This document shows positions 1 through 64,000 of a stretch of DNA of 64,000 nucleotides, piece after piece; position 1 is the stretch's first letter; the number at the start of each line of letters is the position of its first letter. Both the position numbers and the translations under genes were made by a program. Source of the stretch: an uncultured Mailhella sp. Lineage in GTDB: Bacteria; Desulfobacterota; Desulfovibrionia; Desulfovibrionales; Desulfovibrionaceae. The stretch spans positions 1-64,000 of the forward strand of contig CALUUX010000002.1 of assembly GCA_944324085.1 (NCBI GenBank), given 5' to 3'. The notes beneath the pieces were generated by a model. That model saw only the letters and a program-made list of their open reading frames with translations. It did no database searches and was not told the origin of the DNA.

Positions 1-393
1 ACCCTTGTCGTTCTGGCACTTTTCAAGAGCCTTCTTCATTTCGGTCTGCATCACGTTCATCACGTGTTCCTGATCCTGCTTGATGACGTTCTGCAGGAAG
101 AACACGCGGCTCTGCAGTTCCTTCTGAAGGCGCTGTATTTCCGCCTCGTTCTTGTTCTTCTGAGCCTTTTCCAGATCACTCTGAAGACCGGCGAGCGATG
201 CCATGGCCTTGTTTTCCAGCTCTCCCACGCGGGCTATGCCCTGCTGGCCGAGCTTGGTTTCCTGATAGAGCTTGGAAAGCTGCACGACGCCGAACTGAGG
301 AGCGGGCTTCTGCGGTTCGGCTTTTTCGTTGCAGCCGCCGAGAAGAGTCAGCATGGATACAAGGGCAAGAGCGGAAACTATGTTTCTGTTCAT
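1..393 (-). CDS. OmpH/Skp-like periplasmic chaperone lipoprotein (partial, C-terminus cut)
   Basis: The gene starts at 393 on the minus strand and runs off the window edge, so only 131 residues are visible. A short hydrophobic signal segment ends in a lipobox-like LGGC, which suggests a lipoprotein. The mature part is a charged, Gln/Lys/Glu-rich helical segment (around residues 35-130) opening with FGVVQLSKLYQE, the kind of start seen in OmpH/Skp chaperones, whose long helical arms hold unfolded outer-membrane proteins. The family call rests on this N-terminal pattern and the coiled-coil composition. It is transcribed away from the chorismate mutase gene, and the 261 bases between them must hold both promoters. 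Another coiled-coil lipoprotein is possible. Confidence 0.65.
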   Translation of the reverse strand, partial: MNRNIVSALALVSMLTLLGGCNEKAEPQKPAPQFGVVQLSKLYQETKLGQQGIARVGELENKAMASLAGLQSDLEKAQKNKNEAEIQRLQKELQSRVFFLQNVIKQDQEHVMNVMQTEMKKALEKCQNDKG

Positions 394-654
394 TATTCGT
401 CAATCTCCTGTGGTGAAATTCCCCGCCCGTCGGAAACGAAGCGGAAACGTCCAGAAAGAGATATCCTTTTTGCCCGCGCTCGGCAATGGGGCGAGACGGA
501 AGAAAATTTTTTCGGAGAACGCGGCCGATACGACGGCGCGCCGGGCTTGACAGCCGGACACGGCGAGGGCATTTCCAAAGCAAAGCCCTCCCGCAGGCGA
601 AAACGGCGCGCGCCGCGGAGCTCCCCACTTCGCGCCCTCACAAGGCAGGAACGC

Positions 655-942
655 ATGGCAGACCCCAGATCGGAAGCGGCCATTGAAAAACTGAGAGCGG
701 AAATCGACGCCATCGACGACGAAATGCTGACTCTGGTGCGCCGACGCTTCAACCTGAGCCGCCGCATCATGACCGACGAACATCGCTACGGCATGCCCGT
801 GGAAGTCTTCAGTCACGAACGGGAACAACAGACCATCGACCGCCTGAAGAAGCTGAACGAAGAATCCGACTGTCCCATGCGCGGCGCGCATATCGGCAAC
901 ATCTGGCAGATGATTTTTTCCTGCACGCGCGTGGGCTGGTAA
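655..942 (+). CDS. Chorismate mutase, AroQ type
   Basis: This 95-residue all-helical protein matches a free-standing AroQ-type chorismate mutase, which converts chorismate to prephenate for phenylalanine and tyrosine synthesis. The pattern is typical: an N-terminal LRAEIDAIDDEML helix with the active-site arginine, then LVRRRFNLSRRI, a central KxxxG-like stretch and an ER-x-x-Q region. Its length equals the usual single domain, with no fused prephenate dehydratase. The start is chosen at 655 because AAGGCAGGA lies just upstream and the domain begins there; the longer open frame upstream is not coding-like. No terminator was seen in the 200 bases before the convergent DHH gene. Confidence 0.85.
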   Translation: MADPRSEAAIEKLRAEIDAIDDEMLTLVRRRFNLSRRIMTDEHRYGMPVEVFSHEREQQTIDRLKKLNEESDCPMRGAHIGNIWQMIFSCTRVGW

Positions 943-1144
943 CAGCGAGCTCGCCTCCTGGCTCCGGCGAACGCTTCGCCGCCTTCCGCGCCTCGACGCG
1001 AAAACGCCGACGGGTTGGACAGGGCCGCGTTCCCACGCTCACGGATCGCCTCTTCCGTCAACGCGGAAAGGGGCTTCATATTGTGGGAACAGGCCATTCT
1101 CCAAGGAAAAACGTTCCGCTCAATGCCTCTGGAACGCGGCTTTT

Positions 1145-2344
1145 TCACGCGTTCTTTTCGTCTCCGCCTTCCCGCTCCGTCAGCGTTTCGCTTCGCTCCT
1201 CCGCGGGCGACTCCGCGCTCTCCTTCTTCGTCGAAGGAGAACTTTTGCGCGTCGCGGCCTTCTCCGCGACCGCCTTCTTCGCGGCGACCGTTTTTCCGTC
1301 CGCGCTTCCATTCCCCGCGGCCGCCGTCGCCGTTCTGCCGGGGAACATGCTTCTGCGTCTTTTCTCCGCCGCCGCGTATATCAGCTGGAACACATATTCT
1401 TCCAGGCCGCTGCGAGCCTCCACGGGCACGTCCACAAGCGCGGCCTCGGCTCTTGCCATGGTCTTGTGTCCGCCTCCGCCGCCGATTTCCGGAAACACGC
1501 AGGAGGCCACCGCGCCAAGATCCATTTTGCCGTAGCCGCCGCGAAACACCACGATCACTCGTCCCGCGCTTACGCCGCACACCGCCACCCAGCGAAGTCC
1601 ATGTATTTTAAGGAAGAAGTCCGCCACCACCACAAGAATGTCCGAACTGTCCACCTTGCCGAGCCACACATAGCTGCCGCGTCCGCAGGGACGCAGGGTC
1701 TCGAACGCGCGCGAAAAATAAGGAAGCCACTCGGGCATGTATTCGCTGCGCAGAATGCGATTCATGAGCGTGGCGTCGCCGAAACGGCTCAAGTAATGAT
1801 AAGCCCGCAGATCCACGTCCGTGCAGTTGCGTCCAAAAGTTCCCGTATCGGTGCGTATGCCGTACTGAAGCGCGGTCGCCAGCAGACGGGCGGGACGTAT
1901 CCCCGCGGAATACAAATATTCCGTCATCATGGTGCTCACCGAACCGTAGTCTGGCCGGATATCCTGAAACGGCGCGGAACACGGTTCCGCCGGCCGGGGA
2001 TGATGGTCGATGACCACGGAGAACTCCAATCCGGCGAAGGCGGGATTGTGATGAGCCTGAGAATCCACCAGGGCGAAACGCTGCACCTTTTTGCGCATGG
2101 ACGGACGCCACTTCACCACGGGAATGTTGAGATAACGGATCATGGCCAGATTATCCGGTCTGGTGATCTCGTTGGTTCTGGCGATGGTCACGCTCTTTAC
2201 CCTTGAGCGTATGATTCGCTGAAGCGCCATGGCGCTGGCGAGAGCGTCGGGGTCGGCGGTGATGAGTATGGCCCACGATTCTTCCCTGACAAGCAGAGCC
2301 TGAAGCTGCGCAAGCTGCGCGGAAAGCACGCGGAAGTATGCCAT
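1145..2344 (-). CDS. DHH-family phosphoesterase (NrnA/exopolyphosphatase-like)
   Basis: A 399-residue DHH/DHHA1 phosphoesterase. Metal-binding motifs are visible: DPDALAS near residue 31, LVDSQ with Asp near 94, and the signature VIDHHPR with Asp-His-His near 113-115. The C-terminal DHHA1 domain carries GGGGHKTMA near residue 320. Relatives degrade nanoRNAs, cyclic dinucleotide products or pAp. The last 65 residues or so form a low-complexity Lys/Ala/Glu/Thr tail outside the catalytic domains. The gene lies 12 bases downstream of the polyprenyl synthase gene on the same strand, so they are probably co-transcribed. The exact substrate cannot be told from sequence. Confidence 0.85.
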   Translation of the reverse strand: MAYFRVLSAQLAQLQALLVREESWAILITADPDALASAMALQRIIRSRVKSVTIARTNEITRPDNLAMIRYLNIPVVKWRPSMRKKVQRFALVDSQAHHNPAFAGLEFSVVIDHHPRPAEPCSAPFQDIRPDYGSVSTMMTEYLYSAGIRPARLLATALQYGIRTDTGTFGRNCTDVDLRAYHYLSRFGDATLMNRILRSEYMPEWLPYFSRAFETLRPCGRGSYVWLGKVDSSDILVVVADFFLKIHGLRWVAVCGVSAGRVIVVFRGGYGKMDLGAVASCVFPEIGGGGGHKTMARAEAALVDVPVEARSGLEEYVFQLIYAAAEKRRRSMFPGRTATAAAGNGSADGKTVAAKKAVAEKAATRKSSPSTKKESAESPAEERSETLTEREGGDEKNA

Positions 2345-2356
2345 AACCTTCTGCTC

Positions 2357-3322
2357 CTACGATTTTCTGTTGCGCACGAACTGCAAAGCCTCCCGAAAGA
2401 GCTTCTGTTCAAAGCGCGCCGGCAGGCCTTCGAGACAGCGCTCGGCTTTGTCGAGATACTCGTCGGCCATGGAACGGGATTCCGCGTCAAAGCCCAGGCG
2501 ACGGATGTCGGAGGCGATACGCGTCCGGTCTTCCGGCGTGAAGCCCCCGGAACGAAATTTTTCACAGAACCCCGCTCTGTCGCAGCGGGGCAGAAAATCC
2601 AAATACTTCATGATGGGCGGCGTGAACTTGCCTTCCTCAAGATCGCCGGCCGTGGGCTTGCCCGTTTCCGCCTCATCGGCAAAATCAAGAGCGTCGTCCA
2701 CCATCTGGAAGGCAATGCCAAGATTCAGCCCGTACTCGGAAATGGCTTCCACGTCCTTTTCGGAAGCCCCGGCGTACAGCGCGCCCAGCCGACAGGAACC
2801 GCGAAGAAGCCAGCCCGTCTTCCCGGCTATGACGTCCAGATATTCTCCGAGACTGTGCGACATGGAACGCTGAAGCGCGATTTCGTGGGTTTCTCCCGAC
2901 GCGGTCATGAGCACGGCTTCCGACACGCATGTCAGCAGCGAAGGCACGCCGAACGAGGCCGTCTTATGACTGGCCGCGGCCAGCAGGGCGTCGCCGGCGA
3001 GAATGGCCCTGGGCACGTCGAAAAGCACATGCGCCGACACGCGTCCGCGACGGGATTCGGCACCGTCCAGCACGTCGTCGTGCAGAAGCGTGGCCACATG
3101 GATCATTTCCGGAATGACGGCGAGATCGTATAACTGCGGGCCTTCCGCGCCGAACAGCCGCGCGGAAGCCAGCGTCATGAGAGGTCGCAGGCGTTTTCCG
3201 CCCGCGAGGAGCACATGTCCCACAATGTCGCGCAACGGCGCGGGCATGGCGGACAGTTCCTTTTCCAGCGCGGCGTTCACTTTCGCCTGCTCGTATTTCA
3301 GCACGGATATAAACGTTATCAT
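2357..3322 (-). CDS. Polyprenyl diphosphate synthase (IspB-like)
   Basis: A 321-residue trans-isoprenyl diphosphate synthase that condenses isopentenyl diphosphate units, probably making the side chain of menaquinone. The first aspartate-rich motif is HDDVLDGAESRRG (Asp 82, 83 and 86) and the second is VDDALD (Asp 209, 210 and 213). The GGKRLRP motif near residue 41 binds substrate diphosphate. The frame is open further upstream to 3403, but the start at 3322 is preferred: it fits the family N-terminus and has AGAGG upstream, whereas the extension is Lys/Arg-rich without homology. Chain length cannot be fixed from sequence alone. Confidence 0.88.
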   Translation of the reverse strand: MITFISVLKYEQAKVNAALEKELSAMPAPLRDIVGHVLLAGGKRLRPLMTLASARLFGAEGPQLYDLAVIPEMIHVATLLHDDVLDGAESRRGRVSAHVLFDVPRAILAGDALLAAASHKTASFGVPSLLTCVSEAVLMTASGETHEIALQRSMSHSLGEYLDVIAGKTGWLLRGSCRLGALYAGASEKDVEAISEYGLNLGIAFQMVDDALDFADEAETGKPTAGDLEEGKFTPPIMKYLDFLPRCDRAGFCEKFRSGGFTPEDRTRIASDIRRLGFDAESRSMADEYLDKAERCLEGLPARFEQKLFREALQFVRNRKS

Positions 3323-3462
3323 AAGTCGCAGACCTCTGCCCGTCGGGCGTCTCAGAAAATCTTTCCCTACCTTTTGAACGCATTTTTCATTCTTCGCAAG
3401 CATTTTCGTTCTCGAAGAACCGCTCGAAAGCGCGCCGGACGGACTCGGAAAGAAAAAGCCTC

Positions 3463-3492
3463 TTTACAAGTCGGCCGATACTGTAGGATACT
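3463..3492 (+). promoter_or_regulatory. Sigma-70-like promoter directly before the DUF2065 gene
   Basis: TTTACA at 3463-3468 and GATACT at 3487-3492 are separated by 18 bases. The ATG begins only 6 bases after the -10 box and no ribosome-binding site is seen, so the transcript would be leaderless or nearly so. This is inferred from sequence. Confidence 0.45.
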
Positions 3493-3498
3493 GCCGCT

Positions 3499-3708
3499 AT
3501 GAATTTCAACCTTTCCCTCTTTCTCGCCGCGCTGGGGCTGGCCTGCGTTCTGGAGGCCCTGCCCTGGCTCATCTCCCCCCGCAAAACGCGGGAAACGCTC
3601 ATCGAGCTTCTTTCGCTTCCCGAAGAAACGCTGCGCAGGGGAGGCATCTTCCTCATGGTTCTCGGCGTCGCTGTCTGCGCCGTGGGCCGCTCGCTCCGTG
3701 GAGACTGA
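3499..3708 (+). CDS. DUF2065 (YjeT-like) small membrane protein
   Basis: A 69-residue protein with two hydrophobic segments (about residues 3-25 and 48-65) around a short basic loop, matching DUF2065/YjeT: an LGLALVLEGLPYL-like first helix (here LGLACVLEALPWL) and an RxGxxLMxLGVxxC-like second helix. The function of the family is not established. It ends one base before the glmU start, so the two are almost certainly one transcript. No Shine-Dalgarno sequence precedes the ATG, and a promoter-like pair lies immediately upstream, consistent with leaderless translation. Confidence 0.75.
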   Translation: MNFNLSLFLAALGLACVLEALPWLISPRKTRETLIELLSLPEETLRRGGIFLMVLGVAVCAVGRSLRGD

Positions 3709-3709
3709 A

Positions 3710-5101
3710 ATGAACACCATCGACGCCCTCATCCTTGCCGCGGGCAAGGGCACGCGCATGCCCTCCCCCAGACCGAAAGTGCTGCAGACGCTGCTCGGCG
3801 AAACCATGCTCGCGCTGGTGACGGCCACTCTGGCCGCCATGCCCCGCGTGCGTCACGCGATCACCCTTGTGGGCAACGAGGCCGACATGGTCTCGGCCGA
3901 AGCCGTCCGCGTCGCGGAACGTCTGGGAAAAAAAGCCCTGTGCGTCCGCCAGGAACGGCAGCTCGGCACCGGACACGCTCTTATGACGGCCATGCCCGAA
4001 CTTCAGGGCGACGGAAGCGTCCTTGTGGTAAACGGCGACGCGCCCCTCCTCACGCCGGACGTGCTGAATCGCTTTATCGATGCCGCCGAAGGCGCGGACG
4101 TGGCCTTTCTGAGCCTCGTTATGGACGACGCCGCTTCCTACGGCCGCGTCATCCGCGAAAACGGCGCGGTGCGCGCCATTGTGGAAGCCAAGGATTTCGA
4201 TCCGTCTCTCTATGGCCCGCTGGAAGACGCGCGCGAAGTGAATACCGGCATCTATCTCTTTTCTCTGCCCGCGGCGCGACGCCTGCTGCCGTCGCTTTCC
4301 TGCGACAATCGCGGCGGAGAATATTACATCACCGACCTCGTGTCGCTCGGCCTGGCCGCGGGCATGGACGTGCGCGGCGTCCGGGCCGAAGGCGCGGGTT
4401 GCGACGCGAACGCCCTGCTCGGCGTGAACACGCCGGCCGAGCTCGCCGCGGCCGAAGAAATTCTTTCGAACCGCCGCCGGGAAGCTCTTCTGGCGTCGGG
4501 CGTCATTCTGCATTCCCCGTCCAGCGTCCGCGTCAGCCCCATGGCTTCGGTGGAAAAAGGCGTCGAGCTCTTCGGCCCCTGCGAAATCTACGGCGACAGC
4601 GTTATCCGAAGCGGAGCCCGCGTGCTTTCCCACTGCGTGCTGCGCGACGCCGACATCGAGGGCGGCGTGGAAATCCGCGAATTCTGCCATATCGAAAAGG
4701 CCGTCGTCCGGCGCGGCGCCATTGTCGGCCCCTACGCCCGTCTCCGCCCCCAGGCCCTGGTGGATGAAGAAGCCCATGTAGGCAACTTTGTGGAGCTTAA
4801 AAAGACGCATCTGGGCAAGGGCTCCAAAGCCAATCACCTGACCTATCTCGGCGACGCCGAGGTCGGCCCCGGAGTGAACTTCGGCGCGGGCACCATCACC
4901 TGCAACTACGACGGAAAAAACAAGTTCCGCACCGTGATCGGTGAAGGCTGCTTCATCGGCAGCAACACGGCTCTTGTGGCTCCCGTTTCCGTGGGCGACG
5001 GCGCGATGGTGGGCGCGGGTTCCGTCATCACCGAGGACGTGCCCGCCGGAAAGCTCGCTCTCGGCCGAGGCAGGCAGGTTGTGAAGGAACGCAAACGCTG
5101 A
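3710..5101 (+). CDS. glmU: Bifunctional UDP-GlcNAc pyrophosphorylase / GlcN-1-P N-acetyltransferase
   Basis: GlmU makes UDP-N-acetylglucosamine for peptidoglycan and lipid A in two steps. The N-terminal uridyltransferase has LILAAGKGTRM with the nucleotide-binding loop and PKVLQ. The C-terminal left-handed beta-helix acetyltransferase shows hexapeptide repeats from about residue 255 and the family signature GDAEVGPGVNFGAGTITCNYDGKNK. Length (463 residues) is normal. The start at 3710 is preferred over 3698 because GGAG sits 6 bases before it. glmS, the preceding pathway step, is in this window at 49.6-51.4 kb but not linked. Confidence 0.96.
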   Translation: MNTIDALILAAGKGTRMPSPRPKVLQTLLGETMLALVTATLAAMPRVRHAITLVGNEADMVSAEAVRVAERLGKKALCVRQERQLGTGHALMTAMPELQGDGSVLVVNGDAPLLTPDVLNRFIDAAEGADVAFLSLVMDDAASYGRVIRENGAVRAIVEAKDFDPSLYGPLEDAREVNTGIYLFSLPAARRLLPSLSCDNRGGEYYITDLVSLGLAAGMDVRGVRAEGAGCDANALLGVNTPAELAAAEEILSNRRREALLASGVILHSPSSVRVSPMASVEKGVELFGPCEIYGDSVIRSGARVLSHCVLRDADIEGGVEIREFCHIEKAVVRRGAIVGPYARLRPQALVDEEAHVGNFVELKKTHLGKGSKANHLTYLGDAEVGPGVNFGAGTITCNYDGKNKFRTVIGEGCFIGSNTALVAPVSVGDGAMVGAGSVITEDVPAGKLALGRGRQVVKERKR

Positions 5102-5205
5102 TGCGACGCCCTCCGGAACCTTGACTATTCCCTCCGGAATCTCCATTCTTTGCAACGCGACGGCGCCACGGCCTGCCGCATGCCTCCCAACAAAAGGAGA
5201 AAGCA

Positions 5206-6522
5206 ATGTCTTGTCGTATATTGAACATCAAGTCGCCCACGGACGCTGAAGCTCTGGCTCTTTTCCAGCGTCTGGCCGAACGCGGCAATCCCGCCGACGG
5301 CAACGGTCAGGACGTGGAAAATCAGGTTCGCGCCATTCTCGCGGACGTGCGCTCGCGCGGCGATCAAGCTCTTATTGAACGCACGCGTCAATTCGACGCT
5401 CCGAACATAGAACCGCCTCTCGCCGTTTCTCAGGAAGAACTGGCCCGCGCCGCGGCCTCCATTTCCGGTGAGGAACGCAGCGTCATCGTGGAAGCGGCCT
5501 CGCATATCCGCACGTTCCACGAAGCGCAGAAGGACAAGTCCTGGTTCATCACCCGCGACGACGGATCCATTCTCGGCCAGAAAATCGAACCCGTGGATCG
5601 CGCGGGGCTCTATGTGCCCGGCGGCAAGGGCGGCAACACGCCGCTCATTTCCTCCATGCTCATGGGCGCGATTCCCGCTCAGGTGGCGGGCGTGAAGGAA
5701 ATCGCCGTGGTCACGCCTCCGCGCGCCGACGGCACCCTGAACCCCTACATGCTGGCCGCCGCCTATCTGCTGGATATCAATGAAGTCTACCGCGTGGGCG
5801 GTCCCTGGTCCATCGCCGCGCTGGCCTACGGCACGCAGGAAATTCGTCCCGTGGACGTCATCGCAGGCCCGGGCAACATTTTCGTCACCACGGCCAAGAA
5901 ACTCGTGCAGGGCAAGGTGGGCATAGACATGATCGCCGGTCCCAGCGAAATCCTCGTTCTGGCCGATGAAAGCGCCAACGCCGAATGGGTCGCCGCCGAC
6001 ATGCTCTCACAAGCCGAGCACGACAAGCTGGCTTCCGCCATTTTCATCACGACGAGCACCCTGCTCGCGGACCGCGTGGCCGCCGCTTTGGAACGCCGCG
6101 TGGCCGAGCTTCCCCGCGCCGACATCGCCCGCGCCTCTCTCGACAACTGGGGCGCCATCATTCAGGTGCCTGACCTTTCCGTGGGCGTGGACATGGCCAA
6201 CCGCATCGCCCCCGAACACATGGAACTCTGCACAAGTTCTCCGTGGGAAGTGCTGCCCGCCATTCGTCACGCCGGAGCCGTGTTCATGGGCCAGTTCTCC
6301 CCCGAACCCGTGGGCGACTACTACGCCGGTCCCAATCACGTTCTGCCTACGCTCGGCACGGCGCGCCACTCTTCCGCGCTCAGCGTGCAGACCTTCTGCA
6401 AACGCACCAGCATCGTGGCCGCTTCAGCGCAATTCACCAGCGCGCACGCTTCCTCCATCGCTCTGCTCGCCAGACTCGAAGGGTTGGAAGCGCACGCCCG
6501 TTCCGTAGAACTCCGCGGCTGA
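5206..6522 (+). CDS. hisD: Histidinol dehydrogenase
   Basis: A 438-residue zinc-dependent enzyme that oxidises L-histidinol to histidine in two NAD-dependent steps. Diagnostic stretches are DRAGLYVPGGK, IAGPGNIFVT, DMIAGPSEILVLAD and MLSQAEHD (zinc and catalytic His region), followed by APEHMEL and GPNHVLPT near the C-terminus. AAGGAG precedes the ATG. It is the only histidine gene in the window; its neighbours are glmU and purC. The purC neighbour fits loosely, because the AICAR released in histidine synthesis feeds the purine pathway. Confidence 0.96.
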   Translation: MSCRILNIKSPTDAEALALFQRLAERGNPADGNGQDVENQVRAILADVRSRGDQALIERTRQFDAPNIEPPLAVSQEELARAAASISGEERSVIVEAASHIRTFHEAQKDKSWFITRDDGSILGQKIEPVDRAGLYVPGGKGGNTPLISSMLMGAIPAQVAGVKEIAVVTPPRADGTLNPYMLAAAYLLDINEVYRVGGPWSIAALAYGTQEIRPVDVIAGPGNIFVTTAKKLVQGKVGIDMIAGPSEILVLADESANAEWVAADMLSQAEHDKLASAIFITTSTLLADRVAAALERRVAELPRADIARASLDNWGAIIQVPDLSVGVDMANRIAPEHMELCTSSPWEVLPAIRHAGAVFMGQFSPEPVGDYYAGPNHVLPTLGTARHSSALSVQTFCKRTSIVAASAQFTSAHASSIALLARLEGLEAHARSVELRG

Positions 6523-6568
6523 TTCCGCCGCCTCCCTTCCTATTCTTCATCCCCCGAGAGGTTTTCCC

Positions 6569-7474
6569 ATGCAACAGCTGCCCTACCCCGTCATCACGTC
6601 CACGAATCTTCCCGGCTTCAAGCTCCACTCCCAGGGCAAGGTCCGCGATATCTACGATATTGACGAAAACACACTGCTCCTCATTACCACCGACCGCATG
6701 TCGGCCTTCGACGTCATTCTCGGCGACCCCATCCCGTGGAAAGGCGTCATTCTGAACCAGCTCACCCTGTTCTGGATGAACAAGTTCGCCCATCTCATTC
6801 CCAACCACATCATCGAATCCGACGTGGACAAGTATCCCGCCGCGCTTCAGCCCTATCGCGATCAGCTCGTCGGCCGCTCCGTTCTGGCCAAAAAGGCCGC
6901 CCCGCTCAAGGCCGAGTGCATCGTGCGCGGCTACATCGCCGGTTCCGGCTGGAAGTCCTACCAGAAAGACCGCACCCTCTGCGGTTATCGCCTGCCCGAC
7001 GGCCTGAAGGAAGCCGACAAGCTTCCCGAAGTGCTGTTCACGCCTTCCACCAAGGGCGAACTGGGAACCCACGACGAAAACATCAGCCTCGACAGAATGC
7101 GTGAAATCGTGGGCCGCGAATACGCCGACAAGGCCGCCGAAACCTCTCTCGCCATCTACCGCGAAGCCTCGGAATACGCGGCCAGCCGCGGTATCATCAT
7201 CGCCGACACCAAGTTTGAATTCGGACTCGTGGACGGACAGCTCACTCTCATCGACGAAGTGCTCACCCCCGACTCCTCGCGTTTCTGGCCCGCCGACAGC
7301 TACGAACCCGGCCACAACCAGCCCAGCTTCGACAAGCAGTATCTGCGCGACTGGCTTGAAACCCAGGTCTGGGACAAGACGCCGCCCGCGCCCGCGCTCA
7401 CGACCACGGTTCGCGACACCACCGCCGCCAAATACCAGGAAGCCTTCCGCCTGCTGACGGGACGTTCCCTGTAG
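6569..7474 (+). CDS. purC: Phosphoribosylaminoimidazole-succinocarboxamide synthase
   Basis: SAICAR synthase joins CAIR and aspartate with ATP in purine synthesis. The 301-residue length fits the long (yeast/proteobacterial) form. Typical motifs are GKVRDIYD near the N-terminus, TDRMSAFDVILGDPIPWKG, ECIVRGYIAGSGW, and LIDEVLTPDSSRFWPADSY near residues 230-250. GAGAGG precedes the ATG. The gene sits 46 bases after hisD and 39 bases before fabI with no terminator between, so the three may be co-transcribed. Other purine genes lie in a separate cluster at 57-63 kb. Confidence 0.95.
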   Translation: MQQLPYPVITSTNLPGFKLHSQGKVRDIYDIDENTLLLITTDRMSAFDVILGDPIPWKGVILNQLTLFWMNKFAHLIPNHIIESDVDKYPAALQPYRDQLVGRSVLAKKAAPLKAECIVRGYIAGSGWKSYQKDRTLCGYRLPDGLKEADKLPEVLFTPSTKGELGTHDENISLDRMREIVGREYADKAAETSLAIYREASEYAASRGIIIADTKFEFGLVDGQLTLIDEVLTPDSSRFWPADSYEPGHNQPSFDKQYLRDWLETQVWDKTPPAPALTTTVRDTTAAKYQEAFRLLTGRSL

Positions 7475-7513
7475 CGTCTCCCCTTTCACCCATCATCCAA
7501 GGAGAGGATATAT

Positions 7514-8278
7514 ATGCTTCTTGAAGGAAAAAAGGCCGTCATCTTCGGCGTCGCCAATAAGCACAGCATCGCTTACGGCATCTCTTCCGCGTTTCAGCGC
7601 GAAGGGGCGCGGCTTTCGTTCAGCTACCTGAACGACGCCCTTAAAAAGCGCGTCGAACCCATTTCCGCCGAACTCGGCGGCGACTTCACCTTCCCCTGCG
7701 ACGTGTCCAGCGATGAAGACATCGCCCGCTCCGCGGAACTTGTCAAAGAACAATGGGGAAAGGTGGACGTGCTCGTCCATTCCGTGGCCTTCGCCTCCAA
7801 GGACGATCTCAAGGGCCGGTATCTTGATACCTCCCGGGACGGCTTCAAGCTGGCCCTCGACGTTTCCGCCTATTCGCTGGTGGCGCTGTGCAAGGCGTTC
7901 GAACCGCTGCTCAATCCCGGCGCATCCGTCATCTGCATGACCTACTACGGCTCGGAAAAAATGATCCCCAACTACAACGTCATGGGCGTGGCCAAGGCCG
8001 CGCTCGAAGCTTCGGTGCGCTACCTCGCCACCGACTTCGGTCCCGTGAACGTCCGCGTGAACGCCATCAGCGCGGGCCCCATCCGCACGCTGGCCTCGTC
8101 CGGCATTTCCGACTTCCATCAGATCGGCGCCATGTTTGAGAAACGCGCCCCCCTGCGCCGCCTCGTCACCATCGACGAAGTGGGCAACGCCGCCGCCTTC
8201 CTGGCGTCCGATCTGGCCTCGGGAGTGACGGGCGAAATTCTCTACGTGGATAACGGCTTCCAGAGCACGGCTCTGTAA
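7514..8278 (+). CDS. fabI: Enoyl-[acyl-carrier-protein] reductase (NADH)
   Basis: A 254-residue short-chain reductase that performs the last step of each fatty-acid elongation cycle. FabI features are the N-terminal LEGKKAVIFGVANKHSIAYGI nucleotide-binding region, the VHSVAFA stretch, the catalytic YNVMGVAK (Tyr-x6-Lys near residues 155-162) and SAGPIRTLASSGI. It is the classical triclosan-sensitive class, not FabV or FabK. AAGGAGAGG lies upstream of the ATG. A strong terminator follows at 8298-8328, which closes the hisD-purC-fabI run. Confidence 0.95.
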   Translation: MLLEGKKAVIFGVANKHSIAYGISSAFQREGARLSFSYLNDALKKRVEPISAELGGDFTFPCDVSSDEDIARSAELVKEQWGKVDVLVHSVAFASKDDLKGRYLDTSRDGFKLALDVSAYSLVALCKAFEPLLNPGASVICMTYYGSEKMIPNYNVMGVAKAALEASVRYLATDFGPVNVRVNAISAGPIRTLASSGISDFHQIGAMFEKRAPLRRLVTIDEVGNAAAFLASDLASGVTGEILYVDNGFQSTAL

Positions 8279-8297
8279 TAAGCCCAAAACGCGTCAC

Positions 8298-8328
8298 AGG
8301 CGCGGGGACGCGTTCCCCGCGCCTTTTT
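8298..8328 (+). terminator. Intrinsic terminator after fabI
   Basis: A 10-bp perfect stem (AGGCGCGGGG paired with CCCCGCGCCT) with a 7-base loop is followed by TTTT and a T-rich stretch. Confidence 0.9.
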
Positions 8329-8366
8329 GTTTTCCGCTCGTCACGCCAGCGGGATCGAGAAAAACG

Positions 8367-8396
8367 TTGCGCTCTCCGCGTCGGTCGGCGTATACT
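8367..8396 (+). promoter_or_regulatory. Sigma-70-like promoter for the small-peptide transcript
   Basis: TTGCGC at 8367-8372 and TATACT at 8391-8396 are separated by 18 bases, which predicts a transcript start near 8402, about 100 bases before the 32-residue reading frame. Called from consensus match only. Confidence 0.5.
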
Positions 8397-8504
8397 GCTT
8401 TGCCGCCGAAAAACGCCCTTACGGGCGCGAACGGCTCCACGGACGCCAGACGCGCGCCGATTCCGCGGCCGTTCGAAAGACGCTTCGACGGAAAGGAGCT
8501 TTTC

Positions 8505-8603
8505 ATGGAACTCTCTGACATTCTGAGCACGCTGATCGTCCTCGCGCTCGCGCTTCTCGCCGGCGCGATTCTGCGCAAGGGGGGCGGTTCGACCTCCTGC
8601 TGA
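8505..8603 (+). CDS. Probable 32-residue single-span membrane peptide
   Basis: A short reading frame with a strong ribosome-binding site (AAAGGAG, 6 bases before the ATG). The product begins MELSDILSTL, continues with an uninterrupted hydrophobic helix (about residues 7-22: ILSTLIVLALALLAGA) and ends in a short basic/Gly/Ser tail with a terminal Cys. A promoter-like pair lies 108-138 bases upstream and an intrinsic terminator 140 bases downstream, so it looks like a complete transcription unit. No family was recognised. Small toxins and regulatory membrane peptides look like this, but nothing shows such a role here. Confidence 0.5.
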   Translation: MELSDILSTLIVLALALLAGAILRKGGGSTSC

Positions 8604-8740
8604 TTCCGCCTGGATCCTCTGCGGACGCGTGACGTTCGCGCCCTCAACGCTTCTCTCGACAAAAAGGACGACGGGGCTAAAACGCCCGACCAAAAGTCCT
8701 GACCTCGCTCTTGCTCTCACGCGCAAGCTGGCTTATGCTC

Positions 8741-8776
8741 AAGACTCCGGACGTTACGGCGTTCGGAGTCTTTTTT
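8741..8776 (+). terminator. Strong intrinsic terminator downstream of the small peptide
   Basis: A 13-bp stem, AAGACTCCG plus GACG paired with CGTT plus CGGAGTCTT, with a 6-base loop, is followed by a run of T residues. It ends a transcript that begins upstream of the 32-residue frame; the 137 bases between frame and stem hold no other gene. Confidence 0.85.
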
Positions 8777-8887
8777 CGGAACGTCGTTTTCCGCGCCGGA
8801 CTTGCCGACGCCTTCGCGAAAACGCCCTCCCCGGGCCGTTCCGGCAAGTCGTCGAGTCTGTTCGCCGAACGCTCAAAGGATGCCGCC

Positions 8888-10615
8888 ATGAATCCCCGTT
8901 TCCGCCTCGTTCTCCTTCTGGCCCTGTGCCTTGCGCTGCTTTCTTCCGGCTGCTCGCTGCTGGAAAAGCAGAGACTCCCCTACCAGAGACAAGATGAAGC
9001 CTCGCTCTGGGTCAACAGCATCGCCGGCCTGAGCGGCGTGGAACAGGGCCGCAGAGCCGAAACCGTGTGGAAAAGCCCTTCCTCATCCCAGGCTCTCAGA
9101 ATGCGCGCGCTTTCCATCGCGGCCAGCCGTCCCGGCAAACAGGGCTATCCAGCGCGCAAAGAACTCGCCGCCCTTTACGCCTCCGCATCCTCCGATCAGC
9201 GCGCCTCCTGGGAAACCTTGTACTGGGCCGACCTCGACGCCATGGACAGCGACACGTTGAGAAAGCTCGCCGCCGCCGTCTCGGAGGATCAGGAAAGAAA
9301 CTTCCCCTGGAATCTCATCGTGCTCAAGGCCGCGCGCCGCGGTCTTGTCACGGACGCTTCCGCCGTGCTCGCCAGACTGGGCAATCCCGCGCTCTACGCC
9401 GCTCCGACAGCTCTCGGACTCGGTGCCGCTCCCGCCGTGAGCGACAACGTGGTGCATGTGGCGCTCGTCATTCCTCAGACGGGCTCGGCTTCCGCCCTCG
9501 GACGCCAGGTGGCCGCCGGAGCCATGGCCGCGGTGGACGATCTGCGCCTTTCCGGAAAAAACGTGGACCTTCGCGTCATTGATTCCGGTCTGACCGGCTG
9601 GCAACAGGCCGTGCAATCTCTGCCGCCCCAGTTCGTCATGGTGGGCGGCCCTCTCATTCCCGGACGCTATAAGGCCGTCAGAGACGCCGCCGCTGGACGC
9701 GCGCTTTTCTCCTTCACCGCCTCTCTTCCTTCCGGAGACGAAGGCGTAAAAGCCTGGAGATTCTTCGCCAGTCCCGAGGATCAGATCCGCGCCCTTCTCG
9801 ACGCGTCCTCCTCTCTCGGCATCCGTTCCTTCGGCGTGTTCAGTCCCGGCGATTCCTACAGCAAACGCATGAGCGGTCTGTTCATGCAGGAAGCCTCGGC
9901 TCGCGGATACGCCGTCACGTCCGGCTCCTACACCGCCGGTAAGATGAACGCCTGGCCCAAGGAAGCCGGAGCCTTCGTCAAAACGCAGGTCGGCGCTCAG
10001 CGCGGAAGCATTCCTGTGGCCACAGCCGACTTTCAGGCCATCTTCCTCCCCGACAGCTGGAAGAATATGGACATGCTCGTTTCCAGCCTGCACTACAGCG
10101 GCGCGCAGAACCGGCTCATGATGGGCACCTCCATCTGGGAACAGAGCCTCGGCCCCACCAGCCGCAACAACGCCGCCACCTTCGCGCTCACCATTTTCCC
10201 CGGCGTGTGGAGCGACAAAATTCCCACGCCCGGCGTCGCAGCCTTCCGCAACGCCATGACCGCCAGGAACGAAAGAACCGACGACTGGTCCGCCCTGGGA
10301 TTTGATTTCGTGCGGCTGGCCGCGACCCTCAACGTCCAGCCCGGATGGACGCCGTCGCAGCTCAACCGCGCGCTTGCCTCCGCCCCCGGCATGGACTGGG
10401 CCAGCGCGCCCATCCGCTGGGACGACTCGGGCAAGGCCAGTCGCCAGCTCTTCCTGTTCCAGCCATCCTCCGTGGGGCACGTTCCGGCCGATATGCAGAC
10501 CATACGGGACAGACTCGCCTCCGGCGATCTTTCCACGCCGGAATCCGACGCTCCCGCCGCTCCGCAACGGCCCGTGAGCTTCGATCAGCTCGTCAATTCC
10601 ATCACCGGAAAATAG
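8888..10615 (+). CDS. LpoA/LppC-like lipoprotein, penicillin-binding protein activator family
   Basis: A 575-residue lipoprotein: the signal peptide ends in the lipobox LLSSGC (Cys near residue 20). The C-terminal two thirds resemble a periplasmic-binding-protein type I fold of the LppC/LpoA family, with VALVIPQTGSASALGRQVAAG near residue 195 and a GGP-x-I-PGRY region. LpoA relatives sit in the outer membrane and stimulate peptidoglycan synthases, while similar domains serve as amino-acid-binding proteins. The start at 8888 is chosen because AAGGA lies 8 bases upstream and the signal peptide begins there; a frame open from 8711 crosses the terminator. Exact role uncertain. Confidence 0.8.
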   Translation: MNPRFRLVLLLALCLALLSSGCSLLEKQRLPYQRQDEASLWVNSIAGLSGVEQGRRAETVWKSPSSSQALRMRALSIAASRPGKQGYPARKELAALYASASSDQRASWETLYWADLDAMDSDTLRKLAAAVSEDQERNFPWNLIVLKAARRGLVTDASAVLARLGNPALYAAPTALGLGAAPAVSDNVVHVALVIPQTGSASALGRQVAAGAMAAVDDLRLSGKNVDLRVIDSGLTGWQQAVQSLPPQFVMVGGPLIPGRYKAVRDAAAGRALFSFTASLPSGDEGVKAWRFFASPEDQIRALLDASSSLGIRSFGVFSPGDSYSKRMSGLFMQEASARGYAVTSGSYTAGKMNAWPKEAGAFVKTQVGAQRGSIPVATADFQAIFLPDSWKNMDMLVSSLHYSGAQNRLMMGTSIWEQSLGPTSRNNAATFALTIFPGVWSDKIPTPGVAAFRNAMTARNERTDDWSALGFDFVRLAATLNVQPGWTPSQLNRALASAPGMDWASAPIRWDDSGKASRQLFLFQPSSVGHVPADMQTIRDRLASGDLSTPESDAPAAPQRPVSFDQLVNSITGK

Positions 10616-10710
10616 CGGTCCCTCCGTCGGCGAACGTCGTTTCAAAAGACCGCTCGCCGCGTCCGGCGCCCGCAGGACTTTAACTTAAACCCTCTTGAAG
10701 AGACCCCAGC

Positions 10711-11004
10711 ATGTCACTCGACAAAAACGATTTTCTGCACCTGTGCCGGCTGTCCCGGCTCGCGCCGGATCCCGCCGCCCAGGAAGAAATGGCGGAACAG
10801 TGTTCCCGCATCCTCGCCTACATGGACAAACTCGCCGAAGTGAACACCGACGGCGTGGAACCTCTGTATTCTCCCGTCATTCATGAATGCGCCTTCCGGG
10901 ACGACGTGGCGGTACGCCGCTGCGACCGCGCGGACATTCTGGCGGGCGCGCCCGCCACGGACGGCGCGTTCTTCATTGTTCCCCGCATCGTGGAGGGAAA
11001 ATAA
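10711..11004 (+). CDS. gatC: Asp-tRNA(Asn)/Glu-tRNA(Gln) amidotransferase subunit C
   Basis: A 97-residue GatC, the small stabilising subunit of the GatCAB amidotransferase that converts misacylated Glu-tRNA(Gln) or Asp-tRNA(Asn) to the correct amide. It has the usual N-terminal LCRLSRLAPDP helix, a central ILAYMDKLAEVNTDGVEPLYSP stretch, and a C-terminal region containing RCDRADILAGAP. The stop codon abuts the gatA ATG, so translation is probably coupled. gatB is absent from the window. Confidence 0.93.
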   Translation: MSLDKNDFLHLCRLSRLAPDPAAQEEMAEQCSRILAYMDKLAEVNTDGVEPLYSPVIHECAFRDDVAVRRCDRADILAGAPATDGAFFIVPRIVEGK

Positions 11005-12474
11005 ATGGCCGAACTTTTCGAACTCTCTCTCTGCGAAGCTCGCGATCTCGTCCGCAGCGGCGAAACCGGCGCGGAAGAACTGACCGCCGCCTGCCTGAAA
11101 CGCATCGAGGCCACTGAACCCAAAATTGGCGCGCTGCTCGCCCGCCGCGATGAGGAGGCTCTGGAACAGGCCAGAGCCATGGATAAAAACAGTCCCGCCG
11201 ATCTGTCAGACAAACCGTTGTGGGGCGTGCCCGTCACCGTCAAGGATGTGCTTACCTTCAAGGGACTTCCCACCACCGCCGCCTCAAAAATTCTGGAGGG
11301 ATTCCGCTCCCCCTACGACGCCTTCGTGGTGGACAAACTTCAACAGGCCGGCGCCATCATTCTCGGCAAGAACAACATGGATGAATTCGCCATGGGTTCC
11401 ACCACCGAACATTCCGCCTTCAAAACCACGGCCAATCCCTGGGACGTCACCCGCGTGCCCGGCGGCTCCAGCGGCGGCTCCGCCGCCAGCGTGGCGGCAT
11501 GCCAGTGCTTCGCCTCCCTGGGCTCCGACACGGGCGGCTCCATCCGTCAGCCCGCCTCGCTGTGCGGCTGCGTGGGCATCAAGCCTACCTACGGACGCGT
11601 GTCCCGCTACGGCCTGCTGGCCTATGCCTCGTCGTTCGATCAAGTGGGCCCGCTCACCCGTACCGTGGAAGACGCCGCCGCCGTGCTTCAGGTTATCGCC
11701 GGTCACGACGAACGCGACAGCACCTGCTCCCCCATGCCCGTGCCCGACTACCACGCCGCCATGACCGCACAAAACGACCTCTCCGGCCTCACCCTCGGCA
11801 TGCCCCGGGAATTCTTCGGTCATGAAGGACTCGACAAGGGCGTGGCCGAAGCCTGCAACAACGCAGTGGAAGCCGCAAAATCCCTCGGCGCCAGAGTGGT
11901 GGAAGTTTCCCTGCCTCATACCGAATACTCCATCGCCAGCTACTATATCCTCGCCGCCGCCGAAGCCAGCTCCAACCTCGCCCGCTACGACGGCGTGCGC
12001 TACGGCCACCGTACTGCCAATCCCAAAAACCTCGAAGACATGTACACAAGCTCCCGCACCGAAGGCTTCGGCCCCGAAGTGCAGCGCCGTATCCTGCTCG
12101 GATCCTACGTGCTCTCCGCGGGCTACTACGACGCCTACTACCGCAAGGCCGCCCAGGTAAGACGCCTCATCCGCCAGGACTACCTCGACGCCCTCAGCTC
12201 CTGCGACATGCTCCTCGCCCCCGTCTCCCCCGTGCCCGCATGGCAGATGGGACACATGTCCGACGACCCGCTCCAGATGTACTTCATGGATATCTTTACC
12301 CTGTCCCTCAACATCGCCGGCCTGCCCGGCCTCTCCATCCCCGTGGGCAAAAGCGGCAACCTCCCCGTCGGCATCCAGCTCATGGGCCGCGCCTTCGACG
12401 AAGGCCGCCTCTTCCTCGCCGGCGACAAGCTCACCCGCGCCCTCGGCACCCATAACCAGCACGCCCCTCTGTAA
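11005..12474 (+). CDS. gatA: Asp-tRNA(Asn)/Glu-tRNA(Gln) amidotransferase subunit A
   Basis: The 489-residue amidase subunit releases ammonia from glutamine. The Ser-cisSer-Lys triad of the amidase signature family is visible: VTVKDVL carries the lysine (near residue 77), [10 protein letters not shown] the cis-serine region, and [12 protein letters not shown] the catalytic serine. [15 protein letters not shown] lies between, as in GatA. GGAGGG precedes the ATG. The gatCA pair without gatB implies gatB is encoded elsewhere. Immediately after the stop begins one arm of the hairpin-rich inverted repeat. Confidence 0.95.
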
Positions 12475-12543
12475 GAGAGAAAAGGCAGAAAAGACAGAAA
12501 AGGCATCGGGGGGAATGATTCCCCCCGAACCCCCTCGTTTCCG
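12475..12543 (+). repeat. Inverted-repeat arm A: purine-rich tract plus G/C-run hairpin
   Basis: Begins at the gatA stop with an A/G tract (repeated AAGGCAGAAA-like units), then a hairpin made of six G, AAT, GATT and six C (12508-12526), then a C run and CGTTTCCG. The reverse complement of 12877-12957 has the same order of parts, so the two arms form an imperfect inverted repeat about 330 bases apart. Confidence 0.7.
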
Positions 12544-12586
12544 TCGTCAGGCTTCGCCTGCCGACGGCACGAAGGGTTTCAGATAG

Positions 12587-12619
12587 AAGCACGGTCCGCT
12601 CCCACAGGCCGTGCTTTTT
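12587..12619 (+). terminator. Intrinsic terminator, probably for gatCA
   Basis: Perfect 8-bp stem AAGCACGG / CCGTGCTT with a 14-base loop, followed by TTTC and T-rich sequence, 113 bases after the gatA stop. Confidence 0.75.
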
Positions 12620-12734
12620 CGTCCCCTCCTTTTCATCACGCGGCCCTTCCGGGAACATGGTATGGGCGGAGAATGACCGAAAAAACAAAAAACTCTGAAC
12701 ACGATGAACGGTTCTGGATATTCCTGCCTTTGAA

Positions 12735-12764
12735 ATGCCTGTCCGGCGCAGGCCGGGCAGGCAT
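12735..12764. repeat. Isolated hairpin in the gatA-aminotransferase spacer
   Basis: A 13-bp stem with one G-T wobble and a 4-base GCAG loop. No T-run follows, so it is not an obvious terminator. Confidence 0.6.
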
Positions 12765-12771
12765 CGGCACG

Positions 12772-12799
12772 GTCTGCGTGTCCGTGAGGACACGCAGAC
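12772..12799. repeat. Perfect 12-bp hairpin
   Basis: GTCTGCGTGTCC pairs exactly with GGACACGCAGAC around a GTGA loop, 7 bases after the preceding hairpin. No T-run follows directly. Confidence 0.65.
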
Positions 12800-12876
12800 A
12801 CTGAAAAAGAAGCCCGAACAGACACCGCCAGATCTTCCCGGTCACCCTGTCCTGCCGCTGCGGCGCAGCCGCAAGA

Positions 12877-12957
12877 CAGAAACAGGGGGGGGCGCTGGGG
12901 GAATTATTTCCCCCGCATGCCTTTCCTGCGTTTCCTGCCTTTCTGCCTTTTCCCTGC
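12877..12957 (-). repeat. Inverted-repeat arm B
   Basis: Reverse-complement counterpart of 12475-12543: C/T-rich tract on the plus strand, hairpin of five G, AATTATT and five C (12897-12914), and a G-run. Interior to it is a GC-rich palindrome (about 12853-12872), as in arm A. The arms are similar but not identical. Confidence 0.65.
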
Positions 12958-13112
12958 GGGGAAAGGGCCTTGACATGACGGGGGCTTTTCCACGAAAACG
13001 CTTAGTATGTTTTACGGGCGGACGGGGGCGTTCGTCCGGATTGAGCGGGGAAGGCAACCACAGGCGGAAAAAGCGTCTTTCCCGTTGACAACATTGCTTT
13101 TCCGCACGAATC

Positions 13113-14222
13113 ATGAACACTTTCAAGCCCTATGCGGCTATGCCTTTTTATCCTGGTCCTGTTTCCGTGCATCCTGATGTTGCCCGCGCGCTTTCGCTCG
13201 ACTATGCGCCGCCGCGCATGGGCACGGAGTATCTTGAGCTTTACAAGTCGGTACGGGCCCGTCTTCAGAAGGTTCTGGACACGAAGGAAGACGTGCTCAT
13301 GGGCACCGGCGAAGGCATGCTGGTGCTGTGGGGAGCTCTCAAGAGTCTGCTGAAGCCCGGCGACACGGTGCTCACCGTGGGCACGGGTGTTTTCGGCGAC
13401 GGTTTTGCCTACATGGCCGAGGTCATCGGGTGCAGGGCGGTACGGGTTTCCGAGCCCTACGACAGAACCATTTCCGCCGAGACGCTGGAAAAAGTGAAGG
13501 ATGCCGTGCGTGAGCATCATCCCGTGCTCATGACGGCGGTGCACTGCGAAACGCCTTCCGGCACGCTGAATCCGCTGGAAGAGCTGGGGCGTCTGAAAAA
13601 GGATCTGGGCGTGCCTTTCCTTGTGGTGGACACGGTGGCGAGTGCGGGCGGCGCGCCCGTGCATGCCGATGCATGGCATGCCGACTGCGTACTCGGCGGC
13701 TCGCAGAAGTGTCTTTCCTGCCCGCCGGACATGAGCTTCATGAGCGTGAGCGCGGCGGCGTGGGAACGCATACGCGAAGTGAACTATGCCGGCTACGACG
13801 CCATACGTCCCTTCGACAACGCCATTGAAGACCCCATGCGCTGTCCCTACACGCCCGACTGGTGGGGCGGGGCCGCGCTGGATGCCTCTCTTTCCGCGCT
13901 GGAGCGGGAAGGCCTCGAAAACGTTTTCGCCCGTCACGAAGCCGTGGCGCGTCAGTGCCGCGAAGGCGTGAAGGCTCTGGGCCTTTCCCTGTGGCCCGCA
14001 GAAGACGCCGTAAACTCCCCCACCGTAACCGCCGTGCGCGTGCCCGAAGGCTGGCAGTGGAACAACTGGCGCACGGCCCTTGCCGAACGCGGTCTGTACG
14101 TGGGCGGCAGCCTCGGCCCGCTTGCGGGCAAAGTGTTCCGCATGGGACACATGGGCACGCAGGCCAACGCCGAAGCCATGGCCTCGGCCCTCGCCGTCAT
14201 GAAAGACATTCTCTCAAAATAA
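13113..14222 (+). CDS. Class V aminotransferase (alanine/serine-glyoxylate type)
   Basis: A 369-residue PLP-dependent aminotransferase of the family containing alanine-glyoxylate and serine-pyruvate aminotransferases. Visible features: the N-terminal PGPVSVHPDV, the VDTVASAGG motif with the PLP-contacting aspartate near residue 174, and GGSQKCLSCPPDMSF with the Schiff-base lysine near residue 193. Relatives have sometimes been mislabelled as a soluble hydrogenase subunit. No Shine-Dalgarno sequence precedes the ATG. It lies 16 bases before the malic enzyme gene, suggesting joint use of amino-acid-derived pyruvate or glyoxylate, which is inference. Codon use in the first part is slightly less C-ending than its neighbours. 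Confidence 0.85.
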   Translation: MNTFKPYAAMPFYPGPVSVHPDVARALSLDYAPPRMGTEYLELYKSVRARLQKVLDTKEDVLMGTGEGMLVLWGALKSLLKPGDTVLTVGTGVFGDGFAYMAEVIGCRAVRVSEPYDRTISAETLEKVKDAVREHHPVLMTAVHCETPSGTLNPLEELGRLKKDLGVPFLVVDTVASAGGAPVHADAWHADCVLGGSQKCLSCPPDMSFMSVSAAAWERIREVNYAGYDAIRPFDNAIEDPMRCPYTPDWWGGAALDASLSALEREGLENVFARHEAVARQCREGVKALGLSLWPAEDAVNSPTVTAVRVPEGWQWNNWRTALAERGLYVGGSLGPLAGKVFRMGHMGTQANAEAMASALAVMKDILSK

Positions 14223-14238
14223 CCAAAGGATCATATTC

Positions 14239-15582
14239 ATGAGCTACACCAAGGAAGACGTACGCCGCTACCACGGCCTGCCCCGTCCCGGCAAGATAGA
14301 AGTCATGCCCAGCAAGAAGGCCGAAACCCAGGACGACCTCACCCTCGCCTACAGCCCCGGCGTGGCCGATGCCTGCCGCGATATCGTGGCCGATGAATCC
14401 ATGGCCGCCAAACTCACGGGCCGCAGCAATCTTGTGGCCGTGGTCACCAACGGCACGGCCGTTCTCGGTCTCGGCAATATAGGCCCACTCGCAGGCAAGC
14501 CCGTCATGGAAGGCAAAAGCATGCTCTTCAAACTCTTTGCCGACGTGGACGCCTTCGACATCGAGCTCGACTGCTCCGATCCCGACCGCCTCATCGACAT
14601 CGTGAAGGCCATGGAGCCCACCTTCGGCGGCATCAACCTCGAAGACATCCGCGGCCCGGAATGCTTCTACATTGAGGAAGAGCTGAAAAAGTCCATGAAC
14701 ATTCCCGTGTTCCACGACGATCAGCACGGCACGGCCGTGATTACCGGCGCGGCTCTTATCAACGCCTCGCGCATCACCGGCCGCAAGATTGAAGACATGA
14801 AAATTGTGGTCATGGGCGCGGGCGCCGCGGGCATGGCCTGTGCGCGCTTCTACGCAGCCATGGGCGTGAAGAAGGAAAACATCTCCATGTTCGACATCCG
14901 CGGCCTCATCCACGAGGGACGCACCGATCTTTCCGACGTGCAGATGACCTTTGCCCAGCCCGTTCCCGCCGACGGCGCGAGCATCGACGATACCCTCTAC
15001 GCCGCCATGAACGGCGCCAACCTCTTCCTCGGTCTCTCGGGCCCCGGAACCCTCAAGCCCGACATGCTGAAGGGCATGGCCGATCTTCCCGTTATTTTCG
15101 CCTGCGCCAACCCCGTGCCCGAAATAGGCTACGAAGAGGCCAAGGCCGTGCGTCCCGATGCCATCATGGGCACGGGCCGTTCCGACTATCCCAATCAGGT
15201 GAACAACGTGTCCGGCTTCCCGTTCATCTTCCGCGGAGCTCTCGACGTGCGCGCCAGCAAAATCAATGAGGAAATGAAAATCGCCGCCGCCCACGCCCTC
15301 GCCGATCTCGCCCTCGAGACCGTGCCCGAAGACGTGCGCGCCGCCTATCACGGCCGCGATTTCACCTTTGGTCCCGAGTACATCATTCCCATGCCGCTTG
15401 ATCCGCGCATCATCGAATGGGTGGCTCCCGCCGTCGCCAAGGCCGCCGTCGACAGCGGCGTGGCGCGCGGCAGCATGGAAGACATAGGCGGCAGCGTCGA
15501 AGCCTACCGAGTCATGCTCCGCGACCGCATGAGCAAGGCCAGAGCGCGCATGGCTTCCTACTGGAAAAGCTACAACAAATAA
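14239..15582 (+). CDS. Malic enzyme (oxaloacetate-decarboxylating)
   Basis: A 447-residue single-module malic enzyme that oxidatively decarboxylates malate to pyruvate and CO2. Typical features are [12 protein letters not shown] near residue 35, [23 protein letters not shown], the metal-binding [23 protein letters not shown] and the NAD(P) fold [15 protein letters not shown] near residue 193. No C-terminal phosphotransacetylase-like domain is present, unlike MaeB. Cofactor preference cannot be fixed. AAAGGA precedes the ATG, and a good terminator follows. Confidence 0.93.
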
Positions 15583-15623
15583 CCTGTCGGGGAATCCACG
15601 GACCTGTTCCGCCCCCCTTGCGC

Positions 15624-15652
15624 GGGCGCATCCTGCCGGATGCGCCCCTTTT
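15624..15652 (+). terminator. Intrinsic terminator after malic enzyme
   Basis: Perfect 10-bp stem GGGCGCATCC / GGATGCGCCC with a 4-base loop, followed by CTTTT, 42 bases after the stop codon. Confidence 0.85.
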
Positions 15653-15668
15653 ACTGCCTGGAGTTTCC

Positions 15669-16121
15669 ATGATCATACGTCCCATAGAATACCACAAAAA
15701 ACGCTTCCTTCCCCTGCTTCTGCAGGCCGACGAACAGGAAGACATGATCGACCGCTATCTTGAGCGCGGCGAACTCTTCGTGGCCTTCGACGACAAGGAT
15801 GAAGCCGTGGCCGCCGCCGTCGTCACGAAGGAAGATGACGGCCTGTACGAGCTCAAGAACATCGCCGTCGCCCCGGAACTGCGGAGGCAGGGACTCGGCC
15901 GGGGCATGCTCGATTTTCTCATGAACCGCTACCGCGACAACGGCATCATGCAGGTAGGCACCGGAGAGAGCGAAGCAACTCTCGGATTCTACCGTGCCTG
16001 CGGTTTCACCGTCTCCCACGTGGAAAAAGACTTCTTCACCAAAAACTACGACCACCCCATCGTTGAAGACGGCAAAGTTCTTACCGACATGATCTATCTG
16101 AAACGCAGCCTCAACGCCTGA
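15669..16121 (+). CDS. GNAT-family N-acetyltransferase
   Basis: A 150-residue acetyltransferase with the GNAT core: beta-strand LYELKNIAVAPELRRQGLGRGML (motif A, with the acetyl-CoA pyrophosphate loop RRQGLGRG) at about residues 58-80, and a later FYRACGF motif near residue 109. The substrate is unknown. The start at 15669 follows a GGAG-containing site and gives a normal N-terminus, while the longer open frame overlaps the malic enzyme gene. The gene is bounded by terminators on both sides and is probably monocistronic. Confidence 0.85.
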   Translation: MIIRPIEYHKKRFLPLLLQADEQEDMIDRYLERGELFVAFDDKDEAVAAAVVTKEDDGLYELKNIAVAPELRRQGLGRGMLDFLMNRYRDNGIMQVGTGESEATLGFYRACGFTVSHVEKDFFTKNYDHPIVEDGKVLTDMIYLKRSLNA

Positions 16122-16181
16122 ACGCCCCTGCGCACGCCGCGCAGACGCCGGAAGTATTCCGCAACACGCTATTGGCATGAA

Positions 16182-16213
16182 AAATCCCCGCACGGAATTT
16201 CCGCACGGGGATT
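16182..16213. terminator. Bidirectional terminator between GNAT and nhaC-like genes
   Basis: Stem AAATCCCCG / CGGGGATTT around a 14-base loop, with A-rich sequence on the left and T-rich sequence on the right, placed between convergent genes. Confidence 0.85.
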
Positions 16214-16243
16214 TCTGTTCGGGAAAGAAGAAAAAACGACGCG

Positions 16244-17782
16244 CTAGGCCGCCGCGGCATCCCTTCTGTTATGCAGGGCGTTCAGAATGAGCAGAAACAC
16301 CACCAGAAGCACGCCGCTCACGAGCAGGCACACCCAGGGACTTGAGCTGACAAAGCCCGCCACAAGATAGCCCACCGCGCTGCATCCCGCAGCAAGCAGC
16401 GCGTAGGGAAGCTGCGTGGAAACGTGTTCAATATGGCTGCACCCCGCGCCTGCGCTGGAAAGAATGGTAGTATCGGAAATGGGCGAACAGTGATCGCCGA
16501 ACACGCTGCCCGCCAGCGTGGCGGAAAGAGCCACCACAAGCAGATCGGGGCAGATGGCCTGCGCCACGGGCACCACCAGCGGAATGAGAATGCCGAAGGA
16601 ACCCCACGCCGTACCGGTGGAAAAGCTGAGGAAACCCGCAATGACAAAAATGAGGAACGGCAACATGCCGCCTATCATATTGCCGCTGGTAACCAGCGAT
16701 TCCACGAACTTGTTGGTCTGGAGCATGTCCTGACACACGCCGCTGATGCCCCAGGCGAGCACGAGAATGAGGTTGGCGGTAAGCATGGCCTTCATGCCTT
16801 CCACCGCGCCGTGCATGAACTCGGCAAGGCTCATGAGACGACGAGGCACGTAAAGAAGCAACGCCACCACGAGACCGCCGAACGAAGCCCATACCAGCGC
16901 GGGCGACGCATTGCAGTTTCCGAGCGCGGCGCGGAATTCATGATAGGCCGGATCGGATCCCCAGTAGCCGCCGCTGTACATCATGGCGAGCACGGCGAAC
17001 ACAATGAGGCTTCCGATGGGAATGAGCATGTCGAACACATTGCCGTTCTTGGTTTCGAGGCCGATTTCCGACTTCTGCGCCATCACGCCGAGATCCCCCT
17101 GCTCCGCGCGTTTTTCCGCCGCGCGCATGGGACCGAAATCCCACTTGAACAGACAAAGCAGCACCACGAGCGTGAGAGACAGCAACGAGTAGAAATTATA
17201 AGGAATAGCCGCGATGAACGCCGCAATTTCGCTTTCAAACGCGCCTGTGGATTTCAGATTGCTGCCCACGGCTGCGGCCCAGCTGGAAATGGGCGCGATA
17301 ATGCACACGGGCGCGGCCGTAGCGTCGATGATGTAGGCCAGCTTGGCGCGGGAAATCTTATAGGTGTCCGTGACGGGCTTCATCACGGTGCCTACGGTAA
17401 GACAGTTGAAATAGTCGTCGATGAAGATAAGTCCGCCCAGCCCGCAGGTGGACAACATGGCGGTGCGTCTGCTCTTGATGCGCGACGTAGCCCAGCGGCC
17501 GTAGGCGCGCGATCCTCCGGCCATGGAAATGACGTACACCAGCGCGCCCAGCGCGGAGCAGAACATCACGATATCGAAGTTGAGCCGTTTGCCCATGATG
17601 GCGAACGCCGACTCAATGGTGTTCATCAACACGAAGTCGGCGCCCGTTCCCATGGAATAAATGAAAGTGCCGGTCAAGATGCCTATGAGCAGAGAGGAAA
17701 TCACTTCTTTGGTAATGAGCGCGAGCACAATAGCCGTCACGGGAGGCAGAAGCGACATCCATCCAGCATAATAAGGTTCCAT
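16244..17782 (-). CDS. Na+/H+ antiporter, NhaC family
   Basis: A 512-residue integral membrane protein with about 11-12 hydrophobic segments, matching the NhaC/ion-transporter superfamily. Typical stretches are LLPPVTAIVLALITKEVISSL at the N-terminus, GGLIFIDDYFNCL near residue 115, and TGTAWGSFGILIPL with SVFGDHCSPISDTTILSS in the C-terminal half. Members exchange Na+ for protons, and some instead carry organic acids or amines, so the substrate is not certain. The start at 17782 is preferred over the longer frame to 17854 because the membrane domain begins there and a G-rich site precedes it. Confidence 0.85.
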   Translation of the reverse strand: MEPYYAGWMSLLPPVTAIVLALITKEVISSLLIGILTGTFIYSMGTGADFVLMNTIESAFAIMGKRLNFDIVMFCSALGALVYVISMAGGSRAYGRWATSRIKSRRTAMLSTCGLGGLIFIDDYFNCLTVGTVMKPVTDTYKISRAKLAYIIDATAAPVCIIAPISSWAAAVGSNLKSTGAFESEIAAFIAAIPYNFYSLLSLTLVVLLCLFKWDFGPMRAAEKRAEQGDLGVMAQKSEIGLETKNGNVFDMLIPIGSLIVFAVLAMMYSGGYWGSDPAYHEFRAALGNCNASPALVWASFGGLVVALLLYVPRRLMSLAEFMHGAVEGMKAMLTANLILVLAWGISGVCQDMLQTNKFVESLVTSGNMIGGMLPFLIFVIAGFLSFSTGTAWGSFGILIPLVVPVAQAICPDLLVVALSATLAGSVFGDHCSPISDTTILSSAGAGCSHIEHVSTQLPYALLAAGCSAVGYLVAGFVSSSPWVCLLVSGVLLVVFLLILNALHNRRDAAAA

Positions 17783-18467
17783 ACATCCCCCAAAAGATAA
17801 AACGCTCCTTGAAGAAGCGCGGAAAACGCCGCGCGAAAAAACGCCACGCTTCATGGCGTATCCCGCGCGAAGGGGCGAGCCGGAACCATGTTTTCTTCCG
17901 CGCCACCCCCCGCAAGAGACTCTTCACAGTGTGACGAGACTAACAGATTATACGTCCCTCTTCAACGTTTTTCCTGTCTGAATCGCGATAAAACGCGCCC
18001 TGCCCCCGCTTTTCAAGGAACGAAACGCCGTCCGCGCCGATGTGGAAAACATCATGCATCCATAACGTCAGGATCGATCCCTCTGACGCTTCTCCAGTCC
18101 CTAGAGACACCGCGCCCAGCCGGTTCGTGACATTCCCAAGTCGACGCTCGTCTGTCTCCATGCCTCCTGACGCGCAGACGTCGCCAGGAGGACTTTCCTC
18201 ACCTGCCGGCAGAAAACTGGCGTCCATGCGCCGAAGGCGTGACGGAGAATAAGGAACGCGTCATGACTTCAACGATTTTTAAGGGACAAAAACATGCGAG
18301 CGCGCAAGACAAGCGTCTACGTCTTCGCGGGGAAGACGTTACCTTAAGAAAACAAAAGGTCATGGAAGCCCCTCCAGAAATCGCCGTCAAAAGACTGATA
18401 TGTGCCTGGCATCATGTGCCTGACAACAAAGGAGAGGTGCTTCAATGACCTATCTTGTTGAAATATA
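17783..18467. other. Long spacer upstream of the nhaC-like gene
   Basis: About 680 bases between the divergently placed nhaC-like start and the tRNA 3' end. One weak short reading frame (18263-18448) is listed separately. No hairpin terminator, repeat or recognised riboswitch was seen. Confidence 0.5.
18263..18448 (+). CDS. Possible 61-residue hypothetical protein
   Basis: A small frame with an AAGGAA site 7 bases before its ATG. The product is basic (many Lys/Arg, beginning MTSTIFKGQKHA) and has no signal peptide or membrane span. It lies alone between the nhaC-like gene and the tRNA, pointing toward the antisense of the tRNA. No family was recognised. It could be chance in a non-coding stretch. 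Confidence 0.25.
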   Translation: MTSTIFKGQKHASAQDKRLRLRGEDVTLRKQKVMEAPPEIAVKRLICAWHHVPDNKGEVLQ

Positions 18468-18543
18468 TGGTGGACCCGGCAGGCCTCGAACCTACGACAA
18501 TCCGGTTATGAGCCGGGGGCTCTACCAACTGAGCTACGGGTCC
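18468..18543 (-). tRNA. tRNA with CAU anticodon (Met, or Ile2 if lysidine-modified)
   Basis: A 76-base cloverleaf with encoded CCA. The acceptor stem is GGACCCG / CGGGTCC, the D-arm is GCTCAGTTGGTAGAGC, the anticodon loop is CTCATAA (anticodon CAT) and the T-arm is GTAGGTTCGAGGCCTGC. The outermost anticodon-stem pair is a C-A mismatch. The GGACCC/GGGTCC acceptor end and CTCATAACC loop resemble tRNA-Ile2, which TilS converts to read AUA, but elongator tRNA-Met also carries CAU. Sequence alone does not settle the identity. tilS is 8 kb away in the window. Confidence 0.9.
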
Positions 18544-18851
18544 AGCAGCGGAAAATATGCCCCCATTCTTCTTGTTTGGCAAGAGAAAAAACTCTATGCC
18601 CCCGGGAAATATTTCCTTCCCGCCCGATGACGAGCTCTTTCTCAAAAGAAACTCCCTCTTTTCTCCGAAAAGAAAAGAGGGAGGCGTTCATTTATGAACT
18701 TCGGCCAAAAGAAAGCTGCCGGTATCGAAACAACGCATCAAAACGCGTCACGACAAGGAGAAAAGAACTCTCTCCTCTCGAGGCCTTCCCGCCTGGCGGA
18801 TACCGGCGAAAAGCGTTCCGTCGAGCCGACGTCGCTCTCTCCGGGCGTCGG

Positions 18852-19415
18852 CTAGAGGGCCTGGAAATATTCGCGGGGATGCGCGCAGGCGGGGCAGGAT
18901 TCGGGAGCTTCAAGACCTTCGTACACATAACCGCAGTTCTGGCAACGCCACACGCGGGGCTTATCGGACTTGAACACGGTGCCCGCTTCAATAGCGGCGG
19001 CGAAGGCGAGGAAGCGCGCTTCATGATGCTTTTCCGCCACGGCGATGTTACGCATGACGGCGGCAATGGCGGGGAAACCTTCCGCGTCGGCTACGTCGGC
19101 GAAGGAAGGATACATATCGGAATATTCTTCGTTTTCACCGGCAGCCGCGGCCTTCAGATTGTCGAGCGTGCTGCCGATGACGCCAGCGGGATAGGACGCC
19201 GTGATTTCCACAGAACCGCCTTCGAGGAACTTGAACAGACGCTTGGCGTGTTCCTTTTCCTGATTGGCGATCTCTTCAAAGGCCTTCTGCATTTCCACAT
19301 AGCCGTCCTTCTTGGCCTGAGAAGCAAAGTAGGTGTAACGGTTGCGGGCCTGGGATTCACCGGCGAAAGCGGTGAGAATATTTTTTTCGGTCTGGGTGCC
19401 CTTCAAAGATTTCAT
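18852..19415 (-). CDS. rbr: Rubrerythrin
   Basis: A 187-residue non-haem iron peroxidase that reduces hydrogen peroxide in anaerobes. The N-terminal ferritin-like diiron domain has the metal-ligand helices with FAGESQARNRY (Glu near residue 20), FEEIANQEKEHA (Glu and His near 53-56) and MRNIAVAEKHHEARF. The C-terminal rubredoxin domain has CQNCGYVYEG and CPAC. The start at 19415 has AGGAG 8 bases upstream and fits the family; the longer frame is discarded. It lies 32 bases downstream of the perR-like gene on the same strand, so both are probably one peroxide-induced transcript. Confidence 0.95.
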   Translation of the reverse strand: MKSLKGTQTEKNILTAFAGESQARNRYTYFASQAKKDGYVEMQKAFEEIANQEKEHAKRLFKFLEGGSVEITASYPAGVIGSTLDNLKAAAAGENEEYSDMYPSFADVADAEGFPAIAAVMRNIAVAEKHHEARFLAFAAAIEAGTVFKSDKPRVWRCQNCGYVYEGLEAPESCPACAHPREYFQAL

Positions 19416-19447
19416 GGTACATTCTCCTGATGAACAGAGGGATGTTT

Positions 19448-19885
19448 TCAGCAGGCGCGCCTCTGATTCGCGACCTGCGTCTCGTCCGCCGCGGCGGCGG
19501 ACTTGCGTTCGCATTCTTCACAGATACCGTCGTACTCCACCCGCACGGTGGTTATCCTGAAGCCGGGCACGCGAAGGGAACCGATTCCCGGTTCATCCTT
19601 CCCGTCGGTGAACACATCGGCCACGCGACCGCACACATGACATCGTACATGTCGGTGAGGTTCCACTCTTCCATCAAAACGACGCATGTTGCCGGCGGAG
19701 TCAATTTTCAATACTTCGCCCATGTCAGCCAAGAGATCAAGATTGCGATAAACGGTTCCCAGGCTGATATGCGGCATGCGCGCCTTGACGATGGTATACA
19801 GCTCATCCACCGTGGGATGGGTGTCCACCTTGCGCAGTTCCTCAAGAATGATTCGACGTTGATTCGTCATTCTTGTCTTGGGCAT
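19448..19885 (-). CDS. perR: Fur/PerR-family peroxide-responsive regulator
   Basis: A 145-residue Fur-superfamily repressor. The N-terminal winged helix includes MTNQRRIILEEL and HISLGTVYRNLDLLADMGEV. The regulatory half has the PHRHVRC metal site, and paired CxxC motifs (CHVC region and CEEC) for structural zinc. Its position directly before rubrerythrin favours a PerR-type role over iron-uptake Fur, which is context inference. GAGGAG precedes the ATG. An AT-rich inverted repeat overlaps its likely promoter, which suggests autoregulation of the operon. Confidence 0.88.
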   Translation of the reverse strand: MPKTRMTNQRRIILEELRKVDTHPTVDELYTIVKARMPHISLGTVYRNLDLLADMGEVLKIDSAGNMRRFDGRVEPHRHVRCHVCGRVADVFTDGKDEPGIGSLRVPGFRITTVRVEYDGICEECERKSAAAADETQVANQRRAC

Positions 19886-19916
19886 AGTTGCTCCTCAAAA
19901 TCACTGGTCGATTCGG

Positions 19917-19944
19917 AGATAACAATAATAAGAATGATTGTCAA
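19917..19944 (-). promoter_or_regulatory. perR-rbr promoter with overlapping Fur/PerR-like operator
   Basis: On the minus strand TTGACA (19939-19944) and TTATCT (19917-19922) are 16 bases apart. The inverted repeat ACAATAATAA/GAATGATTGT (19922-19941) lies between and over the boxes, with ACAATNAT half-sites like those bound by Fur/PerR proteins. Repressor binding here would block polymerase. Confidence 0.65.
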
Positions 19945-20110
19945 TAAGAAAAAAGAAATGGCGCCCTGACGCCGGAAAAATCATGCGTCCCCACGCCCTT
20001 CCCCCCCCCACGACGCCGTTTTCCCGTCGAGGGTGGGAAAATCATGGCCGTATCACGGAGACCGGGGCAGGCTTGTTTCCATGCGGAACCCTGTACAGCG
20101 AGGAGGACTC

Positions 20111-21100
20111 ATGAACAACGACACGCCCGGCGGACGCCCGCCGTTTACGCGCAGACGCTTTCTGCGGACATCGCTCATGGCGGCCGCGCTCACCGGCGTG
20201 ACGCGCGCGTTTTCTCCCTGCGTGAGCCAGGCTCTGGCCGAAACGCTTACCGCGGTCCGACCGCCGGTGTTCTGGCTTCAGGGCATGGGGTGCACGGGGT
20301 GTTCGGTCTCCATTCTGAACAGCCTGCATCCCCGCATCGCGGACGTGCTGCTTCATGTCATACGCATGGATTTTCATCCCACGCTCATGGCCGACGAGGG
20401 CGAAGGAGCCGTGGAATTCATGCTTCGCTCGGCCCGAGAGCACGCCGGAGGATTTCTGCTGGTGCTGGAAGGGGCCGTGTCGGAAGAAAAAGAAGGGCGT
20501 TTCTGCGTCATCGGCGAAGCGGGACATCAGGAATTTCCGCTTTCCGTCATGCTGGAACAGCTGGCCCCCCACGCGGCGGCGGTTCTGGCCGTGGGCAGCT
20601 GCGCCGCCTACGGAGGCGTAACCGCGGCGCGCGGTTCCGTCACCGGGGCCGTGGGAGCGCGGGAATTCTTCCGCCGGAAAAACATAACAACGCCCGTGAT
20701 CAACATTCCCGGCTGTCCTCCTCATCCAGACTGGATGGTCGGCTCCATGCTCATTCTGCTGGACGCCGCGGAACGCCTCGGGCTTGCCGCCGGGGTGAAA
20801 GAAACGGCGGCCGGCCTGGACGCATGGGGACGTCCTCGCGCGTTCTACGGCAGCACAACCCACGAAAACTGTCCCTACCTCTACCTGTTCGACGAAGGAA
20901 CCATGGCGACCAGTCTCATCGACAAAACGGGATGCCGCTACTCGCTGGGGTGCAAAGGACCAGGCGCGTGGTGCGATTCTCCCATCCGCCGCTGGAACGA
21001 CCGCGTGAACTGGTGCGTGGAAAACGCCCTGTGCATCGGCTGCGTGCAACCCGATTTTCCCGACGGGCAGTCACCCTTCTACCAGAAGAATCTCTGGTGA
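20111..21100 (+). CDS. hysB: Periplasmic [NiFeSe]-type hydrogenase small subunit
   Basis: A 329-residue iron-sulfur subunit passing electrons from the NiFe(Se) site. The Tat signal has TRRRFLRTS (residues 13-21) and a likely cleavage after ALA near residue 43. The proximal cluster motif GCTGCS includes Cys 61 and 64, followed by VGSCAAYGG and PGCPPHPDW. The C-terminal medial/distal region has HENCPYL (His and Cys), then GCKGPGAWCDSP and CVENALCIGCVQPDFPDGQSPFY. AGGAGG lies upstream of the ATG. The gene is 46 bases before the large subunit, which is exported with it as a Tat hitchhiker. The hysB symbol follows from the selenocysteine in the partner. Confidence 0.92.
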   Translation: MNNDTPGGRPPFTRRRFLRTSLMAAALTGVTRAFSPCVSQALAETLTAVRPPVFWLQGMGCTGCSVSILNSLHPRIADVLLHVIRMDFHPTLMADEGEGAVEFMLRSAREHAGGFLLVLEGAVSEEKEGRFCVIGEAGHQEFPLSVMLEQLAPHAAAVLAVGSCAAYGGVTAARGSVTGAVGAREFFRRKNITTPVINIPGCPPHPDWMVGSMLILLDAAERLGLAAGVKETAAGLDAWGRPRAFYGSTTHENCPYLYLFDEGTMATSLIDKTGCRYSLGCKGPGAWCDSPIRRWNDRVNWCVENALCIGCVQPDFPDGQSPFYQKNLW

Positions 21101-21146
21101 ACTCCCTCGACGCACAACGAAACGTCAACCTTGCAAGGAAAACATC

Positions 21147-22664
21147 ATGGCCGTTTCCATAGCCATCGATCCCATCACCCGCATTGAAGGGCATCTCAAG
21201 GCGCGTCTGGAGGTTTCCGACGGCGTCGTGCGGGACGCCTGGCTCACCGGAGGCATGTTCCGAGGATTTGAAACCATACTTCTGGGCCGCGATCCCATGG
21301 ACGCTCCGCAGCTCGTGCAGCGCATTTGCGGCGTGTGTCCCGTCTCGCACGCGCTCGCTTCCTGCATGGCGCTCGAAGACGCGGCCGGCGTTACGCCCCC
21401 CCGCGAAGGCAGACTGCTGCGCAATCTCATGCAGGGCGCAAACTTTCTTCAATCGCACATCCTGAGCTTCTATCAGCTGTCCAGTCAGGACTTTTTCCAA
21501 GGGCCGTCCACGCCGCCCTTCTCCCCGCGTCAGAAAAAGCCCGATCTGCGCCTCGGGGAAGCCGCCACGCGCATGATGCTCGACCAGTATCTGGAATCGC
21601 TGGACATTCGCGCCATTTGTCATGAAATGGCGGCCATCTTCGGCGGACGCATGCCCCATGTGCACGGCATCGTTCCTGGCGGAACCTCGGCCCCCGCCAC
21701 GTCCAGACAAATACAGGAATTCCGTTCCCGCTTGAAAACGACGCGGGAATTCATCGAAAAACGCTATGTGCCGCTGCTTTATCTGCTTTCAGAAAGCTAC
21801 GCCGATCTGGCCCGCGTGGGCAAGGGATGGGCCACGGCCATGTGCATGGGCGTTTTTCCCCATCCGGACACGGGCGAAGAGGCCATACGAGCCGGCGTAT
21901 GGGCCGGAGGCAAGGAATACGAATTCGATCCCGCCAAAGTTATGGAAAACGTACGGTATTCCTGGTTCACGGCGTCGTCTGGCGGCAGTCCGTTCAGCGC
22001 GCCGACGCTCACCGTGGATCTGGACAAGGTCGGAGCCTACAGCTTTTCCAAGGCCGCGCGCTATAGCGGCATGCCCATGGAAGTGGGACCGCACGCTCGC
22101 ATGTGGGTAGGAAATATGGAACTCTCACCCATGGGAAGAGAACTGGCCCCCAAACATCTGGGCGTGCGGGCTCGAACCTTCCGCGAACTGGGAGAGACCT
22201 TTGCCTTTTCCATCATGGGAAGACATCTGGCCCGCGCCGAGGAAACCTGGTTCGTGGCCAAGGCCATGGAGGGCTGGCTCGACGCGCTCCGTCCTGGAGA
22301 AAATCCGCTCCAGCCCATGCCGAAACTGAAGGACGGAGAAGGCTATTCGCTCACCGAAGCTCCTCGCGGCTCGCTCATGCACTGTCTGCGCGTGGAAAAT
22401 GGCCGTCTGAGCTTCTATCAGGTTCTGCCCGCCACGCTGTGGAACGCTTCCCCCCGCGACGACGCCGGACTCCGCGGCCCCATGGAAGAAGCCCTCGTGG
22501 GACTGCCCGTGCCCGATGAAGACAGTCCGGTCAACGCGGGACGTCTGGTGCGCGCCTTCGATCCGTGACTGGGATGCGCCGTGCATGTCATGCACGCTGA
22601 AAAAACCGTCCCCGAGGCGTGTCCGACGTTTTCCTCTGACGCGTCCGAAGCGCGGACGTTCTGA
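21147..22664 (+). CDS. hysA: [NiFeSe] hydrogenase large subunit, selenocysteine-containing
   Basis: The catalytic subunit that oxidises or makes H2. The N-terminal ligand motif RICGVCPVSHA supplies Cys 61 and 64. At residue 474 the codon is UGA, and reading it as selenocysteine gives AFDP-U-LGC-AVH, the C-terminal ligand motif with Sec replacing the first cysteine (Cys at 477). The frame then runs 32 codons to a UGA at 22662-22664, leaving a 25-residue tail after the His that a maturation protease would remove. A conventional stop at 22566 would lose two essential ligands. A hairpin with a GUC loop begins 11 bases after the UGA. There is no signal peptide, as expected. Confidence 0.93.
22566..22602 (+). 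promoter_or_regulatory. In-frame UGA with bacterial SECIS-like hairpin in hysA
   Basis: After UGA (22566-22568) a 7-bp perfect stem CGTGCAT / ATGCACG encloses a GTC loop at 22587-22589, 18 bases past the UGA. Bacterial SECIS elements have an apical loop containing GU at this kind of spacing, which binds SelB. selA, selB, selC and selD are not in the window. Confidence 0.75.
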
Positions 22665-22678
22665 AAAAACGACGAATC

Positions 22679-22711
22679 AAGGGCGGCTCCCCCCAGGGGG
22701 AGTCGCCCTTT
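22679..22711. terminator. Hairpin, probable terminator after hysBA
   Basis: A 14-bp stem with one G-T wobble (AAGGGCGGCTCCCC / GGGGAGTCGCCCTT) starts 15 bases after the extended hysA stop. T-run is short, so termination may be modest. Its position fits the extended end of hysA. Confidence 0.6.
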
Positions 22712-22791
22712 GACGTACGTTCTGCCTCTTTTCAACGCAGGGCGCGGAAAGCCGCGCCCACGTTTCCAAAGCTGCGACGACGGCATTTACG

Positions 22792-24000
22792 TCATGCCCG
22801 ACGCCGTCCGGACTTTCCCGCCAAGCGGAAAAAGAACAGCACAAGCAGACTGGACGTCACGGCCACCGCCGCCATGGGCAAGGCCGTCTCGGAACCTCCA
22901 AGCCCCACAAGCGGCGATGAAACCGCGCCGAACACGAACGACGTCACGCCGAGCAGGCCGGACGCGCTGCCCGCGCCCTCGGTCTGCGCGGCAATGGCCA
23001 GAGAAAAACTGGTGGTCGTGGTGACGCCGATGCTCGCCACGAACAAAAAAAGCGCGCCGATCATGCACGCCGCCGGCAGATGAAACGCGCTCACCGCGGC
23101 GACGCCCAGCGCGGCCACCAACGAAAGCGCGACGCCCGCGCCGAGCACGTTTCTGTCGCCATAGGCCGTGCAGACTCGACCCGTCACCTGCGCGAAAATC
23201 ATGATGCCAAGCCCATTAAGGCCGAAACAAAGCGCGTACTGCTGAGCGGAAAGGCCATAGAGATTCTGAAGCACGAAGGGAGACGCGGAAATATACCCGA
23301 AAAAACCCGCCATGACGAATCCCTGAAGCAGCATGTACGCAAGAAAAACGCGATTTTCAAACAGGCGGAGCATGGCGCGCAGAGACTGAGCCATGCCGCC
23401 CTGAACGCGCTTTTCCACGGGCAGGGTTTCCGGACACCCGAAGAACACCAGGCAAAACTGCGCCACGCCGCAGGCGGCAAGAAAAAAGAATATTCCCGAC
23501 CAGCTGGAAAAACGAAGAATCTGACCTCCGATGACCGGGCCGAAAATGGGCGCCACGCCGTTGATGAGCATGAGCAGAGAAAAAAAACGGGTCAACTCCG
23601 AACCGCGAAACAAATCGCAGGCGATGGCGCGGGAAAGCACCACGCCGCCGCTTCCCGCAAGACCCTGAATAAATCGCAGCACGATAAGCTCGCCCACGCC
23701 GGACGCCCGGGCGCAGAGGAAAGACGCCACAATGAACAACGCCAGAGAAAGCAGCAGCGGCGTTTTACGTCCCCGAGCGTCACTGAGCGGACCAAGGGCG
23801 ATCTGACCGAGAGAAAGCCCCAGAAGGCAGGCCGTAATGCTGAGCTGCATCTGCGAAGCCGCGCTTCCGAGTTCCTCCGCCATATCCGGCAGCGCGGGAA
23901 GATAAAAATCCGTGCACAGCGGCCCCATGGCGGCAAGAAATCCAAGGATGGACGCCATGAAAAGACGGGCCCCAACACTTTTAAAAGGTGAAACAGGCAT
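22792..24000 (-). CDS. MFS drug-resistance transporter, Bcr/CflA family
   Basis: A 402-residue inner-membrane exporter with 12 predicted hydrophobic segments. Bcr/CflA features are the early TDFYLPALPDMAEELGS segment, GQIALGPLSDARGRKTPLL (MFS motif A in loop 2-3) and RFIQGLAGSGGVVLSRAIACD in helix 4-5. Such proteins use the proton gradient to expel drugs or metabolites; the substrate is unknown. GGAG precedes the start at 24000, and the longer frame to 24240 lacks family similarity. It is convergent with hysBA. Confidence 0.88.
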   Translation of the reverse strand: MPVSPFKSVGARLFMASILGFLAAMGPLCTDFYLPALPDMAEELGSAASQMQLSITACLLGLSLGQIALGPLSDARGRKTPLLLSLALFIVASFLCARASGVGELIVLRFIQGLAGSGGVVLSRAIACDLFRGSELTRFFSLLMLINGVAPIFGPVIGGQILRFSSWSGIFFFLAACGVAQFCLVFFGCPETLPVEKRVQGGMAQSLRAMLRLFENRVFLAYMLLQGFVMAGFFGYISASPFVLQNLYGLSAQQYALCFGLNGLGIMIFAQVTGRVCTAYGDRNVLGAGVALSLVAALGVAAVSAFHLPAACMIGALFLFVASIGVTTTTSFSLAIAAQTEGAGSASGLLGVTSFVFGAVSSPLVGLGGSETALPMAAVAVTSSLLVLFFFRLAGKSGRRRA

Positions 24001-24321
24001 GAAAACTCCGTGAGACGAAAGGAACCGATTATGGCTCGGCACAGCTCTCCCACGCCCTCCAAGACGCAGGCCACAAAAAAATAAAGGGGAAAAAGACGTT
24101 CGTCCAGCGTTTCCGACGCCATTCCCCGCTTTTCTCACGGGCAACGTCGCGGCCGTGAACGTCGGACGAACGCGCCTCCTTTCCATGTCGTCGCCCTTCT
24201 GTTCGCGTTCTTCCGACGTCCGTTTTTCAAAGACCGTCAAAACACGAGGCTTTTAAACGCAAAACGGCGGGCGTAAAGCCCGCCGTCCGAGGAGGGAAAC
24301 GCCTGGGCAGGCGTTCCACGT
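24001..24321. other. Spacer between the MFS and DegP-like genes
   Basis: Both genes are on the minus strand. Apart from the degP terminator at 24264-24286, no feature was recognised; the promoter for the MFS gene must lie here. Confidence 0.5.
24264..24286 (-). terminator. Intrinsic terminator after degP-like gene
   Basis: On the minus strand a perfect 9-bp stem ACGGCGGGC / GCCCGCCGT with a 5-base loop is followed by TTTGCGTTT. Confidence 0.8.
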
Positions 24322-25737
24322 TTATTTATTGTCCAGCGTTACCGTAATGAAGAAGGTTTCGCCGCGACGATTGATCTGAAGCATGACGGCTCCACGTTCC
24401 TTGCCGTCCTTGCGGACGATGGAAACGAGTTCGTCGGGACTGGTCACGGGCTTAAGGTTGGCCGACAGAATGACGTCGCCGGTACGGATGCCCGCTTCGG
24501 CCGCAGGACCGTCGCCCTTCACGCCCACAACCAGCAAGCCCTTCACATCGCCGGAAAGCTGAAGCGCGCGAGCGTCTTCGGGAGTGAGCGGCTTGATGCT
24601 CACGCCAAGATCGCCGCCTTCGCTCTGCTGACCGGAATTCTGAGCCACCGCGCTGTGCGAAGAACGTTCGCCGAGCTTGACGGTGGTCTTCACTTCCTTG
24701 CCGTCACGCAGCACCACCACATCCACCTTGGTGTCGGGCTTCAGCGCGGCCACGCTGCGGGTGAGGGCGGACGCGCTGTCGATGTCGGTCTTGCCCACGC
24801 GGATGATGACGTCGCCCGCGCGCAGTCCGGCCTTGTCGGCGGGCTCATTGTCGAGAACCGAGCCGATGAGCGCGCCCTTCGCGCTCTTGAGGCCCAGAGC
24901 CTTGGCCATGTTCTCATCCAGATCCTGGATGGTCACGCCCAGCCAGCCGCGACTGACCTTCTTACCCTCGCGAAGATCGTTGATGACCTTGGAAGCGAGA
25001 TTGCTGGGAATGGCAAAACCTATGCCCTGTCCGTTGGCGGAAATGGCGGTATTGATGCCTATGACCTCACCAGCCATATTGATGAGAGGACCGCCGCTGT
25101 TGCCGGGGTTGATGGAGGCGTCGGTCTGAAGGAAGTTGTCAAAGGGACCGGCGTGGATATCGCGGCCCTTGGCGCTCAGAATACCGGCAGTCACGGTATT
25201 GCTCAAACCGAAGGGGTTGCCGATGGCCACCACCCAGTCGCCAACTTCCATGGCGTCGGAGTCGCCGAACTTGAGCACCGGCAGAGCTTCGGAGCTTTCC
25301 ACTTTGAGCAAAGCCAGATCGGTTTCCGCGTCCGTGCCCACGATCTTGGCGGGAAGACCGGCGGACTTGTCGCCGTTGAGCTTTACGGTCACCTTGTCCG
25401 CGCCTTCCACGACGTGGTTATTCGTGACGATGTAGCCGTCAGGCGAAATGATGAAACCGGATCCCAGTGCGCTGCTTTTCTGCTTGGGCGCGGGCTGACC
25501 GGGACGCATGCCGAAAGGCCCGCCGAACTGTTCAAAGAACTGATCCATGCCCGGGAAGTTGAACATGCCCATGACCGGGCTTTCCACTTCTCTTTCCGTG
25601 CTGATGTTCACCACCGCCGGCCCGGCGTTCTTGGCCAGCGGAACAAAGTTGGGCAGCGTGGGAGCCGCCATGGCCGATGAGGCCAGAAACACAAAACCCG
25701 TTACGGCTATCGCCGTTTTTTTAAGGACTCCGTTCAT
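24322..25737 (-). CDS. DegP/DegQ/HtrA-family periplasmic serine protease
   Basis: A 471-residue exported protease/chaperone with a Sec signal peptide (cleavage near AMA, residue 24). The trypsin-like domain has all three catalytic residues: His 108 in TNNHVV, Asp 140 in DAETDLALLK and Ser 214 in GNSGGPL. Two PDZ domains follow (about residues 265-355 and 375-465), each with a GLRAGDVI-like or GIRTGDVI carboxylate-binding loop. It degrades or refolds damaged envelope proteins. A Gly/Met/Pro/Phe-rich loop after the signal peptide corresponds to the LA loop. DegP and DegQ cannot be separated with certainty. Confidence 0.93.
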   Translation of the reverse strand: MNGVLKKTAIAVTGFVFLASSAMAAPTLPNFVPLAKNAGPAVVNISTEREVESPVMGMFNFPGMDQFFEQFGGPFGMRPGQPAPKQKSSALGSGFIISPDGYIVTNNHVVEGADKVTVKLNGDKSAGLPAKIVGTDAETDLALLKVESSEALPVLKFGDSDAMEVGDWVVAIGNPFGLSNTVTAGILSAKGRDIHAGPFDNFLQTDASINPGNSGGPLINMAGEVIGINTAISANGQGIGFAIPSNLASKVINDLREGKKVSRGWLGVTIQDLDENMAKALGLKSAKGALIGSVLDNEPADKAGLRAGDVIIRVGKTDIDSASALTRSVAALKPDTKVDVVVLRDGKEVKTTVKLGERSSHSAVAQNSGQQSEGGDLGVSIKPLTPEDARALQLSGDVKGLLVVGVKGDGPAAEAGIRTGDVILSANLKPVTSPDELVSIVRKDGKERGAVMLQINRRGETFFITVTLDNK

Positions 25738-25837
25738 AAAGAACTCCTTTTCACGTCATATTTCAGGGGTGAATGGGTTTCTGTTATGGTTTTACCGCAC
25801 AGATACCCTTCATGCCATTGTAAAGAAAGACAAAACA

Positions 25838-26116
25838 TTACTGCTGCGACGCTCCGCCGTTTCCTCCCGCTCCGCCGCATGAGGAGCAGTTGCCATGGCA
25901 GGGGCTGTTGCGGTTGAGCCGCTTATCGTTCATCCATGCCGGTCTCGGCCCTATCTTGAAAGGAAAAGCCCCGGTTTTCAGAGGGCTGGGCGCAGAAACA
26001 AGACGGGCCGTATGTTCTGACCCGCATTTCGGGCAGCAAATCACGTCGTCATCATCAAACGCCAGCTCCTCAAAGGTGTGCCGGCAATCCTTACATTCAA
26101 AATCATACAGCGGCAT
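25838..26116 (-). CDS. FmdB-family zinc-ribbon protein
   Basis: A 92-residue protein starting MPLYDFECKDCRHTFEEL, the FmdB-type zinc ribbon, with a second CxxC (CCPKCGS) giving a complete four-cysteine site in the first 40 residues. The C-terminal half has a Cys/Gly-rich end (CHGNCSSCGG). Family members are often called putative regulatory proteins, but the biochemical role is unknown. GAGGAG lies upstream of the ATG. It sits 100 bases before the DegP-like gene on the same strand, and linkage is possible. Confidence 0.85.
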   Translation of the reverse strand: MPLYDFECKDCRHTFEELAFDDDDVICCPKCGSEHTARLVSAPSPLKTGAFPFKIGPRPAWMNDKRLNRNSPCHGNCSSCGGAGGNGGASQQ

Positions 26117-26417
26117 GGTAACACTCCTCGCGAGAAAAAATGGAAGGCCGTCGCTTTCATTCGCCTTCTCTCAGCTGCTAAATAAGCACCTTACACCAGC
26201 TGGCAAGATTAAAGCAAAAGCGTCCGACGACCTTTTTTCAGGGACAAGAAAGATTCTGTAATGCTTTTTTTCTTGTAAAAACGAGGTATTATAAAAATTT
26301 TTAACAAAATTCCGACGCGTCTGACGCTGATTAGCCCAATTCTTGCATAGTGTTGCAGCGCGTCAAAACAAGCCCGAGTCTCCACGGCTCACAAAGCGGA
26401 AAACGCAGCAAAACGGC
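26117..26417. other. AT-rich spacer between tilS and the FmdB-like gene
   Basis: Locally AT-rich, notably 26270-26315. A TATAAT hexamer on the minus strand at 26288-26293 could be a -10 box for the FmdB-like gene, but no good -35 is seen. No gene or structured RNA was recognised. Confidence 0.4.
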
Positions 26418-27443
26418 TCAGCGGCCCAGCGCATGCCGAAACAACACACCTTCCCCCGAAAGCTCCGCCTTGACACCTCCGCCGAAAGAAAATCGACGGG
26501 GAAACATTCTGCGTCGCCATGCCTTCTCCACAGCTTCCAGCGTGTCGGCGCGAGCCTGGCCTTTCATGCGCCGCAACGCCTCAGCCATAGCGCGCAGCCT
26601 GCCGGATCCCCCCAGTTCCTTCAACGCCGCGTCCGAAAGGAAAAAACCGTCCCCGTTTGTCTGAATGACCTGCTCCAGTCTTTCGTTCCAGCCCCGCTCG
26701 TCCCTGCGGGCGCATCGCCAAAGACGACGAACGCTGTCATAAAACGAAGGATTTTCCGCCAGCAGCAACGGCACCACGTCATGCCGCATGCGGTTGCGCT
26801 TCCACGCGCGGCTCGCGTTGGAGGCGTCTTCCCGCCAGGACACGCCGAGTCTCTGAAGCATGGCTTCCAGGTCTTCTTTTTCCACCATGAGCAACGGACG
26901 CAGCAGACGGCGGCCCGGTTCGTCCATTACGGCCTTCATGCCGCCGAGGCCCGGCCAGACCGCGCCTCGGCAAAGACGCATGAGCACGTCTTCCGCGAGA
27001 TCTCCAACGTGATGCGCCGTTAGCGTCCAGCTCGCTCCCGTTCTCAGCCGGCAGTCTTCGAGGAACGCGTACCTCGCCCGACGTCCCGCCTCCTCCAAAC
27101 CGCATCCCCACTTCCGGGCCAGTTCACCCACGCTTTCCCGCTTGAGAAAAAACGGCACGTCGAAACGACGGCAGAGCTCTTCCGTCGCCCGCGCGTCCTC
27201 CGCGCTTTCCGGTCGCAGGCCGTGATCGAGATGCGCGGCAAAAAGCGACAGTCCCAAACGCTGACGCAACGCGCAAAACAAAAGCAGCAGCGCGGTGGAA
27301 TCCGCCCCCCCGGAACATGCGACAAGCAAACGCTCACCTCGCAGCTGCACGCCGAGTTCGACCTCCACAAAACGCTCCACGGCCAGCGCGAGACGAGCGT
27401 CCTCAGCGGAAAGCTCCTTCAGAGAAAGTGCGGATTGAGCCAT
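26418..27443 (-). CDS. tilS: tRNA(Ile)-lysidine synthase
   Basis: A 341-residue N-type ATP pyrophosphatase. The PP-loop LVACSGGADSTALLLLF is at about residues 40-57, followed by HLDHGLRPES (TilS-specific) and LTAHHVGDLAEDVLMRLCRG. TilS converts C34 of tRNA-Ile2(CAU) to lysidine so that it reads AUA. The protein is shorter than E. coli TilS and lacks a full second C-terminal domain, as in many bacteria. GGAGG precedes the ATG. The CAU tRNA at 18.5 kb may be its substrate. Confidence 0.93.
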   Translation of the reverse strand: MAQSALSLKELSAEDARLALAVERFVEVELGVQLRGERLLVACSGGADSTALLLLFCALRQRLGLSLFAAHLDHGLRPESAEDARATEELCRRFDVPFFLKRESVGELARKWGCGLEEAGRRARYAFLEDCRLRTGASWTLTAHHVGDLAEDVLMRLCRGAVWPGLGGMKAVMDEPGRRLLRPLLMVEKEDLEAMLQRLGVSWREDASNASRAWKRNRMRHDVVPLLLAENPSFYDSVRRLWRCARRDERGWNERLEQVIQTNGDGFFLSDAALKELGGSGRLRAMAEALRRMKGQARADTLEAVEKAWRRRMFPRRFSFGGGVKAELSGEGVLFRHALGR

Positions 27444-27723
27444 GTTTCCTCCACTGCTTCATCCGGGCCCTGAAAAGCCCGCGTCATTTTCTTATTCATG
27501 GGCCGGAGCTTTTGTCAAACCGCGCATGCCGCAAAAAGGGCTTCGCGGATCCCTTTCAAAGTATGGATGCGTTCGTTCGAACCGGATGCTCCCCGGCTTC
27601 GCTCTTCAAAGCGACGTCGGGGGGCCCTGTCCTCACGTTCGAGAGCCTCTTCATTAAATTAAAGAAGACGGACGGCAGGAAAACGTTCCTGCCGTCCGCG
27701 GATACGCTCTCCCTTGACGAAGC

Positions 27724-28188
27724 TCAGGAAAGATCGTGGCGCATCATGCGGAACCGGGCCATTTCCTCGTATTGTGTGCCGGGACGCCCGTGGTTGCAAT
27801 ACGGATAGATGGAAATGCCGCCTCGCGGCGTAAATATGCCCGTCACTTCGATGTAACGTGGATCCATGAGTCTGATGAGATCCTTCATGATGACGTTCAC
27901 GCAATCTTCATGAAAATCTCCGTGATTGCGAAAGCTGAACAGATACAGCTTCAGACTCTTGCTTTCCACCATCTTGACGTCGGGAATGTACTCGATGCGG
28001 ATTTCCGCAAAGTCCGGCTGTCCCGTGATAGGACAGAGGCTGGTGAACTCCGGACAGTTGAAACGCACCCAGTAATCATGTTCGGCATGCTTGTTTTCAA
28101 AGGTCTCCAGCACTTCCGGCGCGTAGTCCTGCCGATATCTGGTGGGAGATCCGAGAAGCGTAAGATGCTCGTCTCGACGATCAGCCAT
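27724..28188 (-). CDS. queF: NADPH-dependent 7-cyano-7-deazaguanine reductase, QueF type I
   Basis: A 154-residue short QueF that reduces preQ0 to preQ1 in queuosine synthesis. The QueF motif [21 protein letters not shown] binds NADPH, and the catalytic cysteine is in [12 protein letters not shown] near residue 51. The start at 28188 has AGGAGG 8 bases upstream and matches the family; it overlaps the end of queC by 8 bases, so translation is probably coupled. It is the last gene of yhhQ-queC-queF. Confidence 0.95.
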
Positions 28189-28873
28189 GGACGTTTCCTC
28201 CTGCGGACGGGTCAAGGCCCGCCCTTCTTTTGCGTTCCAGATAGCGTTCCAGACCCTGACGGCGCAGACGGCAGGCGGGGCATTCTCCGCAGCCGTCTCC
28301 CGCAATGCCGTTGTAACAGGTCACCGTGCGCTCGCGCACCAGATCGAACACGCCGAGCTTATCGGCCAGTTCCCACGTCTGCGCCTTGTCGAGCCACATG
28401 AGCGGCGTGTGCAGCACGAACTGCTCGCCCATGGCCAGATTGAGCGTGACGTTCATGGAACGAATGAAGGTGTCTCGACAATCGGGATACCCGGAAAAAT
28501 CCGTCTGCGACACCCCGGTGACGATATCCCGAACGCCCAGCTCCCTCGCGCACACGGCGGCCACGCCAAGAAAAAACATGTTGCGACCGGGCACAAAGGT
28601 GTTGGGCCAGCCGTTCTCCGGTTTTTCCTTGTCCATGGGCATGTCGACGTCGGTCAGAGAGCTGCGTCCGATGCGGGAAATGAAACTCACGTCCTGCACG
28701 TCAATGGGAACGCCCGCCTCCTCGGCTATGGCGCGCGCCGCGTCCAGTTCATGCCTGTGCTTCTGACCGTAAAAAAAGCTCAGTGCGCGCACGTTTTCAA
28801 AACGTTCCCGCGCCCAGAACAGGCAGGTGGTGGAATCCTGCCCCCCGCTGAACACCACCAGCGCGCCGGACAT
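28181..28873 (-). CDS. queC: 7-cyano-7-deazaguanine synthase
   Basis: A 230-residue ATP-dependent enzyme making preQ0 from 7-carboxy-7-deazaguanine. The PP-loop [16 protein letters not shown] is at residues 6-21, and the C-terminal zinc site [15 protein letters not shown] (near 198-212) is complete with an upstream Cys in TVTCYNG. Its ATG overlaps the yhhQ stop codon, and its end overlaps queF. queD and queE are not in the window. Confidence 0.96.
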
Positions 28874-29559
28874 CAGGCCACCTCCCGGATCTTGAGAATG
28901 TTGTAGGAAATGCCCTCGTCGTACACGTCCGTTTCCTCCACGCGCTTGACGTAGTTCACGACGCGTATGGTTACGGGCAGCACGATGATTTCATACAGGG
29001 TCTTGAGCGCGGTCTGAGCGATCATCATGGGCAGCATATCGGAAAAAGGCAGTATTCCCGCAAAGGCGCAGGGGAAAAAGATAAGCGAATCGACCCCTTC
29101 CCCCACCAGCGTGGACGCAATGGCGCGAACCGAAAAATGACGCCCCTTCGACGCCACCTTCATGCGACTCATGACGTAGGCGTTGAGGAAGGATCCGGCC
29201 AAGAAGGCCAGAAAACTCGCCGCGGCGATGCGGGGAGCGAGACCAAACATGTAATTGAAATGCGCGGCTCCGTCCCAAAACGGCGCGGAAGGCAAAAACA
29301 CGGCTATCTGCCCCAGCGCGGCCACAAGAAAATTCATGGCAAAGCCCGCCCAGATGATGAAGCGCGCCCTGCGGAATCCCCAGACTTCGGCGATGCAGTC
29401 GTTGATGATATAGGAAACGGGAAAAATGATCACGGCCGCGGGAAGCGCGAGCGATCCCAGCATGAAGATCTTGGCGGCCAACAGATTGGAAATGATGAGA
29501 CAGGTGCAGAAGACGATGCCGAGCAACATGAACGTTGCCGAAAAGGAATGTTGTTTCAT
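28873..29559 (-). CDS. yhhQ: YhhQ/VUT-family queuosine-precursor transporter
   Basis: A 228-residue membrane protein with about six hydrophobic segments, matching the YhhQ (vitamin uptake-like) family that imports preQ0/preQ1. Family traits are [10 protein letters not shown] near residue 25, the [19 protein letters not shown] segment, and [11 protein letters not shown] near residue 155. It heads a tight three-gene operon with queC and queF. The ATG follows directly after two 33-base riboswitch-like repeats, with no Shine-Dalgarno sequence apart from the repeat tail. This suggests control of translation by preQ1. Confidence 0.9.
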
Positions 29560-29560
29560 A

Positions 29561-29593
29561 GCTTGTTTTTAACGTGGTTTTCAAGCACACGGC
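29561..29593 (-). ncRNA. PreQ1-I riboswitch-like motif, proximal copy
   Basis: On the minus strand CGTG pairs with CACG around a loop containing GCTTG, which can pair with the CAAGC tail after an A-rich linker (TTAAAAA). This is the H-type pseudoknot of preQ1-I aptamers. The loop ends in AAC just before the closing stem, placing a cytosine where preQ1 is read, and resembles the known type II aptamers. The tail lies one base before the yhhQ ATG. Confidence 0.75.
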
Positions 29594-29626
29594 GCTTGTT
29601 TTTAACGTGGTTCTCAAGCACACGGC
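29594..29626 (-). ncRNA. PreQ1-I riboswitch-like motif, distal copy
   Basis: A second 33-base copy abutting the first, differing at one base (GAG instead of GAA in the loop). All stem and pseudoknot positions are preserved, so both could fold independently. Confidence 0.72.
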
Positions 29627-30022
29627 TTAGGGGAAAATTCGGGGCCTGAACGAAAAGACAATTAAACGACGTCCTCCTTTCTTAGCGGAAAAGCTCAAAG
29701 AAAATCCATCACGCGCACTATGCCCCAAAGCGTCGGACAACGCAAACGCTTTCCTTCTCGTCTCAAAAGACGATGCCAAGCCTCGCCAGCGCGCTATTTT
29801 TCTACAAAACAGTCATATCAAGGCGTCCGCGTCTTCGCCGTTCCGGCTTGACAGACGGTTTCTTTCATGGAAAACATGGGGGTCGTTCCATATTTTCCGA
29901 TTTTGTAAACACGCGGAACTCCGAAACGCCGGACGCCGCACGGAGCGGCGCGCGTCCGGACGCCTTTTCGTCACTCATTCCGCCGTTCTTTGCGACGGCC
30001 CGTGTATCCCGGAGGAGATTTC
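29627..30022. other. Divergent promoter region, yhhQ and the symporter gene
   Basis: A 396-base stretch between the riboswitch-like repeats and the symporter start. TTGACA at 29848-29853 is a possible -35 for the symporter gene, without a clear -10. No gene or further structure was recognised. Confidence 0.4.
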
Positions 30023-31261
30023 ATGAAAACCCGCATCAGCCTGCCCGTGCAGATGGCCATAGGCATGGCCCTCGGCGTGGCCGCAGGTCTCGCCGCGCCG
30101 TCCGTCGGTTTTGACAGCGCATGGTTCAAACCCATAGGCCAGCTCTTCATCAACCTCATCCGCATGGTCGTGGTTCCGCTGGTGCTCACCACCATCGTCG
30201 CCGGCGCCGCCAGCGTGGGCGATCTGAGCAAGCTGGGCCGTCTCGCTTCCAAAACGCTCATCTACTATTTCTGCACCACCGCCGTGGCCGTGTTCATCGG
30301 CCTTGTGTTCGCCAACATTCTCAATCCCGGCGAAGGACTCAACCTCTCCACCGAAGGGCTCAAGGCGCAGGCCGTGCAGGCTCCCAGAATGGTGGACGTG
30401 TTCCTCGACATCGTGCCCCTCAATCCCATTGATTCCATGAGCAAGGGCAACATGTTGCAGGTCATCTTCTTCGCCATGATCTTCGGCTTCGGTCTGAGCG
30501 CGGTGGGCGAACGCGGCAAAACCGTGCTCTCCTTCTTTGAAGGATGCGCCGAGGTCATGATCAAGGTGACCAACATGGTCATGGTCTACGCGCCCTTCGG
30601 CGTGTTCGGCCTTATCGCCTTCACCGTAGCCAGCCACGGCGCGGCCGTTCTTCTGCCGCTCATCAAGGTTATCGGCGTCATGTATGTGGCGTGCGTGTGC
30701 CATGTCATCGTCTGCTACCTGCCCCTCGTGAAGGCCTGCGGTCTCAGCATATCCCTGTTCTTCAGAATGCTTGCCGCGCCCATGATCATTTCCTTCACCA
30801 CATGCTCCAGCGCGGCCGCACTTTCCACCAACCTCATTCAGGTGCAGAAGCTCGGCGCGTCCAAGCCCGTGGCGTCCTTCTCCATTCCTCTCGGCAACAC
30901 CATCAACATGGACGGCACCGCCGTGTACATGGGCGTGGTGGCCATTTTCGTAGCCGAACTGTATGGCATTCCCATGCCCTTCGACAAACAGTTTGAAGTC
31001 ATTCTCGTGGGCGTGCTGGCCTCCATCGGCACCGTGGGCGTGCCCGGCGCCGGTCTGCTCATGAGCTCCATCGTGTTCACGCAGGTAGGCATTCCGCTGG
31101 AAGGCATCGCCATCATCGCCGGCATCGACCGAGTGATGGACATGGCCCGCACTTCCGTCAACGTGCTCGGCGACGCCACCGGCGCCATCGTGGTCTCCCG
31201 CTGGGAAGGCGAATTCAGCCCCGAAGTGGGCGCGCGTTTCGCCGAGGAAGAAGGCGATTAA
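30023..31261 (+). CDS. Dicarboxylate/amino acid:cation symporter (DAACS family)
   Basis: A 412-residue secondary transporter of the GltP/DctA family, importing dicarboxylates or acidic amino acids with Na+ or H+. The signature SFSIPLGNTINMDGTAVY (near residues 285-302) and a serine-rich hairpin TTCSSAAALSTN before it are typical, as is GVPGAGL in the second hairpin. About eight membrane spans are predicted. GGAGGAG precedes the start at 30023. The exact substrate is not determinable. A terminator follows 28 bases after the stop. Confidence 0.92.
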   Translation: MKTRISLPVQMAIGMALGVAAGLAAPSVGFDSAWFKPIGQLFINLIRMVVVPLVLTTIVAGAASVGDLSKLGRLASKTLIYYFCTTAVAVFIGLVFANILNPGEGLNLSTEGLKAQAVQAPRMVDVFLDIVPLNPIDSMSKGNMLQVIFFAMIFGFGLSAVGERGKTVLSFFEGCAEVMIKVTNMVMVYAPFGVFGLIAFTVASHGAAVLLPLIKVIGVMYVACVCHVIVCYLPLVKACGLSISLFFRMLAAPMIISFTTCSSAAALSTNLIQVQKLGASKPVASFSIPLGNTINMDGTAVYMGVVAIFVAELYGIPMPFDKQFEVILVGVLASIGTVGVPGAGLLMSSIVFTQVGIPLEGIAIIAGIDRVMDMARTSVNVLGDATGAIVVSRWEGEFSPEVGARFAEEEGD

Positions 31262-31289
31262 ACGCCGCCTCACAACGGACGTTCTCTCT

Positions 31290-31317
31290 GGGGTCGCCGC
31301 GAGGCGGCCCCTTTTTT
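31290..31317 (+). terminator. Intrinsic terminator after the symporter
   Basis: Stem GGGGTCGCC / GGCGGCCCC (one G-T wobble) with a GCGA tetraloop, followed by six T. Confidence 0.9.
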
Positions 31318-31467
31318 GCGTCCTGCGGACGGCCGCGCGGAACGAATCGTCCGCAACGTGTTACCCTCGCGGAGAGAAAGCCCGCTCCGCCGTGACTCCG
31401 ATGCCGAGATTCCCTTCTTGCCATCCCGTTTTCTTGCCGGTACAACCGAAAAACGGAGGAACCTATC

Positions 31468-32235
31468 ATGATAGCCAAGGCCCGAGCCGACCAGCTCGTT
31501 TTCGATCAGGGACTCGCCGAAAGCAAGGAACAGGCCCGTCGTCTCATTATGGCGGGAAAAGTGGCGCTCGCCCCCGACGAAGATCATCCCGGAAGAACGC
31601 CGGAACTCGTGCAGAAACCCGGCCACCCCTATAAAATCACCGCACGCTTCCAACTCGTGGGCGTGGAACGCTTCGTCAGTCGCGGCGCGTACAAGCTGCT
31701 CACCGCGCTGGAACGCTACCATATCGACGTGACGGGCTTCGTCTGTCTTGACGCGGGAGCCTCCACCGGAGGATTTACCGACTGTCTGCTTCAAAACGGC
31801 GCAAGCCGGGTCTACGCCGTGGACGTGGGCCACGCGCAGCTGCACGAACGTCTGCGGGCCGATCCCCGCGTGATCTCCCGCGAAGGCGTGAATCTTCGCA
31901 CCGCGCCCCCGGACACCGTGCCCGAACCCGTGGACATGATCGTCGCCGACGTCTCCTTCATTTCCCTGACCATGGTATTGCCCCACTGCCTGCGCTGGCT
32001 GAAGGAAGGAGGCATCGCCGTGGGACTCATCAAGCCGCAGTTTGAAGTGGGGCCGGGCCAGACCGTGAAAGGCGTGGTGCGCGATGAAGCCGTTCGGCAA
32101 GAAGCGGTGGACAGAGTGCTTGCCTTCATGGAAGGCGAAGGGCTGCAATGTTTGGGCGTGACGCCGGCCGCCATCAAGGGCCCCAAGGGCAACCAGGAAT
32201 TTCTGGCGTACTGGCGCAAAGGAAACGCGGACTGA
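31468..32235 (+). CDS. tlyA: TlyA-family rRNA 2'-O-methyltransferase
   Basis: A 255-residue protein with an N-terminal S4 RNA-binding domain (ARADQLVFDQGLAESKEQARRLIMAGKV, residues 4-31) and a C-terminal RrmJ/FtsJ-like SAM methyltransferase. The SAM site is CLDAGASTGGFTDCLL near residue 91, and VADVSFISL and GLIKPQFEVG follow as in TlyA. TlyA methylates ribose of cytidines in rRNA; the older name haemolysin A is misleading. GGAGGA precedes the ATG. It is 22 bases before a heptosyltransferase-like gene. Confidence 0.92.
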   Translation: MIAKARADQLVFDQGLAESKEQARRLIMAGKVALAPDEDHPGRTPELVQKPGHPYKITARFQLVGVERFVSRGAYKLLTALERYHIDVTGFVCLDAGASTGGFTDCLLQNGASRVYAVDVGHAQLHERLRADPRVISREGVNLRTAPPDTVPEPVDMIVADVSFISLTMVLPHCLRWLKEGGIAVGLIKPQFEVGPGQTVKGVVRDEAVRQEAVDRVLAFMEGEGLQCLGVTPAAIKGPKGNQEFLAYWRKGNAD

Positions 32236-32257
32236 ACCCGCTACGGGAGAACAGGGC

Positions 32258-33337
32258 ATGATCGATCTTTCCACACTGCGTCCCGGACGAATCCTCGTCT
32301 GCCAGCAGCGGCAGATAGGCGACGTTCTTCTCGCGACTCCGGTGTTCGAGCTGCTGAGAAAACGCTTTCCCGACGCGGAGCTTCATCTTTTCACCGAGAA
32401 AAAATGCGAACCGCTTCTGCGCCACAACCCTTACATTGACGTCTTCCACCTCATTGACAGAAAAGACGGCTTCTTCCGGCAACTGGCCTTTTACCGCAAG
32501 GTGGCTTCCCAAAAATTCGATCTTGTCATTGATTTGCAGCAGCTTCCGCGTTGCCGCATGATGACGCTCATGAGCGGCGCGCCCGCACGTCTTTCCTTCC
32601 CCTCGAACATTTTCTCCCGGCTGCGCTACAACTGCCTTGTCGTTCCTCAGGAAGGCTACGCCTCTCAGACCAAGGTTTCGCTGCTCGCGCCCCTGGGGAT
32701 CCGCTGGAACGGGGAAGCCCCCCGCATCTTCCTGACGGAAGACGAACGCGTTCGGGCCAAGGAGCTGCTTGCGGCCTGCGGGCTGAACAAGGAACACCGC
32801 CTCATCGCCGTAGACTCCACCCATCGGCGAGCCTCCAAACGCTGGCCCGCGGAGCGATTCGCCGAACTCATGCGACGTCTCGCGCAAAAGGACGCCTCTT
32901 TCCGCTTCCTGCTGTTGCGCGGCCCCGGAGAAGACGAAGACATACGGCGGCTGCGCGAACGTTGCCTCGCTCTCGGTCTGGCCCCGGAAACCATGATCGC
33001 TCCGGAGCCCCTGCCTGACATCCGACTGTCGGCGGCGTGCCTGGCCGAGGCCGAACTTCTTGTGGGCAACTGTTCCTCTCCCAGACACATGGCGGTCGCT
33101 CTGGGCGTGCCTTCTCTCGTCATTCCCGGAGCGTCGGGCACGGCGTGGAAATACCCTTCGCCTCTGCACCGGGAACTGCGCCCGGTTCTGCCCTGTCAGC
33201 CCTGCTCCAAAACGGAATGCGCCGATCCGCAGTGCCTGCTTCGCGTCACGCCGGAAGACGCGCTGACCGCGGCTCTGGACCTTCTGAACCGTTCGGGAAC
33301 ATCTCACGCCGGCAGGGAAGACGACAACGACCGCTGA
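32258..33337 (+). CDS. Glycosyltransferase family 9 (heptosyltransferase-like)
   Basis: A 359-residue GT9 enzyme of the type adding heptose to the lipopolysaccharide inner core. The N-terminal half begins ILVCQQRQIGDVLLATPVFELLRKRFPDAELHLFT, with GDVLLATP as the family marker. The C-terminal nucleotide-sugar domain contains SKRWPAERFAELM and, near residue 268, LLVGNCSSPRHMAVALGVP. Most heptosyltransferases have GxDSGPMH-like residues at this last place, so NCSSPRH is a variation and the sugar donor is uncertain. It follows tlyA closely. Confidence 0.85.
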   Translation: MIDLSTLRPGRILVCQQRQIGDVLLATPVFELLRKRFPDAELHLFTEKKCEPLLRHNPYIDVFHLIDRKDGFFRQLAFYRKVASQKFDLVIDLQQLPRCRMMTLMSGAPARLSFPSNIFSRLRYNCLVVPQEGYASQTKVSLLAPLGIRWNGEAPRIFLTEDERVRAKELLAACGLNKEHRLIAVDSTHRRASKRWPAERFAELMRRLAQKDASFRFLLLRGPGEDEDIRRLRERCLALGLAPETMIAPEPLPDIRLSAACLAEAELLVGNCSSPRHMAVALGVPSLVIPGASGTAWKYPSPLHRELRPVLPCQPCSKTECADPQCLLRVTPEDALTAALDLLNRSGTSHAGREDDNDR

Positions 33338-33415
33338 CGCCGACAGACGTTCCGCGCGTCACGGCAGACGGAACGCTCCGACGTCGCGACTTTTTCACTA
33401 GCTTTTCTTCACGGA

Positions 33416-33453
33416 AAACGGGCCGGAGTTATAAATACGTCTCCGACCCGTTT
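33416..33453. terminator. Bidirectional terminator between convergent genes
   Basis: Stem AAACGGG-C-CGGAG / CTCCG-A-CCCGTTT with one internal mismatch and a 12-base loop. On the plus strand a T-rich stretch follows; on the minus strand TTTTCC follows. Confidence 0.8.
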
Positions 33454-33504
33454 GAATTTTTTACTCCGCGGAGCGAAAGAGGCGCGCTTCCAACGTCCGA
33501 TTCC

Positions 33505-35565
33505 CTACGGCTGACGCTCAGCGGACGCGGCATCCGCGGACGGCGCGGCGACCGGAGGAACCGTCGACGGTTCCACGGCTTCATTCCCCCTGCCCTCAAC
33601 TGTCTGAGGCAAGGAGGCGGCTGACTGGACCATCGTCGCTTGTTCCGGCTGGGGCGCGGGCGTCGCCTCCGGCGAAGGCTGCGCGGAAGAAACCGGGCTA
33701 TCGTCCGACGAAACGGACGCGGGCGCGCTCGCAGGAGAATCCATCGCGGAAGAAGACGTCTTCAAAGCCGCAGTCCCCTCGTTCTCCGCGGACGACGCAG
33801 ACGCGCGCCGTTCCGTCTCCTTCGCCGGAGCCTGCTCCGACGGGACATTCCCGGAAGCGTCCGTCGCCGCGTTTTCACCGGCGGGGACGTCGGCTGCGGG
33901 AACCGCGGCGGCGTCAACAGAATTCCCCTGCGTCTGGGGCGCGGAAACGTCGGAACGAGCGTCGGGTGCGGGAGACGACGATTTCGCGGCAGGAGAAGCG
34001 TCGCCGCCCCGGTTCAGCGAACCCGACACTTCCGGAAACGCCGAGGTCTTGCCGGAAGAAGACGCTCCCGACGACGAAGACGCGGAAGACGACGTGGCGG
34101 GAACCGACGATCCGCCGCCATCATCCGACTTCGTAGCCTTCACATCCTGAGCGGGAGCCTCGCTCTTCCCTTCGCCCATGGACGGAGCGGCCGAAGGCGT
34201 CGCCGAGGACGAAGATTCCGCGCGCGCCGAGTCCGTGACGCTCGGAAGCGGTTCCGCGGCGACTTCCGGCGCGGAAACCGCTTCTTCGCCCTTGTTCGCG
34301 GCGGCTGCGGAAGGACTTTCCGAGGCGGCGTTTTGCAAATTTCCGTTTTCCGCCTCCCCGCCACGAAGGATGACGTCAGCCCGTTGTTCCATCCGCTCCG
34401 CCATGCGGCGGCAGACGTCCGCCGCCGCCCGCGTGGCCTCCACGGAACTCTGACGGCGACTCAACCATTCGCCGAGGAAAAGCAGTTCCGACGAAGAAAG
34501 AGCTTTGCCTTCGGCGTTGCGACGGATGGCGTAGGCCAGATCGTTTCTGGCGCGCTCCTGCCTTTCGGCGTACATGCCCGCCACGCGGGTGCTCTCGGCC
34601 ATGCGGCGGCTTTGAATGGCGATTTCATCCCTGTCGCCGCGCTCCCTGGCCATGGTCAGCGAGGTGTAGGCCCGGGCAAACGATTCATTGGCCACGGCTT
34701 CATGCTCGGCCTCCCGGCGCACGGCTGCGGAAAGCGCGGGCAGGTCCACGGAGGCCGCGGCGTTCAGAGACACGGCAAGACGCTGAAACTTGTCAGCGTA
34801 CACCCGAAACATATCCGCCACCTGTTCTTCGGAAAGAGGATGTCTTCTGCGGCCTTCGCGGGCGGCTCGTTCCATGTCTTCCATAAACGCGGGAGCGTAC
34901 ATGCGGTAGAGAGCCTCCAGCATGCCGGGCGTGAACACATAGTTCAGAATGCTGGAACGGCTTTTCAGAGGATCGCGCTCCACGCTGCGCAGCGTGCCGG
35001 AATTGCTGTAACGGGCGTTCACCCGCGCCAGCGTGACGGAAGTGTGCCCTTCCCGATCTTCGCGATGGGAAGGGACGTAGCTCGCGGCCAACCACGACGC
35101 CATATCGCTCACGAATCTGGGCGTCACCACGGAATCCCGTCTCTCGTCCCCGGAAGCGGGAGGCTGATCCACCACGGGACCGGACGCGCTGTCGCCGTCG
35201 GGCGCGGCTGGACTGGTTTTGCCCATGGCCTCGTCCACTCTGGCCAGCAACTCAGCCTGCGGATCCAGCGGCGCGGGACGTTCCCCGGCGTTCAGCGGAG
35301 CCGAAATCTGAGAGCCTCCCTTCGCCTCCACGGATTTGCCGGACTTGCCGGACGTTTCCACGTCGCTTGCCGTCTCCGCCTTCCGAACGTCGTCAGACTC
35401 GTCTTCCGTCACGCCCTTGTCCACAAGATTCCGAGCCATGGTCTTTACCGATTCCAGAGAATTGCCTGCCCGTTCCGGGAAAAAGAACCACGCCCCAACT
35501 CCCAGACAGAGCAGGATAAGAACACACACGGCAACCTTGCGGGAAACACGGGAAGAGTCGGACAT
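33505..35565 (-). CDS. Large membrane-anchored protein of unknown function, low-complexity C-terminus
   Basis: A 686-residue protein with a short cytoplasmic N-terminus and one hydrophobic span (about residues 10-29: VAVCVLILLCLGVGAWFFF), so most of it should be periplasmic. Residues 150-420 form an ordered, helical-looking region rich in Arg, Glu and Ala, with MASWLAASYVPSHREDREG, a YVFTPGMLEALYRMYAPAFMEDM segment and RNDLAYAIRRNAEGK. From about 430 to the end it is almost wholly Ser/Ala/Pro/Glu, probably disordered. No family was recognised. GGAG is upstream of the ATG. It stands alone, with a terminator on its 3' side. Confidence 0.75.
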   Translation of the reverse strand: MSDSSRVSRKVAVCVLILLCLGVGAWFFFPERAGNSLESVKTMARNLVDKGVTEDESDDVRKAETASDVETSGKSGKSVEAKGGSQISAPLNAGERPAPLDPQAELLARVDEAMGKTSPAAPDGDSASGPVVDQPPASGDERRDSVVTPRFVSDMASWLAASYVPSHREDREGHTSVTLARVNARYSNSGTLRSVERDPLKSRSSILNYVFTPGMLEALYRMYAPAFMEDMERAAREGRRRHPLSEEQVADMFRVYADKFQRLAVSLNAAASVDLPALSAAVRREAEHEAVANESFARAYTSLTMARERGDRDEIAIQSRRMAESTRVAGMYAERQERARNDLAYAIRRNAEGKALSSSELLFLGEWLSRRQSSVEATRAAADVCRRMAERMEQRADVILRGGEAENGNLQNAASESPSAAAANKGEEAVSAPEVAAEPLPSVTDSARAESSSSATPSAAPSMGEGKSEAPAQDVKATKSDDGGGSSVPATSSSASSSSGASSSGKTSAFPEVSGSLNRGGDASPAAKSSSPAPDARSDVSAPQTQGNSVDAAAVPAADVPAGENAATDASGNVPSEQAPAKETERRASASSAENEGTAALKTSSSAMDSPASAPASVSSDDSPVSSAQPSPEATPAPQPEQATMVQSAASLPQTVEGRGNEAVEPSTVPPVAAPSADAASAERQP

Positions 35566-35730
35566 GAGCGGAACACTCCGTCTTGTTCTGGCGACGCCTG
35601 AACAGCTGAAGATCTTACAAATTTACACTTCCCTGTTTTTAGCGTATTCCTCTACGTCTGTGAAGTGCGCGGCATGCGCGTTTTCGCAGTCACAGCCACC
35701 AACACCGCCAGAATTTTACGAGGTCTTTCC

Positions 35731-36636
35731 ATGAAGTGCCGCCGCTGCCACGCACGCGCCGTTGTTTCCCTTCCCAGCCATAACACCGCCTTCTGCCCCG
35801 ACTGCTTTTTGGACTTCTTTTCCAAGCAGGTGGACAGAGGCATTCGGGAACACGGACTGATGACCAAGAAAGACCGCGTGCTCGTGGCGCTTTCCGGCGG
35901 AAAAGATTCCCTCGCCCTCATGCTTGAACTCGGTCGGCAGGGCTATGACGTCACCGCGCTGCACATCGATCTCGGCATTCCGGAGTCCTCGCCGGCGGCC
36001 CGGGGTGTGGTGGAACGTTTCTGCCGCAAATACGATTTTCCGCTCATCGTCCGCGACATGGCCTCCGAAGGTCTGGCCATTCCAGACGTCAAAGCCGCGC
36101 TTCGTCGCCCCATCTGTTCCGCCTGCGGCAAGATCAAGCGATACTTTTTCAATCAGACCGCGCGAGAAGGCGGCTTCAACGTGCTCGCCACGGGCCACAA
36201 TCTTGACGATGAAGTCGCCAGACTCACCAGCAACACCCTGCGCTGGGACAGGGCGTATCTCAGCGACCAGGGGCCCATGCTCGAAAGTTCCGACGGATTC
36301 ACTAAAAAAGTCAAACCGTTCTGGCGTCTCACGGAATTCGAAACCGCGAACTACGCCTTTCTCATGGGCATAGAAAACCATTACGCTCCCTGCCTCTACA
36401 GCGAAGGAGCCAGCTTCTCCACGCTGAAAAGTCTGTGGATAGATCTGGAAGAAAAAATGCCCGGCAGAAAAATGGATTTCTATCACGGCTTTCTGGAACG
36501 CGGCAAGCCCGCCTTCCAACAGGAAGAAGAAAAAAAGGGCGACGCCCTGACTCCCTGCTCCCGTTGCGGCTATCCCACTTCCACGGAACTGTGCGGCGTA
36601 TGCCGAATCCGAGAGGTTCTCGCCCAGGAAAGATAA
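35731..36636 (+). CDS. TtcA/TtuA-superfamily tRNA thiolase (ATP pyrophosphatase)
   Basis: A 301-residue PP-loop protein with VALSGGKDSLALML near residue 52. It has zinc-ribbon cysteines at both ends (CRRC and CPDC at the start, CSRC and CGVC at the end) and a central PICSACGKIKRYFF with CxxC. That layout, with two zinc ribbons, fits the TtuA/Ncs6 branch, which thiolates tRNA (2-thiouridine type), better than TtcA, which lacks the zinc ribbons. The start at 35731 has GAGG upstream and preserves the first zinc ribbon. The tRNA target position is not settled. Confidence 0.85.
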   Translation: MKCRRCHARAVVSLPSHNTAFCPDCFLDFFSKQVDRGIREHGLMTKKDRVLVALSGGKDSLALMLELGRQGYDVTALHIDLGIPESSPAARGVVERFCRKYDFPLIVRDMASEGLAIPDVKAALRRPICSACGKIKRYFFNQTAREGGFNVLATGHNLDDEVARLTSNTLRWDRAYLSDQGPMLESSDGFTKKVKPFWRLTEFETANYAFLMGIENHYAPCLYSEGASFSTLKSLWIDLEEKMPGRKMDFYHGFLERGKPAFQQEEEKKGDALTPCSRCGYPTSTELCGVCRIREVLAQER

Positions 36637-36904
36637 TTTCACGCTTCGGAAAGAAAACGAAACTTGTCTTTTCCGCCAAAACGTCTATTCTCTAAGAAGT
36701 AGGACGGGATAGAGCCGTCTCCCCGGCAGTCGAACCGCGCGCGACGTCGGGTCATATCGGAAGGACAAGAACTTCCGCGCGACGACGCCGGCCGAACGCC
36801 GCTCTTTTCCGCCAAACGCGACTCGGTCGCCGTCGGTGAATTCGTCGATGTGTCGTCATGTATCGTCCAAACCGCATTTGCATAAAAACGCCAAGGAGAT
36901 TTCC

Positions 36905-37579
36905 ATGAAGCTCAGGCTTCTTGCCGCCGCGGCCGTTTTCGTGCTCTCCGGCTGCGCCTATGACCCTTACGGGCCGGACGTTTCGGGAAGCATGGCCGTA
37001 GGACCGGACGGCGTTTACGCCAGCAGCGTCACTGTCAGCACAGGCGGATACAGTTCCCCGGGCTATTACTACGGCTCCCCTGTTCTCTTTCCCGTGCTTC
37101 CGCCGCCGGTGCACGTCATCGCCCCGCACCCTCGTCCTCACGGCGTCATTCCTCCTCCCCCTCCCGGACATCGTCCGCCGCCTCCCGGCATCGCCTCGCC
37201 CGGTCACAGGCCCCCGCCTCCCGGCATAAGACCCCCAGGGACAAAGCCGCCTTCCGTGGCTCCGGGCAGACCAGGAGGTCCGAGACCCCCCATGGTCAGA
37301 CCAGGAACCCCCGGCGGAGCAAAGCCCCCCGCCATCCGTCCCGGCAAACCGGGGGGAAAAAGACCTCCCATGATGCGTCCCGGCAAACCGGGAGGTTCCA
37401 GACCTCCCGTCATGCGCCCCGCAGGGAGCAGGCCTCGTCCGAACATGGTCAGGCCCGGAGCGCGCCCCGGAGGAGGCGCAAGACCTACCATTTCACGGCC
37501 TTCCGGCGGCCCCAGACCGACGGCGAGACCTTCCGGATCCAGACCAGTCATGCCAGGCCCCGGCGGACACCGAAGATAA
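36905..37579 (+). CDS. Pro/Gly/Arg-rich repeat lipoprotein
   Basis: A 224-residue exported protein with lipobox VLSGC (Cys near residue 17). After a Gly/Tyr/Ser-rich segment, the whole C-terminal two thirds are repeats built on PPPPG, then P-G-K-P-G-G-x-R-P-P-x-M-R-P, imperfectly repeated several times, strongly basic and without acidic residues. This looks like an extended, disordered surface or wall-binding region. AAGGAG precedes the ATG at 36905. No function is known. The repetitive DNA makes length variation between strains likely. Confidence 0.75.
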   Translation: MKLRLLAAAAVFVLSGCAYDPYGPDVSGSMAVGPDGVYASSVTVSTGGYSSPGYYYGSPVLFPVLPPPVHVIAPHPRPHGVIPPPPPGHRPPPPGIASPGHRPPPPGIRPPGTKPPSVAPGRPGGPRPPMVRPGTPGGAKPPAIRPGKPGGKRPPMMRPGKPGGSRPPVMRPAGSRPRPNMVRPGARPGGGARPTISRPSGGPRPTARPSGSRPVMPGPGGHRR

Positions 37580-37657
37580 CCCGAAAAAAAAACAGTCCTC
37601 CGGAAAAAAGACGAGCTTTCCGAAGGGGCTGTCTCAAGAACGCGTTGATCCAAAACA

Positions 37658-37714
37658 AAAGCAGGACGCGCCCGCCATTCTTTAAGAATGATCCGCGCGC
37701 CCTGCTTTGCTTTT
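37658..37714. terminator. Large bidirectional terminator hairpin
   Basis: AAAAGCAGGACGCGC-type left arm pairs with GCGCGCCCTGCTTT on the right with small internal mismatches, and ATTC/GAAT at the top. A-rich on the left and T-rich on the right, between the convergent lipoprotein and AbrB-like genes. Confidence 0.7.
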
Positions 37715-37824
37715 CTTCATGGGCGTTCTTTGCGCCCTTACGCCATGGTCTCCGTCCGACGCGGAGACAAAGACGGGCGTAAAACGGCCGAGGCTAACCG
37801 CCTCAACGCTTTTCCGGAAAATGC

Positions 37825-38325
37825 CTACTTATGGAAAAAGAACTTCATACACCAGCAGAACACCGGCACCATAAGAATGACCACATAAAGACGCATCATC
37901 TGGAACGCCATAATCTTGGGCAGATTCTCGCCCGCGTCGGCCATGCCGATAACGGCGTTGAGCCCTCCAGGCGACGTGGCGAGAATGGAACCTATCACGT
38001 CAATGTCGGTCATGTGACGCACCACGAACGCCGCTCCCAGACCGGCCGCCAGCAAAATGCAGGTGCTGAGGATCATTACGGGAATCTGATCCTTCAAACT
38101 TACGAGCATATCCATGGACAGCATGGATCCCACGCAGATGCCGATGCCAAGCTGCGCCGCGTTGTAGAAAAGCGAGGGCATCTGAATGTCGGCCAGGCCC
38201 AGCAGCTTCATGGTCATGCTTCCCACCACGGCTCCCAGCATGCAGCCGCCGGGGATATGAAAATATTTAAAAAGACACCCCACCAACGTTCCGCTCACGA
38301 CAAGCATAACAATCTGATGATTCAT
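37825..38325 (-). CDS. AbrB-type membrane protein (single-module)
   Basis: A 166-residue membrane protein with five or so hydrophobic segments. It matches one half of the AbrB/ammonia-monooxygenase-like membrane duplication family: GxxxGCLFKYFHIPGGCMLGAVVGS near residues 11-36 and ATSPGGLNAVIGMADAGENLPKIMAFQMMRL near the end. Full members have two such modules (about 350 residues), so this is a half-size version that might pair as a dimer. Function unknown; regulation of aidB is a name-related confusion. AGGAGAGAGG lies before the ATG. Confidence 0.75.
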   Translation of the reverse strand: MNHQIVMLVVSGTLVGCLFKYFHIPGGCMLGAVVGSMTMKLLGLADIQMPSLFYNAAQLGIGICVGSMLSMDMLVSLKDQIPVMILSTCILLAAGLGAAFVVRHMTDIDVIGSILATSPGGLNAVIGMADAGENLPKIMAFQMMRLYVVILMVPVFCWCMKFFFHK

Positions 38326-38652
38326 GACATCCCTCTCTCCTGTGTGTTGGTCAGGTATAACGTGAACTTATCAGCATTGCAAACGCCGTAACCCGCATCT
38401 TCCCGCCCCGCTGGGCAGCACGGAAAAAAGCGTCTGGCTCCTTTTTCCGTCATTGCCCGAGACGTCTTTTTGTTTTTTCAACGCGTCCGGCCTCCGTTCA
38501 GGAGACATCCCTGATTTCTTCCCTTTACGAACCGCGCTTTTTTCCATAAGTATAGCCGATAGTCCATGCAGAGGTTATAGGTCATCGACTTAAAGCGACC
38601 ATCGCTCCTGGCGTTTATCGACCACACCGCACCATCAAGGAGGCTCAACCCT
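38326..38652. other. Promoter region of the [FeFe] hydrogenase pair
   Basis: A 327-base spacer between divergent genes. It must hold promoters for both, but no convincing box pair was identified. No small gene was recognised. Confidence 0.4.
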
Positions 38653-40632
38653 ATGCCGCAGCTGATTTACGGAGTCTGGGACAACGTCGTGTACGACAAC
38701 CGCGGCTCCTCGGCTCCCACCGCTCCACGGGATCTGCCGCTGGAACTTTTTGACCAGTTCAACGAAGGAAATCCCACGGAAATCTTTCTCAGCAATCGTG
38801 GTTTTCTGGTGTTTTCCCGCACGGCGAGCCTTGTATGGGCCTTGTGGAAACACCATCAGCGTCTCGCCGCCGAATCCTGCGGCAAATGCTCTCCCTGCCG
38901 CGCCGGCTCCCCCATCATCGCGCAGGAACTCGAAAAGGCCTGCCACGGCGAATTCGTCAAGTGGGAAGAAGTGCGCGACATTACGGAACAGATGCACGAA
39001 ACCTCCCTGTGCGGCGTAGGCCGCACGGGCACGACGCCGCTGCTCAACGCCCTTTCGCATTTTCCCGACGAGCTCCGTCCCTTCCCCTTCCACGCCGGCG
39101 CGGGCTTCTATTCCGTGACCACCAGTCCCTGCATCGAAGCCTGCCCCAGCCACGTCAACGTTCCCCGCTACATCGACTATCTTCAGGACGGCCATAACGA
39201 TCTGGCCGCGGGCGTGGTGCTCAATCACTATCCCCTCGCCGGGAGCTGCGGTCGCGTGTGCGTGCGCTACTGCGAAAAGGCCTGCCGACGCGCGCAGGTG
39301 GACGCGCCCGTGGACATCAAGAATCTCAAACGTTTCGCCGCCGACGAAACCATCGTGCCCGGCATTCTCAAGCCCGAGCCCTGCCCGACCACCAAGAACA
39401 AGCGCGTGGCCGTCATCGGCGCGGGCCCTGTGGGCGTGACGTGCGCCTATCAGCTGCTGGAAACCGGATATCCCGTGGATATTTACGAAGCTCACGACAA
39501 GGCCGGCGGCATGGTCCGTTACGGCATTCCTTTCTATCGCCTGCCCAAGAACGTGCTCATGCAGGAAAACGAACTCGTCAAAGACATGGGCGGCATGTTC
39601 TTCTTCAATCAGAAACTCGGCCGCGATTTCCATATCGACGATCTGTTCCGCCGCGGCTATAAAGCCGTGTTCATCGCCACGGGCTGCCCGCTGGGCGGCT
39701 ACCTTGGCATGGAAGGCGAAGACACGACTCTCCCTGAATACGAAAACGGCATAGAATTCTTGGAAAAAGTTCATGACGAACTGGAAAGCGGCGCCACTCC
39801 CTCTCTGGAAGGCGACGTGGTGGTCGTGGGCGGCGGCAACGTGGCCATGGACTGCTGCCGTTCCGCCGTGCGCATGACCACGGGCAAAGTGCATCTCGTC
39901 TATCGCCGCACCGAGTCCGACGCTCCCGCCGATCGCGAGGAAATCGTGGAAGCCGGTCGCGAAGGCGTCATTTTCCACTTCCTCACCGGTCAGGATCGCC
40001 TGGTGGTGGAAAACGGAAAAATCACCGGCCTGCGCTGCGTGACCATGCAACAGACCGAACCCGACGAAAGCGGACGTCGCGGCGTAAAGCCCATTCCCGG
40101 TTCGGAATTCGTCATTCCCTGCGACTTCGTCATCGCCGCCATCGGTCAGAAAAGCGATCCCGCCATGCTCACGGAAGCGGACGGCATCGCTCTCGACCGC
40201 AAAAACTGCATCGTCGTGGACAACTATCAGGCCACTTCGCGGCCCGGCGTGTTCGCCGGCGGCGACGGCACCACAGGCCCCCGCACCAAAGGCCCCAGCG
40301 TGCTCATCCACGGCATGGCTCAAGGCGCCATCGGCGCGCAGGCCATCGCAAGTTATCTGGAATACGACCGTCCGCCCTTCCTCGCGCGCGAACGCATAAG
40401 CCAGCTCATCCGGCAAGCGGGTCTGCTCGGCGACGATCCCGTGTGCGGTCAGGAAATCAAACCCCGCGTGAAACTCCACGAGCTGTCCCCCGAAGAGCGC
40501 GCCCACAATTTCAAGGAAGTGGAACTCGGCATGTCTCAGGAAGAGGCCTGGCAGGAAGCCAGACGCTGCATGCGCTGCTACCGCATCATGTCCGTCGTCA
40601 CCCGCTCCCCCATCCCCGGATTCAAAGCCTGA
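38653..40632 (+). CDS. GltD-like FAD/NAD(P) oxidoreductase subunit with NuoF-like Fe-S region
   Basis: A 659-residue flavoprotein. Residues 70-125 hold a NuoF-like iron-sulfur motif (ESCGKCSPCRAGSP, followed by LCGVGRTG). Then come two cysteine clusters of the dihydropyrimidine dehydrogenase/GltD type (CIEACPSHVNVPRYI and CGRVCVRYCEKACRR) and two dinucleotide folds, VAVIGAGPVGVTCAYQL (FAD) and VVVVGGGNVAMDCCRS (NAD(P)). It ends CMRCYRI. The layout indicates electron transfer between NAD(P)H and iron-sulfur clusters. It is 21 bases before the [FeFe] hydrogenase catalytic subunit, with which it probably forms a soluble NAD(P)-linked hydrogenase. The pyridine nucleotide is not known. Confidence 0.88.
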   Translation: MPQLIYGVWDNVVYDNRGSSAPTAPRDLPLELFDQFNEGNPTEIFLSNRGFLVFSRTASLVWALWKHHQRLAAESCGKCSPCRAGSPIIAQELEKACHGEFVKWEEVRDITEQMHETSLCGVGRTGTTPLLNALSHFPDELRPFPFHAGAGFYSVTTSPCIEACPSHVNVPRYIDYLQDGHNDLAAGVVLNHYPLAGSCGRVCVRYCEKACRRAQVDAPVDIKNLKRFAADETIVPGILKPEPCPTTKNKRVAVIGAGPVGVTCAYQLLETGYPVDIYEAHDKAGGMVRYGIPFYRLPKNVLMQENELVKDMGGMFFFNQKLGRDFHIDDLFRRGYKAVFIATGCPLGGYLGMEGEDTTLPEYENGIEFLEKVHDELESGATPSLEGDVVVVGGGNVAMDCCRSAVRMTTGKVHLVYRRTESDAPADREEIVEAGREGVIFHFLTGQDRLVVENGKITGLRCVTMQQTEPDESGRRGVKPIPGSEFVIPCDFVIAAIGQKSDPAMLTEADGIALDRKNCIVVDNYQATSRPGVFAGGDGTTGPRTKGPSVLIHGMAQGAIGAQAIASYLEYDRPPFLARERISQLIRQAGLLGDDPVCGQEIKPRVKLHELSPEERAHNFKEVELGMSQEEAWQEARRCMRCYRIMSVVTRSPIPGFKA

Positions 40633-40653
40633 TCGTTTAGGAGATCATCCGCC

Positions 40654-42456
40654 ATGAACGCATCCATCAACGGACGTGACTACACTTTCGAGCCGGGAGA
40701 AACCATCCTTCAGGTGGCCCGGCGCAACGGCATCTTCATTCCCACTCTCTGCCACTTCCGGCCGCTGAATCATAAACCCGGCACCTGCCGCGTATGCCTT
40801 GCGGAAGTGACCGACAGAAACGGCCACACGGAAATGCTCACCACCTGCAATACCCCCATGGAAGAAGGCATGCGGGTGAACACCCGTTCCTCCCGCGTGC
40901 GCAACATGCAGCGGCTTCAGGTGGAGCTCATCTTCGCCGACCATGACCAGGACTGCGCCGCCTGCGCCAGACACGGCGACTGCGAACTTCAGGATCTCGC
41001 CGAGTTCGTGGGCCTCGCCACCAACCGTTTCGCCTCGCGCCTGTCCCATGACCGCCCCTTCGACAATACCATGCACGGCATGGTGCGCGACATGAGCAAG
41101 TGCATCCGCTGCCTGCGCTGCGTTGAGGTCTGCCGCAAGGTTCAGGGCGTGGCCGCGCTTACCGTGGACGGCACCGGCACGGGCGCGCATATCGGCGTGG
41201 GCATGGCGCCCAGCCAGAACACCTCCGCCTGCATTCAGTGCGGCCAGTGCACGCTGGTCTGTCCCACGGGCGCGCTGGCCGAACGCGACGAAAACGATGA
41301 AGTGCTGAACTATCTGTCCAATCCCGAACTGACCACCGTCTTTGCCTTCGCTCCTTCGGTGCGCGTGGCCATCGGCGAGGATTTCGGTCTTCCCCCCGGC
41401 GAAAACGTGGAAGGCAAAGTCGTGGCCGCGCTGCGTCGCCTCGGAGCCGACATCGTCATCGACACTGATTTCGCCGCCGACGTGGTCATCATGGAAGAAG
41501 GCACGGAACTGCTCGGCCGCATAAGAAACGGCGGAAAACTTCCCATGTTCACTTCCTGCTGCCCCGGCTGGGTGAACTACGCCGAAAAACACTGCCCGGA
41601 CATTCTGCCCCATATCTCCACCACTCGTTCTCCTCAGGCCGTGTCCAGTTCTCTGGTCAAAAGCTATCTGGCGGATAAAATGGGAATTCCTTCCCGGAGA
41701 ATACGCAACATTTCCGTCATGCCCTGCACGGCCAAAAAGGACGAGGCCGCAAGAGCCCAGCTTTACGCCAACGGTCAGCCGGACACCGACGTGGTCATCA
41801 CCGTGCGTGAGCTTTCCCGGCTGCTGCGCCGCTGCGGCGTCGATCTCGCCGCGCTGGAACCCGAACCTTTCGACAATCCCTACATGAGCGATTCCACCGG
41901 CGCGGCCGTCATTTTCGGCACCACCGGCGGCGTGATGGAAGCGGCCGTCCGCACCGTGTACGCCACGCTCAACCACAAGGAGCTGCCCGGCGTGAACGTG
42001 GTTCCCGTGCGCGGCATGGAAGGTCTGCGCGAAGCCGACGTGGATCTCGGCGAAGAACATGGCGTCATCAAGGTCGCCGTGGCGCACGGCCTTGGCAACG
42101 CCCGCAAATTGGTCGATCAAGCTCTGGCCGGAGAATCCCCCTACACGTTCATCGAGGTCATGGCCTGCCCCGGCGGCTGCGTGGCCGGCGGAGGAACCTG
42201 CCGCGTCAAACAGAACTACCAGCCTCACGCCATAGAACGTCAGAAAGGCTTGTACGCCATTGACAGCGCCATGCCTCACCGACAGTCCCACAACAATCCG
42301 CAGGTCATCAGCCTCTATAAGGACTATCTCGGAGAACCAAATTCCCATAAGGCCCACGAGCTGTTGCACACCCATTACACAGATCGGAGCAAAGTGCAGA
42401 CGGAAAGCATCTCCGCGACGAAGAAAAAACTCACCCTCACTGATTACTCGGCGTAA
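40654..42456 (+). CDS. [FeFe] hydrogenase catalytic subunit
   Basis: A 600-residue enzyme with, in order: an N-terminal [2Fe-2S] plant-type domain (LCHF, CRVC and the following Cys), a His-Cys3 cluster region (CAACARHGDCELQ), two 4Fe-4S motifs (CIRCLRCVEVC and CIQCGQCTLVCPTGA), and the H-cluster domain. All three H-cluster signatures are intact: TSCCPGW near residue 303, MPCTAKKDE near residue 356 and EVMACPGGCVAGGG near residue 507. The small C-terminal subunit-like end is present. No signal peptide, so cytoplasmic. The partner upstream suggests an NAD(P)-linked form resembling the glutamate-synthase-linked class. Maturases HydEFG are not in the window. Confidence 0.95.
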   Translation: MNASINGRDYTFEPGETILQVARRNGIFIPTLCHFRPLNHKPGTCRVCLAEVTDRNGHTEMLTTCNTPMEEGMRVNTRSSRVRNMQRLQVELIFADHDQDCAACARHGDCELQDLAEFVGLATNRFASRLSHDRPFDNTMHGMVRDMSKCIRCLRCVEVCRKVQGVAALTVDGTGTGAHIGVGMAPSQNTSACIQCGQCTLVCPTGALAERDENDEVLNYLSNPELTTVFAFAPSVRVAIGEDFGLPPGENVEGKVVAALRRLGADIVIDTDFAADVVIMEEGTELLGRIRNGGKLPMFTSCCPGWVNYAEKHCPDILPHISTTRSPQAVSSSLVKSYLADKMGIPSRRIRNISVMPCTAKKDEAARAQLYANGQPDTDVVITVRELSRLLRRCGVDLAALEPEPFDNPYMSDSTGAAVIFGTTGGVMEAAVRTVYATLNHKELPGVNVVPVRGMEGLREADVDLGEEHGVIKVAVAHGLGNARKLVDQALAGESPYTFIEVMACPGGCVAGGGTCRVKQNYQPHAIERQKGLYAIDSAMPHRQSHNNPQVISLYKDYLGEPNSHKAHELLHTHYTDRSKVQTESISATKKKLTLTDYSA

Positions 42457-42536
42457 CGACACGCGCTGGAACCGTATTCCCACGCCGGACTAACGAGCGG
42501 CAAACCGGCTTTTTCGCAAAAAATAAAAAACCTGCA

Positions 42537-42575
42537 AAGGGGACGCGTTGAGAACGCGTCCCCTTCTTGCTTTTC
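42537..42575 (+). terminator. Intrinsic terminator after the [FeFe] hydrogenase genes
   Basis: Perfect 13-bp stem AAGGGGACGCGTT / AACGCGTCCCCTT with a 3-base loop, followed by CTTGCTTTT. Confidence 0.9.
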
Positions 42576-43028
42576 GCCATGCTTTTCCCGCGATTTCTAC
42601 GCGCCGCCTTCACTCGACAACGAGCGACGCTTTCCGCGGTCCATCTCACGACGCAGCCACACCTTCTCCGCGACGTCGCATTCCGCAGACCGACACACCC
42701 TCTTCTACGTCCTGAGACGCCTTCCGCGAAGCAAGGCAAAAACGACTTGTGGTTTTATAACCTATATTCTATACTCGACTCCATTCCACCGATTTCTCTA
42801 AATATTATTTGCGGTTGAAGGAGGAATTTCATGCGACGCTTCTTGAATTTTCACGCGCGCCGGCGGCTGGCCGACATCGGCCCGGCCCGCGCGTCGCATC
42901 CAGAAACGCCGCTCCCTCAGCTCCTTTCGAACGCAATCCTCACCGATAAACAAGAACCATTACGCGACAGCATGTCGGAAAGCGGTTTTCCGACCAGGCG
43001 TCGCGTCACCTTATCCAAGGAGACATCC
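42576..43028. other. Leader region of the exported UGA-containing gene
   Basis: Contains a good promoter (42747-42775). An ATG at 42831 with a strong AAGGAGG site is in frame with the gene, but would add 66 residues before the signal peptide. No terminator or known riboswitch was found in the leader. Confidence 0.5.
42747..42775 (+). promoter_or_regulatory. Sigma-70-like promoter
   Basis: TTGTGG at 42747-42752 and TATACT at 42770-42775 with a 17-base spacer, in an AT-rich stretch. Expected to drive the exported UGA-containing gene. Confidence 0.6.
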
Positions 43029-44492
43029 ATGAACACGCATCTGTGGTGGAAAGGCGCGAGTCTTGCGCTCGCCCTGTTGCTGCCGTCGGGAGCCATGGCG
43101 GCTTCTGAATCGGCGCTCATGCAGGCACCTGCCCGCAATGCGGCCATCATCGCCAAAGTCCCCGGCTTCAAGGCCGCCGACCTCGATCTTTACCTCGGCC
43201 AGCGTCGCATAAGCGAAGGCGTCGTCATACGCAAGAGCTTCATCCGCGACGGCAAAATCGTCATTCCTCCGGCCGGACTGTACTACAGCTCGCGCATCGC
43301 CAGCATCGGAACCATGACCAACATCGAAGTCATGCTTCTCGGCAAACGTTATTCGGAAGTGGACGAATCCTTTGAATATTTGGTGCTGAAAAACCGCACC
43401 ATGAAAAAAGGCGACTCCATCAACCTTCTGCCCGACGGCTCACGCGCGCTTCAGTTCGTCAATGGCAACGCGCATCCCTACGGCAACAGCGCCGGCTATT
43501 CCAGCCTGCGCATCATGAAGTCTTCCGGCAACTTCTACGGCACCAACTTCCAGGTGGCCGCCGATCCCACGCTGGTGGACGTGAACTCCGGCAAGTTCCA
43601 CGGACTCGGCCTGAGCGAAGGCAGACATCCCGTCACGGCTTCCACCGGCGAACCGCTTCAGCACAAGAGCTATTACGGCGCGTCCATCTATCCCAGCGGC
43701 AAGTCCTACCTCATCGTGGGCAAAACCTCGGCTAACGAAGTCGAAGTCAAGGAATTCGCCACCCCCAGCCTCACGGAAATCTGGCTGACGTCCGAACCCC
43801 GGGTTTCCGGCGCGTTCAAAGCCGGCGATACCGTCAAGGTAGGCTCCGCCACGGTAAAGATCCTCTCCGTGGGCAAGGATTCCGCCAAAATCTCCCTTAC
43901 GCAGAACGGCAAGGAAACCGTCAAGGAATTCAAGAATATTCTTGATCCTCACGCGCTGGACTATCTGCCCTCCAGCCCCGCGGAAAGAGCCAAATGGCAG
44001 CTTGCCTCCGCCGATGGCAAGGCTCGCGTGCAGGTGGCCATGCTTCATCCCAAAGGCGCGCTCACCGCGGACGGCAAAATCCGTCTGGACATGTTCAGCG
44101 GCATATTCAGCATTAAGAACCCTCAGCAGTGGCCGGGCGATCCTCGTTTCACGGTTCGCCCCGACACCTGAGCTTCCTGCAGCGAGCTGAACGAGATCAT
44201 CCTCGAAAACACTGAGGAAATTGTTCTCGACAGCGCCAGCAACGTGTTTGCTGGTCCGGAAAACTACTTCAAGATCGTTATCGACGACTTCGACGGAAAA
44301 ACCGTCAAAGCCTGGCATTTCGAAGACGCCGACGGCAACAAGAGCCCCAATCTGTCTTCCTTTGCCAAGGGCCACAACATTGACCTTCTGGCCAATCTGG
44401 AAAACAAAACCATCAGCCCCTTCGCGCTGAGAATGTCTCTGAACATGCTCTACAACGACCTTGAAAAACAGGGCATCGTCATGAGTCGCTAA
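43029..44492 (+). CDS. Exported protein of unknown family; candidate selenoprotein with in-frame UGA
   Basis: A Sec signal peptide (about residues 1-25, ending AMA) leads a predicted periplasmic protein. The UGA at 44169-44171 is codon 381. The same frame stays open for 106 more codons to TAA at 44490. Read as selenocysteine the junction is RPDT-U-ASC-SELNE, a UxxC redox-like motif. The downstream part has no ribosome-binding site or ATG of its own before 44433. The only terminator lies after the TAA. Hydrogenase hysA in this window implies selenocysteine decoding. Against it: no clear SECIS hairpin was found, so a nonsense mutation is the alternative. A start at 42831 is also possible. Confidence 0.6.
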
Positions 44493-44520
44493 TCGCAGCG
44501 CGCCGCGCTTGCGTAAACTG

Positions 44521-44550
44521 AGCGGGGTTTCTCCGGAAACCCCGCTTTTC
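44521..44550 (+). terminator. Intrinsic terminator after the UGA-containing gene
   Basis: Perfect 11-bp stem AGCGGGGTTTC / GAAACCCCGCT with a TCCG loop, followed by TTTC. It lies 28 bases after the TAA at 44490-44492 and 349 bases after the in-frame UGA. Confidence 0.9.
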
Positions 44551-44820
44551 TGTCCCTTCTTCCGCCATGGGCGAGTCGCGGACGCTTCTGCGCTCCGAAA
44601 GCGACGCGTCGCATTTTCCTTCAGAAAAAACGCGAAGGTGACGAAAACGCCGCTTTTCTCAGAGTCGGACTCCCTGCGAATCAAAGCAAAAAGCAAACGC
44701 CTTGGACAGAATTTTATTCTAACCTTTGCCGAACGCGCCGGTTCTTTACGACGTCTTTCAACCTCACGACAAGAAGCGAGACTGAACGCAAAACTTCCGT
44801 TTTTTCTTTAACCATGGACG

Positions 44821-45282
44821 CTATTTCTTCTCTTTTTGATCGACGACGGACCTCTCCTGTGACGATTTAAAAAAAGAAGATGTGCCTCCCTGTTTTTCGC
44901 GCTCTTCAAATCGCGCGCAACGTTCACGCAATTCTGCGTTTTCCTTCCATAATTGACGATTTTCCTCAACAAGCGTCCTTCGCTCTTCCTCCAACCTGTC
45001 CAACCGTTCTTCCAGTCTGACGCAACGCGAGCATATCGTTTCCGACGCAGACTTCCGAATCTCCACATTTTCAGACGGCGTCCTTGGACCTTCTCCGGAA
45101 AGAAGCCATTCCAGTCTGACGCCTGCAAGCAAACTGATTTTCAGCGCCACCTCGGTGTTGGGCAGGTTCTCGTTGCGCTCGTAAAACCCCAAGGCCCCTT
45201 TGCTGATGCCGAGAGCCCGGGAAAAGGCTTCCTGCGACATGCCGGCCCGCGCTGATTTGATGCGTTCTCCTAGTGTGCTCAT
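44821..45282 (-). CDS. XRE-family transcriptional regulator with C-terminal coiled coil
   Basis: A 153-residue protein. Residues 4-60 form a helix-turn-helix XRE domain (ERIKSARAGMSQEAFSRALGIS and GFYERNENLPN), with the phage-repressor-like WLLSGEGP after it. Residues 88-130 are a heptad-like Leu/Glu/Arg coiled coil for oligomerisation, opened by CSRC. There is no peptidase domain. The start at 45282 has only a weak site upstream, but matches the domain start. Inverted repeats in the upstream region suggest autoregulation. The targets are unknown, and no phage genes are nearby. Confidence 0.8.
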   Translation of the reverse strand: MSTLGERIKSARAGMSQEAFSRALGISKGALGFYERNENLPNTEVALKISLLAGVRLEWLLSGEGPRTPSENVEIRKSASETICSRCVRLEERLDRLEEERRTLVEENRQLWKENAELRERCARFEEREKQGGTSSFFKSSQERSVVDQKEKK

Positions 45283-45393
45283 AGGGTATAAACGTTCCTT
45301 GTCCAAAATCCCCCAAGAGTCGTCTGTCAAAAATAAGACAACAACAGACTGAAATATCACAAAAAAGAGGATTATGAACAGAATTTTAATTTT

Positions 45394-45443
45394 TACCCTA
45401 TAATTCTGCTTTACTTGAACAGTAAAATGTTCTAAAAACGAAC
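45394..45443 (-). promoter_or_regulatory. Candidate operator cluster and promoter of the XRE regulator
   Basis: The palindrome GAACAGTAAAATGTTC (45417-45432) overlaps a second inverted repeat GTTC-TAAAAAC-GAAC (45429-45443). Between them and the gene is TACCCTAT (45394-45401), whose reverse complement ATAGGGTA recurs beside the start codon (45281-45288). A -35/-10-like pair on the minus strand (TTTACT, TTATAG) overlaps these. Confidence 0.45.
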
Positions 45444-46494
45444 TACGGGGTAAGTTACTGTTAGTCGTGACAAATCAACTTTAACCACTCCGTTTCGGAA
45501 GATCAACGGTCAAGTCTTGTGAGATTTGTCCTGCGAAAAGACGATAACGTCTGTTCTTCATTTACTAATACAAGCAGACGGAAAAATGTCGCTCCGGCGG
45601 GCGGGCATGCCCTCTCTTCGTTCCAGACTGCGAACTTCCCTTCAGAAAAGCGTCTTCCGAACGAAAACTCACGAGCGTTTTTCTTCTCGCTTGTTTCCTC
45701 CGGTCTCTAGCCTCGCGCGTCTGACTTCGCAGGCTGTCTGTGCGATATCCAGTCCCAAGAAGCGCGCCTTTTCGAGATATTGACGCCTGTGGACGCAGCC
45801 ATACCTCCATACGTTGATCCCATAGCACCCACAAGGGCGCGTAACGCGTTCTTCCGCTTTGCGGGAGCGTCGCCGCCTCGGCCTCTTTCTTTCCCAACAG
45901 GCGTCGTTTTCCTCCCCATTCGCCCCACCGCCTCAGAAAGCCATCCCGCCTTTCTCTCCCATGCTCACCCACGCTTCGCGGCCCCGACGAACGACGCCCA
46001 TCGTTCGCGTCACGCGGGCAGCGCGCTTCGCGCATCTCAAGACATCGCTCCCGTCTTGCCCGCTTACCGCATCCTTGACGAACGACGCCAGCTCTCTTCC
46101 GTCAACCCCCGTCCGACGCGCCCCCTCACGCCACACGCGCAACGCTTGTTTCCCAAACACGGCACGACGGCATTCCCGTTCGATTCTTCGCCAGTCTGCT
46201 ACGCCCCAAAACGCTTTTCAGCGGTTTACGAGGAACCCCTCTGGGGAAAACCTTTCCTTTGCGAGGAGACTTTCTTGCTCATATTTTGTTTTTCCAATAC
46301 CCTTACAGCTACCCTCTCTTTTCACGTCATACAACGAAAGGAGCACGCATAGACATTCTCATATATGTCATTCTCACGCATGAAATTTTGAAAATCCTAT
46401 TATTTTATCCATAATAATTGTGTATGTACCATAATCGTTATCAACAAAAAAAGATGCCTTTTTAACGATGAACTTGTGACAGTCGGACGCATGT
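45444..46494. other. Gene-poor stretch between the XRE regulator and the GGDEF gene
   Basis: About 1.05 kb. The open frames here are Ser/Pro/Arg-rich, lack ribosome-binding sites and match nothing recognisable, so none is called. The last 150 bases are AT-rich and hold the GGDEF promoter. It may be decayed sequence, but no identifiable remnant was found. Confidence 0.5.
46388..46442 (+). promoter_or_regulatory. Promoter and Fur-like box upstream of the GGDEF gene
   Basis: TTGAAA (46388-46393) and CATAAT (46410-46415) are 16 bases apart. Downstream, ATAATCGTTATC (46431-46442) matches 11 of 12 positions of the inner Fur-box sequence. An inverted repeat ATTAT/ATAAT also overlaps the -10 area. 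Confidence 0.4.
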
Positions 46495-47487
46495 ATGGAA
46501 CGGTATCCTTTGACCAACGATAAAAAAAAACAGGCACTCATAGCGTTGACCAGTCTTTTTCTGCATAAACATTATTGCGAAAACGATACGGAAACGCTGA
46601 TCGCGCATCTTGACGAAACGTTCAGCTGGTTCGGCGCGGCGGAACACGAATACGCTGTCGGTCAGGAAACCGTTGCCAATATCCTGCGCTCCTTCGAAGG
46701 GCGCGTACAAAAATGCGAGCTCTCCGACGAACACTACGACGTCATCCAAATATCGCCGGACGTCTTCATCTGTTCCGGAAGATTATGGATCGCCACCGCC
46801 CCTTCTTCCGATGCGTATCTGCGGGTGCATCAGCGCATCACCACGGTGTTCCGCTGGAAAAAAGACGGTCCCCGCTGCTGTCACATGCATCTTTCCAACC
46901 CGTACGCGGAAATGACGAACGAGGATATAGGATTCCCTGAAAAAATGTCGGCGGAATCACGCAAGTATTTTCAGGAGCAGATAGAAAAGCAGAAAAAACT
47001 TCTTGAAGAACAGCATATTCTCATTACTCAGATATATTTCGAAGATCTCTCCACAGGGGTTTTCAACAGAAACAAATTCAATCAGGTTTGTCAGGAGCTG
47101 AAAGAAAAAACGCTTGATCGCCTCGGCATAGCCTATTTCGATTTAAACGGACTGAAAAAAACGAACGACCTTTTCGGGCATCATGCCGGCGACGATCTTC
47201 TTCTCCGCACGGCCTCGCACCTTCGTCAGGCCTTCGGCCAAAAAGTCTACCGCATAGGAGGCGATGAATTTATCGTCATCGACGACCAGTCGGAAGAAGA
47301 CATTTTCCGCGCCCACGTTTCCTCCGCCGTCAACGCTATGAAAGAGGACGACATCTCCATTTCTCACGGCACGTCGTGGCGAGCTTCCGGCGACATTGAC
47401 GAGCAGATAAACGAAGCCGACAAAAACATGTATCGCGCGAAACAACGGTTCTACGCAAACCAGGAAAACAACCGCAGGCGACGCTAG
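46495..47487 (+). CDS. GGDEF diguanylate cyclase with N-terminal SnoaL-like domain
   Basis: A 330-residue protein. Residues 10-140 resemble a SnoaL/NTF2-like fold (HLDETFSWFGAAEHEYAVGQE, ending VFRWKKDGPRCCHMHLSNPY), a possible ligand-sensing domain. A coiled-coil linker (165-180) leads to a GGDEF domain (about 185-325) with intact RIGGDEFIVI near residue 260 and GIAYFDLNGLKKTND. No I-site RxxD was seen before the motif, so product inhibition may be absent. No signal peptide or membrane span, so cytoplasmic. It has lower GC than its neighbours and no Shine-Dalgarno sequence. It probably makes cyclic di-GMP in response to an unknown cue. Confidence 0.85.
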   Translation: MERYPLTNDKKKQALIALTSLFLHKHYCENDTETLIAHLDETFSWFGAAEHEYAVGQETVANILRSFEGRVQKCELSDEHYDVIQISPDVFICSGRLWIATAPSSDAYLRVHQRITTVFRWKKDGPRCCHMHLSNPYAEMTNEDIGFPEKMSAESRKYFQEQIEKQKKLLEEQHILITQIYFEDLSTGVFNRNKFNQVCQELKEKTLDRLGIAYFDLNGLKKTNDLFGHHAGDDLLLRTASHLRQAFGQKVYRIGGDEFIVIDDQSEEDIFRAHVSSAVNAMKEDDISISHGTSWRASGDIDEQINEADKNMYRAKQRFYANQENNRRRR

Positions 47488-47590
47488 CCCCTCATGAAAC
47501 GCCCCGCGCCCTTCGCGCGGCCCGTATCCAAAAGCGCGTCCATGACGCCGGCGTCTCCCGCGCCCGCGACGCGCCGCGAAATCAAACCTA

Positions 47591-47626
47591 AAAAAAGACG
47601 GCGAGACAGGAAGTCTGGCCGCCTTT
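47591..47626 (-). terminator. Intrinsic terminator after the ABC exporter gene
   Basis: On the minus strand GGCGGC-C-AGAC pairs with GTCT-C-GCCGTC around a 5-base loop, followed by seven T. Confidence 0.8.
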
Positions 47627-47652
47627 TCCGTTCTGAACGCGGAACGCTCGCT

Positions 47653-49470
47653 CTACGCGACTTCCTCCGCTCTTTCTTCCGTCTCCCCATGATGAACGAT
47701 GGGAGCTTTGAACTGCATGTCATACAACGTGCGGTACTGCCCGCCGGGAATTTCCATAAGTTCCTCATGCGTGCCGAGTTCCGCCAGATGTCCTTCATTG
47801 ATGACGGCGATGCGGTTGGCGTTTTTCACCGTGGAAAGCCGGTGCGCGATAACGAACACGGTCTTATCGCGCATGAGGTTGTCTATGGCGCGCTGCACGA
47901 TTTCTTCCGATTTGTTGTCCAGAGCGGACGTAGCTTCATCGAGAATGACGATGGGCGCGTTTTTGAGAAAAGCGCGCGCTATGGCCACGCGCTGCTTCTG
48001 ACCGCCGGAAAGCATGACGCCTCTCTCGCCGATGTACGTATCCACGCCCTTGTCGAGAGACGCGATAAAATCGTTCAGGCACGCGCTGCGAAGAGCTTTC
48101 TCCACGTCTTCGTCCGTGGCGGAAGGGTTGCCGAGTAGAATATTTTCTCTGATGGTGCCGTCGAAGAGAAAATTATCCTGAAAAACCACCGCGATATGCT
48201 GACGCAAATCTCGAAGGTTGAAATCACGGATATCCACGCCGTCGATTTTAACGCTGCCCTTGCTCACGTCATAGAATCGGGGAATGAGGCTGACCAGCGT
48301 GCTTTTGCCGCCGCCGGAATTTCCCACAAGCGCCAGCATTTCGCCGACGCGCACGTCGAGGTTGATGTCATGCAGCACTTCCACGCCTTCGTTATACTCA
48401 AAGCAGACATGTTCAAACGTCACGCCGCGCTTGATGGCGGGAAGAGGCACGGGGTCAGCCTTTTCTTCGAGCTGCGAAGGTCGCTCAAGAATGCTGAACA
48501 CGCGATCAATGGCTAAAAACGACTGCTGCACGGACACGGCCACATTGGTGATATTTTTTAGAGGCGTATACAACATGAGCAGCGCGGTGATGAACGAGAC
48601 AAAGTTGCCGGCGGAAATGGTCCCCTGAACGATGAGCCAGCTGCCAAGCGCGATGGCGAGTCCGAGACCTATGGAAATGACAAAGTGCATGAAGGGCGTA
48701 ATCCACGCGGTTCGTCTGGTCATGGCCACGGTAAGCGTGAACACGTCGTTCAGCAACTGCGTGAAACGGCTGTTCTGTCGTTCCTGAAGATTGTAGGCCG
48801 CGATGGTCCGATTGCCCGCAAACGTTTCGTTGTAGGTAGTGTTGAGCTGAAACATGCAGGAGTTGTTGCGCGTCACCAGCGACGTGAGGAGCTTCTTCAC
48901 CTTGGTGAGCGGGGCCACAGCCACCACAAGAATGACGATGGCAAGAATGGAAAGCTGCCATGAGTTGTACAACAGCACGCCGACGAGCGCGACGGACGAA
49001 CAGATTCTGGTAAGAAAACTCTTCAAATTGCCGAGCAGACCGGAACACGCCAGTTCCGCGTCGGAGCTGAAGCGGAAAAGCATCTCGCCGGAAGTGGTCT
49101 TATCGAAATAGGAAGGCTCTATCTTCAGCAGTTTTTCATAGAGCTTCGCTTTCAACCCCATGGTGAGGCGGCCGCCCACCCATGCGTTGAGGTATGAGCC
49201 TCCAAAGTTCAGCAGTCCCTGCACCGTGGTGAATCCGACGATGAGAATGGGAATGTACCAGGGGGATTCCATGCTTTTGCCCACCACCACGACGTCGGTG
49301 TAGGGCTTGAGGAACAGCGCGATGACGGCGTCGAGACTGCCGACCGGCACGCAGATGAGCAACGACAGCAACGCCATGGGCCAGAACGGCTTGATGAACG
49401 GCCACATGCGTTTGTAGTTCATGATGAACTGATTCCTGTCCATCGCTTGCCTGAGATCAAACTTCTTCAT
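47653..49470 (-). CDS. MsbA-like lipid A/multidrug ABC exporter
   Basis: A 605-residue half-transporter: six membrane spans (residues 20-330) fused to an ATP-binding domain. The nucleotide-binding domain has Walker A GNSGGGKSTL near residue 393, the Q-loop in AVVFQDNFLF, the signature LSGGQKQRVAIARAF near residue 495, Walker B IVILDEATSALD and the H-loop AHRLST. MsbA-type transporters flip lipid A core across the inner membrane. A drug exporter is the alternative. It is followed by a terminator and is separated by 126 bases from glmS on the same strand. Confidence 0.9.
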   Translation of the reverse strand: MKKFDLRQAMDRNQFIMNYKRMWPFIKPFWPMALLSLLICVPVGSLDAVIALFLKPYTDVVVVGKSMESPWYIPILIVGFTTVQGLLNFGGSYLNAWVGGRLTMGLKAKLYEKLLKIEPSYFDKTTSGEMLFRFSSDAELACSGLLGNLKSFLTRICSSVALVGVLLYNSWQLSILAIVILVVAVAPLTKVKKLLTSLVTRNNSCMFQLNTTYNETFAGNRTIAAYNLQERQNSRFTQLLNDVFTLTVAMTRRTAWITPFMHFVISIGLGLAIALGSWLIVQGTISAGNFVSFITALLMLYTPLKNITNVAVSVQQSFLAIDRVFSILERPSQLEEKADPVPLPAIKRGVTFEHVCFEYNEGVEVLHDINLDVRVGEMLALVGNSGGGKSTLVSLIPRFYDVSKGSVKIDGVDIRDFNLRDLRQHIAVVFQDNFLFDGTIRENILLGNPSATDEDVEKALRSACLNDFIASLDKGVDTYIGERGVMLSGGQKQRVAIARAFLKNAPIVILDEATSALDNKSEEIVQRAIDNLMRDKTVFVIAHRLSTVKNANRIAVINEGHLAELGTHEELMEIPGGQYRTLYDMQFKAPIVHHGETEERAEEVA

Positions 49471-49596
49471 AGACTACTTCCGTAGAGAGCGGGTTCGGGA
49501 TACGCCGAGGCCGATCGGGTCTCTCGACGCGGGACGCGCGACACGCCATGGTAGCCGCGAAAAGCGCGCATGACAAGGCGTCGCGAGCTTTCATGC

Positions 49597-51435
49597 CTAT
49601 TCCACGGTGACGCTTTTGGCGAGATTGCGGGGCTGATCCACGTCCTTTCCCAGATAGTCCGCCATCTGATAGCTGAACAACTGCAAGGCCGGCAGCGCGA
49701 AGAAACAGGAAATCACGGGATGGGCCGCGGGCAGAGCCCACACTTCCTCCACGGCGAGATCGGGCACCTTGCCGTCGCGCTCCTGCACGAGCGCGATGAC
49801 GCGTCCCTGTCTTGCCAGCACTTCCTGAATGTTGGACTTCACCTTGGGGAAAAGCTCGTTGTCCAGAGCGAGCGCGAAGGTAGGGAACTGCGGATCAATA
49901 AGAGCGATGGGGCCGTGCTTCATTTCGCCCGCGGCGTAGCCTTCGGCGTGGATATAGGAAAGTTCCTTGAGCTTCAGCGCGCCCTCCAGGGCAAGCGCGT
50001 GACATTGGCCTCGGCCGAGGTAGAAAAAGCTGCGCGACGAAGCGAAACGCAACGCAAGCTGACCGGCCCTCTCCTGCATGGCCGGAAGCGCGGCTTCCAG
50101 CTTTTCCGGCAACGCGTGAAGGGCGGAAAGCAGTTCTTTGTCAAACACGGCCGGATTCCTGCGTTTGCCGTAATACAGGGCCATGAGCGCGATAAGCACC
50201 ATCTGACTGCACATGGCCTTGGTGGAGGCCACGCTTATTTCCGGGCCGGCCTGGGTGTAGAGCACCACGTCGGCCTCTCTGGCGATGGACGATCCCACCA
50301 CGTTGCACAGACCGATGACCCTGCACCCTTTTTCCTTCGCCAGACGCAGCGCGGCGAGCGTGTCGGCCGTTTCACCGGACTGGCTGATGACCATGACCGC
50401 CTCGCCCGGCAGGAGTATGGGATCGCGGTAACGGAACTCGGAAGCGATATCGAGATCCGTGGGAATGCCGCCCACGCGTTCCATGAGCTGTTGTCCCCAC
50501 AGACCGGCGTTGTACGACGTGCCGCAGGCCACAATATGCAGGCGAGAGGGCACGGGAAGATCGTCCAGCTCCTGAAGATGCACGCCGAGAGAACCGTCCA
50601 TTTCTTCCGTCACGCGACCGGTGAGACAGTCGGTGATGACGCGGGGCTGCTCCATGATCTCCTTGAGCATGAAATGCTTGTAGCCGCCTTTGGCCGCGGC
50701 CTGCATGTCCCACGGCACATGACTGACGGTTTTTTCCACGGGCGAAAGATCGGTCAGAGAAAAGACCTGCCAGTCGGCCCGTTCGATGCGGGCCGCTTCG
50801 CCGTCTTCCAGAAAGACCACCTCACGGGTGTAGGGAAGAAACGCGGGAATGTCCGAAGCCACGAAGCACTCTCCCACGCCCACGCCCATGAGCAGCGGCG
50901 CGGCCATGCGGGCGGCGTAGATGACGCCGGGTTCCTCCATGGCCATCATGACCACGGCGTAGGCTCCGTGCGCGCGGCGAAGCGCGCGGGCGAAGGCTTC
51001 GCGCAGACTAGGCGCGGTTTTGCGTTCCTCGCCTATAAGATGCGCCAGCACTTCCGTGTCGGTGTCGGAAAGGAAAGTGTGCCCCCTGGCGGAAAGCTCG
51101 TCCTTGATCTCCTGAAAATTCTCTATGATGCCATTATGAATGATGGCGATGGTCCCGTCCTGAGAAAGATGCGGATGCGCGTTGCGCTCCACGGGCAGGC
51201 CGTGGGTGGCCCAGCGCGTATGCCCGATGCCGGACGTGGCCAGAAGATACGCGTTGTTCTCCAGCTTCGCTTCCAGCGCGGCCAGCTTGCCCGCCGCCTT
51301 CACCACCTGGAGATGTCCCGCCTGTTCAAAAGCCACGCCCGACGAGTCGTAGCCCCGGTATTCCAGGCGATGCAGTCCCTCCACCAGCAGGGGAACGGCG
51401 GGCCTATGCCCGCTGTAGCCAATAATTCCGCACAT
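49597..51435 (-). CDS. glmS: Glutamine-fructose-6-phosphate aminotransferase (isomerizing)
   Basis: A 612-residue enzyme that makes glucosamine-6-phosphate, the first committed step to UDP-GlcNAc. The N-terminal glutaminase has the catalytic MCGIIGYSG (Cys 2), GYDSSGVAF and GHTRWATHG. Two SIS sugar-isomerase domains follow (about residues 290-430 and 460-600), with CGTSYNAGLWG, SQSGETADTLAALR and the C-terminal PRNLAKSVTVE. AGGAG precedes the ATG. No glmS ribozyme was seen upstream. It is transcribed divergently from the glycine riboswitch/gcv operon. Confidence 0.96.
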   Translation of the reverse strand: MCGIIGYSGHRPAVPLLVEGLHRLEYRGYDSSGVAFEQAGHLQVVKAAGKLAALEAKLENNAYLLATSGIGHTRWATHGLPVERNAHPHLSQDGTIAIIHNGIIENFQEIKDELSARGHTFLSDTDTEVLAHLIGEERKTAPSLREAFARALRRAHGAYAVVMMAMEEPGVIYAARMAAPLLMGVGVGECFVASDIPAFLPYTREVVFLEDGEAARIERADWQVFSLTDLSPVEKTVSHVPWDMQAAAKGGYKHFMLKEIMEQPRVITDCLTGRVTEEMDGSLGVHLQELDDLPVPSRLHIVACGTSYNAGLWGQQLMERVGGIPTDLDIASEFRYRDPILLPGEAVMVISQSGETADTLAALRLAKEKGCRVIGLCNVVGSSIAREADVVLYTQAGPEISVASTKAMCSQMVLIALMALYYGKRRNPAVFDKELLSALHALPEKLEAALPAMQERAGQLALRFASSRSFFYLGRGQCHALALEGALKLKELSYIHAEGYAAGEMKHGPIALIDPQFPTFALALDNELFPKVKSNIQEVLARQGRVIALVQERDGKVPDLAVEEVWALPAAHPVISCFFALPALQLFSYQMADYLGKDVDQPRNLAKSVTVE

Positions 51436-51621
51436 ATAAGGACTCCTGTTTCAGAGAAAAATATTATCGTCTTTATACAGAGGGAACGCCTCGGGGGCAA
51501 GTGTCCGAAGAAGATAAAACTTTTCCAGATGATACGGCGTGATGAGAAAAAAAGAAACGGCGTTTCCGTTCATGCCGCGCGTGGCCGCGACGAAGAATTG
51601 TGACGAAAATCGACGGATTCC

Positions 51622-51650
51622 TTGACCTCGCTTTTTCGACGTGCTAGATT
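51622..51650 (+). promoter_or_regulatory. Sigma-70-like promoter of the gcv operon
   Basis: TTGACC at 51622-51627 and TAGATT at 51645-51650 with a 17-base spacer, about 70 bases before the first glycine aptamer. Confidence 0.7.
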
Positions 51651-51720
51651 GTTCCCGAATCATGAAACGGCGCAAGCTGTTTCGCCAAAGCGCATAGAGC
51701 CGGTATGGACTTGGATGAAG

Positions 51721-51789
51721 AAACCGGGAGAGACCGCGTATGACGGAGCCGAAGGGGCCGCAAGAACTCTCAGGCAAAAGGACCGGTTT
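51721..51789 (+). ncRNA. Glycine riboswitch, aptamer 1
   Basis: P1 is AAACCGG / CCGGTTT. Conserved glycine-aptamer signatures are present: GGGAGAGACC, GAGCCGAAGGGGCCGCAA and ACTCTCAGGCAAAAGGA. Confidence 0.9.
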
Positions 51790-51797
51790 TGGACAAA

Positions 51798-51866
51798 CTC
51801 TGGAAAGCAGCACTGCACCCATGAGGCAATCCGCGCGGCGGAGAATCTTTCAGGTTAGTAACAGAG
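51798..51866 (+). ncRNA. Glycine riboswitch, aptamer 2
   Basis: P1 is CTCTG / CAGAG. Conserved parts are CTGGAAAGC, GCACCCATGAGGCAAT and AATCTTTCAGGTTAGTAACAGAG; these diverge a little from the usual sequence (GGAAAG for GGAGAG). The linker to aptamer 1 is 8 bases, the classic tandem layout. Confidence 0.85.
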
Positions 51867-51908
51867 GCACAGCTGACGGACATCGTTCGTCATCTGTGCC
51901 TCTTTTTT
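51863..51908 (+). terminator. Riboswitch-controlled terminator before gcvT
   Basis: 10-bp stem AGAGGCACAG / CTGTGCCTCT with an upper TGACG/CGTCA helix, followed by a T-run. Its first four bases (51863-51866) are also the 3' strand of aptamer 2 P1, so glycine binding should prevent terminator formation and allow transcription. Confidence 0.88.
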
Positions 51909-51936
51909 ATGTTCCCTTTTTGCAGGAGAAGGTTCC

Positions 51937-53019
51937 ATGGAACAGAAAACCCCTCTTTACGACGTGCACGTCACGGAAGGCGGCAAGATAGTTCCCTTTG
52001 CGGGCTATCTGCTCCCCGTTCAGTACCCAAGCGGCGTCATCAAGGAACACATGGCCGTGCGCCAGGCGGCCGGTCTGTTCGACGTCTCCCACATGGGAGA
52101 AATCCTTTTCACCGGCCCTACGGCTCTGGACACCCTGAACCACCTGCTCACCAACGACTTCACCGACATGCCCGTGGGCAAGGTGCGTTACAGCGTCATG
52201 TGCAACGACAAGGGCGGCGTCATCGACGATCTCGTGGTCTACAAGTTCGGGGATGAAGAATATCTCGCCGTGGTCAACGCCGCCAACCGGCACAAGGACT
52301 ACGCCCACATGGCCGCGCATCTTCTGCCCGGCACCAAGGCGGAAGACATTTCCGACTCCGTGGCGCAGCTTGCCCTTCAGGGCCCCTCCGCGCCCGCCGT
52401 GCTTCAGAAGCTCGTTTCCGAAGACAAACTGCCGAAGAAATATTACACCGCCGTGCGCGACGTGGACGTCAACGGCATGACATGCATGATTTCCCGCACA
52501 GGCTACACCGGCGAGCTCGGTTACGAGATCTACACCGCGCCGGAGAACGCCGTCTCCCTTTGGAAAACGCTGCGCGAAGCGGGGGAAGAATACGGACTCA
52601 TCCCCTGCGGTCTCGGCGCGCGCGACACCCTGCGCCTTGAAGCCGCCATGCCCCTGTACGGACACGAAATGGACGAAACCATCACCCCGCTTGAAGCCGG
52701 ACTCGACTTCGGCGTGAAGCTCGGCAAACCCGACTTCATCGGCAAGGACGCCCTCGTGGCCGCCGGCAAACCTGCCCGCGTGCGCGTCGGGCTCGTCATG
52801 ACCGGCCGCGGCATCGCCCGCGAGCATCAGCCCGTGTTCCTCGGCGACACGCAGATCGGCATGACCACCTCCGGCACGCATTGTCCCGCCGTGGGCAAGG
52901 CGGTGGCCATGGCTCTCGTGGACGCGGCACACAGCGCGCCCGGCGCGTCGGTGGACGTGGACATCCGCGGCCGCCGCGTAAGCGCGGACATCGTGCCCCT
53001 TCCCTTCTATCATCGTTAA
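51937..53019 (+). CDS. gcvT: Glycine cleavage system T protein (aminomethyltransferase)
   Basis: A 360-residue enzyme that transfers the methylene group from the aminomethyl-lipoyl H protein to tetrahydrofolate, releasing ammonia. Family features are FAGYLLPVQYPSGVIKEHMAVR, LFDVSHMGEI, LLTNDFTDMPVGKVRYSVMCNDKGGVIDDL and RTGYTGELGYEI. It is the first gene of the gcv operon, directly after the glycine riboswitch and terminator, so it should be expressed when glycine is plentiful. AGGAGA precedes the ATG. Confidence 0.96.
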   Translation: MEQKTPLYDVHVTEGGKIVPFAGYLLPVQYPSGVIKEHMAVRQAAGLFDVSHMGEILFTGPTALDTLNHLLTNDFTDMPVGKVRYSVMCNDKGGVIDDLVVYKFGDEEYLAVVNAANRHKDYAHMAAHLLPGTKAEDISDSVAQLALQGPSAPAVLQKLVSEDKLPKKYYTAVRDVDVNGMTCMISRTGYTGELGYEIYTAPENAVSLWKTLREAGEEYGLIPCGLGARDTLRLEAAMPLYGHEMDETITPLEAGLDFGVKLGKPDFIGKDALVAAGKPARVRVGLVMTGRGIAREHQPVFLGDTQIGMTTSGTHCPAVGKAVAMALVDAAHSAPGASVDVDIRGRRVSADIVPLPFYHR

Positions 53020-53062
53020 TGCTTCCCTTTCCGCACCTTCTATCGCTTCAGGAGGATACTCC

Positions 53063-53446
53063 ATGTCTCACACTCCCGCCGACCTCAGATACGCCGCGTC
53101 CCATGAATGGATCAAAAACGAAGACGGCCTTTCCGTCATCGGTCTGACCGACTTCGCCCAAAGCTCCCTCGGTGACATCGTGTTCATCGACCTGCCGCAG
53201 GTAGGCGACCCCGTCACCGTAGGCGAATCCTTTGCCGACGTGGAATCCGTCAAGGCCGTTTCTGGCGTGTTCAGCCCCGTGTCCGGCACCGTGGCCGCCG
53301 TCAACGACGCGCTGCTCGACAATCCCGCGCTGCTCAACGAAAAGCCCTATGAAGCCTGGCTCATCAAGGTTTCCGACGTCAGCGAAGTCGGCGATCTGCT
53401 CGACGACGCCGCCTATGACGCCGTGTGCAAGTCCGAGGAGGCCTAG
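53063..53446 (+). CDS. gcvH: Glycine cleavage system H protein
   Basis: A 127-residue lipoyl carrier protein shuttling the aminomethyl intermediate between P, T and L proteins. The lipoylated lysine lies in GESFADVESVKAVSGVFSP (near residue 61), within the usual ExxKA context. The length is typical. AGGAGG precedes the ATG. It is 43 bases after gcvT and immediately before gcvPA. The L protein and lipoate enzymes are not encoded in the window. Confidence 0.96.
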   Translation: MSHTPADLRYAASHEWIKNEDGLSVIGLTDFAQSSLGDIVFIDLPQVGDPVTVGESFADVESVKAVSGVFSPVSGTVAAVNDALLDNPALLNEKPYEAWLIKVSDVSEVGDLLDDAAYDAVCKSEEA

Positions 53447-53448
53447 GC

Positions 53449-54768
53449 ATGGGAAACTACATTCCCGCCACGGCGGAAGAACGGCAGGCCATGCTCGCGA
53501 CGCTGGGCCTGCGTTCCGTCGATGAGCTCTTCGCGTCCGTTCCCGCGGAGGTCCGCGTGCGCTCGCTCAACCTGCCCGACGGGCTGAGCGAAATGGAAGT
53601 CTCGCGCAAAATAGGAGACCTCGCGGCCAAAAACATCCGTTTCCGCAGCGTGTTCCGCGGAGCGGGCGCGTATCGGCACTATATCCCCGCCGTGGTGAAA
53701 ACCGTCACTTCCCGCGAGGAATTCGTCACGGCCTACACGCCCTATCAGGCGGAAATCAGCCAGGGCGTGCTGCAATCCATCTTTGAATACCAGACTCAGA
53801 TCTGCGAACTCACCGGCATGGACGTGTCCAACGCCTCGGTGTACGATGGCGCGGTGGCCGCGGCCGAAGCCGCGCTCATGTGCCTGGAACGCCGCAGGCA
53901 CGGCGTCCTTGTGGCCGGATCCGCCGATCCGCAGACCATCGCCGTCATCCAGACCTACTGCGAAAGCCGCAGCGTGCCCGTCACCGTGCTGCCGACGAAA
54001 AACGGCGCGGTGGACCCCGCCGATCTGACCGCCGCCCTTTCCGACGAAACCGCCTGCGTCTACGTCCAGAGCCCGAACTACTACGGCGTGCTGGAAGATA
54101 TGGACGCCCTCACCGCCGCCGCGCACGAAGCCGGCGCCAGAATGGTCATGAGCGCGAACCCCATATCCCTCGGCCTGCTGAAAACGCCCGGCGAATACGG
54201 CGCCGACATCGCCGTGGGCGAAGGTCAGCCCCTCGGCCTGCCGCTCAGCTTCGGCGGCCCGTACCTCGGCTTCATGGCCTGCAAAAAGGAACTCATGCGC
54301 CGCCTGCCCGGCCGCATCGTGGGGCAGACCGAAGATCATGAGGGTCGCCGCTGCTTCGTGCTCACCCTTCAGGCGCGCGAGCAGCACATCCGCCGCGAAA
54401 AAGCGTCGTCCAATATCTGCTCCAACGAAGCGTTGTGCGCCATGACGGCCTCGGTCTATCTGGCGGCCATGGGCCCGCAGGGACTGCGCCGCGCGGCGGA
54501 GAATTCCGCGGCCCACGCCCATTACCTCGCCGCCGAACTGGCCAAGATTCCCGGTTTCGCCCTGCGCCATCAGGGCCGGGAATTCTTCCATGAATTCCTC
54601 ACCGACTGCCCCATGGATCCGGAACGGCTCTGCGCCGCCCTCGCCGAACGGGGAATTCTGGGCGGCCTTCCCGTGGAAGGCGGCCTTCTGTGGTGCTGCA
54701 CCGAACTGTGCGGCAAAAAAGACATGGATGAACTCATCACGGCCATCCGGGAGGTGTGCGCGCAATGA
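53449..54768 (+). CDS. gcvPA: Glycine dehydrogenase (decarboxylating) subunit 1
   Basis: A 439-residue N-terminal half of the split P protein, which decarboxylates glycine with pyridoxal phosphate. Family stretches include [13 protein letters not shown] at the start, [36 protein letters not shown] and [20 protein letters not shown]. The PLP lysine is in the partner subunit. The start at 53449, with AGGAGG 8 bases upstream, is chosen over 53425. The gene overlaps gcvPB in ATGA form, so translation is coupled. Confidence 0.95.
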
Positions 54769-56213
54769 AACTGCTGTTTGAACGAAGCCGTCCCGGACGC
54801 CGCGAATGTCTGCTTCCCCCCTGCGACGTGCCCGCGGCCGCCTTTTCCTCGTCCGCGCTGCGCGCCTCCGCGCCCCGTCTGCCGGAAATTTCGGAAATCG
54901 ATCTCGGCCGTCATTACACCGAACTCGCCTCGCAGACCCACGGCGTGAACAAGGGTTTCTATCCGCTGGGTTCCTGCACCATGAAGTACAACCCGCGGAT
55001 CAATGAAGAAATGGCCGCGCTGCCCGGCTTTACGGACATTCATCCGCTTCAGCCCGTGGAAACCGCCCAGGGATGTCTTGAAGTGCTGTACGAGGCCGAA
55101 CGCCTGCTGTGCGAAATCACCGGCATGGACGGCATGACCTTCCAGCCCGCGGCCGGCGCTCACGGCGAATACACCGGCCTGCTGCTCATCCGTCGCTACC
55201 ATCAGTCAAGAAACGACGCCGCGCGCACCAAGATCATCGTGCCCGACTCCGCGCACGGCACCAATCCCGCCTCGGCCAGCATGGCGGGCTTCACCGTGGT
55301 TTCCGTACCCTCCAACGCCGACGGCGGCGTGGATATCGAAGCCCTTCGGAAAGCCGTGGGACCCGACGCCGCCGGACTCATGCTCACCAACCCCAACACG
55401 CTGGGCCTGTTCGACCCCAACATCCTTGAAATCACGCGCATCGTGCACGAGGCCGGCGGTCTGTGCTACTACGACGGCGCGAATCTCAACGCGGTCATGG
55501 GACAGGCGCGTCCCGGCGACATGGGCTTCGACTGCGTGCATCTGAATCTGCACAAAACCTTCTCCACGCCCCACGGCGGCGGAGGCCCCGGCAGCGGTCC
55601 CGCGGGCTGCAAGGCTTTTCTGGAACCCTTCCTGCCTTCGCCCCGCGTGCGCAAGGAAAACGGACGCTACAGCCTCTACGATCCCGAACGCAGTCTGGGC
55701 CGCGTGCGCAGCTTCTACGGCAACTTCCTCGTGGTGGTGCGCGCGCTGACCTACATTCTTACTCTTGGGCGCGAAGGCATTCCCGAAGCCTCGGCCATGG
55801 CCGTGCTCAACGCCAACTACCTCATGAAGAAACTCGCGGGCCACTACGACATGGCCTACGACGCCCTGTGCATGCACGAATTCGTCATGACGCTGGAAAA
55901 ACTGAAAAACGAAACCGGGGTTTCGGCCATGGACGTGGCCAAGTCCCTGCTGGACTACGGCATTCATCCGCCGACCATGTACTTCCCGCTCATCGTGCAT
56001 GAAGCCCTCATGGTGGAACCTACGGAAACCGAAAGTCCGGAAACGCTGGACGCCGCGGCCGACGCTTTTCTCGCCATTCTGGAAAAGGCGAAAACCGACG
56101 CCGCCTACCTGCACGGCGCGCCGCATCGCTGCCCCATAGGCCGTCCGGACGAAGTGCGCGCCGCCCGCGTTCCCGTGCTGCGCTGGAACTTCGATTCGGA
56201 AAACGACAAATAA
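54765..56213 (+). CDS. gcvPB: Glycine dehydrogenase (decarboxylating) subunit 2
   Basis: A 482-residue C-terminal half of the split P protein carrying the catalytic PLP lysine in [21 protein letters not shown] (near residue 265). Other family stretches are [22 protein letters not shown], and [17 protein letters not shown] near the C-terminus. The start at 54765 overlaps the gcvPA stop and has GGAGG upstream. It is the last gene of gcvT-gcvH-gcvPA-gcvPB. A terminator follows 48 bases after the stop. Confidence 0.96.
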
Positions 56214-56258
56214 CCCCTCGAGCGCAGACCGGGGCCATTCCAGCCCCGGCTCCGCGCG

Positions 56259-56299
56259 ACGCGACGCGTCGACAGGCTTTTCGACGCGTCGCGTTTTAT
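56259..56299 (+). terminator. Intrinsic terminator of the gcv operon
   Basis: Perfect 11-bp stem GCGACGCGTCG / CGACGCGTCGC with a 10-base loop, followed by GTTTTATT. Confidence 0.88.
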
Positions 56300-56403
56300 T
56301 GTTAAAGAGTTCGGGCGTCGCCGCGTTGAGGATCGCTTTGCTCTTCTTTCCCGCAACGCCGCGAAATCCGCCAACGCCGCGCCTCCGGACATATTTTTGA
56401 CCT

Positions 56404-56748
56404 TGCGAAACGGCCTGAAAACGGCTATCTTATTTTTTTGTTTTTCCTTCAATGCCATAAAGCGAACGCCATGAGCAGCAGTCAGTCCGCCCCCGCAGGC
56501 GGCCCCAAAATGTCCGCCCGCGCAACGAACCTGGTCGCGGCACGTCCGTCCCGGTTCGAAGGCTTCGGCGCGCCCTCCGCGCGGCGCGACCGAACGACGT
56601 TCGCTCTCGCTTCCATCCCGGACGTTCCGGGCTCTTTTCTTGCGGTCAAGACGGGGATCCGCGTGTCCGCCCGCGCCCGGAAGGGAAGACCCCAGTTCCG
56701 CCTTTTCACGAAGGGCAGCCTTTCCGCCAAGGACAGAGCTGCCCTTTT
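56404..56748 (+). ncRNA. Possible small non-coding transcript
   Basis: A promoter-like pair (TTGCGA at 56404-56409, 17 bases, TATCTT at 56427-56432) is followed about 280 bases later by a terminator hairpin AAGGGCAGC / GCTGCCCTT (56711-56748) with T residues. No convincing reading frame lies between. It resembles no RNA family that I recognise; an attenuating leader of the purF-like gene is an alternative. Confidence 0.3.
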
Positions 56749-56955
56749 CCGTTCTTTCGGCAGTCAAGCGACGAGTTCGCGAATCTGCCGCGCCGTTCCG
56801 CGTTCCGCCGGCTTCGGGGGCGAAGGCTGCCCGATGTTTCCGCCCTGTCGACGAAACATCCGCGACCATAGGAAGCTCGGCCTCGCCGACGACGGCGCAC
56901 GTTCTGACCCCATGACCCTTTCCAAACGTTTCTTCGCATAAGGAGCCGAAAAAAT

Positions 56956-58377
56956 ATGGGAGGATTCTTCGGAGCCATATCCAGACAAGACTGCGTTCTG
57001 GATATCTTCTTCGGCGTGGACTACCACTCGCACCTCGGCACGCGCCGTGGCGGCATGGCCATATATGACCGCAAGCTGGGCTTTCAGCGGCAGATCCACG
57101 ATATTGAAAACACCCCCTTTCGAACCAAGTTCGAAAAGGATCTGGCCGAGTTCCACGGCTGCGCCGGCATAGGCTGCATCAGCGACATTGATCCGCAGCC
57201 CCTTCTGGTGCGTTCTCATCTCGGTTTATACGCCATCTCCACGGTGGGCATCATCAACAACGCCGAACGTCTGGTGCGGGAATACTTCTCCAGCCGGGGG
57301 CATCAGTTCATGGCCACAAGTTCCGGCAAGGTCAACCCCACGGAACTGGTGGCCGCGCTCATCAATCAGGAAGACGACATCGTCGCCGGCATCCGGCACG
57401 CTCAGAACGCCATTGAAGGGTCGATGACCATTCTCCTGCTCACGGAAGACGCCATCGTCACCGCCAGAGACAAAATGGGCAGACTGCCCGTGCACATCGG
57501 CAAGAACGCCCTCGGACACAGCGTGTCGTTCGAGTCCTTCGCCTATCACAAGCTCGGATACGAAGACGCCTACGAGCTCGGTCCCGGCGAAATCGTGCGC
57601 ATCACGGCCGAAGGCTATGAAACGCTGTCCCCGGCGCAAAAGACCATGAAGATCTGCGCCTTCCTCTGGACCTATTACGGCTATCCCAACTCCAACTACG
57701 AAGGCGTGAACGTCGAACTCATGCGCTACCGCAACGGCGAAATCATGGCGCGCGACGAAATGGCGCGGGGCACGCTGCCCCTGGTGGATCACGTGGCCGG
57801 AGTGCCAGATTCCGGCACTCCCCACGCCATAGGCTACGCCAACCGCTGCAAACTGCCCTTTGCCCGCCCCTTCGTGAAATACACCCCCACCTGGCCGCGA
57901 TCCTTCATGCCCGCCAACCAGGCCGTGCGCAACCAGGTGGCCAAGATGAAACAGATTCCCGTGCCGGAACTCATTCAGGGCAAGAAGCTCCTGTTTGTGG
58001 ACGACTCCATCGTGCGCGGCACGCAGCTGCGGGAAACCGTGGACTTTCTTTTTGAATCCGGCGCGGGAGAAGTGCACATGCGCTCCGCCTGCCCGCCCAT
58101 CATGTACAGCTGCAAGTACCTTAACTTCTCCCGCGGCAACTCCGACATGGATCTGCTGGCCCGGCGCGTCATTCAGGAACTGGAGGGCGACGAAGGCCAT
58201 CGCCATCTGGAAGAATACGCCGACGCCTCCACCGCGCGAGGCAAAAGCCTGCTCAACGCCATCTGCCGCAAGATGGGGTTCGACTCGCTGGGATATCAGT
58301 CTCTGGACGGTCTGCTCGAAGCCATCGGCATCGACAAGGAAAAAATCTGCACCTACTGCTGGAACGGCAAAGGATAA
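56956..58377 (+). CDS. PurF-like amidophosphoribosyltransferase lacking the N-terminal cysteine
   Basis: A 473-residue protein with the two-domain layout of PurF, which makes phosphoribosylamine from PRPP and glutamine. The phosphoribosyltransferase domain has an intact PRPP loop LLFVDDSIVRGTQ near residue 344. The glutaminase domain keeps SHLGTRRGGMAIY, but the sequence starts MGGFFGAISRQDC, so glycine sits where the nucleophilic Cys 1 should be. Glutamine hydrolysis is not expected, and ammonia may be used instead. C-terminal CPPIMYSCKY and CTYCW could bind an iron-sulfur cluster. It is 3 bases before purM. A standard PurF may lie elsewhere. Confidence 0.85.
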   Translation: MGGFFGAISRQDCVLDIFFGVDYHSHLGTRRGGMAIYDRKLGFQRQIHDIENTPFRTKFEKDLAEFHGCAGIGCISDIDPQPLLVRSHLGLYAISTVGIINNAERLVREYFSSRGHQFMATSSGKVNPTELVAALINQEDDIVAGIRHAQNAIEGSMTILLLTEDAIVTARDKMGRLPVHIGKNALGHSVSFESFAYHKLGYEDAYELGPGEIVRITAEGYETLSPAQKTMKICAFLWTYYGYPNSNYEGVNVELMRYRNGEIMARDEMARGTLPLVDHVAGVPDSGTPHAIGYANRCKLPFARPFVKYTPTWPRSFMPANQAVRNQVAKMKQIPVPELIQGKKLLFVDDSIVRGTQLRETVDFLFESGAGEVHMRSACPPIMYSCKYLNFSRGNSDMDLLARRVIQELEGDEGHRHLEEYADASTARGKSLLNAICRKMGFDSLGYQSLDGLLEAIGIDKEKICTYCWNGKG

Positions 58378-58380
58378 ACC

Positions 58381-59418
58381 ATGAACAATTCCCATTCCGC
58401 CTCCTACGCCGCCGCGGGCGTCAACATTGAAGCCGGTTACGAAGGCGTCCGCCTCATGAAACGTCATGTCGAACGCACGCTGATTCCCGGCGTCGTTTCC
58501 GGTCTCGGAGGCTTCGGCGGCCTCTTCGAACCCGACACCACAGGCATGGCTCGTCCGGTGCTCGTCTCCGGCACCGACGGCGTAGGCACCAAACAGCGCA
58601 TCGCCCAGCTTCTGGACAAGCACGACACCGTGGGCATCGACTGCGTGGCCATGTGCGTCAACGACATCGTCTGCTGCGGTGCCAAGCCGCTGTTCTTCCT
58701 TGACTACATCGCCATCGGCAAAAACGATCCGGAAAAGGTGGCCACGCTGGTTTCCGGCGTGGCCGAAGGCTGCGTGCAGGCGGGCTGCGCCCTCATCGGC
58801 GGCGAAACCGCCGAACATCCCGGCACCATGGCTCCGAACGACTACGACCTCGCAGGTTTCTCCGTGGGTGTGGTGGACAGAGAAAAAGTCATCAATCACG
58901 CGTCTATGCGCGAAGGCGACGTCATTCTCGCCCTGCCTTCCTCCGGGCTTCACTCCAACGGCTATTCTCTCGTGCGCAAGGTTTTCGACGTGGAACACGC
59001 CGATCTCAACCGCTATTGCGACGAACTCGGCATGACGCTCGGCGAGGCTCTGCTCACTCCCACCGTCATCTACGTCAAGCCGGCGCTCGCGGCCATCGCC
59101 GCGGCGGACGTGCACGGCATCAGCCACATCACCGGCGGCGGCTTCTACGAGAACATTCCCCGCTGCGTGCCTGACGGTCTCTGCGCCCGCGTGGAAAAAG
59201 CCGCCGTGAAGACTCCAGTCATCTTCTCCATGCTCCAGCGCGAAGGCGACATTCCCGAACGCGACATGTTCAACACCTACAATATGGGCGTGGGCATGAC
59301 CGTCATCGTGTCCCGCGACACCGCCGACAAGGCCCTCGCCGCGCTGAAGGCCCAAGGCTGCGACGCCTACGTTCTCGGCGAAATCGTTTCCGGCGAGGAA
59401 AAGGTCGTCCTCGCCTGA
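58381..59418 (+). CDS. purM: Phosphoribosylformylglycinamidine cyclo-ligase (AIR synthase)
   Basis: A 345-residue enzyme making AIR from FGAM with ATP. Features are YAAAGVNIEAGYEGVRLMK at the N-terminus, LVSGTDGVGTKQRIAQLL, the nucleotide-binding MCVNDIVCCGAKPLFFLDY, and HITGGGFYENIPR near residue 243. It starts directly after the PurF-like stop codon, and purL follows after 85 bases that include a hairpin. The three make successive purine-pathway enzymes. Confidence 0.96.
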   Translation: MNNSHSASYAAAGVNIEAGYEGVRLMKRHVERTLIPGVVSGLGGFGGLFEPDTTGMARPVLVSGTDGVGTKQRIAQLLDKHDTVGIDCVAMCVNDIVCCGAKPLFFLDYIAIGKNDPEKVATLVSGVAEGCVQAGCALIGGETAEHPGTMAPNDYDLAGFSVGVVDREKVINHASMREGDVILALPSSGLHSNGYSLVRKVFDVEHADLNRYCDELGMTLGEALLTPTVIYVKPALAAIAAADVHGISHITGGGFYENIPRCVPDGLCARVEKAAVKTPVIFSMLQREGDIPERDMFNTYNMGVGMTVIVSRDTADKALAALKAQGCDAYVLGEIVSGEEKVVLA

Positions 59419-59424
59419 TCCGTC

Positions 59425-59450
59425 CGCGCCCGCCACGACGGGCGCGTTTT
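59425..59450 (+). terminator. Hairpin between purM and purL
   Basis: Perfect 8-bp stem CGCGCCCG / CGGGCGCG followed by TTTT, CCCC and a T-run. Could terminate part of the transcripts before purL. Confidence 0.6.
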
Positions 59451-59503
59451 CCCCCTTTTTTGCACTCACATGCGGCGGCACGCCGCTGCAAAGGATAGCA
59501 AGC

Positions 59504-62500
59504 ATGGTAAGACGCATCTATGTAGAGAAAAAGCCAGCCCTGCGCCATGAAGCCGGCGCGCTGCTCAATGAGCTCCGCGCACTGCTGGGCGTCTCTTCCC
59601 TTACCGGTCTGCGGATCGTCAACCGCTACGACGTGGAAGGGCTGGACGAAGATGTCTTTCGACGCGCGGTGAACACCGTCTTCTCCGAACCTCAGGTGGA
59701 CGACGCCAGCGACACCCTTCCTTCCGGAGCCGATACGGCCTTCGCCGTGGAATATCTGCCCGGCCAGTTCGATCAGCGGGCCGACTCCGCCAGCCAGTGC
59801 ATACAGCTCATGACGCAGGGCGAACGCCCCGCCGTGCGCACGGCGCGCGTGTTTCTGCTGTCCGGCGATCTTTCTGACGCGGACGTGGAAAAAATCAAGC
59901 GTTACGTCATCAACCCCATGGAAGCCCGCGAGGCCAGTCTCGAGCCCGTGGAAACCCTGCGCGTGGAATATGAGCTGCCTTCCAGCGTAAGCGAGGTGGA
60001 AGGCTTTACCGCCATGGACGAAGCCGCGCTGTCCGCCCTCCTCGACTCGCTGGGTCTGGCCATGGATCTTGACGATCTCAAGTTCCTCCAGGCGCACTTC
60101 CGCGACGAAGAAAAACGCGACCCCACCATCACCGAAGTGCGCGTGGTGGATACCTACTGGTCCGATCACTGCCGTCACACCACGTTCTCCACCCACATCG
60201 ACGACGTGGAAATTCTGGACGCGAGGACCCTCGCCGCCTATGAACGCTACCTTGCCGCCCGCAAAGAGGTCTACGGCGAAGAAAAAGCGGCCCTTCGTCC
60301 CCAGACGCTCATGGACATCGCCACCATCGCGGCCAAGACGCTGAAAAAACGCGGCCTGCTCGACAACATGGACCAGAGCGAGGAAATCAACGCCTGCTCC
60401 ATCCACGTCACCGCCACCGTCAACGGCGAAGAGCAGGACTGGCTGCTCATGTTCAAGAACGAAACCCACAACCATCCCACGGAAATCGAACCCTTCGGCG
60501 GTGCGGCCACCTGCATAGGCGGCTGCATCCGCGATCCGCTTTCCGGCAGAGCCTACGTGTATCAGGCCATGCGCGTCACCGGCTGCGGCGATCCGCGCAC
60601 GCCCGTCTCCGAAACCATTCCCGGCAAGCTGCCCCAGCGCAAACTCGCGCAGACGGCCGCCGCGGGCTACTCCTCCTACGGCAACCAGATCGGTCTCGCC
60701 ACCGGCATGGTCTCTGAAGTCTATCATCCCGGCTATGTGGCCAAGCATCTGGAAGTGGGCGCCGTGGTGGCCGCGGTTCCCGCCGGCAACGTGGTGCGCG
60801 AACGTCCCGCGCCGGGCGACGTGGTCATTCTGCTCGGCGGACGCACCGGACGCGACGGCATCGGCGGAGCCACCGGCTCTTCCAAAAGCCATAACCGCAA
60901 ATCCCTGGTCACCATGGCCTCGGAAGTGCAGAAGGGCAACGCTCCCGAAGAACGCAAAATCCAGCGGCTTTTCCGAGACGGCAACGTCACCCGCCTCATC
61001 AAGCGTTGCAACGACTTCGGCGCGGGCGGCGTGTCCGTGGCCATAGGCGAGCTCGCCCCCGGCCTGAACATCCGTCTCGACGCCGTGCGCAAGAAATACG
61101 AAGGCCTCGACGGCACGGAACTCGCCATTTCCGAATCGCAGGAACGCATGGCCGTGGTGGTCGCGGCCAAGGACGCCGTCGCGTTCATCGCGGCCGCGGA
61201 GAAGGAAAATCTTGAAGCCTATCAGGTGGCGGAAGTCACCGAAAGCCCTCGCATGGTCATGACCTGGCAGGGCAAAACCATCGTCGACCTCTCCCGCGCC
61301 TTCCTCGACACCAACGGCGCGTCCAAGCATACCCGCGTCCGCGTGGACGCCAAGGATCGCTCGACGCTGAACGCCCCCGTCGCCTCCAGTCTGCGCGAAA
61401 CGGCCTCCAGCCTGAAATGCGCCTCGCGCCGCGGTCTCGCTGAACGCTTCGACGCCACCATCGGCGCGGGATCCGTGCTTATGCCCTTCGGCGGCGAACG
61501 TCAGCGCACTCCCGCGCAGGTCATGGCCGCGCTGCTTCCCGTGCTGCCCGGTCAGGAAACCGACGACTGCTCCGTCATGGCATGGGGATTCGACGCCGAC
61601 GACATGAGCGCCGATCCCTACGCGGGCGCGTACCGCTCCGTCATCACCTCCGTGGCCCGTCTCGCGGCTTCCGGCTGCGATTATCGCAAAGCCTACCTCA
61701 CTCTTCAGGAATACTTCGAAAAACTGCGCGACGATCCCGAACGCTGGGGCAAACCTTTCGCCGCCCTTCTCGGCGCGCTTGACGCCCAGCTTGATCTCAA
61801 CGTGGCGGCCATAGGCGGCAAGGACTCCATGTCTGGCTCCTTCCTCGACATGGACGTGCCCCCCACGCTCATTTCCTTTGCCATCGCTCCGGCCAAAGTC
61901 GGGGACATCTTGTCTCCCGAATTCAAGGAAGCCGGACATCCGGTCTATCTCTTCGAACCTGAAAAGGGAGACGCCCGTTCCATCAAAGCCTGCTGGGACG
62001 CCTTTGCCTCCCTGCACGCCGAAGGCAAGGTCAAGGCCGCCTGGGCCGTGGAAAACAGCGTGGCCGAAGCCGTCATGAACATGTCCTTCGGCAACGGCGT
62101 GGGCTTCTCCTCCGTCGTCGATCTGGACTGGCATCGTCCCATGACCGGCGCCATCGTGGCCGAACTTTCCGCCGACGTCGACGCGGGACGGCTTATAGGC
62201 TTCACCACCTCGGACAAGGCCGTGACCCTCGGTTCGGACAGCGCGCCCATTGATGAACTCCTTGCGCTGAACGAAGGCGTTCTGGAAGACATCTATCCCA
62301 ACCGAGCGGCTACGGAAGAACGTTCCGCGCCGCTCATTACCTCGGCCAAGGAACCCACGGCCGCGCCGCGCGCGGGCTCGGCAAAGCCCAGAGTCGTCAT
62401 CCCCGTATTCCCGGGCACCAACTGCGAATACGACAGCGCGCGCGCCGCGTTGCGCGCCGGGCTCGAACCGGAAATCATCGTGCTGCGGAACCAATCCGCC

Positions 62501-63184
62501 GCCGAAGTTTCGGAGTCCGCCGCACGCTTCGCGCGAGCCGTGCGTGAAAGTCAGATCATCTTCGTCCCCGGCGGATTCTCCGGCGGTGACGAACCCGAAG
62601 GATCCGGCAAGTTCATCACGGCCTTCTTCCGCAATCCGGAAGTGTCTGACGCCACCATGGAACTGCTCAAGCAGCGCGACGGTCTCATGCTCGGCATCTG
62701 CAACGGCTTCCAGGCTCTCATCAAGCTGGGTCTCGTGCCTTACGGGGAAATCATCGACACCGACGCCGACTGCCCCACCCTCACCTTCAACGTCATTGGC
62801 CGCCACCAGTCGAAGATCGTGCGTACGCGCGTCTGCTCGCGGCTCTCGCCGTGGCTGAAGCGGGCCAGCGTGGGCGACATCGTCTCTGTGCCGATTTCCC
62901 ACGGCGAGGGACGTTTCCTCTGCGAGCCCGCGCTGCTCCAGAAACTCGCGGACAACGGACAGATAGCCACGCAGTATGTGGATCTCAACGGCAATCCCTC
63001 CATGGACGTGGACTTCAACCCCAGCGGTTCCGTCTGGGCCATCGAGGGCATTACCTCCCCCGACGGTCGCGTTTTCGGGAAAATGGGCCATTCCGAACGC
63101 ACCGGCGCCGGACTCTATAAAAACGTCCCGGGCGACTACGATCTCCATCTCTTCGAATCCGCCAAGGACTACTTCACGCTGTAA
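59504..63184 (+). CDS. purL: Phosphoribosylformylglycinamidine synthase, long single-chain form
   Basis: A 1226-residue enzyme that amidates FGAR. It fuses the ATP-dependent synthetase (residues 1-950) to a class I glutaminase (about 965-1226). Synthetase marks are DTYWSDHCRHTTFSTHID near residue 212, KNETHNHPTEIEPFGGAATCIGG near 318, and a second module around residue 650. In the glutaminase, FPGTNCEYDSARAAL is followed by GICNGFQAL (catalytic Cys near 1066) and SHGEGRF (His near 1132). It belongs to the roughly 1200-residue clade seen in Clostridia and Bacteroidetes, unlike the separate PurLQS form. AAAGGA precedes the ATG. Confidence 0.95.
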   Translation: MVRRIYVEKKPALRHEAGALLNELRALLGVSSLTGLRIVNRYDVEGLDEDVFRRAVNTVFSEPQVDDASDTLPSGADTAFAVEYLPGQFDQRADSASQCIQLMTQGERPAVRTARVFLLSGDLSDADVEKIKRYVINPMEAREASLEPVETLRVEYELPSSVSEVEGFTAMDEAALSALLDSLGLAMDLDDLKFLQAHFRDEEKRDPTITEVRVVDTYWSDHCRHTTFSTHIDDVEILDARTLAAYERYLAARKEVYGEEKAALRPQTLMDIATIAAKTLKKRGLLDNMDQSEEINACSIHVTATVNGEEQDWLLMFKNETHNHPTEIEPFGGAATCIGGCIRDPLSGRAYVYQAMRVTGCGDPRTPVSETIPGKLPQRKLAQTAAAGYSSYGNQIGLATGMVSEVYHPGYVAKHLEVGAVVAAVPAGNVVRERPAPGDVVILLGGRTGRDGIGGATGSSKSHNRKSLVTMASEVQKGNAPEERKIQRLFRDGNVTRLIKRCNDFGAGGVSVAIGELAPGLNIRLDAVRKKYEGLDGTELAISESQERMAVVVAAKDAVAFIAAAEKENLEAYQVAEVTESPRMVMTWQGKTIVDLSRAFLDTNGASKHTRVRVDAKDRSTLNAPVASSLRETASSLKCASRRGLAERFDATIGAGSVLMPFGGERQRTPAQVMAALLPVLPGQETDDCSVMAWGFDADDMSADPYAGAYRSVITSVARLAASGCDYRKAYLTLQEYFEKLRDDPERWGKPFAALLGALDAQLDLNVAAIGGKDSMSGSFLDMDVPPTLISFAIAPAKVGDILSPEFKEAGHPVYLFEPEKGDARSIKACWDAFASLHAEGKVKAAWAVENSVAEAVMNMSFGNGVGFSSVVDLDWHRPMTGAIVAELSADVDAGRLIGFTTSDKAVTLGSDSAPIDELLALNEGVLEDIYPNRAATEERSAPLITSAKEPTAAPRAGSAKPRVVIPVFPGTNCEYDSARAALRAGLEPEIIVLRNQSAAEVSESAARFARAVRESQIIFVPGGFSGGDEPEGSGKFITAFFRNPEVSDATMELLKQRDGLMLGICNGFQALIKLGLVPYGEIIDTDADCPTLTFNVIGRHQSKIVRTRVCSRLSPWLKRASVGDIVSVPISHGEGRFLCEPALLQKLADNGQIATQYVDLNGNPSMDVDFNPSGSVWAIEGITSPDGRVFGKMGHSERTGAGLYKNVPGDYDLHLFESAKDYFTL

Positions 63185-63641
63185 AAAAACAAAAAACGCG
63201 GAACGGACAACCGGGGGAGCGCGTCTCTCCCGGCTCCGCAGCTCCGCCGGCACCTCCGATTCGGCGGCCGCGGTCTGATGGACCCGGGCACGGAACCAGC
63301 CTCCCCCCCATCGACGCGGGTATTCGCTTTCTCCCGGCGTGACTCATGGGTCAACGGTCGCTTCAGGCATCGCTCCACGAGGCGGCGCGGAACCTTTCCC
63401 ATCCTCAGAAGAAGGCCGAGTTCCGGGCGTCAACGCCGCGCGACCCGAACAGCAACATTCAACGAAACGGCGGACACGACATCCCTCGCATGTCATGCCC
63501 GCCGTTTTTCTGACCGTTCCATCCAACAAATACGCGCCGCTCTTGTTTCCTTTTCCTTCTCCAGTTCAACACGCGGTTCAACGAAGATTCCGGAGGCGGA
63601 AAACGAGCTTCGAAACTTGCCGCTCCAGCGTTTCCTCCACG
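63185..63641. other. Spacer between purL and the 5'-nucleotidase end
   Basis: A 457-base intergenic stretch between convergent genes. It contains a large terminator at 63465-63509 and a smaller CCGGG-type hairpin near 63210-63232. No credible gene was found. Confidence 0.6.
63465..63509. terminator. Terminator hairpin between convergent genes
   Basis: AAACGGCGG pairs with CCGCCGTTT, and GACAT/ATGTC extends the stem above an internal loop. T-rich on both sides, so it probably serves both purL and the nucleotidase gene. Confidence 0.75.
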
Positions 63642-64000
63642 CTACGACCGTTTCACAAGGCGTCCGCAAGAAGGCGACGGGAGGGGACTATGCTTCCGGA
63701 TGTACGAGACGGTAACGTCAAGCACCGTAGGATCAGGGGCAAAAACGACTTTTCCCGCTTCCAGCATGGCGTAGCCGTCTCCGCCGCGGGCAAGGTAATC
63801 GGCAAGCGCGACGACGTAACGGGCCTCGGGATCGACAGGGACGGCGTTTCCTTTTTCGCCCACGATTTCCGCCTTCAGAACGCGTCGGCCCACAGGGCGG
63901 GAAACGTCAACTTCGTAGCGCAAACCGGCGACTTGCAGAAGCTGAGGGCCGTTTCCCCGCGCCCCGGCCACGCCGTGCTCCAGCGCGGCCAACAGCTGTT
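63642..64000 (-). CDS. 5'-nucleotidase/UshA-like C-terminal domain (partial)
   Basis: The last 118 or so residues of a minus-strand gene whose start lies beyond the window edge. The sequence LLQVAGLRYEVDVSRPVGRRV and YVVALADYLARGGDGYAML match the C-terminal substrate-binding domain of bifunctional UDP-sugar hydrolase/5'-nucleotidases, which dephosphorylate nucleotides in the periplasm. The N-terminal metallophosphatase domain is not visible. The frame is open through 64000, so an internal TTG at 63992 is not the true start. It ends TAG at 63642. Confidence 0.8.
   Translation of the reverse strand, partial: QLLAALEHGVAGARGNGPQLLQVAGLRYEVDVSRPVGRRVLKAEIVGEKGNAVPVDPEARYVVALADYLARGGDGYAMLEAGKVVFAPDPTVLDVTVSYIRKHSPLPSPSCGRLVKRS

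Follow-up and report, generated by a model that had tools for sequence, protein, structure and literature searches.

The window analysed here, a stretch of 64,000 nucleotides from an uncultured Mailhella sp., carries on its forward strand a gene for a predicted exported protein whose frame contains a single UGA. The features of this locus, together with one from a hydrogenase gene in the same window, are as follows.

43017–43022, + strand: Shine-Dalgarno sequence AAGGAG, 6 nt 5' of the ATG at 43029, read from the sequence.
43029–44492, + strand: predicted selenoprotein gene for 487 amino acids including Sec381, from ATG 43029 to the stop codon TAA 44490–44492, based on the sequence and on 26 UGA-containing homologous genes.
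43029–43100, + strand: predicted N-terminal signal peptide with hydrophobic core ...ALALLLPSGAMA-A, based on the translation and kept in every homologue with an N-terminus.
44169–44171, + strand: putative Sec-UGA codon U381, opening the motif U-A-S-C; at the aligned position 25 other genes have UGA and the rest TGC/TGT (Cys).
44172–44489, + strand: C-terminal 106 residues, reachable only via the UGA, with conserved blocks and signs of purifying selection.
44186–44234, + strand: SECIS-like hairpin with apical loop GAAAACACT at 44205–44213, from folding; the inner stem-loop was also flagged in a separate stricter scan.
44521–44549, + strand: hairpin followed by TTTT, likely the terminator of the full-length frame, identified by eye.
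22566–22568, + strand: Sec-UGA of a NiFeSe hydrogenase large subunit, within DP-U-LGCAVH, an in-window sign of Sec decoding.

The UGA lies in the context RPDT-U-ASC. The first-pass annotation had described the frame as crossing the codon at DT-U-ASC and staying open for a further 106 sense codons, and both statements are borne out by the sequence and its translation, as is the position of the first in-frame ATG in the tail, at 44433. An additional in-frame start candidate is GTG 44244, which has no visible Shine-Dalgarno sequence. The claim that the protein is exported agrees with the signal peptide prediction. A terminator had been placed 28 nt past the TAA, and by eye a GC-rich hairpin with TTTT does begin there, the sole hairpin-plus-T terminator visible and located 3' of the TAA rather than of the UGA; a stricter scan did not list it. 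The tail of the window gene also contains two blocks that are conserved family-wide, GP..YF.VIDDFDG...AWH.E and NID.

Homologues were sought in 59 related genomes, and profile searches covered 347 genomes from the class and 395 from the phylum. An in-frame UGA occurs at one aligned U-x-x-C site in 26 genes, including that of the window, from Desulfovibrionales and other classes of the phylum. These genes share 31–91% identity, are spread over the phylum, and have one in-frame TGA each. Five belong to subfamily A (the window, G016, G007, G017 and G233, the last being Candidatus Bilophila faecipullorum), 11 to subfamily B (UATC/UASC), three to D and two to F; four from another class of the phylum form subfamily P (USTC), and a divergent gene in G427 reads UPQC. 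The two closest copies are from uncultured Mailhella, and the G016 copy is 91% identical to the window gene. The usual context of the motif is RP[DE][TVI][UC]xxC. Cys occupies the UGA site in two close single-domain homologues (G010 and G015, both CAEC) and in a tandem-duplicated form of ~970 residues, whose second half contains CGHC while the first half lacks a cysteine pair; the window genome itself carries one such long copy (G000:C3). Both Sec-type and Cys-type homologues at position 381, which the first-pass annotation had proposed to look for, were therefore found. A more distant paralogue, G398:C3:15553, retains just one of the cysteines, and no relatives were found on viral contigs. 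In a tree of the family the CAEC genes nest within the Sec genes, which points to a probable replacement of Sec by Cys in that lineage, although the order of the long deep branches is uncertain.

Substitution patterns indicate that the tail beyond the UGA is under purifying selection. Between the window gene and its G016 copy, changes at the first, second and third codon positions number 20/17/96 before the UGA and 4/3/31 after it, and dN/dS is 0.10 before and 0.07 after; against G007 the values are 0.09 and 0.07. Only these two close pairs were used for dN/dS, as dS is saturated in more distant ones. The conservation of the tail at the protein level elsewhere, and the dominance of third-position changes, confirm from comparative data that this is a real feature beyond chance. 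It had been left open that the UGA is a nonsense mutation. In that case a Cys codon would have decayed to TGA in a truncated gene or dying pseudogene. The failure to find selD and tRNA-Sec in the window assembly would fit such decay, but 25 other genes, drawn from several genera and classes, have the same UGA, selection acts on the tail as protein, and no homologue has a frameshift or second stop, which makes this explanation extremely improbable. Homologues ending at the UGA, or with tails broken by random stops or frameshifts, had been named as observations that would count against a selenoprotein; instead, frames continue through the UGA and tails have not decayed. We give equally little credence to the UGA as a true stop, after a functional 380-residue protein and before a separate downstream gene: GTG 44244 could begin an 82-residue product, but it lacks a visible Shine-Dalgarno sequence, the two parts form one continuous frame in Cys relatives, and conservation runs uninterrupted through the U/C-x-x-C between them.

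The RNA just past the UGA gives a further line of evidence. The bacterial SECIS model of PMC13188914 has a G in the first two loop positions, 16–37 nt after the UGA, a folding energy of ≤ −7.5 kcal/mol, and a loop of 9 nt at most. Earlier, no hairpin with a GU loop had been found at the right spacing. This is contradicted by the hairpin at 44186–44234, whose loop starts with G 33 nt past the UGA and whose energy is −18.6 kcal/mol, so that spacing, loop G and energy all lie within the model. The folding of this region, suggested in the same annotation, was assessed by permuting synonymous codons within each gene, which preserves protein and codon usage, and 0/100 such shuffles matched the window hairpin. 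For the 66-nt stretch right after the UGA, the mean z is −2.2 in Sec genes (−4.4 in the window gene) and about 0 in Cys genes, which have no significant hairpin; the excess folding signal of the Sec genes peaks at the UGA. Stem sequences differ among subfamilies A, B and D, which have in common the 33-nt spacing to a G-first loop, and in P genes the spacing is 32–34 nt. Loops of 12–14 nt in the B genes and in the G016 and G007 copies of A exceed the model's limit. A strict 3–9 nt loop limit accordingly detects hairpins in the window gene, the D genes and some N genes and misses these longer loops, and a scan by unconstrained minimum free energy windows overlooks the window hairpin. No hairpin fitting the model was seen in the G017 copy of A, though its UGA is conserved, and hairpins of N_G091 and several P genes were not clearly better than codon shuffles. 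A consensus RNA fold over all subfamilies jointly failed, since their stems are not in the same register; it revealed neither a common register nor compensatory changes, and per-gene codon shuffles were used instead. An Rfam search of the window returned no SECIS model match. Elsewhere in the window, at 51715–51795, there is a glycine riboswitch aptamer (Rfam RF00504).

That the window hydrogenase hints at Sec decoding, as had been argued, is upheld. The NiFe hydrogenase large subunit at 21148–22664 bears the near-terminal DP-U-LGCAVH of a NiFeSe hydrogenase, with a short hairpin of its own after the UGA that is better than 94/100 permutations. Gene callers would stop this subunit at 22568. 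Both SelA and SelB score above cut-off in the window genome, SelA being split in two pieces on two contigs. A lack of Sec machinery, which had been named as a point that would tell against the gene, was seen in part: selD and tRNA-Sec were not found in the window assembly (96% complete, 94 contigs), while selA and selB are present and all four genes occur in G016, the genome of the 91%-identical copy. In G007, tRNA-Sec was likewise not found. In both G016 and G007, selD shares a contig with a B-form gene; a single stretch lost from the window assembly could therefore account for several of the absences. We also considered selenium-free decoding of the UGA, with suppression or an altered genetic code yielding Trp or Cys. 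The frame by itself demands only readthrough, but TGA terminates genes in these genomes (the G016 copy is an example), SelA and SelB are present, hairpins at SECIS spacing occur in Sec genes only, and the site swaps with Cys and not with Trp; the chance that such decoding is at work seems very slight.

As had been reported, no family was recognised. None of 13 members tested gave a significant match in Pfam or NCBIfam, no model in the June 2026 NCBIfam release matched, and there was no sequence match in the PDB. A 2026 catalogue lists 119 prokaryotic selenoprotein families (PMC13188914, Table 1), among which no entry has a matching model or description, and no description of the family was found in open-licence papers. 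Judged by these models and descriptions, the family appears to be absent from the current catalogue of selenoproteins. The long form matched the S-layer duplication domain TIGR01567 at just 12.3 bits against a cut-off of 121.9 (E 0.077), with no shared motif, and this assignment was rejected. AlphaFold models from a 4-sequence input were poor (pLDDT 39 for the full length, 52 for the C-terminal half), and only residues ~258–302 resemble a small beta barrel. The [U/C]xxC motif is as in thioredoxin-fold oxidoreductases; Pfam and PDB sequence searches gave no thioredoxin-like match, and the AlphaFold models are too poor to judge fold.

Gene neighbourhoods differ among the family forms. No large neighbour is conserved beside the A forms, including that of the window, or beside the P forms. 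Genes of the B, D and F forms share a same-strand cluster with a molybdopterin (MoCo) enzyme, a 4Fe-4S protein, a cytochrome of b561 type, and a helix-hairpin-helix (HhH) protein that is small and exported. Two gene orders are seen (several genera, two families), namely HhH protein, selenoprotein, MoCo enzyme, iron-sulfur protein and cytochrome b, or the last three followed by the selenoprotein. Exceptions to this linkage are the D gene of G006 and contigs ending near the gene. The linked enzyme is a TAT-exported molybdopterin oxidoreductase (Pfam PF00384, PF01568, PF04879) that scores above no curated NCBIfam subfamily cut-off. Near a B operon, a protein that combines a tyrosine-recombinase-like part with a molybdate-binding Mop/TOBE domain (L044:10510-11508) is possibly a molybdate-responsive regulator of that operon. 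Near the B-form locus of G018, repeated reading frames of LPHPRGGVS type (L042:2600-4300) probably represent a CRISPR array.

The long Cys form always adjoins a YeiH-like transporter, usually an HhH protein, and often arylsulfotransferases; in G372 and G629 it lies beside a homologue (40–43%) of the same MoCo enzyme. A DUF1573 protein beside the long form has an in-frame TGA (NVTTSUSCTTT) and represents the already known DUF1573 selenoprotein, with a USC motif:

L086:2842-3520, − strand: DUF1573 selenoprotein, in-frame TGA.
L087:2891-3570, − strand: DUF1573 selenoprotein, in-frame TGA.
L054:2621-3390, − strand: DUF1573 selenoprotein, in-frame TGA.

Small exported proteins with C-terminal cysteines recur at these loci. 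The HhH proteins adjoining short forms all have C[NST]C at the very C-terminus, as do those adjoining long forms in all but one case, the second G629 copy, which ends ...SPSKC. These ComEA-like exported proteins ending Cys-x-Cys-COOH are exemplified by L041:3550-3840 and about 20 relatives, with stand-alone copies too (G015:C58, G016:C27). Directly upstream of all four P genes is another small exported protein, ending ...IAPDEGC. Such proteins (L099:8770-9129, L102:8482-8790 and equivalents) have GNC[NTD]IGG near the start and a low-complexity middle, and their family was not recognised. In the MoCo operon of G233:C6, which holds no family member, the position after the cytochrome belongs to a thioredoxin-like, exported WCVPC protein.

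Overall, these comparative data strongly support a selenoprotein reading of the window gene. The best explanation as a whole, which we hold with considerable confidence, is that it encodes an exported 487-residue selenoprotein, with Sec381 inserted through SelB and the hairpin, a periplasmic redox role, and membership, as founding example, of a new family in three forms. SelB, guided by the hairpin, would place selenocysteine at residue 381, and the mature periplasmic protein would then carry its U-A-S-C redox motif in the C-terminal part. The three forms would be a single-domain Sec protein, a single-domain Cys protein, and a tandem-duplicated Cys protein with the motif in its second half only. 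The selenol/thiol pair may undergo periplasmic selenylsulfide/disulfide exchange, such that the protein is likely a periplasmic seleno-thiol oxidoreductase with a redox partner. At the sister loci, the likely partner would be the small exported protein that has one or more cysteines at its C-terminus, with the membrane-bound molybdopterin oxidoreductase as the likely electron source or sink. The linked MoCo enzyme is absent from the window genome, where an HhH protein ending in CxC adjoins the long form, and so the window copy, if it shares this chemistry, may use another partner. Like the other A forms, it lacks conserved neighbours, and a mechanism based on the operon may fail to hold for it.

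The most serious competitor to the redox reading accepts Sec insertion but proposes no redox shuttle, with the U/CxxC instead binding metal, heme or substrate sulfur (as a carrier of persulfide/selenopersulfide, for instance when sulfur compounds are respired), or the protein assisting maturation of the MoCo enzyme. It would account for the arylsulfotransferases and YeiH-like transporter beside the long form, for hosts that are sulfate reducers, and for partners with a C-terminal CxC, but the thioredoxin-like protein in the same operon slot, seen at one locus only, fits thiol redox better. We regard it as rather unlikely, if worth keeping in view. Returning to a redox role, we would tentatively go a step further and picture a previously undescribed, selenium-dependent periplasmic relay, a possibility on which we place only slightly more weight. 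Here, an exported protein with a UxxC motif and a new fold would exchange electrons or sulfur with small exported carriers, by way of the Cys or Cys-x-Cys at the carriers' C-terminus, and feed the membrane-bound molybdopterin oxidoreductase; two unrelated kinds of carrier (HhH...CxC and ...IIAPDEGC) would act with this one selenoprotein family.

The catalogue would gain a well-supported selenoprotein family with many members, which gene callers end early at the UGA. The family directs attention to a specific periplasmic redox system of gut and environmental sulfate reducers, and because small partners ending in cysteines recur, its mechanism is open to direct experiment.

Among known systems, the bacterial UxxC thiol-disulfide selenoproteins (Sec-thioredoxin, Sec-DsbA/DsbG, TlpA-like) resemble this family in the U-x-x-C motif, the existence of Cys homologues, the hairpin SECIS past the UGA, and the fact that a thioredoxin-like protein fills the family's place in one MoCo operon. 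They differ in that no sequence similarity and no Trx/DsbA/TlpA Pfam match links them to it, and the present proteins are ~490 residues long, beta-rich by weak prediction, with a C-terminal motif. The DUF1573 (OS_HP2-like) selenoprotein is also exported and Sec-containing and adjoins the long Cys form (TTSUSC; L086, L087, L054), but is unrelated in sequence and already catalogued. The long form shares tandem duplication with the Methanosarcina S-layer duplication domain (TIGR01567), though the match is non-significant. With accessory redox proteins of complex-iron-sulfur molybdoenzymes of the PhsABC/PsrABC/TtrABC type, the sister genes share a place in operons with a TAT-exported MoCo subunit, a 4Fe-4S protein and a b-type cytochrome; the MoCo subunit linked to our family, however, lies above no curated NCBIfam cut-off, and we know of no accessory protein of this kind for those enzymes.
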